Source of the DNA: Microvirga arsenatis
Lineage (GTDB): Bacteria > Pseudomonadota > Alphaproteobacteria > Rhizobiales > Beijerinckiaceae
NCBI RefSeq assembly: GCF_009910705.1
Contig: NZ_JAAAXJ010000003.1
Span: forward strand, 372,001-436,000
Direction: 5' to 3'
DNA length: 64,000 nucleotides
Shown: piece after piece, positions 1-64,000 of the stretch
How the letters are laid out: the number at the start of each line of letters is the position of its first letter
Position numbering within the stretch: position 1 is the first letter of the stretch
The notes under the pieces: model-generated
Told to the model about the DNA's origin: nothing
The model's input: only the letters and a program-made list of their open reading frames with translations
Databases searched by the model: none
Translations under genes and position numbers: made by a program

Positions 1-632
1 ACCACGTCCATCTTATGCTCCACGAGGAGCACGGTGGCGTCGCTCCGCTGCTTGATGTCGTGGATGAGCTCCAGCACGGTCGGCACCTCGTCGACGCTCA
101 TGCCGGCGGTCGGCTCGTCGAACATGAAGATCTTGGGCTCCATGGCGATCAGCAGCGCGACCTCGAGCTTGCGTTGATCTCCGTGCGAGAGCGCTTTCGG
201 CGCGATGTGCCTTTTGTCGGCAAGGCGCACCCGCTCCAGGACAGCCTCCGCCTTCTCGATCAGGTCGCGGCGAGTGTTCCACACTCTGAAGAGCGACCAG
301 CCTGCATCGGCGCGGCTCTGCACGGCAAGGCGGACGTTCTCGAGCGCGGTGAGCTGTGGAAAGAGGTTCGTGAGCTGGAAGGCCCGGCCCAGTCCCCGCC
401 GCGTCCGAGCGGAAGGAGCCAAACCCGTAATATCCTCGCCTCCGACGATCACCTGGCCCGATGTGGCACGGAGCTGTCCGGAGATGAGGTTGAAGTAAGT
501 GGTCTTGCCGGCGCCATTCGGACCGACGATGGCGGTGAGCGTGCCGGGGGTGAACCGGCACGACACGTCGTTGACGGCCACATGCCCGCCGAAGCGAATG
601 GTCAGCCCGCGCGTTTCAAGCGCGGGCGTCAT
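1..632 (-). CDS. livG: Branched-chain amino-acid-type ABC transporter ATPase, LivG-like (3' end cut by window)
   Basis: Reading the minus strand from ATG at 632 gives 210 codons of an ABC ATPase before the window edge. Visible are Walker A (GPNGAGKTT, about residue 38), the Q-loop region GRAFQLTNLF, the signature LSHGDQRKLEVA typical of LivG in place of LSGGQ, Walker B with MFDEPTAGMS, and the H-loop in LLVEHKMD. Only the C-terminal tail is missing. The family powers inner-membrane import of branched-chain amino acids or related amides and urea. The solute-binding protein gene ends 27 bp upstream, so this is part of a Liv operon whose remaining genes probably lie beyond position 1. The true substrate cannot be read from the ATPase. 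Confidence 0.9.
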   Translation of the reverse strand, partial: MTPALETRGLTIRFGGHVAVNDVSCRFTPGTLTAIVGPNGAGKTTYFNLISGQLRATSGQVIVGGEDITGLAPSARTRRGLGRAFQLTNLFPQLTALENVRLAVQSRADAGWSLFRVWNTRRDLIEKAEAVLERVRLADKRHIAPKALSHGDQRKLEVALLIAMEPKIFMFDEPTAGMSVDEVPTVLELIHDIKQRSDATVLLVEHKMDV

Positions 633-658
633 TGTCGTTGAGGTTTCCACAGGTCGGA

Positions 659-1849
659 TCAGCGCTTGTTCCGAACCGGGATCGGCATCTTGTCGGCCTG
701 AATCGTGGCGACGAGATCGAGCAGGTCGTTCGCATCCTTGCCGTTGGCCTTGACCTTGAAGTGATACATGTCCTGCAGGGCCTGGTGATCTTCCTTGCGG
801 AATGTCATGGCGCCCTTCGGCGTCTCGAAGGTCATGCCTTCCATGGCCGTGATCAGCTTTTCGGTGTCGGTGCCGCCTGCCTTCTGGATGGCGGTGACGA
901 CGGCGGAGGCCGCGGCGAAGCCGCCCGCGGTGAAGAAGTCCGGCGGCGAGTTGAAGCGCTTCTGGTGCTCGGCCACGAGCCAGTCGTTCATGGCATTCTT
1001 CGGGAAGGCGTAATAGTAATACACCGCCCCTTCCATGCCGGGATAGTTCTTGTAGATCTGCATGGCGGGCAGGATGTTGCCGCCGGGTGCGATCTCGATA
1101 CCGAAGCGCTCGGGCTTCAGGTCGGCAATCTTCGGCAGCGGATGCTGGCCGGCCCAGATGATGTTGATGATCTTCTTGCCCGGCTTGTCCTTGAGCGCAT
1201 CGAAGATGCGCTGCGCCGAAGCGGTGAAGTCGGTGGCGTTCTGCGGAGCATATTCCTCGAACACAACCTTCGCATTGGGGCGGATCTGGGCAAGCGCGTT
1301 CTTGAGCGCGGCAACGCCGTCGCGTCCGAAGGCGTAGTCCTGCGCCAGGGTTGCAATCGACACGTCGCCGCTCGCCGGAACGGCGGCCGCGGCGCCGTAG
1401 GCGTCCTGCGTGGAGTTGCGGGCGGTGCGGAAGATGAAGCGGTTCCACTTCTCACCGGTGATCGCGTCGGCGACGGCGGGCTCCACGATCAGGATCTTCC
1501 CGTTCTCCTCGGCTACCGGCAGCATGGCGAGTGCCGCCGCCGACGAGGTGGTGCCGACGGCGAGATCGACCTTGTCGTCGTTATAGGCCTGCTCCAGCAG
1601 CGTCTTGGCGAGGTCGGCCTTGAGCTGGTCGTCCTTGACGATGACGCTGATCTTGCGGCCGTTCACGGCCATGGTGCCCTTGGTCAGATATTCCAGGCCC
1701 ATCATGAACCCGGCCTCGGTCTGCTTGGCATAGGCCTCGAGCGGACCGGTCTTGCCGGCGATCAAGGCGATCTTGATGTCCTGCGCGAAAGCGGCAGACG
1801 CGAAGAAAATTCCTGCCGTAGCGGCAGCGATTTTAAGTCCCAGGCGCAT
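659..1849 (-). CDS. Branched-chain amino-acid-type ABC transporter substrate-binding protein
   Basis: A 396-residue periplasmic binding protein of the Peripla_BP_6 (LivJ/LivK) type. Residues 1-22 form a classic signal peptide ending AFA before the mature QDIKIALIAGKTGPL, where the family's ligand-binding lobe begins. The length fits the family, which normally runs 370-410 residues. Rhizobial genomes carry dozens of such proteins for amino acids, amides, aromatic acids or urea, so the ligand stays open. The gene is followed directly by the LivG-like ATPase on the same strand, which supports an operon read from right to left. About 100 bp upstream separates it from the EamA gene and should hold the promoter. 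Confidence 0.9.
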   Translation of the reverse strand: MRLGLKIAAATAGIFFASAAFAQDIKIALIAGKTGPLEAYAKQTEAGFMMGLEYLTKGTMAVNGRKISVIVKDDQLKADLAKTLLEQAYNDDKVDLAVGTTSSAAALAMLPVAEENGKILIVEPAVADAITGEKWNRFIFRTARNSTQDAYGAAAAVPASGDVSIATLAQDYAFGRDGVAALKNALAQIRPNAKVVFEEYAPQNATDFTASAQRIFDALKDKPGKKIINIIWAGQHPLPKIADLKPERFGIEIAPGGNILPAMQIYKNYPGMEGAVYYYYAFPKNAMNDWLVAEHQKRFNSPPDFFTAGGFAAASAVVTAIQKAGGTDTEKLITAMEGMTFETPKGAMTFRKEDHQALQDMYHFKVKANGKDANDLLDLVATIQADKMPIPVRNKR

Positions 1850-1955
1850 AGGTCTCCCCGTTTTGTTATTTCACCATTGACGTCTCTGCAGTGCAGCATG
1901 TCAAGATCGGCTGGGAAACCGTCCCTTATCAGAAAGGATGAGCGGCCTGGGGCTC

Positions 1956-2891
1956 TCAAGCCTCCGGAAGGACGGGAGTCTCGATATCCTTGGCTTCACG
2001 TCCGCGCCGGGCGGCCTCCCGCTCCAGGAGCAGCAGTGCCAATCCCGCGCCGCAAATCACCGCAGCGCCCACCAGAGTCCAGAACCCGACCACATCGCCA
2101 AAGGCGAGATATCCGAGCACGATGGCCCAGACGATGAGTGTGTACTGGTAGGGCGCAACCACCGAAGCGGGGGCGATCTTCAGGGACCGGTTCACGCAGA
2201 CGTGAGCGGTCATGGAGACGATGCCGAGCAGGAACAGTCCGATAAGGTCGAGCGGTCCGGGCGTGACCCAGGCAAGTGGTGCCGCGACGAGGCCGAAGAT
2301 GAGCGTGCCGAGGATCTGTCCGAGCACGAGGGTGGCATCATGTGTTTCCCGCAGCTTGCGGGTGGTGATCATGAGCAGAGAGTAGAACAGGCTTCCGGCG
2401 AGCGCGATGAGCGCGGGCAGGGACAGGGTGGCGCTCGACGGGCGCAGGGCGATCAGCACGCCGACGAAGCCGCAGGCGATGGCGAGCATGCGGGGCTTGT
2501 CGATCTTTTCGCCGAGCCAGAACGCCGCAAAGGCCGCCACGTAGATTGGGCCGGCGAGATAATAGGTCATCACGTCGGCGAGCGGCAGGTAGGTGACGGC
2601 CCAATAGAAGCAGGCGACTTCGAGGGTGGAGAGGGTGATGCGCACCGCATGAAGCCCCGGCTGCGGCGGAATGGCGAAGGGGACCTTCTGCCGACGCATG
2701 AGGGGCAGGAGAACCGCCAGCGCCGCAATGCTGCGCAGGAGCAGGACCTGACCGACCGAATAGGTGGCGACGAGCCACTTTCCCATGACGTCGTTCATGG
2801 CGAAGAGGAACACGCCGAGCAGCATCAGGCCGATGCCGACGAGAGTTCCCGAGCGCACCTTGTGCGCCGGAGAGAGGGTGGAGTGGCTCAT
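1956..2891 (-). CDS. DMT-superfamily transporter with two EamA domains
   Basis: A 311-residue integral membrane protein with about ten hydrophobic helices arranged as two EamA repeats. The first carries the motif LFAMNDVMGKWL and the second begins near LIALAGSLFYSLLM. EamA exporters typically move amino acids, nucleobases or other small metabolites out of the cell; the substrate is unknown. I chose the ATG at 2891 (MSHSTLSP), because the in-frame ATG 17 codons upstream adds a non-conserved, charged stretch. The last 20 residues are Arg- and Glu-rich and cytoplasmic. The gene stands alone, divergent from the thioesterase gene at 2976. Confidence 0.87.
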   Translation of the reverse strand: MSHSTLSPAHKVRSGTLVGIGLMLLGVFLFAMNDVMGKWLVATYSVGQVLLLRSIAALAVLLPLMRRQKVPFAIPPQPGLHAVRITLSTLEVACFYWAVTYLPLADVMTYYLAGPIYVAAFAAFWLGEKIDKPRMLAIACGFVGVLIALRPSSATLSLPALIALAGSLFYSLLMITTRKLRETHDATLVLGQILGTLIFGLVAAPLAWVTPGPLDLIGLFLLGIVSMTAHVCVNRSLKIAPASVVAPYQYTLIVWAIVLGYLAFGDVVGFWTLVGAAVICGAGLALLLLEREAARRGREAKDIETPVLPEA

Positions 2892-2975
2892 GGGACGGAT
2901 ACATGAGGGAAAGCGGGCTTGATTCACAAGGCTTTTCAGCACTGACTGAGGTCGAACACGCCGGAGACACCCCCC

Positions 2976-3431
2976 ATGAACGATTCATCGCCGAAGGATC
3001 CCAACTACGAGGCGCGAGTGCGGGAGAGCTTTGCGCGCCAGGGATTGATGGCAACGCTAGGCGCATCTCTGATCCGTGTCGCTCCGGGTCAGGTGGAGAT
3101 CGCACTGTTCCCCTCTGCGGCCGTGTCGCAGCAGCACGGCTACGTGCATGCGGGAGCGTTGGCGAGCATCGCGGATTCCGCAGCCGGCTATGCGGCCCTC
3201 ACCCTGATGCCGCCCGGCGCCGGAGTTCTGACGGCCGAGTTCAAGATCAACCTGATGGCACCGGGCCTGGGCGAACGGATGACAGCGCGGGGCCAGGTCA
3301 TCAAGGCAGGCAGAACCCTTACGCTCGCGCAGGCCGAGGTGTTCGCCCTGAACGACGGAAGCGAGAAGCAGATCGCCCTCCTCACCGCTACCCTCATGGC
3401 AGTGGCCGGGCGCGAAGGGGTGAAAGATTAG
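2976..3431 (+). CDS. PaaI-family hotdog-fold thioesterase
   Basis: A 151-residue single-domain hotdog protein. The motif HGYVHAGALASIADSAAGYA (about residues 52-71) holds the HG turn and the Asp that normally polarises the attacking water in PaaI/YbgC-type acyl-CoA thioesterases. The strand TAEFKINLMAPG also matches the family. It would hydrolyse an aryl- or acyl-CoA in the cytoplasm; the acyl group cannot be inferred. Its stop codon overlaps the stop region of the convergent SMP-30 gene by 4 bp. Most of the divergent intergenic space to the EamA gene is promoter DNA for both. Confidence 0.87.
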   Translation: MNDSSPKDPNYEARVRESFARQGLMATLGASLIRVAPGQVEIALFPSAAVSQQHGYVHAGALASIADSAAGYAALTLMPPGAGVLTAEFKINLMAPGLGERMTARGQVIKAGRTLTLAQAEVFALNDGSEKQIALLTATLMAVAGREGVKD

Positions 3432-4342
3432 AAGGTCTTGGCTCCGTTCACCGGCAGCATGATCGCATAGAGCGAGGTCGTCGCGCAGATGTAGAGCCGG
3501 TTCCGTTTCGGGCCCCCGAAGACGAGATTGGCGACGGCCTCGGGCACCAGGATCTTGCCGATCAGGGTGCCGTCGCTTTCGTAGCAGTGAACCCCATCGC
3601 CGGCGCTAGTCCAGATTCTCCCTGCTTCGTCCAGTCTGAAGCCGTCGAACAAGCCATGCGTGCAGGTGGCGAATACCTTGCCGCCCGAGAGGCCGCCCCT
3701 GTCGTCTACCTCGAACACACGGATGTGGCGGGGACCGTCCTTGACATGGGTGGCGCCGGTGTCGGCGACGTAAAGACGCTTCTCGTCCGGGGAGAAGGCG
3801 ATGCCGTTCGGGCGGACAAAATCCTCGGCGACAATGCGCACCTCGCCATTGTGCGGATCGATGCGGTAGACGTGGCAGGCGCCGATCTCGCTTTCTGCCT
3901 TGTGGCCCTCATAGTCGGAATCGATCCCATAGGCGGGATCCGTGAACCAGATCGACCCGTCGGACTTCACCGCCACGTCGTTGGGGCTGTTGAAGCGCTT
4001 GCCCTGGTAGTGGCTCGCCAGAACGGTGATCGAGCCGTCATGCTCGGTGCGGGTCACGCGCCGGTTCCCGTGCTCGCAGGTGACGAGGCGTCCCTGCCGG
4101 TCCACCGTGTTGCCGTTGGAATAGCCGGAAGGAGCGCGGAAGATACTGACCGCGCCCGACGTCTCGTCAAAGCGCATCATCCGATCATTCGGCACGTCGC
4201 TCCAGATCAGGTAGCGCCCGGCCGGAAAGTAGGCCGGGCCCTCCGCCCAGCGGCATCCATCCGCGAGCTTTTCCAGACGCGCCGATCCGATGAAGAGGCG
4301 CTGAAAGCGGTCGTCGAGAACCACGGCCACATCCCTGAACAT
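3428..4342 (-). CDS. SMP-30/gluconolactonase/LRE-family sugar lactonase
   Basis: A 304-residue six-bladed beta-propeller protein. Landmarks are the N-terminal metal-ligand Glu in CRWAEGPAYF, the NGNTVDRQGRLVTCEHG blade, the SPNDVAVKSDGSIWFTDPAYG blade with the Asn ligand, and VRPNGIAFSPDEKRLYVADTG with the Asp acid/base region. These are the divalent-metal and catalytic positions of gluconolactonase and regucalcin. It probably opens a sugar lactone. There is no clear signal peptide, so a cytoplasmic location is likely. It is followed 16 bp upstream by the stress-protein gene on the same strand, so the two may be co-transcribed. Confidence 0.87.
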   Translation of the reverse strand: MFRDVAVVLDDRFQRLFIGSARLEKLADGCRWAEGPAYFPAGRYLIWSDVPNDRMMRFDETSGAVSIFRAPSGYSNGNTVDRQGRLVTCEHGNRRVTRTEHDGSITVLASHYQGKRFNSPNDVAVKSDGSIWFTDPAYGIDSDYEGHKAESEIGACHVYRIDPHNGEVRIVAEDFVRPNGIAFSPDEKRLYVADTGATHVKDGPRHIRVFEVDDRGGLSGGKVFATCTHGLFDGFRLDEAGRIWTSAGDGVHCYESDGTLIGKILVPEAVANLVFGGPKRNRLYICATTSLYAIMLPVNGAKTF

Positions 4343-4358
4343 CAGGCTTGGTCCTCCG

Positions 4359-5195
4359 TCAGTGAGCCATCAGGACGGGCATGGTCGTGTTGCTGAGGAT
4401 ATGGCTGGTGGCGCCGCCGAAGAACATCTGCCGCAGGCGGCTCTGGGTATAGGCGCCCTTCACCAGGAGGTCGCAGCCGAGAGCCTCCGCCTCCTTCAGG
4501 ATTGTCTCGCCCGGCCTGTTGGACGGATCGGCCGCCATGATCGCCTCCGCCGGCAGGTCGTGCATCCGCAGGTGCCGGGCAAGCTCGGAGCCCGAAGGCC
4601 CGGGAACCCCCCAGTCGTCGAGTTCGAGAACGACGATGCGGCGCGCCTTCCTGAGCAGGGGCATGGACCCCAGGATCGCACGGGCGGTTTCCGTGCTGCG
4701 ATTCCACGCTATGACGGCAGTCTCGCCGATGGTGCGGGCCGCCGTGGGAGGCGCGATCAGGATCGGGCGGCCGGTCTCGAACAGGGCGGCCTCCGCCGTG
4801 GACAGGCGGGTCTGGCCGTTCGATCCGTCGGGCCGACCCACGACGATCAGGTCGAAGACGCGGCCATAGGCGCCCAGGAAGGCATCCTCCATGAGCCCGT
4901 CCTGGCGCCAGCCCGAGCTCAGACCCGATACTCCGGCGGCGGCGCGTGAAATCTGCTTGCTGGTCATGAAGGCCTCGAAGCGCTCGCGGCAGGCCCGGGC
5001 CATTTCGAGGCGGTTCTCGGGGGTGATGGGGGAGGGCACGCCGATAGCGATGTCCACCGGCAGAACCACCGGATAATCGGGGGTGATGGCAATCCCTTCG
5101 ATGTAGCTGTCGAACAACCGGCCGAGCTGCAGCGCAGCCTCTAGCTGGGGCTCGACGACGCCATGGTCTTCGATCGGAACAAGAATGCTCTTCAT
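4359..5195 (-). CDS. Tandem-domain universal stress protein (UspA family)
   Basis: A 278-residue protein beginning MKSILVPIEDHG, the usual first strand of a Usp domain. The first Usp half covers about residues 1-150, with DLIVVGRPDG and the ILIAPP strand. The second (about 155-278) has TAVIAWNRSTETARAI and CDLLVKGAYTQSRLRQMFFGGATSHIL. The latter is the G-x2-G-x9-G-S/T nucleotide-binding pattern, here GAYTQSRLRQMFFGGATS. Tandem Usps of this kind are cytoplasmic stress and stationary-phase proteins. I chose the ATG at 5195, because longer in-frame reading only shadows the PPK2 gene. It lies downstream of the polyphosphate kinase gene on the same strand, suggesting a shared stress role. Confidence 0.88.
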   Translation of the reverse strand: MKSILVPIEDHGVVEPQLEAALQLGRLFDSYIEGIAITPDYPVVLPVDIAIGVPSPITPENRLEMARACRERFEAFMTSKQISRAAAGVSGLSSGWRQDGLMEDAFLGAYGRVFDLIVVGRPDGSNGQTRLSTAEAALFETGRPILIAPPTAARTIGETAVIAWNRSTETARAILGSMPLLRKARRIVVLELDDWGVPGPSGSELARHLRMHDLPAEAIMAADPSNRPGETILKEAEALGCDLLVKGAYTQSRLRQMFFGGATSHILSNTTMPVLMAH

Positions 5196-5263
5196 GAGGA
5201 TTATTGTCGCGCCGAACGCCCCCCTCGGCAAGAGCAATCGATCCGAGCCTTTCGGATGAGGCC

Positions 5264-6088
5264 CTAGCGTACCTCGAAGTCCCCGGGATTCCAGGAGACC
5301 GCTGGGTATTGCGGATCCATCCTCTCCAGGGTTGCCTTCACGATGTTCGCGATGGCGGCATTGCGGACCCATTTGCGGTCGGCCGGGATGATGTGCCAGG
5401 GCGCCCAGGGGGTCGAGCAGCGATGGAGCATGGTCTCGTAGGCTTCTTGATAGTCGTCCCAGTGCTCCCTGTCTTCGAGGTCGCCTGGGTTGAACTTCCA
5501 ATGCTTCGTCGGGTCGTCCAGACGGGCCTGCAGACGTTCCTTCTGCTCGTCCTTGGAGATGTGCAGCATGAACTTGAGGATCGTGGTTCCGTTCTCGACC
5601 AGCATCTTCTCGAAGGCGTTGATCTGCTCGTAGCGCTGCTCGATCGTCTCCTCGGATGCGAACTTCCGGACCTTCGCGATCAGCACATCCTCGTAGTGCG
5701 AGCGGTTGAAGATTCCGATGGTGCCGCGGCGAGGGCACACGGCATGGACGCGCCAGAGGTAATCGTGAGCCAGTTCCAGCTTCGAGGGTGGGCCGAAGGC
5801 GTGAACGGAGACACCGAGGGGGCCCGTCGCGTTGAAGACGCTGCGGATGGTGCCGTCCTTCCCCGAGGTGTCCGTCCCTTGGAGGATCACGAGCAGGGCA
5901 CGGGAGCCTTCCGCGTAGAGCCTGTCCTGCAGGGCATCGATGTCCTTGGCAAGGGATGCCGTGTTGGCCTTGGTTTCCTGCTCGTCGCCGAACAGCGACT
6001 TGTCGCGCGGGTCGCGGTCCCGAAGCCTGACCTTCTCCCCAGGCTTGACCCGAAGTGCCTCGATCAAGGCGTTGTCCCGATCCGTCAT
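5264..6088 (-). CDS. Polyphosphate kinase 2 (PPK2) family protein
   Basis: A 274-residue P-loop kinase of the PPK2 family, which moves phosphate between inorganic polyphosphate and nucleotides. Walker A is GTDTSGKDG at residues 71-79. The segment HDYLWRVHAVCPRRGTIGIF followed by NRSHYEDVL holds the Walker-B-like Asp/Arg region and lid arginines. The wording (LQGTDTSGKDG, LAHDYLWR, NRSHYEDVL) looks more like the single-domain class III type than the class I S. meliloti enzyme. Start at 6088 is supported by a GGGAGAG ribosome site 8 bp upstream. The tandem Usp gene follows 68 bp downstream on the same strand. Preferred nucleotide and direction are not readable from sequence. Confidence 0.87.
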   Translation of the reverse strand: MTDRDNALIEALRVKPGEKVRLRDRDPRDKSLFGDEQETKANTASLAKDIDALQDRLYAEGSRALLVILQGTDTSGKDGTIRSVFNATGPLGVSVHAFGPPSKLELAHDYLWRVHAVCPRRGTIGIFNRSHYEDVLIAKVRKFASEETIEQRYEQINAFEKMLVENGTTILKFMLHISKDEQKERLQARLDDPTKHWKFNPGDLEDREHWDDYQEAYETMLHRCSTPWAPWHIIPADRKWVRNAAIANIVKATLERMDPQYPAVSWNPGDFEVR

Positions 6089-6228
6089 GGTCGTCTCTCC
6101 CGTCGATTCCAGAACGATAGGGCGAGGCGATGCGAAAGGAAGGCTTGGATCGTTGCAGGTGCGCCCTTTACCGCCTGCCGGGCGCACCTTACGAAGAACC
6201 GACGATCACGATCCGCAGGGGACCCACG

Positions 6229-6864
6229 ATGCTCGCTCTCTATTACTATCCCGGCAACGCCAGCCTTTTGCCGCACATGATGCTGCGCGAGATCGGAGTC
6301 GAGTTCGACCTGCGCCTCGTGGATCGGGGGCAGAACGCCCAGAAGAGCGCCGAGTATCTCAGGCTCAACCCCAATGGGCGTATCCCGGTCCTGGTCGACG
6401 GCGACCTGGTGCTCTTCGAGGCCGCCGCCATCGCCCTGCACCTGACCGACCGCTTCCCCCAGGCAGGCCTCGCGCCGGCTCACGGCACGGCGGAACGGGC
6501 CGAGTTCTACAAGTGGATGGTCCATCTGACGAACACGCCGCAGGCCGAGTACCGTGCCTGGTTCTACCCGCACGAGCATGTGAGCGACGAGGCAGCTGCG
6601 CCTGCGGTGAAGCAGGCGGCGGGAGAGCGCCTCAACCGCATGTTCGACGTGATCTCCGAGCAACTCGGCGAGAAGACCTGGCTTCTGGGCGAGCGTTTCT
6701 CGGCCGCAGACCTGTTCCTGTTCATGCTGATCCGCTGGGGCCGGGGCATGCCGCGCCCGCCGCGCAGCATCCCGAACCTGCACGCCCTGGCCGAGCGGGT
6801 TCTGGCGCGGCCTGCCGTGCAGAAGGCGCTCGACGTCGAGGGTCTCAAAGCCCCGATCTTCTAA
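6229..6864 (+). CDS. Glutathione S-transferase family protein
   Basis: A 211-residue protein with an N-terminal thioredoxin-like domain (residues 1-80) and an all-helical C-terminal domain. The N-terminus MLALYYYPGNASLLPHMMLR places Ser12 at the usual position of the beta-class Cys/Ser. NGRIPVLVDGDLVLFEAAAI gives the cis-Pro and the E-A/S glutathione gamma-Glu contact. The helix LLGERFSAADLFLFMLI carries the N-capping box of the C-domain. It probably detoxifies or reduces an electrophile with glutathione. I chose the ATG at 6229, with AGGGGA upstream, over one 33 codons earlier that runs through the PPK2 promoter region. The convergent LigD-like gene ends 3 bp downstream. Confidence 0.88.
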   Translation: MLALYYYPGNASLLPHMMLREIGVEFDLRLVDRGQNAQKSAEYLRLNPNGRIPVLVDGDLVLFEAAAIALHLTDRFPQAGLAPAHGTAERAEFYKWMVHLTNTPQAEYRAWFYPHEHVSDEAAAPAVKQAAGERLNRMFDVISEQLGEKTWLLGERFSAADLFLFMLIRWGRGMPRPPRSIPNLHALAERVLARPAVQKALDVEGLKAPIF

Positions 6865-6867
6865 TCC

Positions 6868-8445
6868 TCAGGTTTTGCGGGATTTCCGTTTCTTCCGGCT
6901 CTGGCCGGGGAGCACCTGGTCGACGGCCCGGATCTCGGCCCAGGGGTCGCGCTTGAGCGAATGCAGGCGGCTGCCCAGGTTCTCGACCGTAAAGCCGTTG
7001 GGCTTCAGATCGGGCGAGAGTTCTTCCCAGGTGACGGGTGTCGCTACGGGGGCACCCGGTCGGGAGCGCGTGGAGTAGGGTGCGACGGCCGAGGCCTCGC
7101 GGTTGTTGCGCAGGTAGTCGATGAAGATGCGGCCCTCACGCTCCTGCTTCACGGAGGTGGTGGTGTAGCGGTCCGGCTCGTCGGCGGCCATCGCCTCGGC
7201 GATTTCCCGCGTAAAGGCGAGCGCCTCCGACCATGGGGCTCTCGGCTTGAGCGGCACGACTACGTGCAGGCCCTTGCCGCCCGTGGTCTTCACGAAGCTC
7301 TCGAGTTCCAGCCTCTTCAGGCGCTCTCGAACCGAAAAGGCTCCCTCGATCACGCGGGGCCATTCGACGCCCTCGCCGGGATCGAAATCGAAGATGAGGC
7401 GATCCGGGCGCTCGAGATCCGCGAGGGTCGCCCCCCAGACATGCATTTCGAGAACGCCGGACTGCACGAGGGCGATGACGCCCTGAATGTCCCGGACCGT
7501 CAGCGCCTCCTGCTTGCCGCTGTTGTCAGGGATCATGGTGCGATGGATGGCATCGCTCATGCCGGCCCAGGAATGGCGCTGCACAAAGCACTTCTTCTGC
7601 GCGCCCCCGGGGCAGCGGACGAGGGTGAGGGGGCGGTCCACGAGGTGCGGCAGGAGCCTATCGGCGATGGTGAGATAGAACTCCGCCAATTCCTGTTTGG
7701 TGAGGCCCTGGTCCTCCCACAGCACGCGGTCCGGATGGGTGAGGCGCACGCCGGCGACCTCGACCTCCCCGGCCGTCGGAGCCTTGTTGCGTGCACTTCG
7801 CCTTGCAGGCTGTTCTGCCTTCGCCGGTGCAGCTTTCTTGGAGGCGGCCCTGGGTTTTGATCGGCTTTCGGCAGCCCGGCGTGGCGCGATCTCCTCAAGC
7901 GAGCGCTCGGTCTTCACCGAGAGAGGCGCCTCCTCGAGGATGTCCGGCTCGTCCTCGCTCCGTGCATAGGCATCATCGGCCTTGATCAGGAGCCAGGATT
8001 CCTGGTGCTCTCGCGGGCGTTTCGCCATGCGCACCAGGTGCCATGCGCCTTTCAGCTTCTCACCGTTCAGCCGGAAGGTGAGGCGGCCTTTGTCCAGGCC
8101 CTCCTGAGGGTCGCCCTCAGGCTCCCAGGTGCCCTGGTCCCACAGCAGCACGGTGCCGCCGCCATACTGGCCCTCGGGAATGGTGCCTTCATAATCGCCG
8201 TATTCGAGCGGGTGATCCTCCACCTGAACCGCCAGGCGCTTTTCGCCCCTGACGAGGCTCGGCCCCTTGGCCACCGCCCAGCTTCTCAGGACCCCATCGA
8301 GCTCAAGGCGGAAATCGTAATGCAGGCGGGAGGCATCGTGCTTCTGCACGACGAATGCGGCTCCCCGGCGCCGGGAGGCCGTACCCTTCGGCTCCGAGGT
8401 TTTGGTGAAGTCGCGCTTGGCGCGATAGGCTGCGAGCTTTGCCAT
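6868..8445 (-). CDS. LigD-type DNA repair protein with phosphoesterase and primase-polymerase domains but no ligase domain
   Basis: A 525-residue protein with two of the three LigD modules. The N-terminal 3'-phosphoesterase domain (about 30-160) has KHDASRLHYDFRLELDG, EDHPLEYGDYEGTIPEGQYG and the His/Asp/Arg residues of the Pseudomonas LigD active site. A basic Ala/Lys-rich linker covers about 190-230. The C-terminal archaeo-eukaryotic primase-type polymerase (about 235-505) has LTHPDRVLW, LIFDFDPGEG (metal Asp pair) and KTTGGKGLHVVVPL. The ATP-dependent ligase domain that normally sits between or before these is absent, with no frame break, so the protein appears naturally compact. In bacterial end joining it would trim and fill breaks with Ku and a separate ligase, neither of which is in this window. 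Confidence 0.88.
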   Translation of the reverse strand: MAKLAAYRAKRDFTKTSEPKGTASRRRGAAFVVQKHDASRLHYDFRLELDGVLRSWAVAKGPSLVRGEKRLAVQVEDHPLEYGDYEGTIPEGQYGGGTVLLWDQGTWEPEGDPQEGLDKGRLTFRLNGEKLKGAWHLVRMAKRPREHQESWLLIKADDAYARSEDEPDILEEAPLSVKTERSLEEIAPRRAAESRSKPRAASKKAAPAKAEQPARRSARNKAPTAGEVEVAGVRLTHPDRVLWEDQGLTKQELAEFYLTIADRLLPHLVDRPLTLVRCPGGAQKKCFVQRHSWAGMSDAIHRTMIPDNSGKQEALTVRDIQGVIALVQSGVLEMHVWGATLADLERPDRLIFDFDPGEGVEWPRVIEGAFSVRERLKRLELESFVKTTGGKGLHVVVPLKPRAPWSEALAFTREIAEAMAADEPDRYTTTSVKQEREGRIFIDYLRNNREASAVAPYSTRSRPGAPVATPVTWEELSPDLKPNGFTVENLGSRLHSLKRDPWAEIRAVDQVLPGQSRKKRKSRKT

Positions 8446-8487
8446 GGCGCGGAGTCAAATCCGCGCCATGCGCTCCGGTTCCAACCT

Positions 8488-10122
<1,635 letters not shown>

Positions 10123-10124
10123 GC

Positions 10125-11267
10125 TCAGCGATCCTTCGGGTCGAGGGCGTCGCGCAAGCCGTCACCGATGAAGTTCAGGCAGAAGAGGATCGCGACAAGC
10201 GTGAGGGCGGGATAGACCAGCATCCATGTGGAGTCCTGGATGCTCTTGGCGCCTTCGGAGATCAGCACGCCCAGGCTGGTATAGGGCTCCTGAACGCCGA
10301 GGCCGAGGAAGGACAGGAAGCTTTCGAGCAGGATCACGCGCGGCACCATGAGGGTCATGTAGACCACCACGGGCCCGAGGGTGTTCGGGATCACGTGGCG
10401 GCGGATGATGCCCTTGGTCTCGACGCCAAGCGCCTCGGCGGCCTGCACGTATTCCTGCCGCTTGATCGAGAGCGTCTGACCGCGGACGATGCGCGCCATG
10501 TCGAGCCACTCGACGGCACCGACGGCCAGGAACACCAGCACGAAGTTGCGGCCGAAGAACACGACCAGCATAATCACGAAGAAGATGAAGGGCAGCGAGT
10601 AGAGAATGTCGACGATGCGCATCATCACGAGGTCGACACGCCCGCCGAGATAGCCCGAAGTCGCGCCGTAGACGACGCCGATGACGATGGCGACGAGAGT
10701 CGCCAGAAGACCGATGGCGAGGGAGACCTGTCCCGCCTTCATGGTGCGGGTGAGAAGATCTCGTCCGTTCGCCTCGGTACCGAAGAAAAAGTACTTCTTC
10801 TCGATCGGCACGTCGACCACGAGACGGCGTCCCTCGTCCTGGCGCTCCACCACCTGCGCGGTGCCGAAGAGATCGGAGCGCTCGAAATAGGCGAGCATCC
10901 GCTCATCGACAGGCCTCTGGCCAGTGCCGACGAGGGTCATGCGTACGACGTCGTCCTTGATCTCGATGTTCTCGGGTGTGGCCCTGACGCGGGATCCGAT
11001 GCGCTCGACTTGAGGCACGATCTGATCCGGCTTCGGGTAGGCGGTCAGGCTCGCCGGCGTGCGCACATAATCCGGGTACACGCGATCGAAGGGATGACCG
11101 GTGAAGAACGGGCCGAAGATGCAGGCGAGCGCGATCAGGCCTAAGATGATCATGCTCGCAACGGAGGCTTTGTTGCGCAGCAGACGGGCCCGGGCATCCG
11201 CCCAGAGCGAGCGGCCGACTACGGGTTCGTTGACAGGGATATCGGAGATGACGGCGCCTTCGGCCAT
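10125..11267 (-). CDS. Oligopeptide ABC transporter permease, OppC type, with enlarged periplasmic loop
   Basis: A 380-residue inner-membrane permease, about 80 residues longer than a typical OppC. TM1 lies near residues 35-55. After it comes an extra hydrophilic block (about 60-165) containing DQIVPQVERIGSRVRATPEN and ending at the family motif FFFGTEANGRDLLTRTMKAG. The rest is a standard BPD_transp_1 domain with the EAA loop (AAEALGVETKGIIRRHVIPN), which contacts the ATPase. The insert faces the periplasm and may touch the binding protein. The start follows the oppB stop by 9 bp. Substrate class is peptides by family; specificity is unknown. Confidence 0.92.
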   Translation of the reverse strand: MAEGAVISDIPVNEPVVGRSLWADARARLLRNKASVASMIILGLIALACIFGPFFTGHPFDRVYPDYVRTPASLTAYPKPDQIVPQVERIGSRVRATPENIEIKDDVVRMTLVGTGQRPVDERMLAYFERSDLFGTAQVVERQDEGRRLVVDVPIEKKYFFFGTEANGRDLLTRTMKAGQVSLAIGLLATLVAIVIGVVYGATSGYLGGRVDLVMMRIVDILYSLPFIFFVIMLVVFFGRNFVLVFLAVGAVEWLDMARIVRGQTLSIKRQEYVQAAEALGVETKGIIRRHVIPNTLGPVVVYMTLMVPRVILLESFLSFLGLGVQEPYTSLGVLISEGAKSIQDSTWMLVYPALTLVAILFCLNFIGDGLRDALDPKDR

Positions 11268-11276
11268 GGCTGAGCC

Positions 11277-12197
11277 TCAGTCGTAACGGACGCGGGGATC
11301 GATCACCGCATAGAGAATGTCGACGATCAGGTTGAAAATTAGCACGAACACCGCCACCACGACGACCGTGCCCATGACAAGGGTGTAGTCGCGGTTCAGC
11401 GCTGCCTCGACGAAGTAGCGGCCGACGCCGGGCAGGGCGAAGATCGTCTCTACCACTACGGAACCTGTAAGCAGGGCAGCGGCGGCGGGGCCGAGATAGG
11501 ACACCACCGGCAGGGCGGCGCCGCGCAGGGCGTGGCGCACGATCACCCACCGCGGCAGCCCGAGCGAGCGGAGGGTGCGGATGTGGTTCGAGCGCAGGTT
11601 CTCGATCATGGCCGCGCGGGTCATGCGGGCGATGATCGCGATCTGCGGCAGGGAGAGGGTGATGACCGGCAGGATCAGGTTGCGCGGCGCGCCCCCTGCC
11701 CAGCCTGCCACTGGCAGCAGGGCCAGCATGAGGCCGAAGACGATCTGCAGCACCGGCGCGATCACGAAGGTTGGGATCGTCAGGCCGAAGGTGCCGAGCC
11801 CGCTCACCATGTAGTCGATGGTGCTGTTCTGGCGGAAGGCCGCGATGGTGCCGAGCGTGCCGCCCACGATGATGGCGAGGCCGAGCGCCAGGGCGCCGAT
11901 CCGCATGGAGACGGGCAGGCCGTTGGCGAAGAGCTCGCCGACGCTGAAGTCGCGCATGATGAAGGAGGGGCCGAAATCGCCCTGAACCACGGCAGCGAGA
12001 TAGCGCAGGTATTGCTCGAAGAGCGGCCGGTCGAGGCCGTAGATCTTCTGCAGGTTCTCCATGACCTTCGCCTCGAGCGGGCGCTCCAGGTCGAACGGAC
12101 CGCCGGGTGCAAGCCGGATCAGGAAAAACGAGATCGTGATGATGATGAAGAGGGTCGGGATCGCCGAGAGGAGCCGGCGGAAAACGAAGGAGAGCAC
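11277..12197 (-). CDS. Oligopeptide ABC transporter permease, OppB type
   Basis: A 306-residue permease starting MLSFVFRRLLSAIPTLFIII, the canonical first helix of OppB/DppB, followed by ISFFLIRLAPGGPF. Six hydrophobic segments and the EAA motif region (RTLRSLGLPRWVIVRHALRG) complete the fold. The end LIFNLIVDILYAVIDPRVRYD is diagnostic for OppB. It pairs with OppC to form the translocation path. It lies 109 bp downstream of oppA, a gap with a strong stem-loop that probably sets the ratio of binding protein to membrane components. Confidence 0.93.
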   Translation of the reverse strand: MLSFVFRRLLSAIPTLFIIITISFFLIRLAPGGPFDLERPLEAKVMENLQKIYGLDRPLFEQYLRYLAAVVQGDFGPSFIMRDFSVGELFANGLPVSMRIGALALGLAIIVGGTLGTIAAFRQNSTIDYMVSGLGTFGLTIPTFVIAPVLQIVFGLMLALLPVAGWAGGAPRNLILPVITLSLPQIAIIARMTRAAMIENLRSNHIRTLRSLGLPRWVIVRHALRGAALPVVSYLGPAAAALLTGSVVVETIFALPGVGRYFVEAALNRDYTLVMGTVVVVAVFVLIFNLIVDILYAVIDPRVRYD

Positions 12198-12267
12198 GGG
12201 AACGACTCCGCTCTGAATATGCCCTCGGAGAGGGGGCAGCCTTGCCGGCTGTCGTCTTGATTCGTGA

Positions 12268-12293
12268 GCCGGGCGGCTGGAGGGCCGCCCGGC
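12268..12293 (-). promoter_or_regulatory. Intercistronic stem-loop between oppA and oppB
   Basis: A perfect 10-bp inverted repeat (GCCGGGCGGC and its complement) around a 6-nt loop, 14 bp past the oppA stop codon. No T-tract follows on the transcribed strand, so it is less likely a full terminator. Such hairpins after binding-protein genes commonly protect the 3' end of the upstream message, giving excess binding protein. The role is inference. Confidence 0.6.
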
Positions 12294-12306
12294 GATGCGA
12301 GGAAGC

Positions 12307-13899
12307 TTACTGCTTGATGGACAGGAAGCGGCTCGGATACACGCCAGAGATGTTCTGGTGGAAGCCGACGAGCTTGTCCGAGATCAGGTTCTTCGTGCTG
12401 TAGTGGAGCAGCGGGATCCACGGCTCCTCCTTCATGAAGATCTGCTCGGCCTGGAGCAGGTACTCGGCGCGCTTCTTGAGATCGGTCTCCTTGGCGGCCT
12501 TGTTCTTCATGAGGTCGTCGTACTGGGCGTTCTTCCACTTGCCGTAGTTGAAGCCCTTGTTGTCGCTCTCGAGCAGGAAGAGGAAGTTCTGCGGATCCGA
12601 GTAGTCGCCGATCCAGCCGTAGCGGGCAACGTCGAAGTCGCCGCCGTCGCGCAGATGCGCGAAGTGGGTCTTGGAGTCGGTGTTGATGAAGGAGGTCTCG
12701 ACGCCGAGCGCCTTCCACTGATCGGCAACGGCCACCACCGTGTTGCGGTTGTTGTCCGTGGTGTTGTAGCGGATCTCGACCTTCAGCGGCTTGCCGCCGG
12801 GGCCGTAGCCGGCTTCCTTGAGCAGAGCCTTCGCCTTATCCTCGCGGTCGATCGGCGACATGGTGGCGTATTCGGCCTGGGCCGGCTTGCCGTAGTTGCC
12901 GATGCCCGGGGGCACGAAGGAATAGGCCGGGATCATGGTGCCGCCCCAGATGCGCTCCGCAATGAACTCGCGGTCGATCGCCATGGAGAGCGCCTTGCGG
13001 ACGCGCACGTCATCGAACGGCGGCTTGGAGCTGTTCACCGGCAGAGCGTACACACCGAGATAAGGGCCGATCACGACCTGCTTGCCGAAGCGCTCCTTGA
13101 GAGCCTTCACCTGGTCGGCCGGAATGTCCGGGGTGGAATGGAGCTCGCCGGCCTGGAAGCGGCGGACGGCCGCGGCGAGGTCGGAGATCGGGTAGAACAT
13201 CACCTGGTCGATCTTGACGTTCGCGGCGTCATGGAAGTGGGGGTTCTTCACCACCTTGATGTGGGAGTTCGGAACGAACTCGGCCAGCGTGTAGGCGCCG
13301 TTGGACACCAGGTTGCCGGGCTTCACGTAGTCCTTGCCGAACTTCTCGACCGAGGCCTGATGGACGGGGAGGCCCGTCTGGTGGGTCAGCTGCTCGATGA
13401 AGTAGGGGGTCGGCTGCTCGAGGCGGATCTCGAGGGTGCGGTCGTCCACCGCCTTCACGCCGAGCTCCTCAGGCTTGGCCTGGCCCTTGTTGACCTTTTC
13501 GGCGTTCAGGATCGGGTAGAGAATGTTGGCGTACTTGGCGCCGGTTTCCGGATTCATGATCCGGCGATAGGCGAACACGAAGTCCGATGCCTTCAAGGGG
13601 TCGCCGTTGGACCACTTGGCGTTCGCCCGCAGGGTGAAGCGGTAGGTCTTGCCGTCGTCGGACATCTCCCACTTCTCGGCAACGCCGGGCACCACTTCGC
13701 CCTTGTTGTTCTTGATCACGAGACCTTCGTAGAGGTCGCGCAGAACGTGGGACTCGCCCACGGTAGAGGTCTTGTGGACGTCGAGCGTTTCCGGCTCGCC
13801 GTCATTGCCGCGATGGTAGACCACCTGCGCGACGGCGAAGCTCGAGAAAGCTACCGTTGCGGCAGCCGCCAGAGCGGTACGTTTCAGCCATGATGACAT
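12307..13899 (-). CDS. Peptide ABC transporter substrate-binding protein, OppA type
   Basis: A 530-residue SBP_bac_5 protein. Residues 1-24 (MSSWLKRTALAAAATVAFSS to FAVA) form a signal peptide, and the mature start VYHRGNDGEPETLDVHKTST is the OppA/MppA signature. Further family blocks are RDLYEGLVIKNNKGEVVPGVAEKW, the hinge around YRRIMNPETGAKYAN, and the C-terminal EAGYGPGGKPLKVEIRYNTT. OppA-type proteins bind 2- to 5-residue peptides, and MppA-type proteins bind murein tripeptide, so cell-wall peptide recycling is an alternative. It is the first gene of the opp operon. The AT-rich 169 bp upstream, ending at the convergently unrelated GlcG-like gene, hold the promoter. Confidence 0.93.
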   Translation of the reverse strand: MSSWLKRTALAAAATVAFSSFAVAQVVYHRGNDGEPETLDVHKTSTVGESHVLRDLYEGLVIKNNKGEVVPGVAEKWEMSDDGKTYRFTLRANAKWSNGDPLKASDFVFAYRRIMNPETGAKYANILYPILNAEKVNKGQAKPEELGVKAVDDRTLEIRLEQPTPYFIEQLTHQTGLPVHQASVEKFGKDYVKPGNLVSNGAYTLAEFVPNSHIKVVKNPHFHDAANVKIDQVMFYPISDLAAAVRRFQAGELHSTPDIPADQVKALKERFGKQVVIGPYLGVYALPVNSSKPPFDDVRVRKALSMAIDREFIAERIWGGTMIPAYSFVPPGIGNYGKPAQAEYATMSPIDREDKAKALLKEAGYGPGGKPLKVEIRYNTTDNNRNTVVAVADQWKALGVETSFINTDSKTHFAHLRDGGDFDVARYGWIGDYSDPQNFLFLLESDNKGFNYGKWKNAQYDDLMKNKAAKETDLKKRAEYLLQAEQIFMKEEPWIPLLHYSTKNLISDKLVGFHQNISGVYPSRFLSIKQ

Positions 13900-13957
13900 T
13901 GGACGCGTTCCCTTTCTGATTATCTCAGGGTTTTTGAATGTCTTCGGTCAGAGCCGG

Positions 13958-13978
13958 TAGGGCAGTAACCTTGCCCTA
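13958..13978. promoter_or_regulatory. Inverted repeat in the opp promoter region
   Basis: Perfect 7-bp arms TAGGGCA and TGCCCTA separated by 7 nt, 59 bp upstream of the oppA start. They lie in a markedly AT-rich stretch compared with the rest of the window. A second palindrome, GTTGAT-CA-ATCAAC, sits just beyond at about 13982-13995. Either could be an operator for a dimeric regulator or a leader hairpin. No specific regulator can be named. Confidence 0.35.
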
Positions 13979-14068
13979 TTTGTTGATCAATCAACTGTTT
14001 ATGTCCAGTACTATCCAAAAAATTAAGAATTTTCTGAAATCGCAAAGGCTTAGCTTTGTGGAGAAACT

Positions 14069-14524
14069 TCAGGCGCCCGTGTCGAACACCAGTCCGGCCG
14101 CTTTGATGCCGCCCGCCGCGGCGATTTCGTCGTTGTCGGAGGTGTCGCCGGAGACGCCGACGGCGCCCAGAATCCGGCCCTGGCCGTCCTTGATCAGCAC
14201 GCCGCCCGGCACGGGAACGAGCTGCCCGCCCACCGCTTCGGTGGCCGAGGCGATGAAGTAGGGGCGGTCCACCGCCATCTTGTGAAGAGCGCGGGAGCCG
14301 ACGCCGAGCGCCAGGGCGCCGTAGGCCTTGCCCATGGCGATCTCCGCGCGCTTGAGGCTGGTGCCATCCTCCGCGAGAAGGGCCTTGAGGGCGCCGCGCG
14401 CATCGTAGACCACCACCGCGAGCGGCTTGAAGGACTGCTCGCGCGCGGTCTTGAGGGTGGCGGTGGCGATGGTCTGGGCGGCTTCAAGGGTGAGATCGGT
14501 CACGCGGCTGCTCCACTCGATCAA
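14069..14524 (-). CDS. GlcG/HbpS-family (DUF336) protein
   Basis: A 151-residue protein of the heme-degrading/GlcG family. It is recognised by LTLEAAQTIATATLKTARE, the strand LAVVVYDARGALKALLAEDG, the block AEIAMGKAYGALALG, and the C-terminal GGVLIKDGQGRILGAVGVSG followed by SDNDEIAAAGG. Members bind heme or small ligands in some lineages, and many are functionally uncharacterised neighbours of oxidation pathways. A GTG start at 14503 (VTDLTLE) is a plausible alternative to the ATG at 14524, since the first seven residues are not family-like. It lies 24 bp downstream of puuD on the same strand and is probably co-transcribed, which could link it to the heme-dependent urate oxidase. Confidence 0.82.
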   Translation of the reverse strand: MIEWSSRVTDLTLEAAQTIATATLKTAREQSFKPLAVVVYDARGALKALLAEDGTSLKRAEIAMGKAYGALALGVGSRALHKMAVDRPYFIASATEAVGGQLVPVPGGVLIKDGQGRILGAVGVSGDTSDNDEIAAAGGIKAAGLVFDTGA

Positions 14525-14548
14525 GGTTGACGGTGCGGTAGCACAAAA

Positions 14549-15775
14549 TCAGCGGGCTGCAACATCCCGTGTTGCCAGCCAGGTTGCCACAGCCCTGCGC
14601 TCGTCCACGGTCATTTCCGTGATGTTGTTGGGCGGCATGGCGTGGGTGAGCACGCTCTGCACGCGGATGATCTCCGCATGGCGGGCGATCTCCTCGGGCG
14701 TGTCGAGGCGCACCCCCTTCGGGGCGGCGGGAATGCCGTCCCAGACGGGCTCGGCCGCGTGGCACATGGAGCAGCGGGACTGAATGGCCAGAACGGCCTC
14801 GTCGAAGGAGGCCGAGACCGTCTCGGCCGTTGGGTTGGCCGGCGCCTGGGCCATGTTGGCGTTGCCGGGCTTGCCGAGGATGGACAGCCAGATCGCCAGC
14901 GCGATGGAGGCCGCGGCCACCCCCCAGGTCCACCAGGGCGAGCCCTTCCCGGCATGCTGGGAGTTGAAGAAATGCCGGATCGCGGCCCCAGCGATCACGA
15001 TCAGCCCGACAATGCCGACCGAATAAGCCGAGGACCACGCCAGGGGGTAGTGGTTCGACAGCATCAGGAAGATGACAGGCAGCGTCAGGTAGTTGTTGTG
15101 GGTCGAGCGCAGCTTGGCTTCCTTGCCGAGCTTGGGATCGGGCGAGCCCCCGGCCAGCAGGGTGGCTACCACCTTCTTCTGGTTCGGGATGATCACGAAG
15201 AACACACTGGCCGACATCCAGGTGGCGATCATCGCGCCCGTATGCAGGAAGGCGGCGCGGCCGTTGAAGACCTGCGTGAAGGCGAAGGCGGCCAGGAGGA
15301 TGTAGAGGAAGAGCACCACACCAAGCGCCACCCCGTTCCCGCCGAGAGGGGAGCGGCACAGGCCTTCATAGACGAGCCAGCTCAGGGCGAGGCCGCCGAT
15401 GCCGATGGCGGCGGCCTGCCAGGGGGTCAGGGCGCGCACGGCCGGATCGATGGTGTAGATGTCGGCCTGAAGATAATAGACCCACACGATCAGGAAGAAC
15501 CCGCTGATCCAGGTCGAGTAGCTCTCCCACTTGAACCAGGTCAGCTCCTTCGGCAGTTCCGGCGGCGCAACCAGATACTTGCGCATGTTGTAGAACCCGC
15601 CGCCATGGACCTGCCAAGCCTCGCCGCCGACACCCTCCGGCAGACCCTCCCGCTTCTTCAAGCTGAGGTCCAAGTGGATGAAGTAGAAGGACGAGCCGAT
15701 CCATGCGATGGCCGTAATCACGTGAACCCAGCGGATGATCTGGCTGATCCATTCGGAGATTTGCGGGTCGATCAT
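14549..15775 (-). CDS. puuD: Membrane-bound cytochrome-c urate oxidase (urate hydroxylase PuuD)
   Basis: A 408-residue protein that starts MIDPQISEWISQIIRWVHVI. About eight transmembrane helices cover residues 10-320, including the motif VHVITAIAWIGSSFYFIHLD, then a C-terminal cytochrome c domain. That domain has the heme site CSMCH and a distal Met in HAMPPNNITEM. This is the domain order of PuuD, shown in Agrobacterium to oxidise urate to 5-hydroxyisourate while passing electrons to the respiratory chain, without making hydrogen peroxide. The neighbours encode the next two or three steps of urate breakdown. ATG at 15775 is preferred over 15805, which adds ten polar residues. It is divergent from uraH. 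Confidence 0.93.
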   Translation of the reverse strand: MIDPQISEWISQIIRWVHVITAIAWIGSSFYFIHLDLSLKKREGLPEGVGGEAWQVHGGGFYNMRKYLVAPPELPKELTWFKWESYSTWISGFFLIVWVYYLQADIYTIDPAVRALTPWQAAAIGIGGLALSWLVYEGLCRSPLGGNGVALGVVLFLYILLAAFAFTQVFNGRAAFLHTGAMIATWMSASVFFVIIPNQKKVVATLLAGGSPDPKLGKEAKLRSTHNNYLTLPVIFLMLSNHYPLAWSSAYSVGIVGLIVIAGAAIRHFFNSQHAGKGSPWWTWGVAAASIALAIWLSILGKPGNANMAQAPANPTAETVSASFDEAVLAIQSRCSMCHAAEPVWDGIPAAPKGVRLDTPEEIARHAEIIRVQSVLTHAMPPNNITEMTVDERRAVATWLATRDVAAR

Positions 15776-15979
15776 GCAGTCACTTGAAGAGTGGGAGAAA
15801 GGCATAGCCTAGGGCGGCATCCCCGTTTGCGATAGGCCGAGGCTCCGGCTTTTTCAACAGGAACCCTGTCCCCGAATCTGGCCTTTTCCGCAGAAGGGGC
15901 GTGCACTGCGGCTTGACGCCGAAGGCTCGGCCTCAAAAGATTCAGGCTGAAAGACACCGTTCTCCACCCGCGAGGTCCC

Positions 15980-16333
15980 ATGGGGCGCCTGTCCACTCAC
16001 GTTCTCGACACCGCCAACGGCAAGCCGGCGCGCGGCATCGCCGTCGAGCTTTTCGCCATTGAAGGCGCACAGCGCCGCTCCGTCGTGCGCACCCTCACCA
16101 ATGCGGACGGGCGCACGGACTCGCCCCTGATGATCGGCGACGCCTTCCGGACGGGCACCTACGAGCTCGTCTTCGAGGTCGGCGCCTACTTCAAGGCCCT
16201 CGGCACGGCCACGGCCGATCCGCCGTTCCTGGATGTCGTTCCGATCCGCTTCACCATCGCCGAGCCCGACGGGCATTACCACGTTCCGCTCCTCGTCTCG
16301 CCCTGGAGCTACTCCACCTATCGAGGAAGCTAA
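15980..16333 (+). CDS. uraH: 5-hydroxyisourate hydrolase (transthyretin-like)
   Basis: A 117-residue protein of the transthyretin-related family. It begins [20 protein letters not shown], carrying the conserved THVLD..G.PA motif with a catalytic His, and ends with the invariant C-terminal tetrapeptide [23 protein letters not shown] contains a second catalytic His. It hydrolyses 5-hydroxyisourate, the unstable product of the urate oxidase, to OHCU. The next gene begins 3 bp after its stop codon, so the two are translationally linked. No signal peptide is present, so it acts in the cytoplasm. Confidence 0.95.
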
Positions 16334-16336
16334 AAA

Positions 16337-17779
16337 GTGCCGCAGACCTCCTATCCCCGCGACCTCGTCGGCTATGGCCGCAATCCGCCCCATCCGCGGT
16401 GGCCGAACGGCGCCCGCATCTGCGTCCAGTTCGTAATCAATTACGAGGAGGGCGGTGAGAACAATATCCTCCACGGCGACCGCGCCTCCGAGGCCTTCCT
16501 GTCCGAGATCGTGGGTGCGCAGCCCTGGCCCGGGCAGCGGCACATGAGCATGGAGTCGATCTACGAGTACGGCTCCCGCGCCGGCTTCTGGCGCCTCTGG
16601 CGGATGTTCACCGAGCGCAGGATGCCGGTCACGGTCTATGGCGTCGCCACCGCCCTGATGCGCAATCCCGAGGCGGTCGCGGCCATGAAGGAGGCCGGGT
16701 GGGAAATCGCGAGCCACGGGCTCAAGTGGATCGATTACCGGGATTTCTCCTCCGAGGAGGAGCGGGCGCACATGAAGGAGGCGATCCGGATCCACACCGA
16801 AGTGACGGGCGAGCGGCCGCTCGGCTGGTATACGGGACGCACCTCGGAGCACACCAACCGCCTTGTGGCGGAGGAGGGCGGCTTCCTCTACAGCGCCGAT
16901 TCCTATGCCGACGAGCTGCCCTATTGGGAGCAGCACGGCGACCGGCATCAGCTCATCGTGCCCTATACGCTCGATGCCAACGACATGCGCTTTGCGACCC
17001 CGCAGGGCTTCAACGCAGGCGACCAGTTCTTCGCCTATCTCAAGGATTCGTTCGACACCCTCTATGCGGAGGGCGAGACGGTGCCGAAGATGCTCTCGAT
17101 CGGCCTCCATTGCCGTCTCGTCGGCCGCCCCGGACGGGCCGCGGCGCTCGCGCGGTTCCTGGACTACGTGGCCTCCCACGACCATGTCTGGGTGGCCAAG
17201 CGCATCGACATCGCCCGGCACTGGATCCGCCATCACCGCTCGGCGAGCCTGAAGCCCAGCGCCATGAGCCGCGCGATGTTCGTGGAACTCTTCGGCGACA
17301 TCTTCGAGCATTCGCCCTGGATTGCCGAGCGTGCCTACGATGCCGGCCTGACCTCCGGGCAGGACACGGCGGAGGGGCTGCATGCCGCCATGGTTCACGT
17401 GCTGTCCGAGGTGAGCCGCGGGCAGAAGCTCGCACTCATCAACGCGCATCCCGATCTCGCCGGGCGCCTGAAGCTTGCCGACCTCACCGCGGATTCCCGA
17501 AACGAGCAATCCTCGGCGGGGCTCGACAGCCTGACGGAGGAGGAGCGCGACCGCTTCCTCGCCCTCAACGACCTCTACAAGGAGAAATTCGGCTTCCCCT
17601 TCATCATGGCGGTCAAGGGACGCTCGAAGGACGAGATCCTGGCCGCCTTCGAGGAGCGGCTGGAGCACGATCCCGAACGCGAGTTCGATGCTGCGGTGGT
17701 CCAGATCGAGCTGATCGCGCTTCTGCGGCTCAAGGACCGGCTGCCCTCGCTCGCGGATGTCTTCTCGAGCCTGGCTTAA
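16337..17779 (+). CDS. Bifunctional PuuE-type allantoinase / OHCU decarboxylase (UraD) fusion
   Basis: A 480-residue protein made of two enzymes. Residues 1 to about 305 form a polysaccharide-deacetylase-fold, cofactor-independent allantoinase (PuuE): YPRDLVGYGRNPPHPRWPNG, QFVINYEEGGENN, SHGLKWIDY, GWYTGRTSEHT. Residues about 310-480 form UraD: NAHPDLAGRL, LTADSRNEQSSAGLDSL and FGFPFIMAVKGR with its active-site His and Glu. Together they turn OHCU into S-allantoin and open the ring to allantoate. The start is GTG at 16337, 3 bp after uraH. With PuuD and UraH, the locus encodes the whole route from urate to allantoate. A downstream allantoicase or amidohydrolase is not in this window. Confidence 0.93.
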   Translation: MPQTSYPRDLVGYGRNPPHPRWPNGARICVQFVINYEEGGENNILHGDRASEAFLSEIVGAQPWPGQRHMSMESIYEYGSRAGFWRLWRMFTERRMPVTVYGVATALMRNPEAVAAMKEAGWEIASHGLKWIDYRDFSSEEERAHMKEAIRIHTEVTGERPLGWYTGRTSEHTNRLVAEEGGFLYSADSYADELPYWEQHGDRHQLIVPYTLDANDMRFATPQGFNAGDQFFAYLKDSFDTLYAEGETVPKMLSIGLHCRLVGRPGRAAALARFLDYVASHDHVWVAKRIDIARHWIRHHRSASLKPSAMSRAMFVELFGDIFEHSPWIAERAYDAGLTSGQDTAEGLHAAMVHVLSEVSRGQKLALINAHPDLAGRLKLADLTADSRNEQSSAGLDSLTEEERDRFLALNDLYKEKFGFPFIMAVKGRSKDEILAAFEERLEHDPEREFDAAVVQIELIALLRLKDRLPSLADVFSSLA

Positions 17780-17856
17780 GCGGAACCGTTCCAGGCAATC
17801 GTGCGTCTTCGTCTCAGCTTGGCCATCGCCAACCGGCCAGACGAGAGGAGGACGAC

Positions 17857-18303
17857 ATGGGTCTGTTCAAGTTCATCAAGGATGCGGGCGCAAAGATCTT
17901 TGGCGGCAGCGCTGCCGCCGCCACCCCGGAGAAGCTGCAGCAGGAGGTCCAGGGCCATGGCTTCGACGCCAGCAAGCTCGGGATTCAGGTCGAGGGCGAC
18001 CGGGTGAAGCTCTCGGGGCAGGCGACGAACCAGGAGGAGGCCGAGAAGATCATCCTGTCCCTCGGCAACACCTACGGCGTCGCCGAAGTGGACACGTCGG
18101 ATCTTCAGGTTCAGCAGCCGTCGGCACCCTCGACCATGTACACGGTCCAGAAGGGCGACACCCTCTGGGAGATCGCCGAGAAGCATTACGGCAAGGGCAA
18201 GGGCGCGAAGTACACGGAGATCGTCAAGGCCAATTCGCCGCCGGTCAAGGACCCGGACATGATCCAGCCCGGCTGGGTGCTGCGGATCCCGCCTCTCCCG
18301 TAG
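17857..18303 (+). CDS. BON and LysM domain protein (Kbp/YgaU-like)
   Basis: A 148-residue protein with a BON domain (about residues 23-85, GIQVEGDRVKLSGQATNQEE) and a C-terminal LysM domain (about 94-145, YTVQKGDTLWEIAEKHYGKG and MIQPGWVLRIP). This matches E. coli Kbp (YgaU, about 149 residues), a cytoplasmic potassium-binding protein induced by osmotic stress. The N-terminus MGLFKFIKDAGAKIFG is amphipathic and not a signal peptide, which supports the Kbp reading over a peptidoglycan-binding one. A strong GAGAGGAGG ribosome site precedes ATG 17857. It is separated by 77 bp from the urate genes and probably has its own promoter. Confidence 0.87.
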   Translation: MGLFKFIKDAGAKIFGGSAAAATPEKLQQEVQGHGFDASKLGIQVEGDRVKLSGQATNQEEAEKIILSLGNTYGVAEVDTSDLQVQQPSAPSTMYTVQKGDTLWEIAEKHYGKGKGAKYTEIVKANSPPVKDPDMIQPGWVLRIPPLP

Positions 18304-18370
18304 GACTTCTGCCGATTGCGCTCCTCCCTGCGGTGCCGGTATGAGACTTGTGACCCAAGGAGGATATCTG

Positions 18371-18688
18371 ATGAGCCAAGAGCCGAAAGTCGTCGATCTC
18401 GACCGCGAGGCGGTCAAGGAGGGGCTGCACAGCGGCACCCTCGTCCTGATCGACGTCCGCGAGCCGCACGAGTTCGCCGCCGGGCACATTCCCGGCGCGG
18501 TCTCTCACCCGCTCTCGTCCTTCGACCCGGCGGCTCTGCCGGAAGGCAAGCGAATCGTCTTCTCCTGCGCCGCCGGCGTCCGGTCGGTAAGGGCGATCGA
18601 GTTCGCGCAGGCCGCCGGTCGCGACATCCGCGAGCACTACAAGGGCGGCTTCAAGGACTGGGCCGCGGCCGGAGAGCCTGTGGAATGA
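18371..18688 (+). CDS. Single-domain rhodanese-like protein
   Basis: A 105-residue rhodanese domain with LVLIDVREPHEFAAGHIPGA (the CH2A motif) and the active-site loop CAAGVRSVRA with the catalytic Cys. That six-residue loop favours sulfur transfer over phosphatase activity. The downstream GGFKDWAAAGEPV is also typical. Small stand-alone rhodaneses (GlpE/PspE-like) pass persulfide sulfur to thiol acceptors. There is no signal peptide. The start ATG at 18371 follows an excellent AAGGAGG site at 18359-18365. It lies between the Kbp-like and cytochrome genes. Confidence 0.9.
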   Translation: MSQEPKVVDLDREAVKEGLHSGTLVLIDVREPHEFAAGHIPGAVSHPLSSFDPAALPEGKRIVFSCAAGVRSVRAIEFAQAAGRDIREHYKGGFKDWAAAGEPVE

Positions 18689-18822
18689 TGCTGGCGCAGG
18701 GTCAGTTCACATAGATGTGTTCTAAAGTAGAGTGCTCAAGCTTTCCAGGATGTGCCCTAATGCCGGCCAGACGAGGGTGGTTCGTAGGGAGACCGCCCGT
18801 CGCACCCATGGGGGAACAATAG

Positions 18823-19260
18823 ATGAAGCGTAGTGTTTTCGTTGCCGGCCTGCTGGCGCTGGGAGTGACTGCCGCCATCGCGCAGAGCAATGTCGTCGAG
18901 CAGCGCCAGGCTCTCATGAAGGAGATGGGAGCCCAGACGCGTCCGATCGGCGCCATGATGCGCGGGCAGGAGCCCTTCGATCTCGCCAAGGTCCAGGCCG
19001 GCCTGAAGGTGTTTGCCGAGAACCCCAAGAAGTTCGTGACCCTCTTCCCGGAAAGTTCCAAGACCGCGGAGAAGACCGAAGCCCTGCCGGCCATCTGGGA
19101 GAGCAAGGCGAAGTTCGAGTCGCTCGGGAACAAGATGAGTCAGGACGCCCAGGCCGCCATGACGGCGATCAAGGACGAGGCCTCCTTCAAGGCGGAGATG
19201 CCGAAGGTCCTGCAGAACTGCGGCGCCTGCCACAACGAGTTCCGCAAGAAGACCTCCTGA
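18823..19260 (+). CDS. Cytochrome c' family protein
   Basis: A 145-residue periplasmic cytochrome. Residues 1-20 are a signal peptide ending AIAQ. The mature part is a four-helix bundle with the single heme-binding motif CGACH near the C-terminus followed by NEFRKK, the hallmark of cytochrome c'. Family motifs VVEQRQALMKEMGAQTRPIG and FPESSKTAEKTEALPAIW are present. Cytochromes c' bind NO or CO and may protect against nitrosative stress or carry electrons. The next gene, a diheme cytochrome c, follows 60 bp downstream across a terminator-like hairpin. A GGGGGAA stretch upstream may serve as the ribosome site. Confidence 0.92.
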   Translation: MKRSVFVAGLLALGVTAAIAQSNVVEQRQALMKEMGAQTRPIGAMMRGQEPFDLAKVQAGLKVFAENPKKFVTLFPESSKTAEKTEALPAIWESKAKFESLGNKMSQDAQAAMTAIKDEASFKAEMPKVLQNCGACHNEFRKKTS

Positions 19261-19276
19261 TTTCACGAAGCTCATG

Positions 19277-19301
19277 ACGGGCGGCCCATCGGGCCGCCCG
19301 T
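19277..19301 (+). terminator. Stem-loop between the two cytochrome genes
   Basis: ACGGGCGGCCC, a 3-nt loop, and the perfect complementary arm GGGCCGCCCGT, followed by a weak T-rich run (TTCATTT). It lies 17 bp past the cytochrome c' stop codon. It looks like a rho-independent terminator or attenuator that may allow partial read-through into the diheme cytochrome gene. Confidence 0.7.
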
Positions 19302-19320
19302 TTCATTTGGAGACGCGGCA

Positions 19321-20253
19321 ATGCGCAAGGCGCTCTTGGGGCTGTTCGCCCTGGCGATCATCGGTGTACTCGGCTTCCTGGCCCTGACCTCGCCATCGGC
19401 CTATCGCCTCGTCCGCGCGCAGACGCCGCTTCCCGACAGCAGCCGGCCCCCGAACGTCGAGAACGGCCGGGTCCTGTTCTTCGCGGGGGGGTGCACCTCG
19501 TGCCATGCCGTGCCCGAGCAGAGCGACAAGCTGAGGCTCGGCGGGGGCTACGCCCTGAAGTCCCCCTTCGGAACCTTCTACGTCCCGAACATCTCCCCTC
19601 ATAAACAGGACGGGATCGGCTCCTGGACGACGGCGGATTTCGTCCGCGCCATGCGCGAAGGAGTGTCCCCCGATGGGCGGCACTACTACCCGGCCTTTCC
19701 ATACACGAGCTACCAGCGCATGAGCCCCGAGGACCTCTCGGATCTCTTCGCCTTCATGCTGACCCTTCCCGCCGTCGAAGGCCGCACGCGGGATCACGAC
19801 CTGCCGTTCCCGTTCAACATCCGTCGAGGCGTCGGCCTCTGGAAGCTCGCTTTCCTCGATGGACGGGTTTTCGCGCCCGATCCGTCCAAGTCGGCGAGCC
19901 TGAACCGGGGAGACTACCTGGTGAACGGACCTGGTCATTGCGCCGAGTGCCACAGCGAGCGCAACCTCGCCGGCGCCATCATCGAGGAGCGCCGCCTCGC
20001 GGGCGGTCCCGATCCGGAGGGCAGGGGGATCGTGCCGAACATCACGCCGCATCAGACCGGGATCGGCGGCTGGAGCCCCGACGAGGTGGCGACGCTGCTG
20101 AAGACCGGCGAGACGCCCCTCTTCGACACGGTCGGCGGGCCCATGGGCGCCGTCGTCGCCAACACGGCCCAACTGCCCGAGGCCGACCGCCGGGCCATGG
20201 CGGAATACCTGCTGTCCCTGCCGCCGAGGCCGGGCTTCAAGAGGCCGGAATAA
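19321..20253 (+). CDS. Membrane-anchored diheme cytochrome c
   Basis: A 310-residue protein with an N-terminal hydrophobic helix (residues 4-24), probably an uncleaved anchor, and two c-type heme domains. Heme 1 is at CTSCH (about residue 58) and heme 2 at CAECH (about residue 208). Each is followed by a PNI(S/T)PH segment and each domain has a candidate distal Met. This layout resembles the small cytochrome subunits that take electrons from periplasmic dehydrogenases (alcohol, aldehyde or nicotinate type). No matching dehydrogenase gene lies next to it; the nearest candidate is the lipoprotein sugar dehydrogenase near 59 kb. It probably passes electrons to a terminal oxidase. Confidence 0.9.
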   Translation: MRKALLGLFALAIIGVLGFLALTSPSAYRLVRAQTPLPDSSRPPNVENGRVLFFAGGCTSCHAVPEQSDKLRLGGGYALKSPFGTFYVPNISPHKQDGIGSWTTADFVRAMREGVSPDGRHYYPAFPYTSYQRMSPEDLSDLFAFMLTLPAVEGRTRDHDLPFPFNIRRGVGLWKLAFLDGRVFAPDPSKSASLNRGDYLVNGPGHCAECHSERNLAGAIIEERRLAGGPDPEGRGIVPNITPHQTGIGGWSPDEVATLLKTGETPLFDTVGGPMGAVVANTAQLPEADRRAMAEYLLSLPPRPGFKRPE

Positions 20254-20287
20254 GCTGTGGAGCGGCTGTGGACGGGCTGGGGATCGC

Positions 20288-20905
20288 TCAGTCCATCACC
20301 GCGGCTTTGAGGATGCACACCATCGTGGCGCGGCCGGGCCTGTCGCCGATGCAGCGCACGGAGTGGGGCCGGTCGCAGCGATAGCGCAGGCTCTCCCCGG
20401 CTTTCGCCTGCTGGACGACGCCGCCGACCTCGACCTCGAACTCGCCCTCGAGCACCGAAAGGCACTCGACGGAGCCGCGCTGGTGGCTGTCGGAATCGAG
20501 CACGCCGCCCGGCTCCGACTGCACGTCGTACCATTGCAGCCATTCGATGGTCTTGAGCCAGCCGATGATGGCGAGCCGCATCTTGCCGTCCTCGGAGACG
20601 AGGATCGGCGTGTCCGCCTTGGACGACTTCTCGATGAAGGGCTCCTCGTCGCCGGAGGCGAGGACGCGCTCGATGGAGACGTCGAGGGCCTGGCTCAGGC
20701 GCCAGATGGTGGCCAGCGTCGGATTGGTCTCGTTGCGCTCGATCTGGCTGATGATCGACTTGGCGACGCCGGACTGCTCGGCAAGTTCGGACAGGGACAG
20801 GTTGTAGGCCTTGCGCAGGCGCTGGATCGTCTTGCCCATGTTGCCCGAGATGACATGCGCGCCCGATTCCAGGTCCCGGTTCCGTTCTTTGCCCTCGACG
20901 CCCAT
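20288..20905 (-). CDS. XRE-family transcriptional regulator with C-terminal cupin domain
   Basis: A 205-residue regulator. A helix-turn-helix lies at about residues 24-80 (MGKTIQRLRKAYNLSLSELA, SKSIISQIERNETNPTLATIW is broken here as visible helices 2-3). A small-molecule-sensing cupin barrel lies at about 115-200 (QRGSVECLSVLEGEFEVEVG; GESLRYRCDRPHSVRC). This architecture (PuuR/SutR-like) usually represses neighbouring transport or catabolic genes in response to a ligand. The EamA transporter gene lies 117 bp upstream on the same strand, so it may be the regulated partner. An alternative start is the internal Met at residue 23 (MGKTIQRL). Confidence 0.9.
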   Translation of the reverse strand: MGVEGKERNRDLESGAHVISGNMGKTIQRLRKAYNLSLSELAEQSGVAKSIISQIERNETNPTLATIWRLSQALDVSIERVLASGDEEPFIEKSSKADTPILVSEDGKMRLAIIGWLKTIEWLQWYDVQSEPGGVLDSDSHQRGSVECLSVLEGEFEVEVGGVVQQAKAGESLRYRCDRPHSVRCIGDRPGRATMVCILKAAVMD

Positions 20906-21022
20906 CGCTGCCTCTGTTCTGAAAAACCGTACGCCCGTTTCTCAAAACGGTTGTGGGGTAATCGGCAGACCGGGTCAAGCACCGGCGCGGCCACGGTCGC
21001 CCTTTTCCCTGCGGACGCCTTT

Positions 21023-22006
21023 TCAGACACCCGGGCGCTGGGGCGAAGCCTGGAATTCCTTGGTGCGCAGCAAGCCGATCCGGTGCTCCCGCCAGACGAT
21101 GAACAGGCCGGTCGCTGCCACGATGGCGCCGCCGGTGAGAACGGTCGGCGTGGGCAGGTCCCCGAACATGAACCAGCCGAACAGGAGCGCCCAGATCATA
21201 GTGGTGTATTCGAAGGGCGCGATCACCGACGTGTCCGCAAACCGGTAGCTCTGGGTCAGCAGGATCTGGCCGATCCCGCCGAGGATGCCGCCGATCACGA
21301 ACAGGCCCCAGTCCATGGCATCGGGCATGCGCCACCCGAAGATCATGGTCAGGAGGGAGAGGAGCGAGGCCAGGATGAAGAAGTAGAAGACGATGGCGCC
21401 CGTCTTCTCGGTCGCGGTGAGGCGGCGCACCTGGATCATGGCGCCTGCGGAGCAGAAGGCCCCGGCGAAGGCGCAGAGTGCCCCTAGCGTCGGCCCGGCG
21501 CTCAAGCCTCCGGAGAACGTCTCGACCCTCAGATAGGGCGAGAGCATGATCAGAACGCCCACGAAGCCGATGGCCACGGCCGTCCAGCGATAGGCCCGGA
21601 CCTTCTCGTTGAGGAGAAGGGCCGCCAGGATCACGACGATCAGGGGCGAGGCGTAGCCGATGGCGATGGCATCGTGCAGGGGCAGGTACGAAAGGGCGGC
21701 GAAGCCCAGATACATGCCGCTCGTGCCGATCAGGCCGCGCTTGAAATGCCCGGCCACGTTCCGCGTTCTGACCGCGTTGACGAGGTCGCCCTGCCACCTG
21801 AGCCAGATCAGGAGCGGCAGGAGGGCGAAGGACGAGCGGAAGAACACGACCTCTCCCACGGGATAGCGGGTCATGAGCGTCTTGAGCGTCGCCGACATCA
21901 TCGTGAAAACGAGGGCGGACAGGACTTTGAGGGAGATCCCCAGGAGAGGTTTCACAGGAGGCGCATCGTCAGGAGCGGGATCGCGGCGGGAGGGGAGGAA
22001 AGACAA
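21023..22006 (-). CDS. DMT-superfamily transporter with two EamA domains
   Basis: A 327-residue membrane protein with about ten transmembrane helices in two EamA repeats. Motifs include YPVGEVVFFRSSFALLPLLI and SGMYLGFAALSYLPLHDAIA, which are typical of the RarD/YdcZ-like branch, and FEYTTMIWALLFGWFMFGD in the second repeat. It is probably an exporter of amino acids or other small metabolites. The second EamA gene at 1956-2891 has similar length and motifs, so the window carries two distant paralogues. It lies between the XRE-cupin regulator gene and the small membrane protein gene, all on the minus strand. Confidence 0.87.
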   Translation of the reverse strand: MSFLPSRRDPAPDDAPPVKPLLGISLKVLSALVFTMMSATLKTLMTRYPVGEVVFFRSSFALLPLLIWLRWQGDLVNAVRTRNVAGHFKRGLIGTSGMYLGFAALSYLPLHDAIAIGYASPLIVVILAALLLNEKVRAYRWTAVAIGFVGVLIMLSPYLRVETFSGGLSAGPTLGALCAFAGAFCSAGAMIQVRRLTATEKTGAIVFYFFILASLLSLLTMIFGWRMPDAMDWGLFVIGGILGGIGQILLTQSYRFADTSVIAPFEYTTMIWALLFGWFMFGDLPTPTVLTGGAIVAATGLFIVWREHRIGLLRTKEFQASPQRPGV

Positions 22007-22070
22007 TCACGATGACGCTCCCGCGTGAAGGCCCAATCGGCGCGGAAGCCCCTGCGCCGGATGCATGGGT

Positions 22071-22328
22071 TCAGGATCGCGCCGTCCGCGAGCGTTTCAC
22101 GTGCGAACGAACATAACCGATGGCAGTGAGTGCGAGCCAGGCCGCCTGAGTGATGAAGGAGGCCAAATTGAAGTCGAAGAGCAGTGAATAGAGAATAAGG
22201 AGCGCGCCGAGCGCATTGAGAAGCGCATAGCGGCCGTCCTCTACGCTCAGAAGGCCGAGCTGCAACAGCCCGTATGCCGAAAGATAGGCCGCAACCCCGA
22301 TCAGTCCGACCAGATCAGATACATTCAT
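22071..22328 (-). CDS. Small membrane protein, CBU_0592-like
   Basis: An 85-residue protein made almost entirely of three hydrophobic stretches (residues 5-27, 33-50, 55-73) with a basic C-terminal tail (HVKRSRTARS). The pattern LVGLIGVAAYLSAYGLLQLG followed by YALLNALGALLILYSLLFDF resembles the CBU_0592 small-membrane-protein family. That family is widespread in alphaproteobacteria and of unknown function. It lies upstream of the EamA gene on the same strand, with a 64-bp gap, and could share its transcript. Confidence 0.72.
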   Translation of the reverse strand: MNVSDLVGLIGVAAYLSAYGLLQLGLLSVEDGRYALLNALGALLILYSLLFDFNLASFITQAAWLALTAIGYVRSHVKRSRTARS

Positions 22329-22453
22329 CAGTGATCTCCGCCCGAGTCGAACTGGGCCTGAATGGGAAATCGATCCGTCATGGAACCGGATCTCTGCCTA
22401 ACCCACGGATGTCGAGGGGTGAAGGGGGACATCGCCCTGCCCGCTGCGGCCCG

Positions 22454-22482
22454 GCGTCACAAATCTGCAAGAAGAGCGTCAT
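22454..22482 (+). promoter_or_regulatory. Pho-box-like triple repeat upstream of plcP-agt
   Basis: Three 7-mers, GCGTCAC, CTGCAAG and GCGTCAT, each separated by 4 nt (AAAT, AAGA), give the 11-bp period of PhoB binding sites (CTGTCAT-N4-CTGTCAT). The outer two match six of seven bases to each other, and the middle one keeps CTG..A. The site is 57 bp upstream of the metallophosphoesterase gene. The match to the consensus is partial, so control by PhoB is inference, but the gene pair is of the kind PhoB is known to switch on. Confidence 0.5.
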
Positions 22483-22538
22483 GAGAGCGAGACGCGAATC
22501 CCGGATGGCTGAGTGCCGACAGCTCTCCGGGGGGACCC

Positions 22539-23351
22539 ATGGCCCAGGACATGAACGCAATTCGGGTGCGCACCCTGTTTCTCTCCGATCTCCACCTCGG
22601 AACGAAGGGGTGTCAGGCCGGAGCCCTGCTGGACTTCCTCAGGGCCTATGAGGCCGACACGATCTATCTGGTGGGCGACATCGTCGATGGATGGAAGCTG
22701 AGATCTGGCTGGTACTGGCCCCAGGCCCACAACGACGTGGTGCAGAAGCTCCTGCGCAAGGTCCGCAAGGGCGCGCGCCTCGTCTATCTGCCCGGGAACC
22801 ACGACGAGTTCCTGCGCGACTACATCGGCGTGAATCTCGGTGGGATCGAACTGGCGGATCATGCCCTGCACGAGGCGGCCGACGGACGGCGCTACCTCGT
22901 GATCCACGGCGATCAGTTCGACCTCGTGGTGCGGCACGCCCGCTGGCTCGCCCTGCTCGGGGACGGGGCCTACAGCGCAGCCCTCTTCGTCAACACCTAT
23001 CTCAACATCGTGCGGCGGCGCCTCGGGCTCACCTACTGGTCGCTTTCGGCCTGGGCGAAGCTGAGGGTGAAGAACGCGGTGAACTACATCAGCCGGTTCG
23101 AGGAGCTTCTCGCCGCCGAGGCCCGGCGCCAGGAGGCCGACGGCGTGATCTGCGGGCACATTCACCATGCCGCCATCCATGACGGGTTCGGCGTGGCCTA
23201 CGTGAACACGGGCGACTGGGTGGAATCCTGCACCGCGGTGGTGGAGCATTACGACGGCTCCCTTCAGCTGGTTCGCTGGACGGAGGTTCAGCGGGATTGG
23301 GTCATCGGCCCGGCTTTCGATGAGCCTCACGCCAGCGAAAGGGCCGCCTGA
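22539..23351 (+). CDS. COG2908 metallophosphoesterase, probable PlcP-type phospholipase C
   Basis: A 270-residue calcineurin-like phosphoesterase. Metal-site motifs are SDLHLGT (D17, H19), GDIVDGW (46-52), GNHDEF (86-91), IHGDQFD (122-128) and CGHIHHAAIHD (205-215). Automatic annotation would say UDP-2,3-diacylglucosamine diphosphatase (LpxH). However, S. meliloti PlcP, which frees diacylglycerol from phospholipids under phosphate starvation, belongs to the same COG and is often paired with a glycosyltransferase gene, as here. The glycosyltransferase start overlaps this stop (TGATG), so the two are translationally coupled. Together with the Pho-box-like repeat upstream, this makes lipid remodelling the better reading. 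LpxH remains possible. Confidence 0.75.
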   Translation: MAQDMNAIRVRTLFLSDLHLGTKGCQAGALLDFLRAYEADTIYLVGDIVDGWKLRSGWYWPQAHNDVVQKLLRKVRKGARLVYLPGNHDEFLRDYIGVNLGGIELADHALHEAADGRRYLVIHGDQFDLVVRHARWLALLGDGAYSAALFVNTYLNIVRRRLGLTYWSLSAWAKLRVKNAVNYISRFEELLAAEARRQEADGVICGHIHHAAIHDGFGVAYVNTGDWVESCTAVVEHYDGSLQLVRWTEVQRDWVIGPAFDEPHASERAA

Positions 23352-24358
23352 TGCGCCTGCTCATCGCAACGGATGCCTGGCGTCCTCAGGTGAACGGGGT
23401 CGTGCGCTCGCTGGAGCACATGGCCGGGGAGGCGCCGGGCTTCGGAGCCGAGGTGACCTTTCTCACGCCGGAGCGGTTCCGCTCCTTTCCGATGCCCACC
23501 TATCCGGAGATCCGGCTGGCCCTGGCGGGACCGGGCGCCGTCGCGCGGATCCTCGATGACGTCGCGCCCACCCATGTCCACATCGCGACGGAAGGCCCCA
23601 TCGGGCTCGCCACGCGCGCGGCCTGCACACGTCAGGGCAGGGCCTTCACCACGAGCTACCACACGCGCTTTCCCGAATATGTCGCGGCCCGAGCAGCCAT
23701 CCCCGAGGCCTGGTCCTATGCGGCGCTGAGGCGCTTCCACGGGAAGGCACGAGCCATGATGGTCAGCACGCCCTCCCTCGAGCGGGAACTGGCCGGTCGC
23801 GGCTTCCGGAACATCATGCGCTGGACACGGGGCGTCGACACCGCTCTCTTCCGGCCGAGGAACGAGCGCATCCTGGATGCGGCCGCGCCGGTCTTTCTCT
23901 ATGTGGGGCGCATTGCGGTGGAGAAGAATCTGGAGGCCTTTCTGCAACTCGACCTTCCGGGCACGAAGGTCGTCGTGGGGGACGGTCCCTTGCGAGGAGA
24001 GCTCGAGGGCCGATATCCCGAGGTCCGCTTCCTCGGCACCCTGGCAGGTGAGGATCTGGCGCGGGTCTATGCCTCGGCGGACGTGTTCGTCTTCCCGAGC
24101 CTCACGGACACGTTCGGGATCGTGCTGATCGAGGCGCTCGCCTCCGGCCTTCCGGTCGCAGCCTTTCCGGTGACAGGCCCGATGGACGTGATCGGGACCT
24201 CGGGCTGCGGCGTGCTGGGATCCGACCTGCGGGAGGCGGCCCTCGAAGCCTTGGAGATCCCGAAGGGCAGATGCCGGGCTTATGGCGAGACCTTCACCTG
24301 GCGGGAGAGCGCCAGGCAGTTCTTTTCCAACATCGCGTCTGCGCATTCCGGCTCCTAG
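23351..24358 (+). CDS. GT4-family glycosyltransferase, probable Agt-type glycolipid synthase
   Basis: A 335-residue GT-B glycosyltransferase. The N-domain starts MRLLIATDAWRPQVNGVVRS, the G-rich acceptor-side loop typical of lipid glycosyltransferases of the MgtA/PimB type. The C-domain has FLYVGRIAVEKNLEAFL, and FVFPSLTDTFGIVLIEALAS carries the EX7E-like sugar-nucleotide site. The usual role is adding a sugar to diacylglycerol or a phospholipid on the cytoplasmic face. Translationally coupled to the PlcP-like gene, it probably turns freed diacylglycerol into glycolipids (the Agt role in Agrobacterium). Sugar donor and number of sugars added are not readable. Confidence 0.8.
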   Translation: MRLLIATDAWRPQVNGVVRSLEHMAGEAPGFGAEVTFLTPERFRSFPMPTYPEIRLALAGPGAVARILDDVAPTHVHIATEGPIGLATRAACTRQGRAFTTSYHTRFPEYVAARAAIPEAWSYAALRRFHGKARAMMVSTPSLERELAGRGFRNIMRWTRGVDTALFRPRNERILDAAAPVFLYVGRIAVEKNLEAFLQLDLPGTKVVVGDGPLRGELEGRYPEVRFLGTLAGEDLARVYASADVFVFPSLTDTFGIVLIEALASGLPVAAFPVTGPMDVIGTSGCGVLGSDLREAALEALEIPKGRCRAYGETFTWRESARQFFSNIASAHSGS

Positions 24359-24365
24359 GCCGGCT

Positions 24366-24881
24366 CTACATCAGGAAGGCAGGATGCCGGTGGAGAGGCC
24401 TGGCCTTCTCACCCTCGAAAGGGCTTGCCCCATCGGCAGGCTGCGCCGAGGGCGCCTCGTCCCTGCACAGGGCCAGCATCTCGTGGATTTGCCGCTCGAG
24501 GCCCTGCAGCGTGGCGATCATGAGCCGGATCCGCTGCTCGGCTGCCGCCTGCATCTCCTCCTCGGACAGGGTGGTCGAGGAAGCGCCGGCGCTCACGCCG
24601 GGAAAGGAGCGGACCTCTTCCCTGGTGTGCCGGATCGCGGCGGCCATGCCTTCCAGAACCGTGCGGAACGGAACGACGTCCCTGGCATCCGGGGGCTCGC
24701 GCCTGAGGCGCTCGAGGGCTTCGAGGACGAGCTGCGTGTCGGCATTGCGGTTGCGCCGGGCGTATTCCTTCAGGAACCAGCGGCCCCGCGCGGTTTCCAT
24801 CACCGCGGCTTCGATCGTGTCGAAGTCCAGATCGCCGAAGGTGACCTTTGTCTCTTCATCGGGCATGGTGCCGGTGTCCAT
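24366..24881 (-). CDS. Conserved hypothetical protein, function unknown
   Basis: A 171-residue soluble protein that I do not recognise. Its recognisable part is TIEAAVMETARGRWFLKEYA followed by RRNRNADTQLVLEALERL (residues 23-60), a motif I associate with unnamed alphaproteobacterial proteins. The middle is helical (EEEMQAAAEQRIRLMIATLQ, EIHEML-like) and probably coiled. The last 30 residues are low-complexity and basic. No signal peptide or membrane segment. An alternative start is Met6. It is convergent with the glycosyltransferase gene, 7 bp away, and divergent from the MFS transporter gene. Nothing here points to a function. Confidence 0.65.
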   Translation of the reverse strand: MDTGTMPDEETKVTFGDLDFDTIEAAVMETARGRWFLKEYARRNRNADTQLVLEALERLRREPPDARDVVPFRTVLEGMAAAIRHTREEVRSFPGVSAGASSTTLSEEEMQAAAEQRIRLMIATLQGLERQIHEMLALCRDEAPSAQPADGASPFEGEKARPLHRHPAFLM

Positions 24882-25027
24882 CGATGCCAGGGGTGCGATT
24901 CCGCTCCTTCATCAGATGTGTGCAAAGCCGGTGCTCGCTCAACCCCTCTTACCCTTTGGAGAGGGAGTCTTGCACTGCGTTCTTGCGCTCCCGCCTCGTT
25001 TTTGGATCCCGGAAGCCCCCATTCCCG

Positions 25028-26209
25028 ATGCGTCCCATCAAAGCTCTCGAATTCCGGCTCGGTGCCCTGCAGGCCGCAAGCTTCACCAGCCACGGAATGT
25101 ATCTGCCCTTCTTTCCGCTCTGGCTGCAGAGCAAGGCCTTGTCGCCGACGCTGATCGGGTTCGTGGTCGCCATTCCCATCGTCGTGCGGATCCTGGCCAC
25201 CGCCCCGCTCCTGAGCCTCGCCGACCGCTCCTTCGGCGCACGGCGCCTGCTGCTCGCGAGCCATCTGGGCCAGCTCGTCGGGTTCCCGCTCTTCCTGCTC
25301 ACGGACAGCAGCCTCGCCATCATCGTCCTGGTGGCTCTCGTCGCCGTGGCGCAATCCTGCATCATCCCCGGCAACGATCTCGTCTCGACCAATGCGATCC
25401 AGCGCGATCCCGGCCTGAACTACGGGCGGATCAGGGGTGCGGGCTCGGTGGCGTTCTTCGTCACCAACATCGTCGGCGGCTATCTGGTCGGCGCCTTCGG
25501 GGCCGATGTGGTGATCCTGGCCCTCACGCTCATCCCGCTTCTCGGGATAGCGGCGACGCTGATCGTCGTCCCGCACGAGGTGCCCGAGCCCTCGGCCCCT
25601 ACGGCATCGACGGAAGGATCCGCCGCTCCGAAGCTGTCGAGGATCCTGTGGCTCGTGCTGATCGCCGGGGCCGTGACCCAGGGCAGCCACGGTGCGCTCA
25701 ATGCCTTTGCCAGCATCCACTGGCGTTCCATCGGCTTCTCGGACGAGGTGATCGGCTATTTCTGGGCCATCGGCGTCATCGCGGAGATCCTGATCTTCAT
25801 CGTGCTCGGCCGGGCGGTCGGGCGCGGATCGGGCGTGGACCTGATCCTGATCGGCTCGGCGGCAGCGGTGATCCGCTTCAGCCTCATGTCCCTTCAGCCG
25901 GGCACGGGCGTGATGCTCGCGCTGCAGGCCATGCACGCCCTGTCCTTCGCCGCCACCCATATCGGCACCATTGCGGCGCTCACCGCTCTCGCGCCGATGC
26001 AGGCGAGGGGCAGGGCCCAGGGCATCTATGGCTCCCTCGCAGCCCTGACCACCGCCGTCTCCACCATGCTGAGCGGCCTCATCTACAGCGAGGCGGGGGC
26101 AGGGGTCTTCGCGGCGATGGCTCCCCTCGGAGCCGTCGGCGTCGTCCTGGCCCTGCTGGTGCTCCGCCTGCAGAAGGATCAGCCCCAGAGGGCGGGCTCC
26201 GGCGGATAG
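25028..26209 (+). CDS. MFS transporter (MFS_1-like / HcaT-like)
   Basis: A 393-residue protein with about twelve transmembrane helices. The N-terminus FRLGALQAASFTSHGMYLPF followed by PLWLQSKALSPTLIGFVVAI is the pattern of the phenylpropionate (HcaT) / nucleoside-type branch of the major facilitator superfamily, with the loop RSFGARRLLLASHLG between helices 2 and 3. A cytoplasmic loop near residues 185-205 separates the two halves. ATG at 25028 is chosen because upstream in-frame codons run through intergenic DNA and lack hydrophobic character. Its last 31 bp overlap the convergent epimerase gene. The substrate is unknown. Confidence 0.87.
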   Translation: MRPIKALEFRLGALQAASFTSHGMYLPFFPLWLQSKALSPTLIGFVVAIPIVVRILATAPLLSLADRSFGARRLLLASHLGQLVGFPLFLLTDSSLAIIVLVALVAVAQSCIIPGNDLVSTNAIQRDPGLNYGRIRGAGSVAFFVTNIVGGYLVGAFGADVVILALTLIPLLGIAATLIVVPHEVPEPSAPTASTEGSAAPKLSRILWLVLIAGAVTQGSHGALNAFASIHWRSIGFSDEVIGYFWAIGVIAEILIFIVLGRAVGRGSGVDLILIGSAAAVIRFSLMSLQPGTGVMLALQAMHALSFAATHIGTIAALTALAPMQARGRAQGIYGSLAALTTAVSTMLSGLIYSEAGAGVFAAMAPLGAVGVVLALLVLRLQKDQPQRAGSGG

Positions 26210-27162
26210 ACCAGGCTGCCCTCATAGCGAAGGCCCGGTTCCCGGTCCCTGGCCAGAAGGAGGGGGCCGTCGAGGTCCACGAAGCGGGCGCGGGGCGCGA
26301 GCACCAGGGCCGGCGCCATGGCGAGCGACGTTCCCACCATGCAGCCGATCATGAGGGAGAAGCCCCTGGCCTCCGCCGCATCGGCCAAGGCGAGGGCTTC
26401 GGTCAGGCCGCCGGTCTTGTCGAGCTTGATGTTGACGACGTCGTAGAGGCCCACCAGCCGGTCGAGGCTTGCACGGTCATGCACGCTTTCGTCGGCGAGG
26501 ATGGGAATGGGACGCGAAACCCGGCTTAAAGCACCATCCGTCTTGGCGGGCAGGGGCTGCTCCACCAGGGCATAGCCCTCCTCGGCGCAGGCGGCGAGGT
26601 GCCGCTCGATGTTCTCCTCGGTCCAGCCCTCGTTGGCGTCCGCGATCAGGGTGGCCTGCGGAGCCGCGCGGCGCACGGCCCTGATCCGCTCGATGTCGCC
26701 GTCGGGCGCGCCGAACTTCACCTTGAGGATCGGCCTCTCGGAGGCCTTGGCCGCCGCCTCCGCCATGCCTTCCGGCGTGTCGAGGCTGATCGTGTAGGCG
26801 GTGGTTGCCGGCGGCCAGCGGGTGAGGCCGGCGGTCACATGGGCGCGGATGCCCGAGCGCTTGGCGTCCAGGTCCCACAGGGCGCAGTCCACCGCGTTGC
26901 GGGCAGCGCCTGCGGGCATCAGCGCCTGGAGCGCCTCGCGGGTCAGTCCCGCCTCGATCTGCGGCCGGACGGCCTCGACGGCCGCCGCCACGCCTTCCAC
27001 CGTCTCGCCGTAGCGGGGATAGGGCACGCATTCCCCATGGCCGACGGCTTCGCCTTCCCTGATCGTGGCCGTGACCACCACGGCTTCGGTTCGGGAGCCG
27101 CGGGCGATGGTGAACTTTCCGGCAATGGGAAACCGGTCGATGGAAACGGTGAGCTGGCGCAT
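26179..27162 (-). CDS. Dipeptide epimerase (L-Ala-D/L-Glu epimerase type, enolase superfamily)
   Basis: A 327-residue enolase-superfamily enzyme. The catalytic K-x-K lies in LKVKFGAPDGD, metal ligands lie in LIADANEGW, ALVEQPLP and ILADES, and the second catalytic lysine lies in VVNIKLDKTGG. The tail MIGCMVGTSLAMAPAL gives the specificity region seen in L-Ala-D/L-Glu epimerases. The reaction epimerises the second residue of a dipeptide and is tied to murein-peptide recycling. The opp operon at 8.5-13.9 kb could import such peptides, but this is only suggestive. ATG 27162 was chosen; the longer reading adds 20 unrelated residues. The 3' end overlaps the MFS gene by 31 bp. Confidence 0.88.
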   Translation of the reverse strand: MRQLTVSIDRFPIAGKFTIARGSRTEAVVVTATIREGEAVGHGECVPYPRYGETVEGVAAAVEAVRPQIEAGLTREALQALMPAGAARNAVDCALWDLDAKRSGIRAHVTAGLTRWPPATTAYTISLDTPEGMAEAAAKASERPILKVKFGAPDGDIERIRAVRRAAPQATLIADANEGWTEENIERHLAACAEEGYALVEQPLPAKTDGALSRVSRPIPILADESVHDRASLDRLVGLYDVVNIKLDKTGGLTEALALADAAEARGFSLMIGCMVGTSLAMAPALVLAPRARFVDLDGPLLLARDREPGLRYEGSLVYPPEPALWG

Positions 27163-27281
27163 TCTTGGGCTTCTCTGCTGAACTTCGGCTCGACTTGTGG
27201 CGCAATGACACGCTATCACCAAGCGGAATCAGTGCCGAAGGGATCATCGTGGCGCAGGGCACCCTGACTCAAGGGCCGCAC

Positions 27282-28391
27282 ATGGCAATCGAGCGCACCG
27301 GGGAGCAGACGATCGTTCGTCTGTCGGGTCCCTGGACGGCGCCGCATGCCGAGCAAGTGGAGATCCTCGCCGGCGAGATCGCGGCCGAGGCCGACCGCTT
27401 TCCGCTCTATCTCGATCTGAGCGGGGTCGAGCGGCTCGACACCCTCGGGGCCTGGACCCTGGACCGGGCGCGGCACGAGCTGTCGGCGAGGGGGCAGGCG
27501 GCGTTCGCCCATGCCTCGCCGGAACAGAAGATCCTCCTCGAGGAGGCCGCCTATCGGGATTTCCGGGAGGAGCCCAAGCCGCGCCAGTCCCGCGCGATGG
27601 ATTTCCTGGTCGATGTGGGGCAGAGCGTGGCCGGCGCCGGCAAGGACCTCGTCGGCGGAGTCGGGTTCCTGGGCGAGCTGGTCGCCGCCCTCGTGCGGGT
27701 GGTCACCCACCCCCGCCGCTTCCGGGGCTCGGCGGTGATCAACCAGCTCGAGCAGATCGCCTACCGGGGCGTGCCGATCATCGTCCTCATCTCGTTCCTG
27801 GTGGGCTGCATCGTCTCGCAGCAGGGCATCTTCCAGCTGGTTAAGTTCGGGGCGACCCCCTTCGTGATCGACCTCATCGGCATCCTGGTTCTGCGGGAGC
27901 TCGGGGTCCTGCTCACCTCGATCATGGTCGCAGGCCGGTCCGGCTCGGCCTTCACCGCCGAGATCGGTTCCATGAAGATGCGGGAGGAGATCGACGCCCT
28001 GCGGGTCATGGGGCTCGACCCCATCGAGGTTCTGATCGTCCCGCGCATCCTGGCGCTCATCATCGGCCTGCCGCTCCTGACCTTCATCTCCTCCATCGCG
28101 GCGCTCGTGGGCGGCGGCCTGACCACCTGGGTCTATGGCGGCATCAGCCCCGACATCTTCCTGGAGCGCCTGCGGGCTGCCGTGGGGATGAACACCTTTC
28201 TGGTCGGCCTCATCAAGGCTCCTTTCATGGCGGTGGTGATCGGGATCATCGCGACCCTGGAGGGCCTGGCCGTCGCGGGCTCCGCCGAGTCGCTCGGGCG
28301 CCACGTGACCTCCTCGGTGGTGAAGGCGATCTTCATGGTGATCGTGCTCGACGGCCTCTTCGCCATGTTCTTCGCAGCGATCAGGTACTGA
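27282..28391 (+). CDS. MlaE-family permease with N-terminal STAS domain
   Basis: A 369-residue protein. Residues 1-95 form a STAS-like domain (IERTGEQTIVRLSGPWTAPH; FPLYLDLSGVERLDTLGAWT), and residues about 110-369 form the MlaE permease with AYRGVPIIVLISFLVGCIVS, LGVLLTSIMVAGRSGSAFTA, and the coupling helix EEIDALRVMGLDP. In E. coli these two functions are separate proteins, MlaB and MlaE; the fusion is common in alphaproteobacteria. It is the inner-membrane part of an ABC transporter moving phospholipids between membranes. Start ATG 27282 has AAGGG 6 bp upstream; a GTG at 27249 is an alternative. It is the first of four co-directional mla genes. Confidence 0.92.
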   Translation: MAIERTGEQTIVRLSGPWTAPHAEQVEILAGEIAAEADRFPLYLDLSGVERLDTLGAWTLDRARHELSARGQAAFAHASPEQKILLEEAAYRDFREEPKPRQSRAMDFLVDVGQSVAGAGKDLVGGVGFLGELVAALVRVVTHPRRFRGSAVINQLEQIAYRGVPIIVLISFLVGCIVSQQGIFQLVKFGATPFVIDLIGILVLRELGVLLTSIMVAGRSGSAFTAEIGSMKMREEIDALRVMGLDPIEVLIVPRILALIIGLPLLTFISSIAALVGGGLTTWVYGGISPDIFLERLRAAVGMNTFLVGLIKAPFMAVVIGIIATLEGLAVAGSAESLGRHVTSSVVKAIFMVIVLDGLFAMFFAAIRY

Positions 28392-28395
28392 GACG

Positions 28396-29202
28396 ATGCT
28401 CGAACGGCGCCATCCCGCTCCCCCAAAGAACCGCGAGCCGATCATCCGCGTGCGCGGCGTGGAGGTCGGCTTCGGGGAGAGGACGATCCTGAAAGGGCTC
28501 GACCTCGACGTCTATCGCGGCGAGATCCTGGGTTTCGTGGGAGGCTCCGGCCAGGGCAAGTCGGTCCTCACCCGCGCCATCCTCGGGCTCGTTCCCAAGC
28601 GCGCGGGCACCATCGAGGTGCTTGGCCGGAACCTGGACGAGCTGTCGCCCTCCGAGCGGCGGCAGCTCGAGCGCCACTGGGGCGTGCTGTTCCAGCAAGG
28701 GGCGCTGTTCTCCGCGCTGACCGTGAAGCAGAACATCCAGTTGCCCATGCGGGAGTACCTGCACCTCTCGGACCGGCTCCTCGACGAGCTGGCCATGCTC
28801 AAGATCGAGATGGTGGGCCTCAACCCCGATGCCGCCGACAAGCTGCCCTCGGAGCTTTCGGGCGGCATGATCAAGCGGGCCGCCCTGGCCCGGGCGCTCG
28901 CCCTCGACCCGGAGATCGTCTTCCTGGACGAGCCGACCTCGGGCCTCGACCCGATCGGCGCCGGCGAGTTCGACGACCTGATTGCGACGTTACAGCGGAC
29001 TTTAGGGCTGACCGTATTCATGGTAACCCATGATCTCGACAGCCTTTACTCGGTCTGCGACCGGATAGCGGCTTTGGGCGAGGGACGAATTCTCGCGGAG
29101 GGTCCCATCGAGGCGATGCTCGCCTCGGATCATCCGTGGCTCCGCTCTTACTTTCACGGCAAACGGGCACGCGCGGTCATGGCCGGCGGCGCGCAAGGGT
29201 AA
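28396..29202 (+). CDS. Mla-type ABC transporter ATPase (MlaF-like)
   Basis: A 268-residue ATPase. Walker A is GGSGQGKS (about residues 49-56), the signature is LSGGMIKRAALARALAL, the MlaF-type form in which QRQR is replaced by MIKR, Walker B is IVFLDEPTSGLDP, and the H-loop is MVTHDLDSL. The N-terminus IIRVRGVEVGFGERTILKGL is standard. It provides energy for the MlaE permease. It starts 4 bp after mlaE and ends 2 bp before the MCE gene start, so the operon is tightly packed. Its last residues are Ala/Gly rich and dispensable-looking. Confidence 0.93.
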   Translation: MLERRHPAPPKNREPIIRVRGVEVGFGERTILKGLDLDVYRGEILGFVGGSGQGKSVLTRAILGLVPKRAGTIEVLGRNLDELSPSERRQLERHWGVLFQQGALFSALTVKQNIQLPMREYLHLSDRLLDELAMLKIEMVGLNPDAADKLPSELSGGMIKRAALARALALDPEIVFLDEPTSGLDPIGAGEFDDLIATLQRTLGLTVFMVTHDLDSLYSVCDRIAALGEGRILAEGPIEAMLASDHPWLRSYFHGKRARAVMAGGAQG

Positions 29203-29204
29203 CG

Positions 29205-30533
29205 ATGGAAACGCGTGCAAACTACGCCTTGATCGGGCTCTTCACCCTGGCGGTGATCGCGGCGGCTTTCGGCTTCGTCTACTGGTTCTCGGGCGGCGAG
29301 CGGGGGCAGGCCCGGCAGAACATCCGCATCGTCTTTTCCGGATCGGTCGCGGGCCTGTCCCAGGGCTCGAGCGTGTCCTTCAACGGCCTGCGGGTCGGCG
29401 AGGTGTCGAGCCTCGACCTCCTCCCCGAGGATCCGCGCCGGGTGGTGGCCATCGCTTCGGTCAACGGCACCACGCCGATCCGGGCCGACACCCGGGCTCG
29501 CCTGGAATACCAGGGCCTGACCGGCGTCGCGAATGTGGGCCTGTCGGGCGGGGAACCGGGAGCGCCTCCCCTGGTTGCCGGGCCGGGCCAGCCCATGCCC
29601 ACGATCTTCGCCGACCGTTCCGACTTCCAGGATCTCATCGAGACGGCCCGCAACATCGCCCGCCGGGCCGACGACGTGCTGGAGCGGGTTGGCCGCGTGG
29701 TGTCCGACAACGAGGCTTCCATCAGCCGCACGGTTCAGAACGTGGAGCGCTTCTCGCAGGCGCTCGGCGAGAATGCGGAAGGAATCGACCGCTTCCTGGC
29801 CCAGGTGGGGCAGGCGGCGGAGAAGGTCGGCCCCCTGGCCGAAAAGCTTGAAACGCTGGCCACCAACGTGGACGAGGTGGTGCGCGCGGTCGACCGCCAG
29901 CGGGTCGCCCGCATCGTCGAGAACGTGGACAGCTTCGCCCAGGCCTTGGGCGAGAATGGCCAGGTCGTGAGCGAGGCCCTGAAGGACGCGGCGAGCCTCA
30001 TCGACCGCCTGAACGAAACCGCGCCGAAGCTCGACACCGCCGTGGCCGAGATCGCGGAACTCGCCAAGGCCGTCGATCCGGCCAAGGTCAGCCGCACCGT
30101 CGACAGCGTCGACACCTTCGCCCAGACCCTGAGCCGCCGCAGCCCCGACGTGGACAAGGCGATCCAGGAGGCCCGCTCGATCACCGAGAAGCTCAACAAG
30201 TCGGCCGACCGCATCGACAGCGTCCTGGCTGGGGCCGAGAAGTTCCTCGGCTCGGCCTCCGGCGAGTCCGGCAAGGGCGCCTTCGACGAGATCCGGGCGG
30301 CCGCGGTAGCGGTGCGGGAGCTCGCCAACGACCTGAACCAGCGCACGGAAGGCGTCCTGGGCGGGATCAACCGGTTCACGGAATCGGGCCTGCGGGAATA
30401 CGAGGCCTTGGCCGTCGAGGGGCGCCGGACGCTGGGCGACATCAGCCGCGCGGTGCGCAGCATCGAACGTAATCCACAGCAGTTTCTTTTCGGTGGCCGT
30501 TCGAATCTCCCCGAGTATAGTGGACGCCGCTAA
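29205..30533 (+). CDS. MCE (MlaD) family lipid-transport protein with long coiled C-terminus
   Basis: A 442-residue protein, much longer than E. coli MlaD (183 residues). One transmembrane helix (residues 7-29) anchors it. The MCE domain spans about 38-120 (IRIVFSGSVAGLSQGSSVSF; GLRVGEVSSLDLLPEDPR; LEYQGLTGVANVGLSGG). A long helical region, about 150-410, has repeated amphipathic segments such as RIVENVDSFAQALGENGQVV and RTVDSVDTFAQTLSRRSPDV, and probably forms a periplasmic tube or tether. It would bridge the permease and the outer membrane. A CAAGGGT ribosome site overlaps the upstream gene's end. It is followed 9 bp later by the lipoprotein gene. Confidence 0.92.
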   Translation: METRANYALIGLFTLAVIAAAFGFVYWFSGGERGQARQNIRIVFSGSVAGLSQGSSVSFNGLRVGEVSSLDLLPEDPRRVVAIASVNGTTPIRADTRARLEYQGLTGVANVGLSGGEPGAPPLVAGPGQPMPTIFADRSDFQDLIETARNIARRADDVLERVGRVVSDNEASISRTVQNVERFSQALGENAEGIDRFLAQVGQAAEKVGPLAEKLETLATNVDEVVRAVDRQRVARIVENVDSFAQALGENGQVVSEALKDAASLIDRLNETAPKLDTAVAEIAELAKAVDPAKVSRTVDSVDTFAQTLSRRSPDVDKAIQEARSITEKLNKSADRIDSVLAGAEKFLGSASGESGKGAFDEIRAAAVAVRELANDLNQRTEGVLGGINRFTESGLREYEALAVEGRRTLGDISRAVRSIERNPQQFLFGGRSNLPEYSGRR

Positions 30534-30542
30534 GTAACCTGT

Positions 30543-31217
30543 ATGCGTGGATCCTTCGTGCCGTCTCCCCTGACCGATCGAGCCTGCCTGCTCCGGCGCC
30601 TTGCGCCGGTTGCATTTCTGGCTGCCCTGGCCGGGGCCTGCTCGTCGGGACCCGCGCCCGCGACCTTCGACCTTTCGGCCCCGAGCGCCCGGATCCGGGG
30701 TGCCGCGGGGGTCCAGGTGCTGGTGAACGAGCCGGCGGCGCTTCAGCCGCTCTCGACCCAGCAGATCCTGGTGAAGGACGCCAGCGGCTCCGTCTCCTAT
30801 ATCGGAGGAGGGCAGTGGGCCGACAACCTGCCCCGCCTGATCCAGACCCGCCTGATCAACACCTTCGAGAACGCCTCCCAGATCCGGGGCGTCTCCCGCC
30901 CGAGCAGCGGTGCGGTGGCCGATGTCCAGCTGATTTCCGAGCTGCGCCGCTTCGAGATCGCGACGCCCGGCAACGAGGCCGTCGCCGAGATCTCGGTGAA
31001 GATCGTCAGCGACCGCGACGGCCGTATCGTCAATGGGCGGATCTTCCGCACCAGCGTTCCTGCGAGCGCCGTCGATGCCGCGAATGCCGCCCGCGCTCTC
31101 GACGAGGCGCTCTCCGTGGTCATGCTCGACATCGTGCGCTGGGTGAGCAGCAGCCATCTGCCGCGCCGCGACGATCCGGGCACTGCTGCGGCAGACGAGG
31201 CGAAGGCGCCGGCTTAG
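30543..31217 (+). CDS. ABC-type transport auxiliary lipoprotein (Mla-associated)
   Basis: A 224-residue lipoprotein. The N-terminal hydrophobic stretch ends in a lipobox LAGAC at about residue 33, so the mature protein is lipidated on Cys33. Conserved ABC_trans_aux (DUF330/PqiC-like) blocks are VQVLVNEPAALQPLSTQQIL, YIGGGQWADNLPRLIQTRLI and ELRRFEIATPGNEAVAEISV. PqiC/YmbA-like proteins sit in the outer membrane and dock onto the MCE bridge. It is the last gene of the mla cluster and replaces the soluble MlaC shuttle, which is not present. The N-terminal extension before the signal core (MRGSFVPSPLTDRA) may be shorter in reality. Confidence 0.9.
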   Translation: MRGSFVPSPLTDRACLLRRLAPVAFLAALAGACSSGPAPATFDLSAPSARIRGAAGVQVLVNEPAALQPLSTQQILVKDASGSVSYIGGGQWADNLPRLIQTRLINTFENASQIRGVSRPSSGAVADVQLISELRRFEIATPGNEAVAEISVKIVSDRDGRIVNGRIFRTSVPASAVDAANAARALDEALSVVMLDIVRWVSSSHLPRRDDPGTAAADEAKAPA

Positions 31218-31242
31218 GGCACTCAGCTCAGCATAGACCATT

Positions 31243-31345
31243 CCGTTCGTCACACCGGCCTTGTGCCGGTGATCTCGCTTTAGGACGACGCAGCGCCCCT
31301 GTCATTGGGACGGCCGGGACAAGCCCGCCCATGCCGTGACGAATG
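31243..31345. repeat. Palindromic extragenic repeat, about 103 bp
   Basis: Outer arms CGTTCGTCAC (31244-31253) and GTGACGAATG (31336-31345) pair at nine of ten bases. Inside sits a CACCGGC/GCCGGTG hairpin (31253-31271) and a second GC-rich arm set (GGACGGCCGGGACAAGCCCGC). The sequence type (GTCAC..CCGGC.. and CGGGACAAGCCCG) is that of dispersed extragenic palindromes in Bradyrhizobium and Methylobacterium relatives. It occupies the gap between the mla operon and the GPR-like gene. No coding signal is seen in it. Confidence 0.5.
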
Positions 31346-31371
31346 TCATCCTCAGGTCAAGCCGCAGGCGA

Positions 31372-31417
31372 GGGAAGGGAATCCACGATCACGCCCTGTG
31401 GCATGATTCCCTTTCCC
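31372..31417. repeat. Inverted repeat between mla operon and GPR-like gene
   Basis: GGGAAGGGAATC and GATTCCCTTTCCC pair over 12 to 13 bases around a 21-nt loop. This is a second, separate palindrome in the same intergenic region. It could act as a transcript-end hairpin for the mla operon or be a mobile palindromic remnant. No gene overlaps it. Confidence 0.45.
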
Positions 31418-31460
31418 TCCGGCCGGGAACGACACCTCTTGCAAGGTGCTCCGGCCAACG

Positions 31461-31488
31461 AAAAACGCGGCCTCCGGGCCGCGTTTTT
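31461..31488. terminator. Bidirectional rho-independent terminator
   Basis: AAAAACGCGGCC, a TCCG loop, and the perfect complement GGCCGCGTTTTT. A 12-bp stem with A-tract and T-tract on either side ends transcription in both directions. It serves the mla operon from the left and the GPR-like gene, whose stop is at 31515, from the right. Confidence 0.9.
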
Positions 31489-31514
31489 CTTGTTCAGCTA
31501 GAACTTGATCGAGC

Positions 31515-34500
31515 TCAGTCGAACCGGCCGCTGGCGTGGGCCAGCATGGTGTAGACCTTGCCGGTCTCCGAGGTGAGATAGGTCTTCGTCAGCATGGAGT
31601 CGCGGTCGTCGCGGGCGACTTCCGAGAGCAGGCGCTCGAACTCCTCCACGTAACGGTCCACGGTCTGCCGGAACTCGTCGTCGCTGCGGTACTTGCGGCG
31701 GATCTCGTCGAAGGTCTGCTGCCCCTGCAACGTGTAGAGCCGGCGGGTGAAGACGTTGCTCTCGCCGCGGCGATAGCGGTCCCACAGCTCCACGGCCGCG
31801 TCGTGATCGATCATCCGCGCGATGTCGACCGAGATCGAATCCAGGGACTCGAGGCTGTTGGTGCGGCTGCGATCCGGGCGGCCGGGGCTCCGGACAGCCT
31901 CAGCCGGCTCGTCACGGGAAGCCCGGTTCAGGAGATCCGACAGCCAGCCGCCGCGCGGCCCGCCCTGGCGGGAAGGAGCCTCCTCGCGGCGCGGTGCCGG
32001 ACGCTCGGCCGCAGGCGGCGCCTGGCGCACGGGCGCAGGAGCCGGGGCGGGAGCGGGGGTCGGGGCTGCAGCCGGCTTCGGCTCGGCCTGGCGGGCCACC
32101 GGGGCGGGGGCAGGGGCGGGCGGCGTGGTCTGGGCGATCCGCTGCTCGACTGCGGCGGCCACGGCCGCCATGGTCGCGGCAACCGGCGTCTCGTTCATGG
32201 CAGCCTTGCGCGGCTGGGCGGCAGGAACCGCGTCGACGAGGCGGGTCGAGCGGGAGACCAGGGCCGACAATTCGTTGAGGGCCTTGATCTGGTCGGCGAC
32301 GACCCGGCGCATGTTGGCGGTCGTTTCCTGGGTCTCCTGCGGCAGCTCCACGACGCCGCGGCGCAGCTCGGCGCGGGTGGCCTCCAGCTCGCGCTGGATC
32401 TGACCCGTCATGCCGCGCAGCTCGCCCATGGCCTCGCGGAACTTCGCGGTCGCGCCGCTCAGGGCGCTGGCCATCTCGGCGGTTGCCTGCTCGTAGCTGG
32501 CGCGCAGGGCCTCCGCCGTGCGCTCGCTCTCGGCGCCGGTCGTGGCGCGGATGCGCTCGAACTGCTCGCCGATGGCGCTCGTGGTGGACTCCGCCGCAGC
32601 GGCCAGGACGGAGCCGATCTGGCTCGCCTTGGCCTCGGCCTCCTGGAGGGAGCGCTCCAGCAGGGTGGTGAAGGAGCGGGTGACCGATTCCAGATCCTGC
32701 GAGCGCTCGCTGATCCGGTTCAGGAGCTCGTCCAGGGCCTGCTGGCGGCTGGAAAGAGCCTCGTTCATGCGGGCCTCGACGCGCTCCAGGGCGGCCGCAG
32801 CCTCCGTGAGGGTGCGCATCTGCTCGCCCGTGGTGTCGGTGAGCGCACGGCCGCGCTCCTCGAGGGTGCGGGCCAGCTCCAGCGCCTGCTGGATTGCGCC
32901 GGACGAGACGTGGCGCAGGGCATCGACCTGATCGGCCACCTGATCGGAGGCGCGGCCCGTCTGCGTGGCGATCTCGGAGAGCAGCGACTCGATGTGGTGG
33001 ACGCGTCCGGCCAGGCCATCCTCGACGGCGCCGAGATTGCTGCTGGCGGAGGCCGCCACCTGCTGGAGCATGCGGTTGGCATCGGTCAGGCGGCCGAGCA
33101 CCTCGGTGAGTTCGTCCCGCAGGCGCTCGTTGGCGCCGGTGAGGGCTTCCACCGTCTGCTGGGTACCCTCGTCGAGGGCGCTGCGCACGGCCTGCGTCGA
33201 TTGCAGATAGGAGGCGGTCAGCTCCATCGTGCGCTCCTGGAGCGACGAGAGGAGGGTGCTGCTGCGGTCCTGAAGGGCCTCAACGACCCCATTGGTGCGC
33301 TCTTCGAGGTTGCGCAGGGTCGTCTCGCTGATGGCGGCAACCTGCTGGCCGATGACCTCGCCGCGGCTGCCGAGGCTCTCGACGAGCGAAGCCCCTTGCG
33401 TGTCGAGGATCGAGCGGATCTCGCCGATGCGGCTGGTGAGCGAACCGAGAACGGCCTGGCCGCGCTCGTCGATGGTCTCCGCGACGCCGGAGAGACGGTT
33501 GACGACGCGATCCTCCAGCATGGTCACGCTCTGGTTGAGGGCGGCGGCAAGCTCGTCGGTGCGGCTGCCGAGCGTCGCGGCGATCTCCTCCGCGCGGCTT
33601 CCCAAGGTCTGGTTGATCTCGAAGGCGCGGGTGCCGAGGGTCTCCGCGACCTCATCGGCCCGGCTGCTGAGAACCTCGTTGATCGATGCGATGCGGCCGT
33701 CCAGCGACTGCCCGATCTGCTCCGCCTTGGAGGCGAGGGTGTCGGCGATGGCGTTGGTCTTGGCCGTGATCGCCTGGCTGATCTCGTCCACGCGGGCCTG
33801 AAGGGCCGTGGCCACGTCGCGGCCGCCTTCGGCCATGACGCGGGCCATCTCGCCCGTGCGCACCACGAGGGCCTCGTTGAGGGCCGTGGAGCGGGCGCCG
33901 AGAACGCTGTCGACCCGCTCGACGATGGCGTCGAAGCTGGCGGTGATCTCTGAGGTGCGACGGGTGGCATGCTCCTCGAGAGCCGCAAGCTGCGTCGCGA
34001 TGGCGGTGGTCGCGTCGCGGGCCCGCTCGGAGAAGGACTCGGCCACGGTGCGGCCCTGCACGGTGATGAGGCGGTCCATCTCTTCGAGGCGGCCGGTGAT
34101 CGTCTCCGTCAGGCTGCCGACGTCGCGGGAGATGCGCTCGGCCACTTCGCTGCCGCGGGTGGTGACGTCCTCCAGGGCCGCGAGGCGGGCGCCGAGGGTC
34201 TCCTCCATCTCGCGGGTGCGGCTGTCCACGGTGGTGGACAGGGTCTCAGCCGTGCGGTTGAGGGCGTCGTTGACGCGCGAGCCCTGGCTGGCAATGGCGA
34301 GAACGATGTCCCTCGCGGTTGCGGCGAGACGGGTCTGCGCCTCGTCGGTGTGACGGGCGAGAGCGTCCGAAAATTCCTGGCCGCGGGTGTCGAAGGCGGC
34401 GCGGAAATCCTCGACCTGAGAGCCCATGAGGGTGGAGAGGCGCTCGCCGGCCTGGGTGAGGCTGGTCTCGAGGGCCTGCCCCTGGACGGTGACGGTTTCG

Positions 34501-36263
34501 CTGACGCGCTGGCTGGCAGTCTCCAGGCGGCTCGCAAGATCCTCGACGCGGGTGCCGATGGATTCGTCGGCAAGGCGCACGGCGCTTTTCAGGTGCTCGC
34601 GCACCTCGCTGCCGCGCAGCACGATCTCGTCAACGACGCCGGTGCCCGTGCTGGCAAGCTGCTCGCGCAGGGCCATGCCGCGGGCTGCGAGCTCCTCGAT
34701 GACGGAGCTGACGGTAACCGCGAACTCCTCGCGCACGGTGCCGCTGCTGGTGGTGAGGGCTTGAACCAGGGAGGCGCCGGTCTCGGAGAGCTGCTCGCGC
34801 AGCTGGGTGCCGCGGGCCACGATCTCCTCGCTCACCGAGGCGCCGGCCGCCGCGATCTGGTCGCGCATCTCGGCGGTGCGGGCCGAGATGTCGTCGGCGA
34901 TCACGCCGCCGGTGGCGGCGAGCTTCTCGGTGATCTCGGCCCCGCGCTGGGTGAAGCTGTCCTCCAGGGTGCGGGCGGTCTGCTCGAAGGCCTCGCGCAC
35001 GTCGTTGCCCTGCTGGGCGAGGGCGTCGATGACGCCGCGGCCGGTCTCGGCGAGGGTGCGCGTGACCTGGCTCGCGCCTTCCTGAAGGTGGCGGGTGAGG
35101 AGGTCGCCTGTACGCTCGAAGGCGCCGGTGATGTCCTGGGCCTTGCTCTCGAGGGCGGTCGTGATGGTCACGCCCACCTCCGAGATGCCGTTCTTGATCT
35201 CGTCGCTGGAGCCCGCGAGGCGCTCCACCAGCTCGACGCCGCGGCTCGCCATCTCCTCGACGACGCGCTCGCCGGCGCGGCCGAGGGCCTGGGTGATGTG
35301 GTCGCCCTGCTTTTCGAGCGATGCGGTGACCTTGTCTCCTGCGCCGCTGACGGCGGCGACGACGCGCTCGCTGGCGCCGTCGAGATCCTGGATCAGGCTC
35401 TGATGCACGCCGGTGATCGAGCCGCGCACGCGCTCGGCGTTCGAGACGATGGCCTCGCGCTGCGCCACGAGCTCGTCGATCAGCGAGCGGATGCGGATCT
35501 CGTTGTCGGAATAGGCGCGCTCGAGGGTGGAGATTTCGCTGCGCACGAGCGTCTCCAGCTCGCCGGCGCGGGCGAGCGCCCGCTCGACGCCGTCACCCAC
35601 CGCTGCGACCTCGCGGCGCACGGCCTGCGACACGGAGAGCACCGCGTCGGTGGAGAAGTTCTCCGGCTGGGCCAGGCGGGCGGCGACCTCGCCGACGGCG
35701 CGGGCCACCATCTTCATCTCCTGCGAGCGCACGGTGAGCATGGCCGCGATGAAGAACAGGAAGATCGGCGCGAGGAGCCCCACGGCCGCGAGCGCCAGCT
35801 GCGAGGTCGAGAAGGTGGACAGCAACTGCTCGGGCGTGGTGATGCCCTGCGTGTAGACGAGGGCTCCGATGCCGCCGAGCCAGAGCAGGGAGGCGAGGGC
35901 GGCAATCCAGTAGGCGCGGCGCGAGGGGCGGACCTGCAGCGCCTGCAGCATGACGCCGACATTCTGGCGGTCGTCGTTGGCAACCGCGCTCCGGTCGGGG
36001 GCGACGAAGCCGGAGCGGGCCATGTCGTTCAGGCGCGGGTCGCGGTCGTCTGCCTGGCCGGAGAGGGAATCGGAGCCGAGACCGAAGGGGCCCCGGGTGA
36101 AATCATGGTCGTCGATATCGGGAAGCCTCGGCTCCTCGAAGGCCTTGTCGCCCGGGCGCCCGGGCGTGTGGATCACGAATGTCTCGTCAAGGTTGAGAGC
36201 CTGCTCGACAGCCGAAAGGGCCGCCTCAGCCGGGTCCTTCATCTTCTTGTTCTCGGTCGCCAT
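31515..36263 (-). CDS. Giant hendecad-repeat membrane protein, Growth Pole Ring (GPR/RgsE)-like
   Basis: A 1582-residue protein. Residues 1-115 are acidic and cytoplasmic. Two transmembrane helices (about 118-138 and 155-178) form a hairpin. Then about 1200 residues are helical with an 11-residue period, clearest at about 866-909, where units such as LSSRADEVAET and LGSRAEEIAAT follow each other. This is the apolipoprotein A1/A4/E-like pattern. A Pro/Ala-rich linker lies at about 1380-1435. The conserved C-terminal domain (about 1470-1582) holds ISVDIARMIDHDAAVELWDR and SDDEFRQTVDRYVEEFERLL. Agrobacterium GPR and Sinorhizobium RgsE share this plan and form a ring at the growing pole that organises unipolar growth. 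Start ATG 36263 has GAGGGCGG upstream. CtrA-like sites lie in its promoter. Assignment is by architecture, not alignment. Confidence 0.72.
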   Translation of the reverse strand: MATENKKMKDPAEAALSAVEQALNLDETFVIHTPGRPGDKAFEEPRLPDIDDHDFTRGPFGLGSDSLSGQADDRDPRLNDMARSGFVAPDRSAVANDDRQNVGVMLQALQVRPSRRAYWIAALASLLWLGGIGALVYTQGITTPEQLLSTFSTSQLALAAVGLLAPIFLFFIAAMLTVRSQEMKMVARAVGEVAARLAQPENFSTDAVLSVSQAVRREVAAVGDGVERALARAGELETLVRSEISTLERAYSDNEIRIRSLIDELVAQREAIVSNAERVRGSITGVHQSLIQDLDGASERVVAAVSGAGDKVTASLEKQGDHITQALGRAGERVVEEMASRGVELVERLAGSSDEIKNGISEVGVTITTALESKAQDITGAFERTGDLLTRHLQEGASQVTRTLAETGRGVIDALAQQGNDVREAFEQTARTLEDSFTQRGAEITEKLAATGGVIADDISARTAEMRDQIAAAGASVSEEIVARGTQLREQLSETGASLVQALTTSSGTVREEFAVTVSSVIEELAARGMALREQLASTGTGVVDEIVLRGSEVREHLKSAVRLADESIGTRVEDLASRLETASQRVSETVTVQGQALETSLTQAGERLSTLMGSQVEDFRAAFDTRGQEFSDALARHTDEAQTRLAATARDIVLAIASQGSRVNDALNRTAETLSTTVDSRTREMEETLGARLAALEDVTTRGSEVAERISRDVGSLTETITGRLEEMDRLITVQGRTVAESFSERARDATTAIATQLAALEEHATRRTSEITASFDAIVERVDSVLGARSTALNEALVVRTGEMARVMAEGGRDVATALQARVDEISQAITAKTNAIADTLASKAEQIGQSLDGRIASINEVLSSRADEVAETLGTRAFEINQTLGSRAEEIAATLGSRTDELAAALNQSVTMLEDRVVNRLSGVAETIDERGQAVLGSLTSRIGEIRSILDTQGASLVESLGSRGEVIGQQVAAISETTLRNLEERTNGVVEALQDRSSTLLSSLQERTMELTASYLQSTQAVRSALDEGTQQTVEALTGANERLRDELTEVLGRLTDANRMLQQVAASASSNLGAVEDGLAGRVHHIESLLSEIATQTGRASDQVADQVDALRHVSSGAIQQALELARTLEERGRALTDTTGEQMRTLTEAAAALERVEARMNEALSSRQQALDELLNRISERSQDLESVTRSFTTLLERSLQEAEAKASQIGSVLAAAAESTTSAIGEQFERIRATTGAESERTAEALRASYEQATAEMASALSGATAKFREAMGELRGMTGQIQRELEATRAELRRGVVELPQETQETTANMRRVVADQIKALNELSALVSRSTRLVDAVPAAQPRKAAMNETPVAATMAAVAAAVEQRIAQTTPPAPAPAPVARQAEPKPAAAPTPAPAPAPAPVRQAPPAAERPAPRREEAPSRQGGPRGGWLSDLLNRASRDEPAEAVRSPGRPDRSRTNSLESLDSISVDIARMIDHDAAVELWDRYRRGESNVFTRRLYTLQGQQTFDEIRRKYRSDDEFRQTVDRYVEEFERLLSEVARDDRDSMLTKTYLTSETGKVYTMLAHASGRFD

Positions 36264-36352
36264 GATCCGCCCTCGTGACGCAACTGATGATGGTTGAAGC
36301 CGCATTCCATCCACGAAAAGCAAGGTGAATGCATGACCTCAACCGGCACGGA

Positions 36353-36475
36353 TTAACCATTCAAGGCGCCTCCGCACGGTAATCTGTCATTTACCAAGCA
36401 AGTCTAGCGGCCGATCTGAAACAAGGAAACCCGATGTCCCCTGCCACTTGTGAACGTCGTTAACGGCTTAGTAAC
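36353..36475 (-). promoter_or_regulatory. Two CtrA-type motifs upstream of the GPR-like gene
   Basis: The 318-bp gap between the GPR-like gene and the ferredoxin gene holds TTAACCAT at 36353-36360, the classic CtrA half-site. It also holds TTAA-N7-GTAAC at 36460-36475, one base off the full TTAA-N7-TTAAC box. The half-site is 90 bp from the GPR-like start codon. The rest of the gap has no gene, no long repeat and no clear terminator. Function as CtrA sites is inferred from the motif. Confidence 0.5.
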
Positions 36476-36581
36476 CTGCTCTGCCGGGGGAATTGCGGCG
36501 AAAAAACGGCAGGTCGTGCGCGTATCTCTCGTCTTCCGGCGCCGTCTGTCATAAGTATGCGCCAGCTAGCAGAGGTCCGCA

Positions 36582-36902
36582 ATGATCCAGATCACGTTCA
36601 TCGATTCCGAGGGAACTGCCCGCACCGTCGAGGCGGAGGAGGGCGCAACCGTGATGGAGACGGCCATCCGCAACGGGATTCCCGGCATCGAGGCGGAATG
36701 CGGCGGAGCCTGCTCCTGCGCCACCTGCCATGTCTATGTCGCCGAGGAGTGGGAGACCGCCACCGGCCAGCCCCAGCCGATGGAGGAGGACATGCTCGAT
36801 TTCGCCTTCGACGTGCGCCCCACCTCGCGCCTTTCCTGCCAGATCCGCGTCCGGCCCGAACTCGACGGCCTCGTCGTCCACACCCCCACGCGCCAGGGCT
36901 GA
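36582..36902 (+). CDS. 2Fe-2S ferredoxin, adrenodoxin/putidaredoxin type
   Basis: A 106-residue ferredoxin. The cluster-binding pattern is C-GGACS-C-AT-C with the fourth Cys in LSCQI, matching C-x5-C-x2-C-xn-C of vertebrate-type ferredoxins. ITFIDSEGTARTVEAEEGAT and PMEEDMLDFAFDVRPTSRLS follow the same type. It acts in the cytoplasm as a one-electron carrier for iron-sulfur cluster assembly or for a cytochrome P450 or oxygenase. No isc or P450 gene is adjacent, so the partner is unknown. It is followed 15 bp later by a Usp gene, probably in the same transcript. Confidence 0.93.
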   Translation: MIQITFIDSEGTARTVEAEEGATVMETAIRNGIPGIEAECGGACSCATCHVYVAEEWETATGQPQPMEEDMLDFAFDVRPTSRLSCQIRVRPELDGLVVHTPTRQG

Positions 36903-36917
36903 GGCGGAGGAGCGCCC

Positions 36918-37343
36918 ATGTTCAAGACGATTCTCGTTCCCGTCGATCTCGGCGAGGTGGAGGCGGCCAGGCCCGCCATCGACAAGGCGGTGGAGCTTGC
37001 GGGCCACTCGGGCGGCAGCCTGCGCCTGATCTATGTGCGCGCCATCGTGCCCGTCACCTATATGGAGTTCATGCCGCCGGCCTTCGACGCGGAGCAGCAG
37101 GGCGAGGCCGAGACGAAGCTCGCCGAGGTCGCCGCCGGGGTCGGGATGCCCTCCGAGCGGGTTTCGGCGGTGGTGCGCCTCGGCTCGGTCTATGCCGAGG
37201 TTCTGGACGAGGCCGAGAAGACCGGCGCCGACCTCATCGTGGTCGGCTCGCACCGCCCGACCATGGCCACCTACCTGCTCGGCTCCAATGCCGCCACCAT
37301 CGTGCGCCATGCCCGGTGCTCGGTGCTGGTGGTGAGGGCTTGA
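36918..37343 (+). CDS. Single-domain universal stress protein
   Basis: A 141-residue Usp domain. It starts MFKTILVPVDLGEVEAARPA. The C-terminal GSHRPTMATYLLGSNAATIV matches G-x2-x9-G-S/T, the ATP-binding type of Usp, and it ends with the strand CSVLVVRA. It probably binds ATP and helps stress survival. It is co-directional with the ferredoxin gene, 15 bp downstream, so the pair may be an operon for redox or oxygen stress. No other partner is apparent. Confidence 0.9.
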   Translation: MFKTILVPVDLGEVEAARPAIDKAVELAGHSGGSLRLIYVRAIVPVTYMEFMPPAFDAEQQGEAETKLAEVAAGVGMPSERVSAVVRLGSVYAEVLDEAEKTGADLIVVGSHRPTMATYLLGSNAATIVRHARCSVLVVRA

Positions 37344-37357
37344 ACTTTTCCCTCGTT

Positions 37358-37495
37358 GTCATTCCGGGGCGGCTCGTCAGAGCCGAGCCCGAAATCCATA
37401 CCCGCCAACGTCGTAGAAAAGCGCGCGACGCTGATCGCCCTTGCTTGAAGCGTCGTGGCTATGGTTCCCGGGCTCCGCTGCGGGCCCGGGATGAC
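37358..37495. repeat. Palindromic extragenic repeat (GTCAT-CCCGG family), copy A
   Basis: Outer arms GTCATTCCGGG (37358-37368) and CCCGGGATGAC (37485-37495) match at ten of eleven bases. Inside are several GC-rich sub-hairpins (GGCTCGTCAGAGCC; CCCGGGCTCCGCTGCGGGCC). The same family recurs at 41251 and 58855 in this window. It fills most of the gap after the Usp gene. The sequence looks like the dispersed palindromes of rhizobial genomes; it may also end the Usp transcript. Confidence 0.6.
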
Positions 37496-37504
37496 GGGAC
37501 GAAT

Positions 37505-38074
37505 TCACCCCGCCTTCGGCAGCAGTTCCTCCGGCAACGCCTCGGAGCGGAACGGGCGGGGCTTGTTGAGGCGCAGCATCGGCGCGATCTGCCACACGCC
37601 GATGAAGGCGAGCAGGCCGCCGAGCAGCGCCACGTCCCTCGCGCCCATGCTGAAGGCCTGCCAGATCAGGTAGAGCATGGCGAGCAGGGAGGCGACGGCC
37701 AGGGCAGAAGAAGGCGCCCACAGCCAGAGGGGCTTGCCGGCCACGAACTTCGCCTCCGGGTTGGCGCGCACGATCGCCCGGCACAGGGCCTGGGCGAAGG
37801 TGCGGTATTCCCGCGTCAGCTCCTGCGCCTCCACGAGGCTCCGCCAGTCGAGGGAGCCGAAGGTGAAGGACTTGCCGTCCTTCATGACCACCTTGGTGCG
37901 GAACGCCCCCTTGGCCAGGCGTCCTGGCTCGTAGGTCATGCGCACGGTGTCCACCGCGCCGAGCCGGACCTCGTGGACCTTGCGGCCGGAATCCACCGTG
38001 AGCCTGTCGCCCTCGAGGGTAAAGGAGATCGGCCCGCCGAAAGGCTTGGGGCTGTGGGTGTAGGTTGCGGTCAT
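37505..38074 (-). CDS. Hypothetical protein with N-terminal soluble domain and two transmembrane helices
   Basis: A 189-residue protein of unknown function. Residues 1-115 form a beta-rich, PH-like domain (FTLEGDRLTVDSGRKVHEVR; AFRTKVVMKDGKSFTFGSLD). Two hydrophobic helices follow at about 117-138 and 145-164, then a short basic tail. The combination of a membrane anchor with a cytoplasmic PH-like domain is like other small lipid-facing bacterial proteins, but this is inference from pattern only. It lies between the extragenic repeat and the VWA gene, 22 bp downstream of the latter, on the same strand and probably in its transcript. Confidence 0.65.
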   Translation of the reverse strand: MTATYTHSPKPFGGPISFTLEGDRLTVDSGRKVHEVRLGAVDTVRMTYEPGRLAKGAFRTKVVMKDGKSFTFGSLDWRSLVEAQELTREYRTFAQALCRAIVRANPEAKFVAGKPLWLWAPSSALAVASLLAMLYLIWQAFSMGARDVALLGGLLAFIGVWQIAPMLRLNKPRPFRSEALPEELLPKAG

Positions 38075-38096
38075 CGGATCTCTTGCCTGGATCGTC

Positions 38097-39272
38097 TCAG
38101 CGTACCAGCTCGCGCATCGCGTGGTCTATGCCTTCGAGATTGAGCGGGTACATGCGCTCGCCGAAGAGCTGGCGGATCAGGGTGATGGATTGGGTGTAGC
38201 CCCAGTGCGGCTTCGGCACCGGGTTGAGCCAGACCGCCCGGGGAAAATGATCGAGAACGCGCCGCAGCCAGACCCCGCCGGCCTCCTCGTTCCAGTGCTC
38301 CACCGAGCCGCCGGGATGGGTGATCTCGTAGGGGCTCATGGAGGCGTCGCCCACGAAGACCACGCGGTAGTCGGACGGGTAGGTGCGGATCACGTCGAGG
38401 GTGGGGATCTTCTCGTCGAAGCGCCGGCGGTTCTCCTTCCAGAGGTGCTCGTAGACGCAGTTGTGGAAGTAGAAGTGCTCGAAGTGCTTGAACTCCAGCC
38501 GCGCCGCCGAGAACAGCTCTTCCGCGATCTCGATGTGCCAGTCCATGGACCCGCCCACATCCAGGAAGAGCAGCACCTTCACGGCGTTGCGGCGCTCGGG
38601 CCGCAGGCGCACGTCGAGATAGCCCTTGTGGGCGGTCTCGTGGATCGTCTCGTCCAGGTCGAGCTCCTCCGGCGCACCGGTGCGGGCGAATCGGCGCAGG
38701 CGTCTCAGGGCGATGCGCATGTTGCGGACGCCGAGCTCCACGCTGTCGTCGAAATCCTTGAACTCGCGCTTGTCCCAGACCTTCACGGCGCGGAAGTTGC
38801 GGTTGCCCTCCTGGCCGATGCGCACGCCTTCCGGGTTGTAGCCGTAGGCCCCATAGGGCGAGGTTCCGGCCGTGCCGATCCACTTGTTGCCGCCCTGGTG
38901 GCGGCCCTTCTGCTCCTCCAGCCGCTTCTTCAGGTTCTCCCAGAGCTTGTCCCAGCCCATGGCTTCGATCTGGCGCTTCTCCTCCTCCGTGAGGTAGCGC
39001 TCGGCGAGCTTGCGCAGCCATTCCTCCGGGATGCCGGTCTTCTCAAGGGCTTGGCCCATGCTCTCGAGACCCTTGAACACCTGTGAGAAGACCCGGTCGA
39101 ACTTGTCGAAATGCCGCTCGTCCTTCACCAGACAGGTGCGGGAGAGGTAGTAGAACTCCTCCACGCTCTTGTCGGCGAGATCCCGGTCGAGCGCCTCCAG
39201 CAGGGACAGGTATTCCCTCAGCGAGACGGGCACCTTGGCCGCGCGCAGCTCTGTGAAGAAGGTGAGGAACAT
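38097..39272 (-). CDS. VWA domain-containing CoxE-like protein
   Basis: A 391-residue soluble protein. The N-terminal half is helical (MFLTFFTELRAAKVPVSLRE, typical of CoxE-like/DUF58-linked proteins). The C-terminal half is a VWA domain whose MIDAS reads LLFLDVGGSMDWH, with Gly in place of the usual Ser at the first D-x-S-x-S position. Paired VWA and MoxR AAA+ proteins help mature metalloenzymes or complexes. The matching MoxR gene is at 42748-43596, only 3.5 kb away but on the other strand, with a Kef-type gene and a PLP gene between. The ATG at 39272 (MFLTFF) fits homologues better than Met1 six codons upstream. Confidence 0.87.
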   Translation of the reverse strand: MFLTFFTELRAAKVPVSLREYLSLLEALDRDLADKSVEEFYYLSRTCLVKDERHFDKFDRVFSQVFKGLESMGQALEKTGIPEEWLRKLAERYLTEEEKRQIEAMGWDKLWENLKKRLEEQKGRHQGGNKWIGTAGTSPYGAYGYNPEGVRIGQEGNRNFRAVKVWDKREFKDFDDSVELGVRNMRIALRRLRRFARTGAPEELDLDETIHETAHKGYLDVRLRPERRNAVKVLLFLDVGGSMDWHIEIAEELFSAARLEFKHFEHFYFHNCVYEHLWKENRRRFDEKIPTLDVIRTYPSDYRVVFVGDASMSPYEITHPGGSVEHWNEEAGGVWLRRVLDHFPRAVWLNPVPKPHWGYTQSITLIRQLFGERMYPLNLEGIDHAMRELVR

Positions 39273-39335
39273 CGCGCCAGTCTCCGGCAACGGGGACGAA
39301 GGTCAAGACTCAATCGGGCCGCCCGGTTCAGACCC

Positions 39336-41126
39336 TCACTTCCCGACGGTGCGCCGGGCCCGGAACTCGCTACGGTCGGGCTTGCGGGGGTTCCTTCTCA
39401 GGACCGCGCGGAACTCGTCCCGCCGCTCGTGGATGGAGGCGATGACGAGGCCCATGGGCACCCCGATATCCGCCAGAACCGCCTCGCTGAGCTGCAGCGA
39501 GGCCTCGATGGTCTCCGGCACGGCATCGTCCACCCCCAGATCGTAGAGCTGGGCCGCATGCTTGTCGTCGCGGGCGCGGGACACGATGGTGATGTCGGGC
39601 CGCTCCTGCCGGGCGGCGGCCACGACCGCCCCGATGGCGCTCGGGGTATCCAGGGTGATGACGAGGGCCCGGGCCTGCTCGATGCCGCAGGCGCGCAGGA
39701 ACTCCGGGTGGGAGCCGTCGCCGAAATAGACGGGCTTTCCGGCCTTCCGCTGCTCGGCGACCCTGACCGGATCCATGTCGATGGCAAGATGGGGCACTTT
39801 GTGGCGCTGGAGCATGTCGCCCACGAGCTGCCCGACCCGGCCGTAGCCCGCAACGATGACGCGCCCGGGCTCCTCCGGGGGCGGGGGAGCAGCAGCGGCC
39901 CAATCGAGGGAGCGCTTCTTCTCCATCCGGCGGCTGAGGCGGCGGCCGAGGCGCGCGAAGAAGGGAATCGCCACCATGGTGAGGGTGGTCACCAGCAGGA
40001 GGTTCTGCCCCGGCTCGAGGGGGACGAGCCCTGCCGCCATGGCGCTGCCGAGGATGACGAGGGCGAACTCGCCGCCGGGACCGAGCAGCAGGCCCGTCTC
40101 GGCGGCTTCCGCCGCATTGAGCCCGAAGGGGCGGCTCAGCCAGTAGATGATGACGCTCTTGAGGGCGACGACGAAGGTCGCCACCGCCAGGATGGTGAGG
40201 GGAGCCTCGAGGAAGCGGGACGCGTCCAGGCTCATGCCCACGGAGACGAAGAAGACGCCGAGCAGCAGGCCCTTGAAAGGCTGGATCGTGGTGTCGACGG
40301 CGCGGCGGTACTCGGTCTCCGACAGGAGAATGCCGGCGATGAAGGCCCCGAGCGCCATGGACAGGCCGCTCACGGCGGCGACCAGGCTCGTGACCATCAC
40401 CACGAGCAGGCAGGCGGCCATGAAAAGCTCAGGGCTCTTGGTGACCGAGACCATCTGGAAGAACGGCCGCAGGACGATCCGCCCCAGCACGACGATGACG
40501 GCCAGCGCGAGTCCTGCCTGGAGGAGCGCCGTCGCCATGGTGAGCGCGGTCACCTCCGGCTGGCGCGTGTCCAGCACCGCGATGGTGAGCAGGATCGGGG
40601 CGACGGCCAGATCCTGGAAGAGCAGGGCCGAGAAGCTGGCGCGCCCGGGCGTGGTGTTGAGGCGCTTCTGCTCGGCCAGCACGGGCAGGACGATGGCCGT
40701 GGAGGAGAGGGCGAAGGCGATGCCGATCACGACGGCGGCCGTGACCGTGTCGACGACCTTGAAGGCGAAGAGGCTCAGGGCCAGGGTGCAGAGCAGGACC
40801 TGGAGGGACCCAAATCCGAAGACCATGCGGCGCAGGAGGCGCAGGCGCTGCCAGGACAGCTCGATGCCGATGGTGAACAGGAGGAACACCACGCCGAACT
40901 CGGCCAGGCGCGAGGTGCCCTCGGGATTGGTGAAGGTCAGCCAGTCGATCCAGGGATAGGACGGGATCAGCCGGCCGAGCCCATAGGGTCCCAGCAACGC
41001 GCCGGCTGCCAGGAACCCCAGCACCGGGCTTACCTTAAGCCTGTGAAAGAGGGGAACGACGATGCCTGCCGTTGCCAGAAAAAGAATGGGTTCCTGATAG
41101 GCGTGCAGGTCTATCGCAGCGGCCAT
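39336..41126 (-). CDS. CPA2-family monovalent cation:proton antiporter with RCK domain (KefB/YbaL-like)
   Basis: A 596-residue protein. Residues about 10-390 form the 12- or 13-helix CPA2 core (PVLGFLAAGALLGPYGLG; SSTAIVLPVLAEQKRLNTTP; LLGPGGEFALVILG). Residues about 405-530 form a TrkA-N/RCK nucleotide-binding domain (VIVAGYGRVGQLVGDML; AIDMDPVRVAEQRKAGKPVY; FGDGSHPEFLRACGIEQA). The C-terminal tail is basic. It probably exchanges potassium (or sodium) for protons and is gated by NAD(H) or glutathione adducts. The gene stands alone between the VWA gene and an extragenic palindrome. Kef-type ancillary subunits (KefF/G) are not present. Confidence 0.92.
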   Translation of the reverse strand: MAAAIDLHAYQEPILFLATAGIVVPLFHRLKVSPVLGFLAAGALLGPYGLGRLIPSYPWIDWLTFTNPEGTSRLAEFGVVFLLFTIGIELSWQRLRLLRRMVFGFGSLQVLLCTLALSLFAFKVVDTVTAAVVIGIAFALSSTAIVLPVLAEQKRLNTTPGRASFSALLFQDLAVAPILLTIAVLDTRQPEVTALTMATALLQAGLALAVIVVLGRIVLRPFFQMVSVTKSPELFMAACLLVVMVTSLVAAVSGLSMALGAFIAGILLSETEYRRAVDTTIQPFKGLLLGVFFVSVGMSLDASRFLEAPLTILAVATFVVALKSVIIYWLSRPFGLNAAEAAETGLLLGPGGEFALVILGSAMAAGLVPLEPGQNLLLVTTLTMVAIPFFARLGRRLSRRMEKKRSLDWAAAAPPPPEEPGRVIVAGYGRVGQLVGDMLQRHKVPHLAIDMDPVRVAEQRKAGKPVYFGDGSHPEFLRACGIEQARALVITLDTPSAIGAVVAAARQERPDITIVSRARDDKHAAQLYDLGVDDAVPETIEASLQLSEAVLADIGVPMGLVIASIHERRDEFRAVLRRNPRKPDRSEFRARRTVGK

Positions 41127-41250
41127 TGCTTCCTTCCGGTCGAGGCTATTGTCGTTCTAGCGGTAAGGGATGCGCAAGGGGTTAATGCCGCATGAGGCGG
41201 ATGGAGGCCGCGACATGAGCGCATGAGCGCCCATGCAGTGACCCACATGC

Positions 41251-41353
41251 GCGTCATCCCGGACGCCGCAAGGCGATCCGGGATCGTGTGCAGAATAAGG
41301 TGCTGACCTCGTCTCGCGATCCCGGGTTCTGCTTCGCAGCCCCGGGATGACGC
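41251..41353. repeat. Palindromic extragenic repeat (GTCAT-CCCGG family), copy B
   Basis: Perfect 12-bp outer arms GCGTCATCCCGG (41251-41262) and CCGGGATGACGC (41342-41353). Inside lie two smaller hairpins, with the left half nearly identical to the element after alaS. The copy fills the space between the PLP-enzyme stop (41360) and the Kef-type gene start, so it is transcribed with the PLP gene and could end its message. Confidence 0.7.
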
Positions 41354-41359
41354 CGTATT

Positions 41360-42646
41360 TTACCCCAGCGTCGCCAGCGCCTGCGCCAGATCGGCCACCA
41401 GGTCGTCCGGATGCTCGATGCCGATGGAGACGCGGATCGTGGCGTCGGTGACGCCGAGGCGGTCGCGGGTTTCCTTCGGCACGCCGGAATGGGTGGTGGA
41501 GGCCGGGTGCGAGATCAGCGACTCGGTGCCGCCCAGGCTCACCGCCAGCTTGAACACCTGCAGCGCGTTGAGCACCTTGAAGGCCTCCGCCTCTCCCCCC
41601 TTCACGTCGAAGGAGAAGGTGGAGCCAGGCGCGTCGCACTGGGCCTCGTAGACCTGACGGGCGCGGGAATCCTCCGGCAGGTAGGCAAGGTGATGGACCT
41701 TGGCCACGCTCGGGTGCTCGTGCAGGAATGCCGCCACGATCTCCGCATTGCGGTTTGCCGCGTTCATGCGAAGCGCCAGGGTCTCCAGCGAGCGGCCCAG
41801 CATCCAGCAGGAATGCGGATCGAGCTGCGTGCCGATGGAGGAGCGCAGCAGGCGCACCGTCTTCATCAGCTCCTTGGAGCCCAGCGCCGCGCCGGCGATC
41901 AGGTCCGAATGGCCGCCCACGTATTTCGTCAGCGAATAGACCGAGATGTCGGCGCCGTGCTGCAGCGGCTTCTGGAAGACCGGGCCGAGCAGGGTGTTGT
42001 CGCAGACGATGACCGGGCGGTGCCCCTGGGCTGCGCCGATCTCGTCCGCCACGGTGCGGATGAGGGCGACATCGACAAGGGTGTTGAGGGGATTGGAGGG
42101 CGTCTCGATCTTGATGACCGAGACGCGGCCCTTGGCCATGGCTTCCTTGGCCGCAGCCCGGATGCCCGCCCCGTCGACCCCGTCGCCGAAGCCCACGGCG
42201 CCGATGTTCATGTTGGCCAGGGTCTTGGCGATCAGGGTCTCCGTGCCGCCATAAAGGGGCTGCGAGTGCAGGATCACGTCGCCGGGCCGGGCGAAGGCCA
42301 GGATCGTGGTGGCGATGGCCGACATGCCGGACGAGAAGAGGAGGCCGGCCTCAGCCTCCTCGAAGATGGCGAGCCGGTCCTCGACGATCTCGGAATTCGG
42401 GTGGTTGAAGCGGGAATAGACCAGGCCCGCCGCCTCGCCCTGAGGCGGCTCGCGCCGCCCCGCCACGTAGTCGAAGAACTCCTTGCCGTGCTCGGCGCTG
42501 TTGAACACGAAGGTGGAGGTCAGGAAGACCGGGGGCTTCACCGCGCCTTCCGACAGGGTCGGATCGTAGCCGTAGCCCAGCATCAGGGTCTCGGGCTTCA
42601 GCTTATGATTGCCGATGCGGTCCTTGTGGTAGCGGTTGTATGCCAT
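41360..42646 (-). CDS. Cystathionine gamma-synthase family PLP enzyme
   Basis: A 428-residue Cys/Met-metabolism PLP enzyme of fold type I. PLP lysine lies in [15 protein letters not shown], the phosphate-binding stretch in [15 protein letters not shown], and the substrate loop in [12 protein letters not shown]. The tail holds [20 protein letters not shown] and [13 protein letters not shown]. The family includes cystathionine gamma-synthase, cystathionine gamma-lyase, methionine gamma-lyase and O-acylhomoserine sulfhydrylase; which one it is cannot be settled from motifs alone. It has an extended N-terminus ([20 protein letters not shown]) typical of a distinct proteobacterial branch. It is divergent from the MoxR gene 101 bp away. 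Confidence 0.9.
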
Positions 42647-42747
42647 AGGTCATGTCTCCCATTTGTTTGTCATGGGCTTAGCCTATGAAGGCGATTGCCG
42701 AAAGGCGGGGGCAGGACTTAGGGTCTGATAAAGCGAGGAAGAGTGGA

Positions 42748-43596
42748 ATGGCGCGTTTTGCCGGAACCGAATCGTATGTGGCCACGGAGGACCTCACGGT
42801 TGCCGTCAATGCCGCGATCACGCTGGAGCGGCCGCTCCTGGTGAAGGGCGAGCCCGGCACGGGCAAGTCGGTCCTGGCGGAGGAGATCGCCCGGAGCCTG
42901 GGCGCCCCGCTGATCACCTGGCACATCAAGTCCACCACCAAGGCCCAGCAGGGGCTCTACGAGTACGATGCGGTCTCGCGCCTTCGCGACAGCCAGCTCG
43001 GCGACCCGCGGGTGTCGGACATCCGCAACTACATCAAGCGCGGCAAGCTGTGGGAGGCCTTCGCCTCTGACGTCCGCCCGGTGCTGCTGATCGACGAGAT
43101 CGACAAGGCCGACATCGAGTTCCCGAACGACCTCCTGCTCGAGCTCGACCGGATGGAGTTCTTCGTCTACGAGACGGGCGAAACGGTCAAAGCGGCCCAG
43201 CGCCCCATCGTCGTCATCACCTCCAACAACGAGAAGGAGCTCCCGGACGCGTTCCTGCGCCGCTGCTTCTTCCACTACATCAAGTTCCCGGACCCCGAGA
43301 CCATGGCCCGGATCGTCGAGGTGCATTACCCGGGCATCAAGCACCGGCTGGTCGAGGAGGCCCTCAAAATCTTCTTCGAGGTGCGCGAGGTCCCAGGCCT
43401 CAGGAAGAAGCCCTCGACCTCCGAGCTGCTCGACTGGCTCAAGCTCCTGCTCTCGGAGGATATCGGCCCCGAGCAGCTGCGCGAGCGCGACACCCGCAAG
43501 CTCATCCCGCCGCTCCATGGCGCCCTCCTGAAGAACGAGCAGGATGTGAGCCTGTTCGAGAAGCTGGCCTTCATCGCCCGGCGGGAGGGGCGCTGA
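42748..43596 (+). CDS. MoxR-type AAA+ ATPase
   Basis: A 282-residue AAA+ ATPase. Walker A is GEPGTGKS (residues 34-41), Walker B is VLLIDEIDKAD (about 112-122), sensor 1 is VVITSNNEKELPDAFLRRCF with the arginine finger, and sensor 2 lies in PSTSELLDWLKLLL. MoxR ATPases act as chaperones with VWA proteins to insert cofactors or assemble complexes (CoxD/CoxE, NorQ/NorD). The VWA partner gene lies nearby at 38097-39272. Start ATG 42748 follows GAGGAAGAG. The next gene, SixA-like, starts within this stop (TGATG), so they are coupled. Confidence 0.92.
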   Translation: MARFAGTESYVATEDLTVAVNAAITLERPLLVKGEPGTGKSVLAEEIARSLGAPLITWHIKSTTKAQQGLYEYDAVSRLRDSQLGDPRVSDIRNYIKRGKLWEAFASDVRPVLLIDEIDKADIEFPNDLLLELDRMEFFVYETGETVKAAQRPIVVITSNNEKELPDAFLRRCFFHYIKFPDPETMARIVEVHYPGIKHRLVEEALKIFFEVREVPGLRKKPSTSELLDWLKLLLSEDIGPEQLRERDTRKLIPPLHGALLKNEQDVSLFEKLAFIARREGR

Positions 43597-44120
43597 TGCT
43601 GCGCCTCCTGCTCCTCCGTCACGCCAAGGCCGCCTGGCCCGCGGGCATTCTCGACGTCGACCGGCCCCTCGCCCAGCGCGGGCAGGCGGCGGCGCTCCTC
43701 ATGGGCGGCTACCTGAAGAAGGAGCGGCTCGAGCCCGATCTCGCCATCGTCTCCTCGGCGCGGCGCACCCAGGAAACCTGGGAGCGGGTGCAGCCCTATC
43801 TCGGCGAGATCGAGATGCGGCCGGACGGGCGGATCTACGAGGCGCCCGTCAGCCGCCTCGTGGAGGTGGTGCGGGAGGTTGAGCCGGGAATCCGCACCCT
43901 GCTGGTCATCGGGCACAATCCCGGCTTCGAGGATCTCGCCAAGCTACTCATCGGCGAAGGCGACATGGACGGCATCCTCCGGCTCGGCCAGAAATTTCCC
44001 ACGGCGGGTCTCGCAGTGATCGACTTTGCCCTGGAACGCTGGGCCGATGTCGCGCACAAATCCGGCCGGCTCGACCGCTTCGTGACGCCGAAGTCGCTCG
44101 GCAGCGGCGAGGACGACTAG
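43596..44120 (+). CDS. SixA-like histidine phosphatase
   Basis: A 174-residue phosphatase of the histidine-phosphatase superfamily, branch SixA. The catalytic motif is LLLRHAKAAW (RHG variant, His at about residue 9), the second-arg region is SSARRTQETWERVQPYL, and the acid/His region is LLVIGHNPGFEDLAKLL. SixA dephosphorylates phospho-histidine on His-containing phosphotransfer domains or PtsO/NPr. It is translationally coupled to moxR and its stop overlaps the convergent acetyltransferase by 4 bp. Coupling to a MoxR gene could mean a shared role, but this is not documented. Confidence 0.88.
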   Translation: MLRLLLLRHAKAAWPAGILDVDRPLAQRGQAAALLMGGYLKKERLEPDLAIVSSARRTQETWERVQPYLGEIEMRPDGRIYEAPVSRLVEVVREVEPGIRTLLVIGHNPGFEDLAKLLIGEGDMDGILRLGQKFPTAGLAVIDFALERWADVAHKSGRLDRFVTPKSLGSGEDD

Positions 44121-44638
44121 GCCCCTCCTGACCCTGCCAGATCGAGATACAGCAGTTCCTCGTCGTAGAACGTGTCGCCGACCCGAAGGGCCTTGCGCTG
44201 GATCCCGTAAGGCTTGAATCCGAGCCCGTGATAGGTGCGCCGGGCTCCATCGTTCGTGAGTCCCACGGCCGCTTCCAGCATGATCACATGCTGGCAGGCA
44301 TGATCGATCACCTGTTGGACGAGCCTTTTGGCGATGTGGCGCCCGCGCCATTCCGCCTTCACGTAGACACCCCACAGAAGACCCTTGTGACGGGCCTTCA
44401 TCCGGTCGTAGACCGCAAAGCCCGCCATGCCGACGAGAGCGTGATCGGCAAAGGCCCCAAAGACCGCATTCGGGCTTGCGGACAGGCGCGCCCGGATCGT
44501 CTCGAGCGGTACCGAGACATCCTCCTCGTAGCTCGCGCCGAAGGCCTCTGGCGCGACGGTGAGCCCTTCGAGCCTCAGGGCGCGGAACGCTTCAGCGTCC
44601 GCTGGTTCGAGAGGACGGATCAGGATGTCTGAGGTCAT
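44117..44638 (-). CDS. GNAT-family N-acetyltransferase
   Basis: A 173-residue GNAT domain. ILIRPLEPADAEAFRALRLE begins the fold. The acetyl-CoA loop lies in LWGVYVKAEWRGRHIAKRLV (motif A, R-x-x-G-x-A with GRHIAK), then LEAAVGLTNDGARRTYHGLG (motif B), ending FKPYGIQRKALRVGDTFYDE. It transfers an acetyl group to an amine in the cytoplasm; the acceptor is unknown. ATG 44638 was chosen; the in-frame Met 31 codons upstream lacks homology-like content. It overlaps the convergent SixA gene by 4 bp. Confidence 0.9.
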   Translation of the reverse strand: MTSDILIRPLEPADAEAFRALRLEGLTVAPEAFGASYEEDVSVPLETIRARLSASPNAVFGAFADHALVGMAGFAVYDRMKARHKGLLWGVYVKAEWRGRHIAKRLVQQVIDHACQHVIMLEAAVGLTNDGARRTYHGLGFKPYGIQRKALRVGDTFYDEELLYLDLAGSGGA

Positions 44639-44787
44639 GGAGGTCCGCTGCCAGTGAGAGGCGTATTCGTGGAATGCACGATCCTCGCGGTCAAGGGAGG
44701 GGCTTGAGGATGAACCTATCCGCCCCACCATCGTTTGGCCTGAAACCTTCCTGATTGTTCCTGGCCGAAGCGGGGCTGATCCTCATC

Positions 44788-45858
44788 ATGCTGCCTCAGA
44801 CCTTTTATGCGCTCGTCCTTGCGGCTCGCGCGCTCCTGCCGGGCGAGTTTGATCCCGGAGGCGGGGGTGCCTTGCAGCCCGAGCCGCAGGCCGGGGCGGT
44901 GCGCTACGAACCCGGCACGCGCGAGGTCACCAACTGGCGCTCGGAGGCCGTCGATGCCCTGGAGCCGAAGCCCGTTGTGGCCATGGCCGCCCTGTTCCGG
45001 GCCGAGCGGCCCTTCGTGAGCCGCTGCGTGAAGCTCAACAACTACTGGTGCATCAAGAGCGCCCGCTGGAACGGGGAGATCGCCACGGACAGCGAGGGCC
45101 ATGTGGGCTTCGTCTCCGCCGAGCACGGAGCGGATGCCGCCGCCGCCCTGCTGCGGCGCTACTATCTGGAATTCAACCGCAAATCCGCCCTCGACATCGT
45201 GCGCCGCTGGGCGCCGGCCGAGTGCAACGTGGCGACCGGAATCGGCGGCCTTGCGGTTCTGGCGGTCAGGGGGATCGGCGGCACGGTGCGCGCTCAGTAC
45301 CTCGCCTCGCGCAGGCGGGGAGGGGCGGTGCGCTACACCGCGAAAGCGGGCCCCGGCGGCAGGCCCGGGCGCGTCTCCATGGTGATCCCGATGGCGCCGA
45401 AGACGCCGCAATACCGGGTGCCGAGCATCGCCGCCGGCATGGGCGAGAGGCCGAAGCCCGCCAAGCCGCCGGAGCCTCCTGTCGCTGCCCGCCGCAAGCC
45501 TGCGGAGCCCAACGCGACCGCATCGGTGGCACCAAAGCCCGCACCGAAGGTCCATAGTGCCATGGCCTGCCCCTCCGAGGAGCAGCGCCACCGCAATTAT
45601 GCGAGCCGCATGGTCGAGGGCCTGGGCCTGGGGCCTTCCGACGACCTGAAGCTCTTTGCGGAGGACGGCACGCCCCTGCCCAACCTTGCTCACGTGATGC
45701 TCGCCATGTCGGCCTTCGAGCTCGGAGCCCTGCGGGCGAGCCCCGACCTTGTGGAGGGCGCTATCGAGCGGGCGGTCGCGAGGGTGAAGGGAAGCGCACA
45801 ACCGGGTGCGCAGAAGGCCGAGCTCCCTGCAGGCGGGTCTCGGGCTCCGGAGCGTTAG
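44788..45858 (+). CDS. Hypothetical protein with central cysteine/tryptophan domain, function unknown
   Basis: A 356-residue protein that I cannot place firmly. Its N-terminus (MLPQTFYALVLAARALLPGE) is mildly hydrophobic. A central domain (about residues 75-150) has CVKLNNYWCIKSARWNGEIA, GHVGFVSAEHGADAAAALLR and RYYLEFNRKSALDIVRRWAP. That resembles the phage-derived P5/lysozyme-like domain that begins with a GN(P/Y)xNI/W motif, but the match is only by eye. Residues about 215-270 are Pro/Ala/Lys-rich. A final helical block lies at about 275-330. TTG at 44755 is an alternative start. It is divergent from the acetyltransferase gene and lies before ycjX. Confidence 0.55.
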   Translation: MLPQTFYALVLAARALLPGEFDPGGGGALQPEPQAGAVRYEPGTREVTNWRSEAVDALEPKPVVAMAALFRAERPFVSRCVKLNNYWCIKSARWNGEIATDSEGHVGFVSAEHGADAAAALLRRYYLEFNRKSALDIVRRWAPAECNVATGIGGLAVLAVRGIGGTVRAQYLASRRRGGAVRYTAKAGPGGRPGRVSMVIPMAPKTPQYRVPSIAAGMGERPKPAKPPEPPVAARRKPAEPNATASVAPKPAPKVHSAMACPSEEQRHRNYASRMVEGLGLGPSDDLKLFAEDGTPLPNLAHVMLAMSAFELGALRASPDLVEGAIERAVARVKGSAQPGAQKAELPAGGSRAPER

Positions 45859-45927
45859 ACGCGCCTTGCGCGTTAGGACTTCAAGCCCCACCTGTAAGCT
45901 TGGCTTGAGAGCAGTAGGTTCATCTTC

Positions 45928-47376
45928 GTGTCCGTCATCACCGATCTCGCCTCCCGCGCCGGCTCCGCGGCGCAATCGCTCTGGGAGGCCTCCGGCCAGC
46001 TGATCCAGCCCTCCCTCCGCCTCGGCGTCACCGGGCTCGCCCGCTCGGGCAAGACCGTCTTCACCACCGCTCTCGTCCATCATCTGACCCGCGGCACGAG
46101 CCTGCCGGCCTTCCGGGCTTCGGCCGAGGGCCGGATCAGGCGCGCGCACCTGGCGCATCAGCCTGACGACGCCGTGCCGCGCTTTCCCTTCGAGGAGCAC
46201 ATGGCGGCTCTCACCGAGGGCCGCCGCTGGCCGCAATCCACGAACCGGATCAGCGAGCTGCGGGTCGACATCGAATACGAGCGCAAGACCGGCTGGCGCA
46301 CGGGCCCCGCCTCGCTCGCCCTCGACATCGTGGATTATCCCGGCGAATGGCTGCTCGACCTGGCGCTTCTCGATGCAGGCTATGCCGAGTGGTCCCGCCA
46401 GACGGTTCAAGCGAGCCGCAGGCGCGACCGCGCGCCCGTTGCGGGACCCTGGCACGAGGCTCTGAAAACCCTCGATCCCTCAGGCCCTTCCGACGAGGTG
46501 CTCGCATCGAAGGCAAGCGAAGCCTTCAAGGAGTACCTGACGGGCCTGCGCGCGGGGGCCGAGGCGGTGGCGACGACGCCCCCGGGCCGCTTCCTCATGC
46601 CGGGCGATCTCGCCGGCTCGCCCGCTCTCACCTTCGCGCCGCTCGACCTGGCGCAGGGCCAGGCCATCGCGCCGGGGAGCTTCGCAGCCCTCATGGAACG
46701 GCGCTTCGAGGCCTACAAGACCCATGTGGTCCGCCCCTTCTTCCGCGATCACTTCCAGCGCATCGACCGGCAGATCGTGCTGGTGGACGTGCTCGCCGCC
46801 ATCGATGCGGGACCTGCGGCGCTGGCCGAACTCGAGGAGGCGCTGGATCAGGTGCTGATGGCCTTCCGCATCGGGCGCAACACGCTCCTCTCCCGGCTGT
46901 TTTCGCCCCGCGCCGACCGGGTTCTCTTTGCCGCGACGAAGGCCGACCACATCCACCACACCGATCACGACCGGCTCGATGCGATCCTGCGCCTGCTCGT
47001 GAACCGCGCCTCGCGGCGGACCGAGGCCGCGGGGGCGCGGGTCGGCACGGTGGCGCTGGCCTCCGTCCGCGCGACCCGCGAGACGACCATCCGCGAGGGG
47101 CGCGAGACCCTGCGCGCCGTGGCCGGCATTCCGGAGGCGGGCGAGCGGGTCGGCGAGGAGGTCTTCGACGGGGAGGCCGAGGCGGCAATCTTTCCCGGAG
47201 AGCTTCCGGAGACGGCGGAGGCCGTGTTCCAGGGCGCGGTGCCGCCGGGCTCCCTGCGCTTCCCGCGCTTCCGCCCTCCGAAGCTGCCGGTGGATGCGGC
47301 GGGCCGCATGGCCAAGATGCCCCACATCCGCCTCGACCGCGCCCTTGAATTCCTGCTGGGGGACCGTTTCGCATGA
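45928..47376 (+). CDS. ycjX: YcjX-family P-loop GTPase
   Basis: A 482-residue protein of the YcjX (DUF463) family. The P-loop is GLARSGKT (residues 36-43), preceded by the hallmark SLRLGVTGLARSGKTVFTTA. Switch-like residues lie in LALDIVDYPGEWLLDL and the second half has HFQRIDRQIVLVDVLAAID and LFAATKADHIH. YcjX is a stress-responsive GTPase in the phage-shock gene neighbourhood of enterobacteria. The start is GTG at 45928, and the stop overlaps the ycjF start by 4 bp (ATGA). The cellular role in alphaproteobacteria is not established. The pair is a two-gene operon here with no psp genes nearby. Confidence 0.92.
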   Translation: MSVITDLASRAGSAAQSLWEASGQLIQPSLRLGVTGLARSGKTVFTTALVHHLTRGTSLPAFRASAEGRIRRAHLAHQPDDAVPRFPFEEHMAALTEGRRWPQSTNRISELRVDIEYERKTGWRTGPASLALDIVDYPGEWLLDLALLDAGYAEWSRQTVQASRRRDRAPVAGPWHEALKTLDPSGPSDEVLASKASEAFKEYLTGLRAGAEAVATTPPGRFLMPGDLAGSPALTFAPLDLAQGQAIAPGSFAALMERRFEAYKTHVVRPFFRDHFQRIDRQIVLVDVLAAIDAGPAALAELEEALDQVLMAFRIGRNTLLSRLFSPRADRVLFAATKADHIHHTDHDRLDAILRLLVNRASRRTEAAGARVGTVALASVRATRETTIREGRETLRAVAGIPEAGERVGEEVFDGEAEAAIFPGELPETAEAVFQGAVPPGSLRFPRFRPPKLPVDAAGRMAKMPHIRLDRALEFLLGDRFA

Positions 47377-48359
47377 GCCGCCAACCGCGCGCCTATCGCC
47401 TGGACGATCCGAACATCTCCGCCGGCGCCGTGCAGGTCACGGAGGAGCCCTTCGATGCCATCGAGGCCGCGGACGGCATCGTGGTGCCCATGGGCGAGAA
47501 GCGGCGGGCGCCCTGGCTCGGCATCCTGCTCTCGGCGCTGTCCGGCCTCCTCCTGCTTGGGTTGGGCCTGGCGGTCGAGACCCTGATCGTGGACCTCTAT
47601 GCCATCGCCCCCGGGCTGGGCTGGCTGGCGCTCGCCCTCGCGGCTCTGGCCCTGCTGGCCTTCCTGGCGCTCGTCGGGCGCGAGATCTCCGGCATCTGGC
47701 GCGAGCAGAAGATCGAGAGCCTGCGCGAGGCGGCGGTGGATGCGCTCGCCGTGAAGGATCACAAGGCGGCCAAGGGCATCGTCGCCGATCTCATCGGCCT
47801 CTATGGCGGTCGCTCCGCCGCCACGCAGGGGAGCGCGCGGCTCAAGGCCCTCACCGACGAGATCATCGATGCTGACGACCGCCTCGCCATCGCGGAGCGG
47901 GAGCTCCTCGCGCCCCTCGACGCCCAGGCAAAGCGGGCGATCGCGGGAGCGGCGCAGCAGGTTTCCCTCGTGACGGCGGTGAGCCCGCGAGCCATCGTCG
48001 ATGTGGCCTTCGTGATCTTCGCGGCGGTCCGCCTCCTGCGCACCCTGGCGCGGATCTATGGCGGGCGGCCGGGCCTGCTCGGTTTCCTGCGGCTCGCCAA
48101 GGCCGCCTTCAACCATCTGGCCGTCACGGGAGGCGTGGCCGTCGGCGACAGCCTCATGCAGCAGGTGCTGGGGCTGGGCCTCGCGGCGCGGATCTCCGCC
48201 AAGCTCGGGGAGGGGGTGCTGAACGGCCTCATGACGGCCCGGTTCGGCTTGGCGGCCCTCTCCGTCTGCCGGCCACTCCCCTTCATCCGCGAGGAGGCGC
48301 CCAAGATCGGGGATGTGGCCGGCGAACTCATCAGCCGGGCGGAGGCCGCCGCCTCCTGA
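47373..48359 (+). CDS. ycjF: YcjF-family (TIGR01620) membrane protein
   Basis: A 328-residue protein with two hydrophobic helices near residues 47-68 and 79-100 and a C-terminal DUF697-like domain (about 185-320, VSPRAIVDVAFVIFAAVRLL; YGGRPGLLGFLRLAKAAFNH). This matches YcjF/TIGR01620, always found next to YcjX. The start overlaps the ycjX stop by 4 bp, so the two are made together. The pair is thought to act at the cytoplasmic membrane under envelope stress. No psp operon is nearby. Confidence 0.9.
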   Translation: MSRQPRAYRLDDPNISAGAVQVTEEPFDAIEAADGIVVPMGEKRRAPWLGILLSALSGLLLLGLGLAVETLIVDLYAIAPGLGWLALALAALALLAFLALVGREISGIWREQKIESLREAAVDALAVKDHKAAKGIVADLIGLYGGRSAATQGSARLKALTDEIIDADDRLAIAERELLAPLDAQAKRAIAGAAQQVSLVTAVSPRAIVDVAFVIFAAVRLLRTLARIYGGRPGLLGFLRLAKAAFNHLAVTGGVAVGDSLMQQVLGLGLAARISAKLGEGVLNGLMTARFGLAALSVCRPLPFIREEAPKIGDVAGELISRAEAAAS

Positions 48360-48427
48360 GGCCGAGCCCGTCCCGACGGGTGCGACATATCGTGCAGCTT
48401 GGGCCTTGCGGCTGTCTTTCCAAGCCC

Positions 48428-48447
48428 GGCAGGGTTTGCGCCCTGCC
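48428..48447. promoter_or_regulatory. Short hairpin downstream of ycjF
   Basis: GGCAGGG and CCCTGCC around a 6-nt loop, 69 bp past the ycjF stop. There is no T-tract, so it is a weak terminator candidate at best. The 181-bp ycjF-dksA gap otherwise contains only the candidate dksA promoter. Confidence 0.35.
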
Positions 48448-48477
48448 TCTTAGACAAAGCGATGACACTTAATCTCG

Positions 48478-48506
48478 TTGTCGTGGCCCCTGCTTGCCTA
48501 TATAGG
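48478..48506 (+). promoter_or_regulatory. Candidate sigma-70 promoter of dksA
   Basis: TTGTCG (48478-48483) and TATAGG (48501-48506) are separated by 17 bp, a good housekeeping spacing, 35 bp before the dksA start codon. TATATA at 48499 is an alternative -10. Motif call only. Confidence 0.45.
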
Positions 48507-48540
48507 GGCGCCACAGCTCATCGGGGAAGAACGGCTGAAC

Positions 48541-48960
48541 ATGACTGATAGCGTGATCGATGAAGGCTACCGTCCGTCAGAAGACGAACCTTTCATGAAT
48601 GAACGGCAAAGGGAGTACTTCAGGCGCAAGCTGATCCGTTGGAAGAACGATATCCTCAAGGAGGCTCAGGAAACCCTCGCGACCTTGCAGAGCGAGAACG
48701 AGAACCATCCTGATCTTGCGGATCGCGCCTCCTCCGAGACGGATCGCGCCATCGAGCTTCGTGCCCGGGACCGTCAGCGCAAGCTGATCGCCAAGATCGA
48801 TGCGGCCCTGGCGCGGATCGAGGACGGCTCCTACGGCTATTGCGAGGAGACGGGCGATCCGATCTCTCTCAAGCGGCTCGAGGCCCGCCCGATTGCAACC
48901 CTGTCCCTCGAGGCGCAGGAGCGCCACGAGCGGAACGAGAGGGTCTACCGGGACGATTGA
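48541..48960 (+). CDS. dksA: RNA polymerase-binding transcription factor DksA
   Basis: A 139-residue DksA. The coiled-coil region carries FRRKLIRWKNDILKEAQETL, with DLADRASSETDRAIELRARD at the tip, including the Asp and Ala residues that act in the polymerase secondary channel. The C-terminal domain GYCEETGDPISLKRLEARPI followed by ATLSLEAQERHE lacks three of the four canonical zinc Cys (CxxC..CxxC becomes CEET..ATLS). This form is usual in rhizobial DksA and is expected to fold without zinc. It reprograms transcription together with ppGpp in starvation. The start ATG 48541 follows a GGGGAAGAA site. A strong terminator follows. Confidence 0.93.
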   Translation: MTDSVIDEGYRPSEDEPFMNERQREYFRRKLIRWKNDILKEAQETLATLQSENENHPDLADRASSETDRAIELRARDRQRKLIAKIDAALARIEDGSYGYCEETGDPISLKRLEARPIATLSLEAQERHERNERVYRDD

Positions 48961-48980
48961 GGACCGGCATTCCGAAATGG

Positions 48981-49008
48981 AAAAGGGCTCCGCTTGCGGA
49001 GCCCTTTT
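48981..49008. terminator. Bidirectional terminator between dksA and fliO-like gene
   Basis: AAAAGGGCTCCG, a 4-nt loop CTTG, and the perfect complement CGGAGCCCTTTT. A-tract and T-tract on either side let it end both dksA and the convergent fliO-like gene (stop at 49042). Confidence 0.92.
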
Positions 49009-49041
49009 CGTTTGCACGACCGGTTCGTGGCGGCGAGCCCG

Positions 49042-50319
49042 TCACCCCTTCTTGCTGGGATCGAGCGGGCGGCCGAGCAGGCGGGCGAATTCCGCCTCGA
49101 TGTCCTCGACCGAGAAGGGATCCGCCGGCTTCTGGGAAGCCGGAGGCGGCTCCTTGGCCTGGGGCGGCAGGGGCGCCGCAACCGGCGGCCGGGGAGGAGG
49201 CGGGGGGGCAGGCGGTGTTGCGGGCCGCACCAGTTCGACTGCCGGAGCCGGCTGAACCGGAGCCGTGGCTTCCGGCTCCTCCTCGGCAAAGGCGTCGTCC
49301 TTCTGCCGCTCCTCGTAGCCGTCTGCTGGCTCCTCCGGGGCGACGGGATCGAGGCGGTCTTCCTCCTCGTCCCTGACGTCGTCGTAGACGGCAGGCTCAT
49401 GGATGGCAGGCGCCGCAGGCGGTGCGGGAGGGGCCACAGGCGCTACCGAAGGCGGAGTCACGGGGCTCGCCGGGCGCTTGAGCGCCTCCTCGAGCTGCTT
49501 GGCCATGTCGGAGAGAAGGGCCGCGTCGGGACCCGACCGCTCGGAGGCGGCGGGACGCTCGACCGGGGCCGGCTGGGGCGGGCGAACGGGCTCGGGGGGT
49601 GCCGGGGGCACGGGGGTCGGCCTGGATTGGAACGGTGGGGGCGTGAAATGCGGACGGGGCTCCGGACGCTCCTCCGGAAGCGCGGGGATGGGGGGAGCGC
49701 TCGGCGCAGGAGGCGTCCTGGCCTCGGCGCGCAATCCCTGGATCGCCGGGGGAGCCGATGCGGCGACGGCATCAGGCTTCAGCACAGGCTCGCGGTGAGC
49801 CGATGCCGGCGCGCTCGCGGTCGCGATCGGAGAAAGCTCCTCGTCGATGTCGGATTCCTCCGAGGGGCGGCGCACGAAGGCGCCGAGCTGGGCGGCGAGC
49901 TGGCTCTCGATGGAAGGACGTCCGTTCGGCTCGACCTGGGGAGCGCGGGGAGCCTGATCGACCGGCGGCTCGAGGCGCTCGGGACCCGGATCGACGGACG
50001 GAGCGGGAATGCGCGCGCCTGCCACGCGAACGATGTTGGTCTCGATCACCACGTCGTTCGGGCCGCCGATGAGGAGCAGATGCTCGACGTTGTCCCGGCG
50101 CAGCAGGAGGAGTTGGCGCTGGCGGTCGAGATCATACACGTCGACGATGCCGAGCCGGGGCTGGCGGCTGCGGCCGCGATCGCTGCCCGGCATCATGAGG
50201 CGGGCGCCTGTCAGCTTGCGGAAGACGACACCGAACAGCACGAGCAGGATCAGGATGATCGCAAACGCAATCGCGAATTGGACTGCTCGTGATGCTTCGA
50301 GACCAAAAAGAGATGACAC
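49042..50319 (-). CDS. FliO-like protein with long proline-rich C-terminal tail
   Basis: A 425-residue protein. Residues 12-34 form one transmembrane helix. The block at about 53-93 (RQPRLGIVDVYDLDRQRQLL; LLRRDNVEHLLLIGGPNDVV) is the FliO family core. The rest (about 100-400) is Pro/Ala/Glu-rich and probably unstructured, and the last 25 residues (FSVEDIEAEFARLLGRPL) form a conserved short end helix. FliO normally helps assemble the flagellar export gate FliP, but it is 100-150 residues long and lies in a flagellar operon. Here there are no flagellar genes and the neighbours are dksA and cckA. A CtrA box lies 85 bp upstream of its start. Confidence 0.78.
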   Translation of the reverse strand: MSSLFGLEASRAVQFAIAFAIILILLVLFGVVFRKLTGARLMMPGSDRGRSRQPRLGIVDVYDLDRQRQLLLLRRDNVEHLLLIGGPNDVVIETNIVRVAGARIPAPSVDPGPERLEPPVDQAPRAPQVEPNGRPSIESQLAAQLGAFVRRPSEESDIDEELSPIATASAPASAHREPVLKPDAVAASAPPAIQGLRAEARTPPAPSAPPIPALPEERPEPRPHFTPPPFQSRPTPVPPAPPEPVRPPQPAPVERPAASERSGPDAALLSDMAKQLEEALKRPASPVTPPSVAPVAPPAPPAAPAIHEPAVYDDVRDEEEDRLDPVAPEEPADGYEERQKDDAFAEEEPEATAPVQPAPAVELVRPATPPAPPPPPRPPVAAPLPPQAKEPPPASQKPADPFSVEDIEAEFARLLGRPLDPSKKG

Positions 50320-50403
50320 GTTGTACTCTCAAGTGTTAGCCGGCCTTCGCAGGCCACTTCTGTGTTGGTTGTACCACATTGACTGCCAAAGCCAGCGGCA
50401 AGG

Positions 50404-50419
50404 TTAACAGATGGTTAAC
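50404..50419. promoter_or_regulatory. CtrA box in the fliO-like/cckA intergenic region
   Basis: TTAACAGATGGTTAAC is an exact TTAA-N7-TTAAC CtrA motif. On the opposite strand it also contains TTAACCAT. It lies 85 bp from the fliO-like start and 286 bp from cckA, so the former is the more likely target. The rest of this 385-bp gap holds no gene that I can support; a small open frame at 50411-50689 lacks any family signal. Confidence 0.65.
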
Positions 50420-50704
50420 AGCCTCCGGCCCGCGCATGCAGGTCTGCGGTCGGGAACGGATCCCGGCGATCCGTCCAAGATGGGTCGGACTTGCGTTTCA
50501 TCAAGCAAAATAAGGATTTCCTATGACGCCCACGCTCCGCACGAGGCGTGCGGCGCCGTTCCGGCCCTTGCGCTCACGCAGGTTGGAGCCTTAGAGGTCA
50601 GTCAAGAATTGCCGTGTATCCTGACCGGCGAAGATCAAGCGGCGGCTGCAATCCTGCGTCCGGTGCCGGGAGGCACGCCCGCCCGTTGAGGATGTTGATG
50701 CTCC

Positions 50705-53236
50705 ATGGCTTATGAGGGCGACACGCCAAAGGGTTCGGCCATCGACCGTTCCGACCGTCACGGCCATATCGGATGGGTTCTGCTCCTCGCCGCTCTGCTG
50801 GTCGGCGCGACCTTGAGCCTGCGTTTCCTCGGCCTGCAGCAGGCCCAGCCGCTGATCCTCGGCCTGCTCGCCTTCTTCGCCATGGCGGGCGTGTTCTTCC
50901 TCTTTGCCATGGCGATCGGCGTGGTCCAGTTCTCCGGCCAGACCGCCCGCAACGATATCACCAAGCTGATGGCCGACACGTCCGGCGAGGGGCTGGTGGT
51001 TGTGGAGGACGATGGGCGCATCATCTATGCCAACGAGGCCTATCTCGCCCTCGCAGGCGGGGAGGGCGGCGATGTGCGTCCCGTCGAGCGCCTCTTCATG
51101 GGCGCGCCCGAGGTGTCGGAGGCGATCTATCGTCTCGCCCAGGCCGCCCGCGAGCATCGCACGGGCGCCGAGGAGATCCGCCTGTCTCCGTCGCTGAGCG
51201 GCACCCAGGAATTCGGCTGGTACCGCGTGCGCGTGCGCCCCGTGCCGCGTCCCGGCGGGCGGCAGGCCGCGCTGTGGACCATTGCGGAGGTCACCCACGA
51301 ACGCGAGCGTCAGGAAAACGTCTTCCAGGAGCTGCAGCACGCCATCGACTACCTCGATCACGCGCCGGCGGGATTCCTGTCCGTCGATCCCGACGGCTCC
51401 ATCATCTACCTGAACGCCACGCTCGCCTCCTGGCTCGACTACGACCTCGCCCAGGTCGGGTCCGGCGGTCTGGCGCTGTCCGACATCGTGCCCCGCGACG
51501 TGGTGTCGATGATGACCTCGTTCTCGGGCGAGCCGGGCAGCGTGCGCACGGAAACCTTCGATCTCGACCTGCGCCGCCGCAACGGCCAGTTCCTGCCGGT
51601 GCGGCTCTACCACCGCATCGCCTTCGGGCAGGATGGGCGCATGGGCGCATCGCGCACCCTGGTGCTCAACCGCTCCGCAGGCGGCGAGGTGGACGAGGGG
51701 CAGCGGGCGGCCGAGGTGCGCTTCGCCCGCTTCTTCAACAACACGCCCATCGCCATCGCCACCGTTGACCGCGCAGGCCGGATCGTGCATGCCAACGCGC
51801 CCTTCTCCAAGCTGTTCGGCTCCCTGCCGCGCACAGGAGAGCACGGAGCCGACGGCCCATCGATCCTGGAGGTCTTCCGGGAACGCGATTCCCTCGAGGC
51901 GGCCCTCAAGGCTGCGGCCGAGAACAAGGGGGACATTCCGCCCCTCGAGCTGCAGACGAGGGGCGAGAGCGGCGGCTCCGTTCGGGTCTGGGTGACGCCC
52001 GTGGGCGATACGGGCGCGGACGGGGAGACGGCGATCCTCTACGCCCTCGACACCACCGATTTCCGCAAAGTCGAAGAGCAGCTCGCCCAATCCCAGAAGA
52101 TGAATGCGGTGGGCCAGCTCGCCGGCGGCGTGGCGCACGACTTCAACAACGTGCTGCAGGCCATCATCGGCTACAGCGACCTGCTGCTCGCCAATCACCG
52201 GCCCACGGACCCGTCCTTCCAGGACATCATGCAGATCAAGCAGAACGCGAACCGGGCCGCGGGCCTCGTGCGCCAGCTGCTCGCCTTCTCGCGCCGCCAG
52301 ACCCTGCGGCCGGAGGTGCTCAACCTCAACGACCAGCTCTACGACCTGTCGATGCTGCTCAAGCGCCTCCTCGGCGAGCGCGTGGCGCTGGACCTCAACC
52401 ACGGCCGCGACCTCTGGTTCGTGAAGGCGGACGTGAACCAGTTCGAGCAGGTGGTGGTGAACCTCGCGGTGAACGCGCGCGACGCCATGCCGAACGGCGG
52501 CAGGCTCTCCATCCGCACCGCCAACGTGTCCGCCGCCGAGGCGGGGCGCCTCGCCGTGAGCGGCATGCCGGCGGCCGACTACGTCATGGTCGAGGTCTCC
52601 GACACGGGCTCCGGCATGACCCCGGACGTGCTCGAAAAGATCTTCGAGCCGTTCTTCACCACCAAGGAGGTGGGCAAGGGCACGGGTCTGGGCCTCTCCA
52701 CCGTCTTCGGCATCGTCAAGCAGTCGGGCGGCTATATCGACGTGGATTCCAGGCCCGGCGAGGGCACGACCTTCCGCATCTACCTGCCGCGGCACATTCC
52801 GGCGGTGCAGGAGACGCCCGAGGAGGCAAAGCCCGAGACGGCGAAGAAGCCCGCCGCCGACATGACGGGGCAGGGCACCATCCTGCTGGTGGAGGACGAG
52901 GATCCGGTGCGCGCCGTGAACGCCCGGGCCCTCTCCGCCCGCGGCTACACGGTGCTGGAGGCGGCCTCCGGCGTGGAGGCCCTGGACATCATCCGGGAGC
53001 GCGGCGAGCCGGTCGATCTCGTGGTCTCCGACGTGGTCATGCCGGAGATGGACGGCCCGACGCTGCTCGGCGAATTGCGCAAGCTCTACCCCGACCTCAA
53101 GGTGATCTTCGTCTCCGGCTATGCCGAGGAGGCCTTCCGCAAGAACCTTCCCGAAGGGGAGGAGTTCAACTTCCTGCCCAAGCCCTTCAGCCTGCGCCAG
53201 CTCGTCGAGACGGTGAAGCAGGCGATGGCTCGCTAA
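50705..53236 (+). CDS. cckA: Hybrid sensor histidine kinase CckA
   Basis: An 843-residue membrane kinase. Two transmembrane helices at about 21-42 and 48-75. PAS domains start near 95 ([20 protein letters not shown]), 218 ([20 protein letters not shown]) and 345 ([20 protein letters not shown]). The HisKA domain has the phospho-His in [20 protein letters not shown] (about residue 479), the HATPase domain has N, G1 and G2 boxes ([31 protein letters not shown]), and the receiver has the phospho-Asp in [12 protein letters not shown]. This is the CckA plan. CckA starts the phosphorelay through ChpT to CtrA. Its upstream region carries an exact CtrA box and recA follows. Confidence 0.95.
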
Positions 53237-53245
53237 CCCATTGAA

Positions 53246-53261
53246 TTAACTTATCATTAAC
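53246..53261. promoter_or_regulatory. CtrA box upstream of recA
   Basis: TTAACTTATCATTAAC is an exact TTAA-N7-TTAAC motif, 10 bp past the cckA stop codon and 46 bp before the LexA box, 147 bp from the recA start codon. It implies that recA (or a transcript ending from cckA) is under CtrA control. Motif evidence only. Confidence 0.6.
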
Positions 53262-53306
53262 CCTGCGTCATCGTGCCCTGCACAGGATCTGTGAATTCCT
53301 GAAAGA

Positions 53307-53321
53307 GAACGAAAAAAGAAC
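53307..53321 (+). promoter_or_regulatory. LexA (SOS) operator of recA
   Basis: GAAC-N7-GAAC (53307-53310 and 53318-53321) is the exact alphaproteobacterial LexA box. A further GAAC at 53332 is 10 bp later and off the 7-bp spacing. The operator lies immediately upstream of a plausible promoter -35, TTGTAA at 53322-53327, with -10 TACATA at 53344-53349 (16-bp spacer). LexA bound here would block polymerase. Confidence 0.9.
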
Positions 53322-53349
53322 TTGTAAGGGGGAACAAAGTGAGTACATA
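53322..53349 (+). promoter_or_regulatory. Candidate recA promoter
   Basis: TTGTAA and TACATA separated by 16 bp, directly after the LexA box and 59 bp before the recA start codon. A second -10 candidate, TATATT, overlaps at 53348. Assignment is by motif and position. Confidence 0.5.
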
Positions 53350-53407
53350 TATTCTCTCAACACCGCGTTGAGATTCACTCTTCCTCCTGCCATAAGGATG
53401 TTAGGTC

Positions 53408-54502
<1,095 letters not shown>

Positions 54503-54582
54503 CGCATGGCCCGGACAAGTCGGATCCGGTGATCCGAAGGGCCATGCACAAAGAAGTTTGCTCTCCTTCAAGGGCAAAGAGA

Positions 54583-54613
54583 GGCCGTCGCGAGAGATCG
54601 CGGCGGTCTTTTT
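54583..54613 (+). terminator. Rho-independent terminator of recA
   Basis: GGCCGTCGCGA, loop GAGA, and TCGCGGCGGTC, an 11-bp stem with two wobble pairs, followed by TTTTT. It lies 81 bp after the recA stop codon. Confidence 0.85.
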
Positions 54614-54648
54614 CATCGGGGTGGCACGGATACGGGTGCGACAGAGCC

Positions 54649-54753
54649 TAGAGCGGTTGGCGGTTCCACGGAATCGCCAACCGCACTGTCAGTCTTTAGT
54701 TTGTCGCCATTTCGGACGGAAAACCGGTTCCCACTTTTCCTGAAATGGCTCTA
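54649..54753. repeat. Rhizobial extragenic palindrome overlapping the pagL-like stop codon
   Basis: A 105-bp element bounded by TAGAGC (54649-54654) and GCTCTA (54748-54753). The left part is a 15-bp near-perfect stem with arms 54653-54667 and 54670-54684 (one wobble pair). The right part has CGGACGGAAAACCGG and CACTTTTCCTGAAATGGC, a sequence I recognise from dispersed palindromes in rhizobial genomes (Mesorhizobium, Agrobacterium relatives). Its last 3 bp include the pagL-like stop codon. Confidence 0.6.
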
Positions 54754-55437
54754 TCGCAGATCCACGCGGATCCCGGCACCGATGAAGTTCGATCCGGATT
54801 CGCGCTCCGCGACGAGCCCGAAAATCCCGGAGCGGTGATGGATCCGGGGGACGAAATACACGCCCGGCAGGGAGGCGTGGGAGAACTCCGCCTCGAAGGC
54901 GAGATAGTTGAGGAAGCGGCTGCGCTCGACCCGGAAGCTGCCCTCCAGCCTCGGCCGCTCCGAGGCGTAGGAGAGACCTTCGCCGAAGGCGAGGTTGACG
55001 CTCAGGCCCCCGAAGAGCGGGATCCGGCCCGTCCGGAACATGAGCGCGATCGTGCCCTCCCAATGGCTCTGATCGCCGAAATGACGCAGGACCTGCGCCT
55101 CCAGCTCGATGCGGTTGCCGTGAAATGCGAAGTCCGTGCCCGGCAGCGGGATGGAGAAGGAGGGGACGATCACCCGCGAAAGGCCGGCACCCATGAAGTA
55201 GGCAGGTTCCGCGGCCAGGCGGCCGGTCACGGCGCGCTCGGGGATCTCCAGCAGATCGGCATTGACCCACTGGCTGCCATAGGCGGTGAGGTGCCACTCC
55301 CGCTGATGGCCTTGAGACGCAGCGGGACTGCCGAAGAGGCCAAGGCCGAGCCAGGCCGCGCCGGCAAGACTGGATGCAAGTCGAAGGCGCGATCTGCGGT
55401 TTGCCGGCCGAAAAAAGGCCGCTGAAGGAACAACCAT
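54751..55437 (-). CDS. PagL-like lipid A 3-O-deacylase (acyloxyacyl hydrolase family)
   Basis: A 228-residue outer-membrane beta-barrel. Residues 1 to about 41 form a signal peptide (FRPANRRSRLRLASSLAGAA then WLGLGLFGSPAASQG). Alternating hydrophobic strands follow (EWHLTAYGSQWVNADLLEIP). The PagL catalytic motif appears as R-I-HHRSG-IFG near residue 200, equal to the family's H-x-S with nearby Glu in VAERESGSNFIGAGIRV. PagL removes the 3-linked acyl chain from lipid A. The ATG at 55437 is preferred; the alternative adds 24 residues. The stop codon lies inside an extragenic palindrome. Confidence 0.78.
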   Translation of the reverse strand: MVVPSAAFFRPANRRSRLRLASSLAGAAWLGLGLFGSPAASQGHQREWHLTAYGSQWVNADLLEIPERAVTGRLAAEPAYFMGAGLSRVIVPSFSIPLPGTDFAFHGNRIELEAQVLRHFGDQSHWEGTIALMFRTGRIPLFGGLSVNLAFGEGLSYASERPRLEGSFRVERSRFLNYLAFEAEFSHASLPGVYFVPRIHHRSGIFGLVAERESGSNFIGAGIRVDLR

Positions 55438-55556
55438 ATGAAAAACACCGGATATGATCCGAGGCCACAACGGCCGGAACCAGGTTAGCACCAGAACGGT
55501 CGGACACAACCCGCCGCCCGTTTGCGCCTTTCCGCGCCGGGCGGCACAATCCGGCC

Positions 55557-56117
55557 ATGCTGCCCATGCTCGCCACCGAGCGCCTGCGGCTGGAGCCGGT
55601 CGCCAATGGCGATCTCGGCCGCCTGCTCGGCCTTCTGATCCGGCCCGAGATCCGGCGCTATCTGTGCGACGCCGCCGTCCTGGACCGCGCCCAGGTCGAG
55701 AGCCTGACGGGCGAGGCTGCTGCCCTGGCGCCGCGGGGGCTCGGGCTCTGGTCCATCCGAGACGAGGACGGCGCCTGGCTCGGGATCCTCGGTCTGCAGC
55801 CGGTCTCCGCGGTTGCGGCCACGGCCTGGCCTGCTTTCGCGGAGGAGGTGGAGCCCCTCGTCGCGATCGATCCGCTGGCCTGGGGGCGCGGCTATGCGAC
55901 GGAGGCTGTCAGGCGGGCTGCGGCCTATGCCCGGGACGATCTCGGCCTGCATCGCCTCGTCGCCCTTGCGGACGAGCCGAACGTCCGCTCCCACAGGCTC
56001 CTGGCACGGGTGGGCTTCCAGCCTGTCGGAACGGGGCAGGGGCCGCGGCACCTGCTGCAGGCCTATTCGCTTTCCCTGCCGAAACGCCGCCTCGACAGCG
56101 CAGGCATAGGCAGCTAA
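55557..56117 (+). CDS. GNAT-family N-acetyltransferase (RimJ/RimL-like)
   Basis: A 186-residue GNAT domain of the Acetyltransf_3 branch. It starts MLPMLATERLRLEPVANGDL, has the strand GLWSIRDEDGAWLGILGLQ, the acetyl-CoA loop in LAWGRGYATEAVRRAAAYAR, and LHRLVALADEPNVRSHRLLA before VGFQPVGTG. The RimJ/RimL branch acetylates N-termini or small amines. It lies 61 bp upstream of alaS on the same strand and could be its operon partner, though alaS probably has its own promoter. Confidence 0.88.
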   Translation: MLPMLATERLRLEPVANGDLGRLLGLLIRPEIRRYLCDAAVLDRAQVESLTGEAAALAPRGLGLWSIRDEDGAWLGILGLQPVSAVAATAWPAFAEEVEPLVAIDPLAWGRGYATEAVRRAAAYARDDLGLHRLVALADEPNVRSHRLLARVGFQPVGTGQGPRHLLQAYSLSLPKRRLDSAGIGS

Positions 56118-56178
56118 AACCGGCCACCATCAGATCTTTCGGGCCCTGAAAAGCCCCATTCCTCGAGCTTGAGAACCC

Positions 56179-58848
<2,670 letters not shown>

Positions 58849-58854
58849 GAACAC

Positions 58855-58890
58855 GCGTCATCCCGGACGGCGAAGGCCGATCCGGGATCG
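58855..58890. repeat. Palindromic extragenic half-element (GTCAT-CCCGG family), copy C
   Basis: GCGTCATCCCGG, then CCGGGATCG arms around an inner CGGC-gaa-GGCCG hairpin. It is nearly identical to the left half of copy B at 41251 but lacks the mirrored right half. It begins 7 bp after alaS and could end that transcript. It shows that the family exists as half and full copies. Confidence 0.6.
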
Positions 58891-58909
58891 CCTGACGGTA
58901 TAAGAGCGC

Positions 58910-60193
58910 TTAATTCTTCGTCACCCTCCAGACCGTGTTCGACAGGTCGTCGGCGACGATCAGGGCGCCGCGCGGGTCCACGGTCACCCCGACCGGCCGG
59001 CCCCGCGTCCTGCCCTCGTCGAGCAGGAAGCCGGACACGAAATCGATCGGTTCGCCGGCGGGCCTGCCGTCGCGGAACGGCACGAAGACCACCTTGTAGC
59101 CAACCGGCACGCTGCGGTTCCAGCTGCCGTGCTCGCCGACGAATACGCCGTCGGCGAAGTCCGGACCCATGGCCGGGGACGAGAAGGCCACGCCCAGCGC
59201 CGCCACGTGCGAGCCCAGGGCGTAGTCGGGCCGGATCGCCGAGGCGACCTTTGCCGGATCCTGCGGATGGGCGCGCGGGTCGACGTTCTGGCCCCAGTAG
59301 CTGAAGGGCCAGCCGTAGAAGCCGCCCTCGCGCACGGAGGTCAGGTAATCCGGGACGAGGTTGGGGCCGATCTCGTCCCGCTCGTTCACGACGGCCCAGA
59401 GCTGGCCCGTGCCCGGCTGGATGGTGAGCGCCGTGGGGTTGCGCAGGCCGGTCGCATAGGGCTTGTGCGCGCCCGTCTGGGGGTCGATCTGCCAGATCAT
59501 CGCCCGGTCTTCCTCGACATCCATCCCGCGCTCGGTGATGTTGCTGTTGGATCCGATGCCCACATAGAGGAAGCGTCCGTCCGCGCTGGCCGTCATCGCC
59601 TTCGTCCAGTGGTGATTGATCACCGCGGGCAGATCCGCCACCTTCACCGGCGGCCCGCTCGCCTGGGTCTGGCCGTCGCGGTAATCGAAGCGCACCAGGG
59701 AATCCTGATTGGCCACGTAGATAGCGCCTTTGACGAAGGCGAGGCCGTAGGGCGCGTTGAGCCTGTCGGCGAAGACGCCCTGCATCTCGTAGGTGCCGTC
59801 GCCGTCTGCGTCGCGCAGCAGCGTCAGCCGATCGCCGCCCTTCACCGCGCTCTTGCCGAGGCTCTTGATGAAGCCTGCAATGATGTCCTTGGGGCGCAGC
59901 GAAGGCGCGTAGCCGCCGGACCCCTCGGCCACCAGGATGTCGCCGTTGGGGAGCGCCAGGGTCTGGCGCGGGATCTTGAGATCCGTGGCGATAGGCTGAA
60001 TCTTGAAGCCCTCCGGCACCTTCGGTAGCTCGTTGCCCCATTGAGCCGGTCTCGGGATCTTCATGGAGGGCAGAAGGCCCCGCTCCGGCTCGGGAAGGTT
60101 CGGGTTCGGGCCATATTGCGGCGGCTCGGGGTCGCCGTTGCAGGCGGTGAGGGCGAGGCCAAAGGCGGCGATCAGGAGGGTCGAGCGCATCAT
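58910..60193 (-). CDS. Sorbosone/glucose dehydrogenase-family lipoprotein
   Basis: A 427-residue beta-propeller protein of the sorbosone dehydrogenase/PQQ-glucose dehydrogenase B (YliI/GDH) family. A signal peptide with lipobox LTAC puts a lipidated Cys at about residue 18. Propeller blades include QTLALPNGDILVAEGSGGYA, NAPYGLAFVKGAIYVANQDS, GIGSNSNITERGMD and VFVGEHGSWNRSVPVGYKVV. It probably oxidises sugars or aldoses on the periplasmic face with PQQ as cofactor. Its start overlaps the stop of the upstream DUF2231 gene by 4 bp, which suggests that the membrane protein is its electron acceptor or anchor. Confidence 0.88.
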   Translation of the reverse strand: MMRSTLLIAAFGLALTACNGDPEPPQYGPNPNLPEPERGLLPSMKIPRPAQWGNELPKVPEGFKIQPIATDLKIPRQTLALPNGDILVAEGSGGYAPSLRPKDIIAGFIKSLGKSAVKGGDRLTLLRDADGDGTYEMQGVFADRLNAPYGLAFVKGAIYVANQDSLVRFDYRDGQTQASGPPVKVADLPAVINHHWTKAMTASADGRFLYVGIGSNSNITERGMDVEEDRAMIWQIDPQTGAHKPYATGLRNPTALTIQPGTGQLWAVVNERDEIGPNLVPDYLTSVREGGFYGWPFSYWGQNVDPRAHPQDPAKVASAIRPDYALGSHVAALGVAFSSPAMGPDFADGVFVGEHGSWNRSVPVGYKVVFVPFRDGRPAGEPIDFVSGFLLDEGRTRGRPVGVTVDPRGALIVADDLSNTVWRVTKN

Positions 60194-60621
60194 CTCACGC
60201 CTCCGGACTGGAACCCGGAATAGCCGATCCAGGCCGCGACGAGGGCCAGGAGCGTCGTGACCGCCGACAGATAGACGGCCTCCGGCATGGTCGCCCAGGC
60301 ATCCTTCGCGTGGACGAGGGCATTGACGAGGCCGAGCCCCCACATGGCGAGCAGCACGACGAAATAGAGCGCCAGCCGCCCCTTGCGGGCCGGTCCCCTG
60401 CGAAAGAGATTGACCAGCGCCCAGAGCACGGCGAAGCCACCGCCGAACAACCCGCCGGCGATGAGCCAGGACGAGAAGTTCGCCCACTGCACATGATAGG
60501 TCGACCGATAGGCGAGATCGCTGAGCAGAGCACCCGCGAACAGGGGCAATGGGAAGGCAAGAAGGATGGCGTGAAGAGGATGAAGCGGCCTCAGAGCCCC
60601 TGGGCTGGATAGGGCAACCAC
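60190..60621 (-). CDS. DUF2231 membrane protein
   Basis: A 143-residue membrane protein with four hydrophobic helices and the family motif LHPLHAILLAFPLPLFAGAL near the N-terminus. DUF2231 proteins are small inner-membrane proteins, often next to periplasmic oxidoreductases, and are suspected to hold heme through conserved His. Here the conserved His residues are in RPLHPLHAI. It overlaps the sugar dehydrogenase start by 4 bp (ATGA), so the pair is translated together. Function is not established. Confidence 0.85.
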   Translation of the reverse strand: MVALSSPGALRPLHPLHAILLAFPLPLFAGALLSDLAYRSTYHVQWANFSSWLIAGGLFGGGFAVLWALVNLFRRGPARKGRLALYFVVLLAMWGLGLVNALVHAKDAWATMPEAVYLSAVTTLLALVAAWIGYSGFQSGGVR

Positions 60622-60813
60622 AGCATCTCCTCCCGTTCCTGGACCGGCCGCGCGACGTCGCGTCCGGCAAAGGTTTGCGGGGTCAATGCATCAGCGGTCA
60701 CTCGGTTGCGAAAACAGTCCTCATCCGCCGGCGGCAGCCATGGGATCGTCCATGGGCCGCTCTACGGGAAAGGAACGCGGGTTGCTCCAGGCAGCGGACA
60801 GCGCGGCGGATCT

Positions 60814-61284
60814 TCAATCGTGATCCGGATGCTGCCGCGAGGCCATCTTCTGCAACTGTTCCGGCGAGGCGCCATCCTCCGTCCGCTCGCCGGGCAGGGT
60901 GTGCAGCTTTTCGAAGGCGGGCAGCCTGCTCTCGATGCCGTACTGGATCTCGGGGGTGACCCGGCCCGGCTCGTCGAGGCTGCCGATGGAGACCGTGATG
61001 CGGTTGCGCTCCACATAAGAAAAGGTCAGCGGCGTGCCGCAATCCCGGCAGAAGCCGCGCTCCACCGCCTCCGAACTCCTGAAGATGCCGGGCCGACCCT
61101 TGGTCCAGACCAGATCCTTTCGCGGCACGCCGGTGAGCGGCGCGAAGTAGTTGCCGAAGGCCTTCTGGCACATGCGGCAATGGCAGATGCTGGCATGGGT
61201 CGGCTCCGACATGAGCGCATAGCGCACCGCCCCGCACTGGCAGCCGCCGGTCATGACAGCGGAGCGGGTCTCTTCTGAGGGCAT
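60814..61284 (-). CDS. GFA/CENP-V-fold zinc protein
   Basis: A 156-residue protein with the glutathione-dependent formaldehyde-activating (GFA) fold. Zinc-binding cysteines appear in GGCQCGAVRYAL, ICHCRMCQKAF and GFCRDCGTPLTF. GFA proteins bind zinc through these and often act in formaldehyde or S-hydroxymethylglutathione chemistry, but many members have no known substrate. The start at 61284 has an excellent GGGAGGAG site; the longer reading adds nine residues without support. It stands alone, 192 bp upstream of the DUF2231 gene. Confidence 0.87.
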   Translation of the reverse strand: MPSEETRSAVMTGGCQCGAVRYALMSEPTHASICHCRMCQKAFGNYFAPLTGVPRKDLVWTKGRPGIFRSSEAVERGFCRDCGTPLTFSYVERNRITVSIGSLDEPGRVTPEIQYGIESRLPAFEKLHTLPGERTEDGASPEQLQKMASRQHPDHD

Positions 61285-61487
61285 GATCTCCTCCCGTCTG
61301 GCTTTGCCCATTCAGCCCAAAGCCCCCACCCGGCTTGCCGCGATGGATGGTCCTAGACTATGTTCTGCTATATCGACGCTGTAGCTCCAGCGCCTTCAGA
61401 ATGATCGCAGCTCCGGCAGGGCGCAAGGTGCAAGCCGGCTCACCCAGCCGATGCTGCGCCTGCCTTACGAAAGGATTGCCCGAGCCG

Positions 61488-62372
61488 ATGTTCGGACGTT
61501 GGTTTCACAAGCGGGAGGCGTTCAATGCCTTCTGGCACGGCGCAGCCTTGAGTCCTGTTGCGGTCATGAGTTTGAACTCGTTTCTCAGCCGCGGTTTCTC
61601 CGTCGATCTCTACACTTATGGCGATGTGAAGTTCGTGCCTGCCGGCGTCAGCCGGAGGCCTGCGGAGGCCATCCTGCCGAAGGAGAGGCTCTTCGAGGCC
61701 CATGGAGGCTTCGAGCATTTTGCGGACCTGTTCCGCTATTGCCTGATCAGGAAGGTGGGTGGCTGGTGGATCGATACGGACGTGGTCTGCAACACCGATC
61801 GCGTGCCGCGCACAGACATCGCCTTTGCCTTTGCCGACCGCGCCGGCACGATCAATAACGGCCAGTTCAAATTCCCCCGCAGCCATCCTGTCATGGTGCG
61901 CGCTGCCGAGGAGGCTGCGGCGGCGGACATCTCGGCCTGGGGCGCGTCGGGTCCCGATCTGCTGACGCGGATCGTTGCCGGGGCGGGGATCGACCGGTAC
62001 CGCTGGGACCAAAGCCAGCTCTACCCGATCCACTGGGCCGAGGCCGCGAAGCTTCTGCTGCCGGAATACAGGGGCGAACTCGAGGAACGGACAAGGCGCT
62101 CCGCGTTCATCCATCTCTATGCGGCCATGTTCCGCCTGCAATGCGGCTTCGATCCCAACCGCTTCCTGCCGCCGAAGGGCAGCTATCTGGAGGGGCTCTA
62201 CCTGCGCTATGGGATCGGAGAGGCGGCCGATCACCTGGAGCCGGTCGACGAGGCCGCCTTGAGACAAAGGATCGTGCCGGCCGTGCAAGAGCCGTGGCTG
62301 CAGAACGTCCTCGCTCAGGAGGGGCTGCAATTCTCCTTCGCCGATGCGGCGCAGAGGCTATCCGCGGGTTAA
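61488..62372 (+). CDS. GT32-like glycosyltransferase (DXD type)
   Basis: A 294-residue glycosyltransferase of the Gly_transf_sug/capsular-polysaccharide type. It starts MFGRWFHKREAFNAFWHGAA. The metal-binding DXD lies in KVGGWWIDTDVVCNTD, preceded by FRYCLIRKVGG. The C-terminus holds TRRSAFIHLYAAMFRLQCGF. No membrane segment. Its acceptor is unknown; a surface polysaccharide or an unlinked O-antigen is the usual role. ATG 61488 is chosen because the codons upstream are not family-like. No other polysaccharide genes are adjacent. A bidirectional terminator separates it from icd. Confidence 0.83.
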   Translation: MFGRWFHKREAFNAFWHGAALSPVAVMSLNSFLSRGFSVDLYTYGDVKFVPAGVSRRPAEAILPKERLFEAHGGFEHFADLFRYCLIRKVGGWWIDTDVVCNTDRVPRTDIAFAFADRAGTINNGQFKFPRSHPVMVRAAEEAAAADISAWGASGPDLLTRIVAGAGIDRYRWDQSQLYPIHWAEAAKLLLPEYRGELEERTRRSAFIHLYAAMFRLQCGFDPNRFLPPKGSYLEGLYLRYGIGEAADHLEPVDEAALRQRIVPAVQEPWLQNVLAQEGLQFSFADAAQRLSAG

Positions 62373-62401
62373 GGCCGCCTCGTCTCGTGAGGCCCAAAAG
62401 A

Positions 62402-62428
62402 AAACGGCCGGAGCGAGCCCGGCCGTTT
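62402..62428. terminator. Bidirectional terminator between glycosyltransferase gene and icd
   Basis: AAACGGCCGG and the exact complement CCGGCCGTTT around a 7-nt loop, with flanking A and T runs. It lies 30 bp after the glycosyltransferase stop codon and 29 bp before the icd stop, serving both. Confidence 0.88.
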
Positions 62429-62456
62429 CATCTTCAGAGTTTCCCGAGCACTCGGC

Positions 62457-63671
62457 TCAAGCCGCCATCGCTTTTTTAAGGTTCTCGTCGATCTTGTCGA
62501 GGAAGCCGGTGGTGGAGAGCCACTTCTGTTCGGCGCCGACGAGGAGCGCGAGGTCCTTGGTCATGTAGCCGGATTCGACCGTATCGACGCAGACCTTCTC
62601 GAGGGTGGCGGCGAAGCGGGCGAGCTCCTCGTTGTTGTCGAGCTTGGCGCGGTGCGCGAGGCCGCGGGTCCAGGCGAAGATCGAGGCGATGGAGTTGGTG
62701 GAGGTCTCCTTGCCCTTCTGGTGCTCGCGGTAGTGGCGGGTCACGGTGCCGTGCGCCGCTTCCGCCTCGACGGTCTTGCCGTCCGGCGTCATCAGCACGG
62801 AGGTCATGAGGCCGAGCGAGCCGAAGCCCTGCGCCACCGTGTCGGACTGCACGTCGCCGTCGTAGTTCTTGCACGCCCACACATAGCCGCCCGACCACTT
62901 GAGGGCCGAGGCCACCATGTCGTCGATGAGGCGGTGCTCGTAGGTGAGGCCGAGGGCCTCGAACTGGGACTTGAACTCGGCGTCGTAGATCTCCTGGAAG
63001 ATGTCCTTGAAGCGGCCGTCATAGGCCTTGAGGATGGTGTTCTTCGTGGAGAGATAGACCGGGAAGCGGCGGTTCAGGCCGTAATTGAACGAGGCGCGGG
63101 CGAAGTCGCGGATCGACTCGTCCAGGTTGTACATCGCCATCGCGACGCCGGCCTCGGGGAACTTGAACACCTCCTTCTCGATGACCGTGCCGTCCTCGCC
63201 CTCGAACTTGATGGTCAGGCGGCCCTTGCCGGGCACCTTGAAGTCCGTGGCGCGGTACTGGTCGCCGAAGGCGTGGCGGCCGACGATGATCGGCTGGGTC
63301 CAGCCGGGAACGAGGCGCGGAACGTTCTTGCAGATGATGGGCTCGCGGAAGATCACGCCGCCGAGGATGTTGCGGATCGTGCCGTTGGGCGACTTCCACA
63401 TTTCCTTCAGGTTGAACTCCTTCACCCGGGCCTCGTCCGGCGTGATGGTGGCGCACTTCACGCCGACGCCGTACTTCTTGATGGCCTCGGCGGCCTCGAC
63501 CGTGACCTTGTCGTTGGTGGCGTCGCGGTGCTCGATGCCGAGGTCGTAGTACTTCAGGTCGATGTCGAGATAGGGGTGGATCAGCTTGTCCTTGATGAAC
63601 TGCCAAATGATGCGGGTCATCTCGTCGCCGTCGAGCTCGACGACCGGATTGGCAACCTTGATCTTCGCCAT
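62457..63671 (-). CDS. icd: NADP-dependent isocitrate dehydrogenase
   Basis: A 404-residue homodimeric (eukaryote-like) isocitrate dehydrogenase. It starts [20 protein letters not shown], and substrate motifs are [40 protein letters not shown] and the metal ligands in [24 protein letters not shown] specificity is shown by the cluster [20 protein letters not shown]. It makes 2-oxoglutarate and NADPH in the TCA cycle. The start follows a TTGCGC-AAGGTGA region. Upstream 108 bp separates it from the phospholipase A2-like gene. Confidence 0.97.
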
Positions 63672-63779
63672 GATCTCACCTTGCGCTAAAGGGCTGGAAC
63701 GGGCCTGCCCTGCGGCAGGCTGTTGCGGCGGCTATAGCGCGGTTATGGCCGGCGGGGAAGGTGGAAGGCGCAAAGGAAT

Positions 63780-63998
63780 TCAGCCCTGTCCGAGCCGGCT
63801 CGGCATTTTCCGGCTCTCGGTGCAGAGCGTTGCGCTGAAGAGCGAATTGACGGTGGCGGCCTTGCTGCGCACCGTCTCCGGGACCGTGCGGCTCCTGACC
63901 AGGGCGGCCGTCGCCCTCAGGAGGGCCCTGTCGCAGATGCAGGCGCCGCGCCCGACCCGTTCGTAGCACAGGTCATGGGCCCGGCAGGCGGAATCGAG
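63780..63998 (-). CDS. C-terminal fragment of a phospholipase A2-like protein (5' part beyond window)
   Basis: Reading from the window edge gives 72 codons to a TGA at 63780-63782. The first residues, LDSACRAHDLCYERVGRGAC followed by ICDRALL, hold the PLA2 pattern C-x-x-H-D-x-C-Y with the catalytic His-Asp pair, and C-x-C-D to complete disulfides. After that the tail (ALVRSRTVPETVRSKAATVN) is helical. Secreted PLA2-like proteins of this type exist in alphaproteobacteria. The signal peptide and calcium loop would lie upstream, outside the window. It ends 109 bp from icd and is co-directional. Confidence 0.7.
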   Translation of the reverse strand, partial: LDSACRAHDLCYERVGRGACICDRALLRATAALVRSRTVPETVRSKAATVNSLFSATLCTESRKMPSRLGQG

Positions 63999-64000
63999 CG

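Follow-up and report, generated by a model that had tools for sequence, protein, structure and literature searches.

The plcP-agt locus of Microvirga arsenatis

The window, by which we mean the whole 64,000-nucleotide stretch of Microvirga arsenatis DNA that was analysed, carries two adjoining genes on the forward strand. The first, plcP (22539..23351, +), encodes a protein of 270 aa that the ORF list, profiles, alignment and tree assign to PlcP-type phospholipase C, a COG2908-type metallophosphoesterase. The second, agt (23351..24358, +), encodes a protein of 335 aa, assigned by the ORF list, profiles and motifs as a GT4 diacylglycerol glycosyltransferase. The initial annotation had described an overlap of the two genes at TGATG, and direct reading of the sequence bore out its coordinates: the plcP stop codon (23349-23351) and the agt start codon (23351-23353) have one base in common. 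Upstream of plcP lie two putative Pho boxes, a GANTC word and an inferred transcription start region. An Rfam scan of 21900-22700 gave no match. The host genome (5.05 Mb, 73 contigs, 99.95% complete) contains no second copy of the phosphoesterase at E 0.001.

The phosphoesterase is PlcP and not LpxH

The plcP product matches PF00149 (calcineurin-like phosphoesterase) with 45 bits at a cut-off of 21.5, and we located its metal motifs at D17-L-H19, GDIVD46-50, GNHD86-89, H123 and GHIH206-209. LpxH belongs to the same superfamily. A rival reading takes the phosphoesterase for the genome's LpxH, acting in lipid A synthesis, with the glycosyltransferase working on lipopolysaccharide. Public annotation agrees with such a reading. 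All nine PDB sequence matches to PlcP are LpxH (top E 1.7e-7), and 32 records of the plasmid collection match PlcP, with 24 of the 24 annotated ones named UDP-2,3-diacylglucosamine diphosphatase; among these are 11 Roseomonas and three P. aeruginosa near-duplicates, and six lie below 45% identity.

However, the protein scored only 47.1 bits with the LpxH model TIGR01854 (cut-off 190.35) and 47.2 bits with NF003743 (cut-off 134). In the alignment it was 59% identical to PlcP of S. meliloti and 57% to that of P. aeruginosa, but no more than 29-30% identical to the LpxH proteins from E. coli (29%) and Klebsiella. The S. meliloti copy compared is that of CP090106, for which the plasmid-collection search gave 60% identity; the initial annotation had named the tag SMc00171. 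Moreover, PlcP has GNHD where both aligned LpxH read GNRD.

The placement in a tree with S. meliloti PlcP and LpxH, proposed earlier as a check, pointed the same way. In a FastTree tree of 280 proteins the window protein lies outside the LpxH side. The split of 275 PlcP-side tips (the PlcP loci and one Thioclava sequence annotated as LpxH) from five outgroup sequences (four gammaproteobacterial LpxH and one Bacteroides sequence) has a support of 0.955, taken from the unrooted tree, and the four LpxH are set apart with 0.994. The nodes within the PlcP side are weak, with 0.63 for the window protein and S. meliloti and 0.0 once Pseudomonas is added.

A search for a separate LpxI or LpxH gene had also been proposed; a phosphoesterase of the LpxH clade in a genome that has no other such gene would have refuted the lipid-remodelling reading. 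The profile search found LpxI encoded in the same genome (142 bits), which removes this objection. Among 119 family genomes, 16 lack PlcP (12 of the 111 near-complete ones), which would be unlikely if it carried out an essential step. The model scores, the identities and the tree split all agree, and the LpxH reading appears largely refuted on these sequence data; we give it almost no chance. The warning of the initial annotation that the name LpxH hides the pathway proved true for all annotated plasmid-collection records, many of them near-duplicates. LpxH-style annotation can, in this way, conceal a phosphate-saving exchange of lipids.

Agt and the conservation of the gene pair

The window Agt carries GRIAVEKN from residue 186, FPSLTDTFG from 248 (with Asp253) and His104. 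Diacylglycerol glycosyltransferases are described with the motifs GRVAXEKN and FPSXTDTFG, and the characterised SAR11 enzyme with a His104-Asp256 dyad (PMC8231724). The sugar-binding motifs and the catalytic histidine of the window protein agree with that enzyme, which supports the earlier assignment of the GT4 protein as the Agt of a lipid-remodelling pair. By motifs, the window Agt can be likened to the Agrobacterium Agt (atu2297) and to GTcp of SAR11 HTCC7211, with which it has the GT4 family, GRVAXEKN, FPSXTDTFG and His104 in common (PMC8231724). A Pseudomonas homologue takes UDP-glucose only (PMC8231724). The head group is not readable from the Agt sequence and may be glucose or glucuronic acid.

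We then counted the pair across genomes of the family Beijerinckiaceae, of its order, which we take to be Hyphomicrobiales, and of the class; the order and class samples each contain a few members of the own family. Family and order names of the sampled genomes were assigned through close named sequences, namely Methylobacterium bullatum for the one and Sinorhizobium and Shinella for the other. PlcP occurs in 103 of 119 family, 116 of 150 order and 71 of 192 class genomes. Agt lies directly 3' of plcP on the same strand at 86 of 106 places in the family, that is in 84 of 103 genomes, and 64 of these 86 pairs have the one-base overlap seen in the window. The two genes adjoin in 81 of 88 loci from other families of the order and in 62 of 66 fetched loci from other orders of the class, a set that excludes the lowest-ranking partial or weak matches.

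Two tandem Pho boxes precede plcP

The initial annotation had noted an 11-bp triple repeat upstream of plcP. The three 7-mers are where it had placed them, GCGTCAC at 22454-22460, CTGCAAG at 22465-22471 and GCGTCAT at 22476-22482, with an exact 11-bp period on direct reading, and the plcP ATG at 22539 lies 57 bp past the end of the GCGTCAT unit at 22482. However, a fourth in-phase unit, GCGAGAC, follows at 22487-22493, and the array is better described as two tandem boxes of 18 bp that begin 22 bp apart. The distal box (22454..22471, +) consists of GCGTCAC and CTGCAAG, and the proximal box (22476..22493, +), of GCGTCAT and GCGAGAC, matches the position of the single box of other genera. Tandem boxes were found in 6 of 151 box-bearing loci, namely in 4 of the 4 examined genomes of the window's genus and in 2 of another genus. 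Within the window's genus the pair keeps its position each time, and most relatives have a single box.

Single boxes, in their loose form, are no more frequent in the window than chance predicts (6 matches against 7.7). The tandem pattern matched once in the window and never in 100 dinucleotide shuffles, but it was devised after the site had been seen. Since single boxes fit chance and the tandem pattern is post hoc, the support for the Pho box rests on conservation. We applied the box regex to 108 regions upstream of plcP, of which 106 are from the family and two from S. meliloti and M. bullatum. It matched 93 of them, where mononucleotide shuffles predict 2.0, and gave no box in the other 15. 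CTGCAAG by itself is a poor match to CTGTCAT, and the plcP boxes of the family are similarly degenerate in their second half. In other alphaproteobacterial orders most plcP loci are without a box by this search (found in 8 of 66); either the motif or the control differs there.

The own-genome pstS promoter reads CTGTCAT-N4-TTGTCAT-N4-CTGTCGT, which is three units with the same 11-bp period as at plcP. No box was found within 500 bp of the own phoX (L423) with the plcP regex. A PhoB gene that scores 340 bits in the profile search (cut-off 296) lies on contig C72, with PstS about 3.5 kb away. The conserved box of 11-bp period is what the sequence of a PhoB-controlled promoter would be expected to show, and it supports the earlier view of the repeat as Pho-box-like. 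By analogy with PhoB promoters of S. meliloti (PMC3616915), where transcription starts 22-25 nt past the end of the box, the transcription start region would fall at 22515..22518 (+).

A GANTC element at a fixed distance from the Pho box

The promoter contains a further element that, like the fourth repeat unit, was missing from the initial annotation's otherwise correct description of the repeat. GAATC (22496..22500, +), a GANTC or CcrM-type site, begins 2 bp after the end of the proximal box, at +20 from the box start, and plcP promoters throughout the order tend to keep it in this orientation. A logo built from 81 sites in other genera of the family shows GANTC from +20 as conserved past the box, where the regex imposes nothing. 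A GANTC stands exactly there in 52 of 91 loci with a box, and in 50 of 89 once S. meliloti and M. bullatum are set aside, while its density predicts about 0.3. The order set gave 45 of 60, and 43 of 57 after removal of the named records. Order-wide, 95 of 148 plcP box promoters have it at +20, and at 40 other offsets the maximum was 2 and the mean 0.25. These 148 are the loci used out of 151 with a box, as three fall outside -160 to -40; the box nearest the gene was taken at loci with several boxes, and the loci L110 and L146-L150, foreign to the order, were excluded from the order counts.

Within the family, 25 of the 37 genera with a box have the element. Of the other families with a box, 24 of 28 have it, and so do the three named Rhizobiaceae. 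By parsimony on the protein tree, its G, A, T and C change 25, 21, 23 and 17 times, against 38 times for N and about 70 for the flanks. Since its presence at +20 changes 28 times on this tree, the GANTC was not simply passed down as a single block. The genomes counted are partly related and so not independent, and kinship was handled in these counts by parsimony alone. The window as a whole avoids the word (101 against 348 expected), and GANTC avoidance has been reported for Ensifer genomes (PMC8725594).

We found the element at plcP and not at other Pho boxes that we scanned. None of 22 pstS boxes had a GANTC at +20 (29 of 30 loci scanned, all in family genomes, with the weak match L137 excluded), and neither had any of eight phoX boxes, which came from 16 upstream regions (16 of 20 matches; four partial ones were excluded). 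The same was true for all eight boxes in 66 plcP loci of other alphaproteobacterial orders and for all 21 boxes in 80 plcP loci of Pseudomonas. The composite pattern of box and GANTC has a single match in the own genome, at the plcP promoter. In 60 family genomes it matched 92 times, 26 times at plcP and 66 times elsewhere, and its built-in control (10) was poor because the control contains CTNAG. We therefore claim specificity for plcP just in the own genome and in comparison with pstS and phoX.

The central letter is not random. Among 98 plcP sites N is A in 75, C in 17, G in 6 and T in none, which orients the element with A>C>G. At 201 other GANTC words in the plcP upstream regions it is A 82, T 67, G 27 and C 25. 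When words at +20 differ by one letter, it is N that is changed in 23 loci, against 12 for the other four letters combined. The commonest word other than GANTC is AAATC (6 loci), which is not methylatable.

Possible roles of the GANTC element

GANTC is the site methylated by CcrM (PMC5172544, PMC3667746). The genome has a CcrM candidate, a 398-aa ORF with a RAMA domain and DPPYNL, and it encodes GcrA (190 bits, profile match). A GANTC within the inferred promoter core, together with genes for CcrM and GcrA, is the arrangement expected of a GcrA/CcrM promoter. The element could tie the operon to methylation: CcrM would methylate the site, and the methylation state or GcrA with sigma-70 would tune PhoB-driven transcription over the cell cycle, or else PhoB would shield or expose the site. 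The fixed spacing, the wide spread among genera and families, the slow change of the four letters and the absence from pstS, phoX and Pseudomonas plcP boxes are consistent with this, as is the avoidance of GANTC elsewhere in the window. Moreover, its predicted place at about -20 to -16, between -35 and -10, falls in the region protected by GcrA at ctrAP1 (PMC3667746), and a PhoB-dependent change of GANTC methylation is described for the Caulobacter P169 promoter (PMC5172544).

However, a symmetric methylation site should be indifferent to the central letter, and T was never found there. The extended GcrA motif YGAKTCG/K (PMC7987155) does not fit the window site CGAATCC on either strand, and YGAKTCG is rarer at plcP (14 of 98) than among the other GANTC words (55 of 201), which removes this motif as the explanation of the element. 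The occurrence of the unmethylatable AAATC at the same place and the lack of the element at boxes of other alphaproteobacterial orders also weigh against methylation, and Caulobacter P169 was still induced by phosphate starvation after its GANTC sites had been mutated (PMC5172544). We consider the coupling to methylation possible but doubtful.

The other reading is that GA(A/C)TC with the next few bases would belong to the core promoter or serve an activator, in a set orientation; a weak Pho promoter would need it, and methylation would play no part. The orientation of N and one-mismatch variants such as AAATC suggest it; the lowered rate of change extends to about +34, and the element adjoins the expected -10. 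Its absence from all 30 Pho boxes of pstS and phoX argues against it, as does the preferential change of N, which GANTC predicts, and inspection by eye brought out no motif of a known sigma factor or activator. Since N is oriented, the GcrA motif is not enriched and AAATC occurs, we put the plain oriented element ahead of methylation coupling, and judge it somewhat better than an even chance. Both readings are compatible with a PhoB-controlled lipid-remodelling operon.

Three further candidates were examined in the logo and rejected. The -35 element of ECF sigma factors is of GGAAC type, and GGAATC could resemble it, but no conserved -10 follows 16-17 bp on. A third Pho half-site at positions 22-28 does not hold, as the consensus there is unlike CTGTCAT. 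The second half of a palindromic activator site is not conserved.

A probable phosphate-responsive lipid-remodelling operon

We conclude that plcP and agt very probably form a two-gene operon of the Pho regulon that serves lipid remodelling. Under phosphate shortage, PhoB in its phosphorylated form would bind the two tandem Pho boxes (22454-22493), which would stand in for the -35 region, and transcription would begin about 22-25 nt downstream of the boxes. PlcP would split membrane phospholipids into diacylglycerol and a phosphoalcohol. Agt, translationally coupled through TGATG, would then add glucose or glucuronic acid to the diacylglycerol, and the products would be phosphate-free glycolipids. 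In Hyphomicrobiales the promoter also carries GA(A>C>G)TC, in a set orientation and at a constant 2 bp past the box. The initial annotation had claimed that the pair replaces phospholipids by glycolipids under phosphate shortage, and the parts of this claim that can be tested in sequence (PlcP, LpxI, the Agt motifs and the Pho box) are supported.

As an operon, plcP-agt is not new here but one more ordinary case of a system already published; its novelty was overrated in the initial annotation because plcP-agt has already been described in Beijerinckiaceae. The new part is the promoter, with a methylation-type site at a fixed spacing from the Pho box that is absent from pstS and phoX. A bolder proposal is that the plcP promoter of Hyphomicrobiales is a composite switch, in which a Pho box and a CcrM site at a fixed 2-bp distance would let a lack of phosphate be sensed jointly with how far the locus is methylated or replicated. 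We regard this as tentative and rather unlikely. If true, such a switch would link the turnover of membrane phospholipids to the cell cycle and would be peculiar to plcP in comparison with pstS and phoX. The composite promoter renders a possible coupling of phosphate-driven membrane renewal to the CcrM/GcrA cell-cycle circuit in alphaproteobacteria directly testable.

Our search of open-licence papers on GANTC, CcrM or GcrA with PhoB, the Pho regulon, plcP or lipid remodelling found nothing on GANTC at plcP among the best matches, and a word search of the Agrobacterium CcrM paper PMC11514494 found no mention of plcP or lipids.

Comparison with known systems

The closest described system is that of type II methanotrophs. 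In Methylosinus, plcP-agt makes glucuronosyl-DAG, and every type II methanotroph, those of the Beijerinckiaceae among them, is reported to have agt beside plcP; deletion of plcP-agt in a type II methanotroph led to loss of glucuronosyl-DAG and slower growth in low phosphate (PMC9239053). The operon of Methylosinus trichosporium OB3b has the gene order and protein families of the window. In contrast to it, the window's genus has two tandem Pho boxes, and a promoter of box plus GANTC is not mentioned in the available part of PMC9239053. Pho boxes have already been noted in plcP clusters of marine bacteria (PMC4796936).

PlcP of Sinorhizobium meliloti feeds DGTS and SQDG (PMC3972451). Its gene has, like that of the window, a Pho box with a GANTC (GAGTC) at +20, but agt is not adjacent in CP090106, unlike in the window. 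LpxH has the metallophosphoesterase superfamily and the public annotation in common with the window PlcP, which nevertheless falls below the LpxH model cut-offs and on the other side of the tree, in a genome with LpxI. The Caulobacter promoter P169 (elpS) combines PhoB control and CcrM sites, as proposed for the window (PMC5172544). P169, however, drives a different gene, is shielded by MucR and is induced independently of GANTC, and a fixed spacing between box and GANTC is not described in the available part of that paper (PMC5172544).

Tandem Pho boxes upstream of plcP, the PlcP-type phospholipase C gene, were also observed in a second genus, g2. At its loci L064 and L067 the boxes lie 22 bp apart and are followed by GAATC. 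Some genomes carry a second plcP (loci L082, L103 and L104, from genomes G079, G019 and G068), and in the order-wide genome sample a second copy was also found in G144, G145, G166, G185, G230 and G241. The second copy at L104, with 37% identity, has its own Agt glycosyltransferase as well as its own Pho box plus GANTC.

Among the family genomes, 66 of the 92 matches to the Pho box plus GANTC pattern were not at plcP, and one such word, CGTCACCCAACCGTCACGCGACTC, is common to two genomes of the same genus (G011 and G052). PlcP was not found in 16 of the 119 family genomes searched, for example G018, G034 and G072. The absence of the gene is patchy: near-complete genomes lack plcP while their genus mates have it.

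The search of the plasmid collection returned plcP on three P. aeruginosa plasmids (NZ_CP137508.1, CP075839.1 and NZ_CP042268.1), and in the one inspected (L147) the end of plcP is overlapped by a glycosyltransferase gene. On the Microvirga sp. VF16 plasmid NZ_CP069355.1 the match covers 41% of PlcP at 69% identity and is possibly a truncated copy.

In the M. arsenatis genome itself, a second GcrA match on contig C19 is weak and contains a stop. On contig C72, profile matches place gcrA and phoB (loci L241 and L141) at 11106-12421; the two genes adjoin in convergent orientation with 137 bp between the matches, and the ORF upstream of phoB resembles PhoU, as judged by eye. The phosphate regulator and the cell-cycle regulator are neighbours in this genome.
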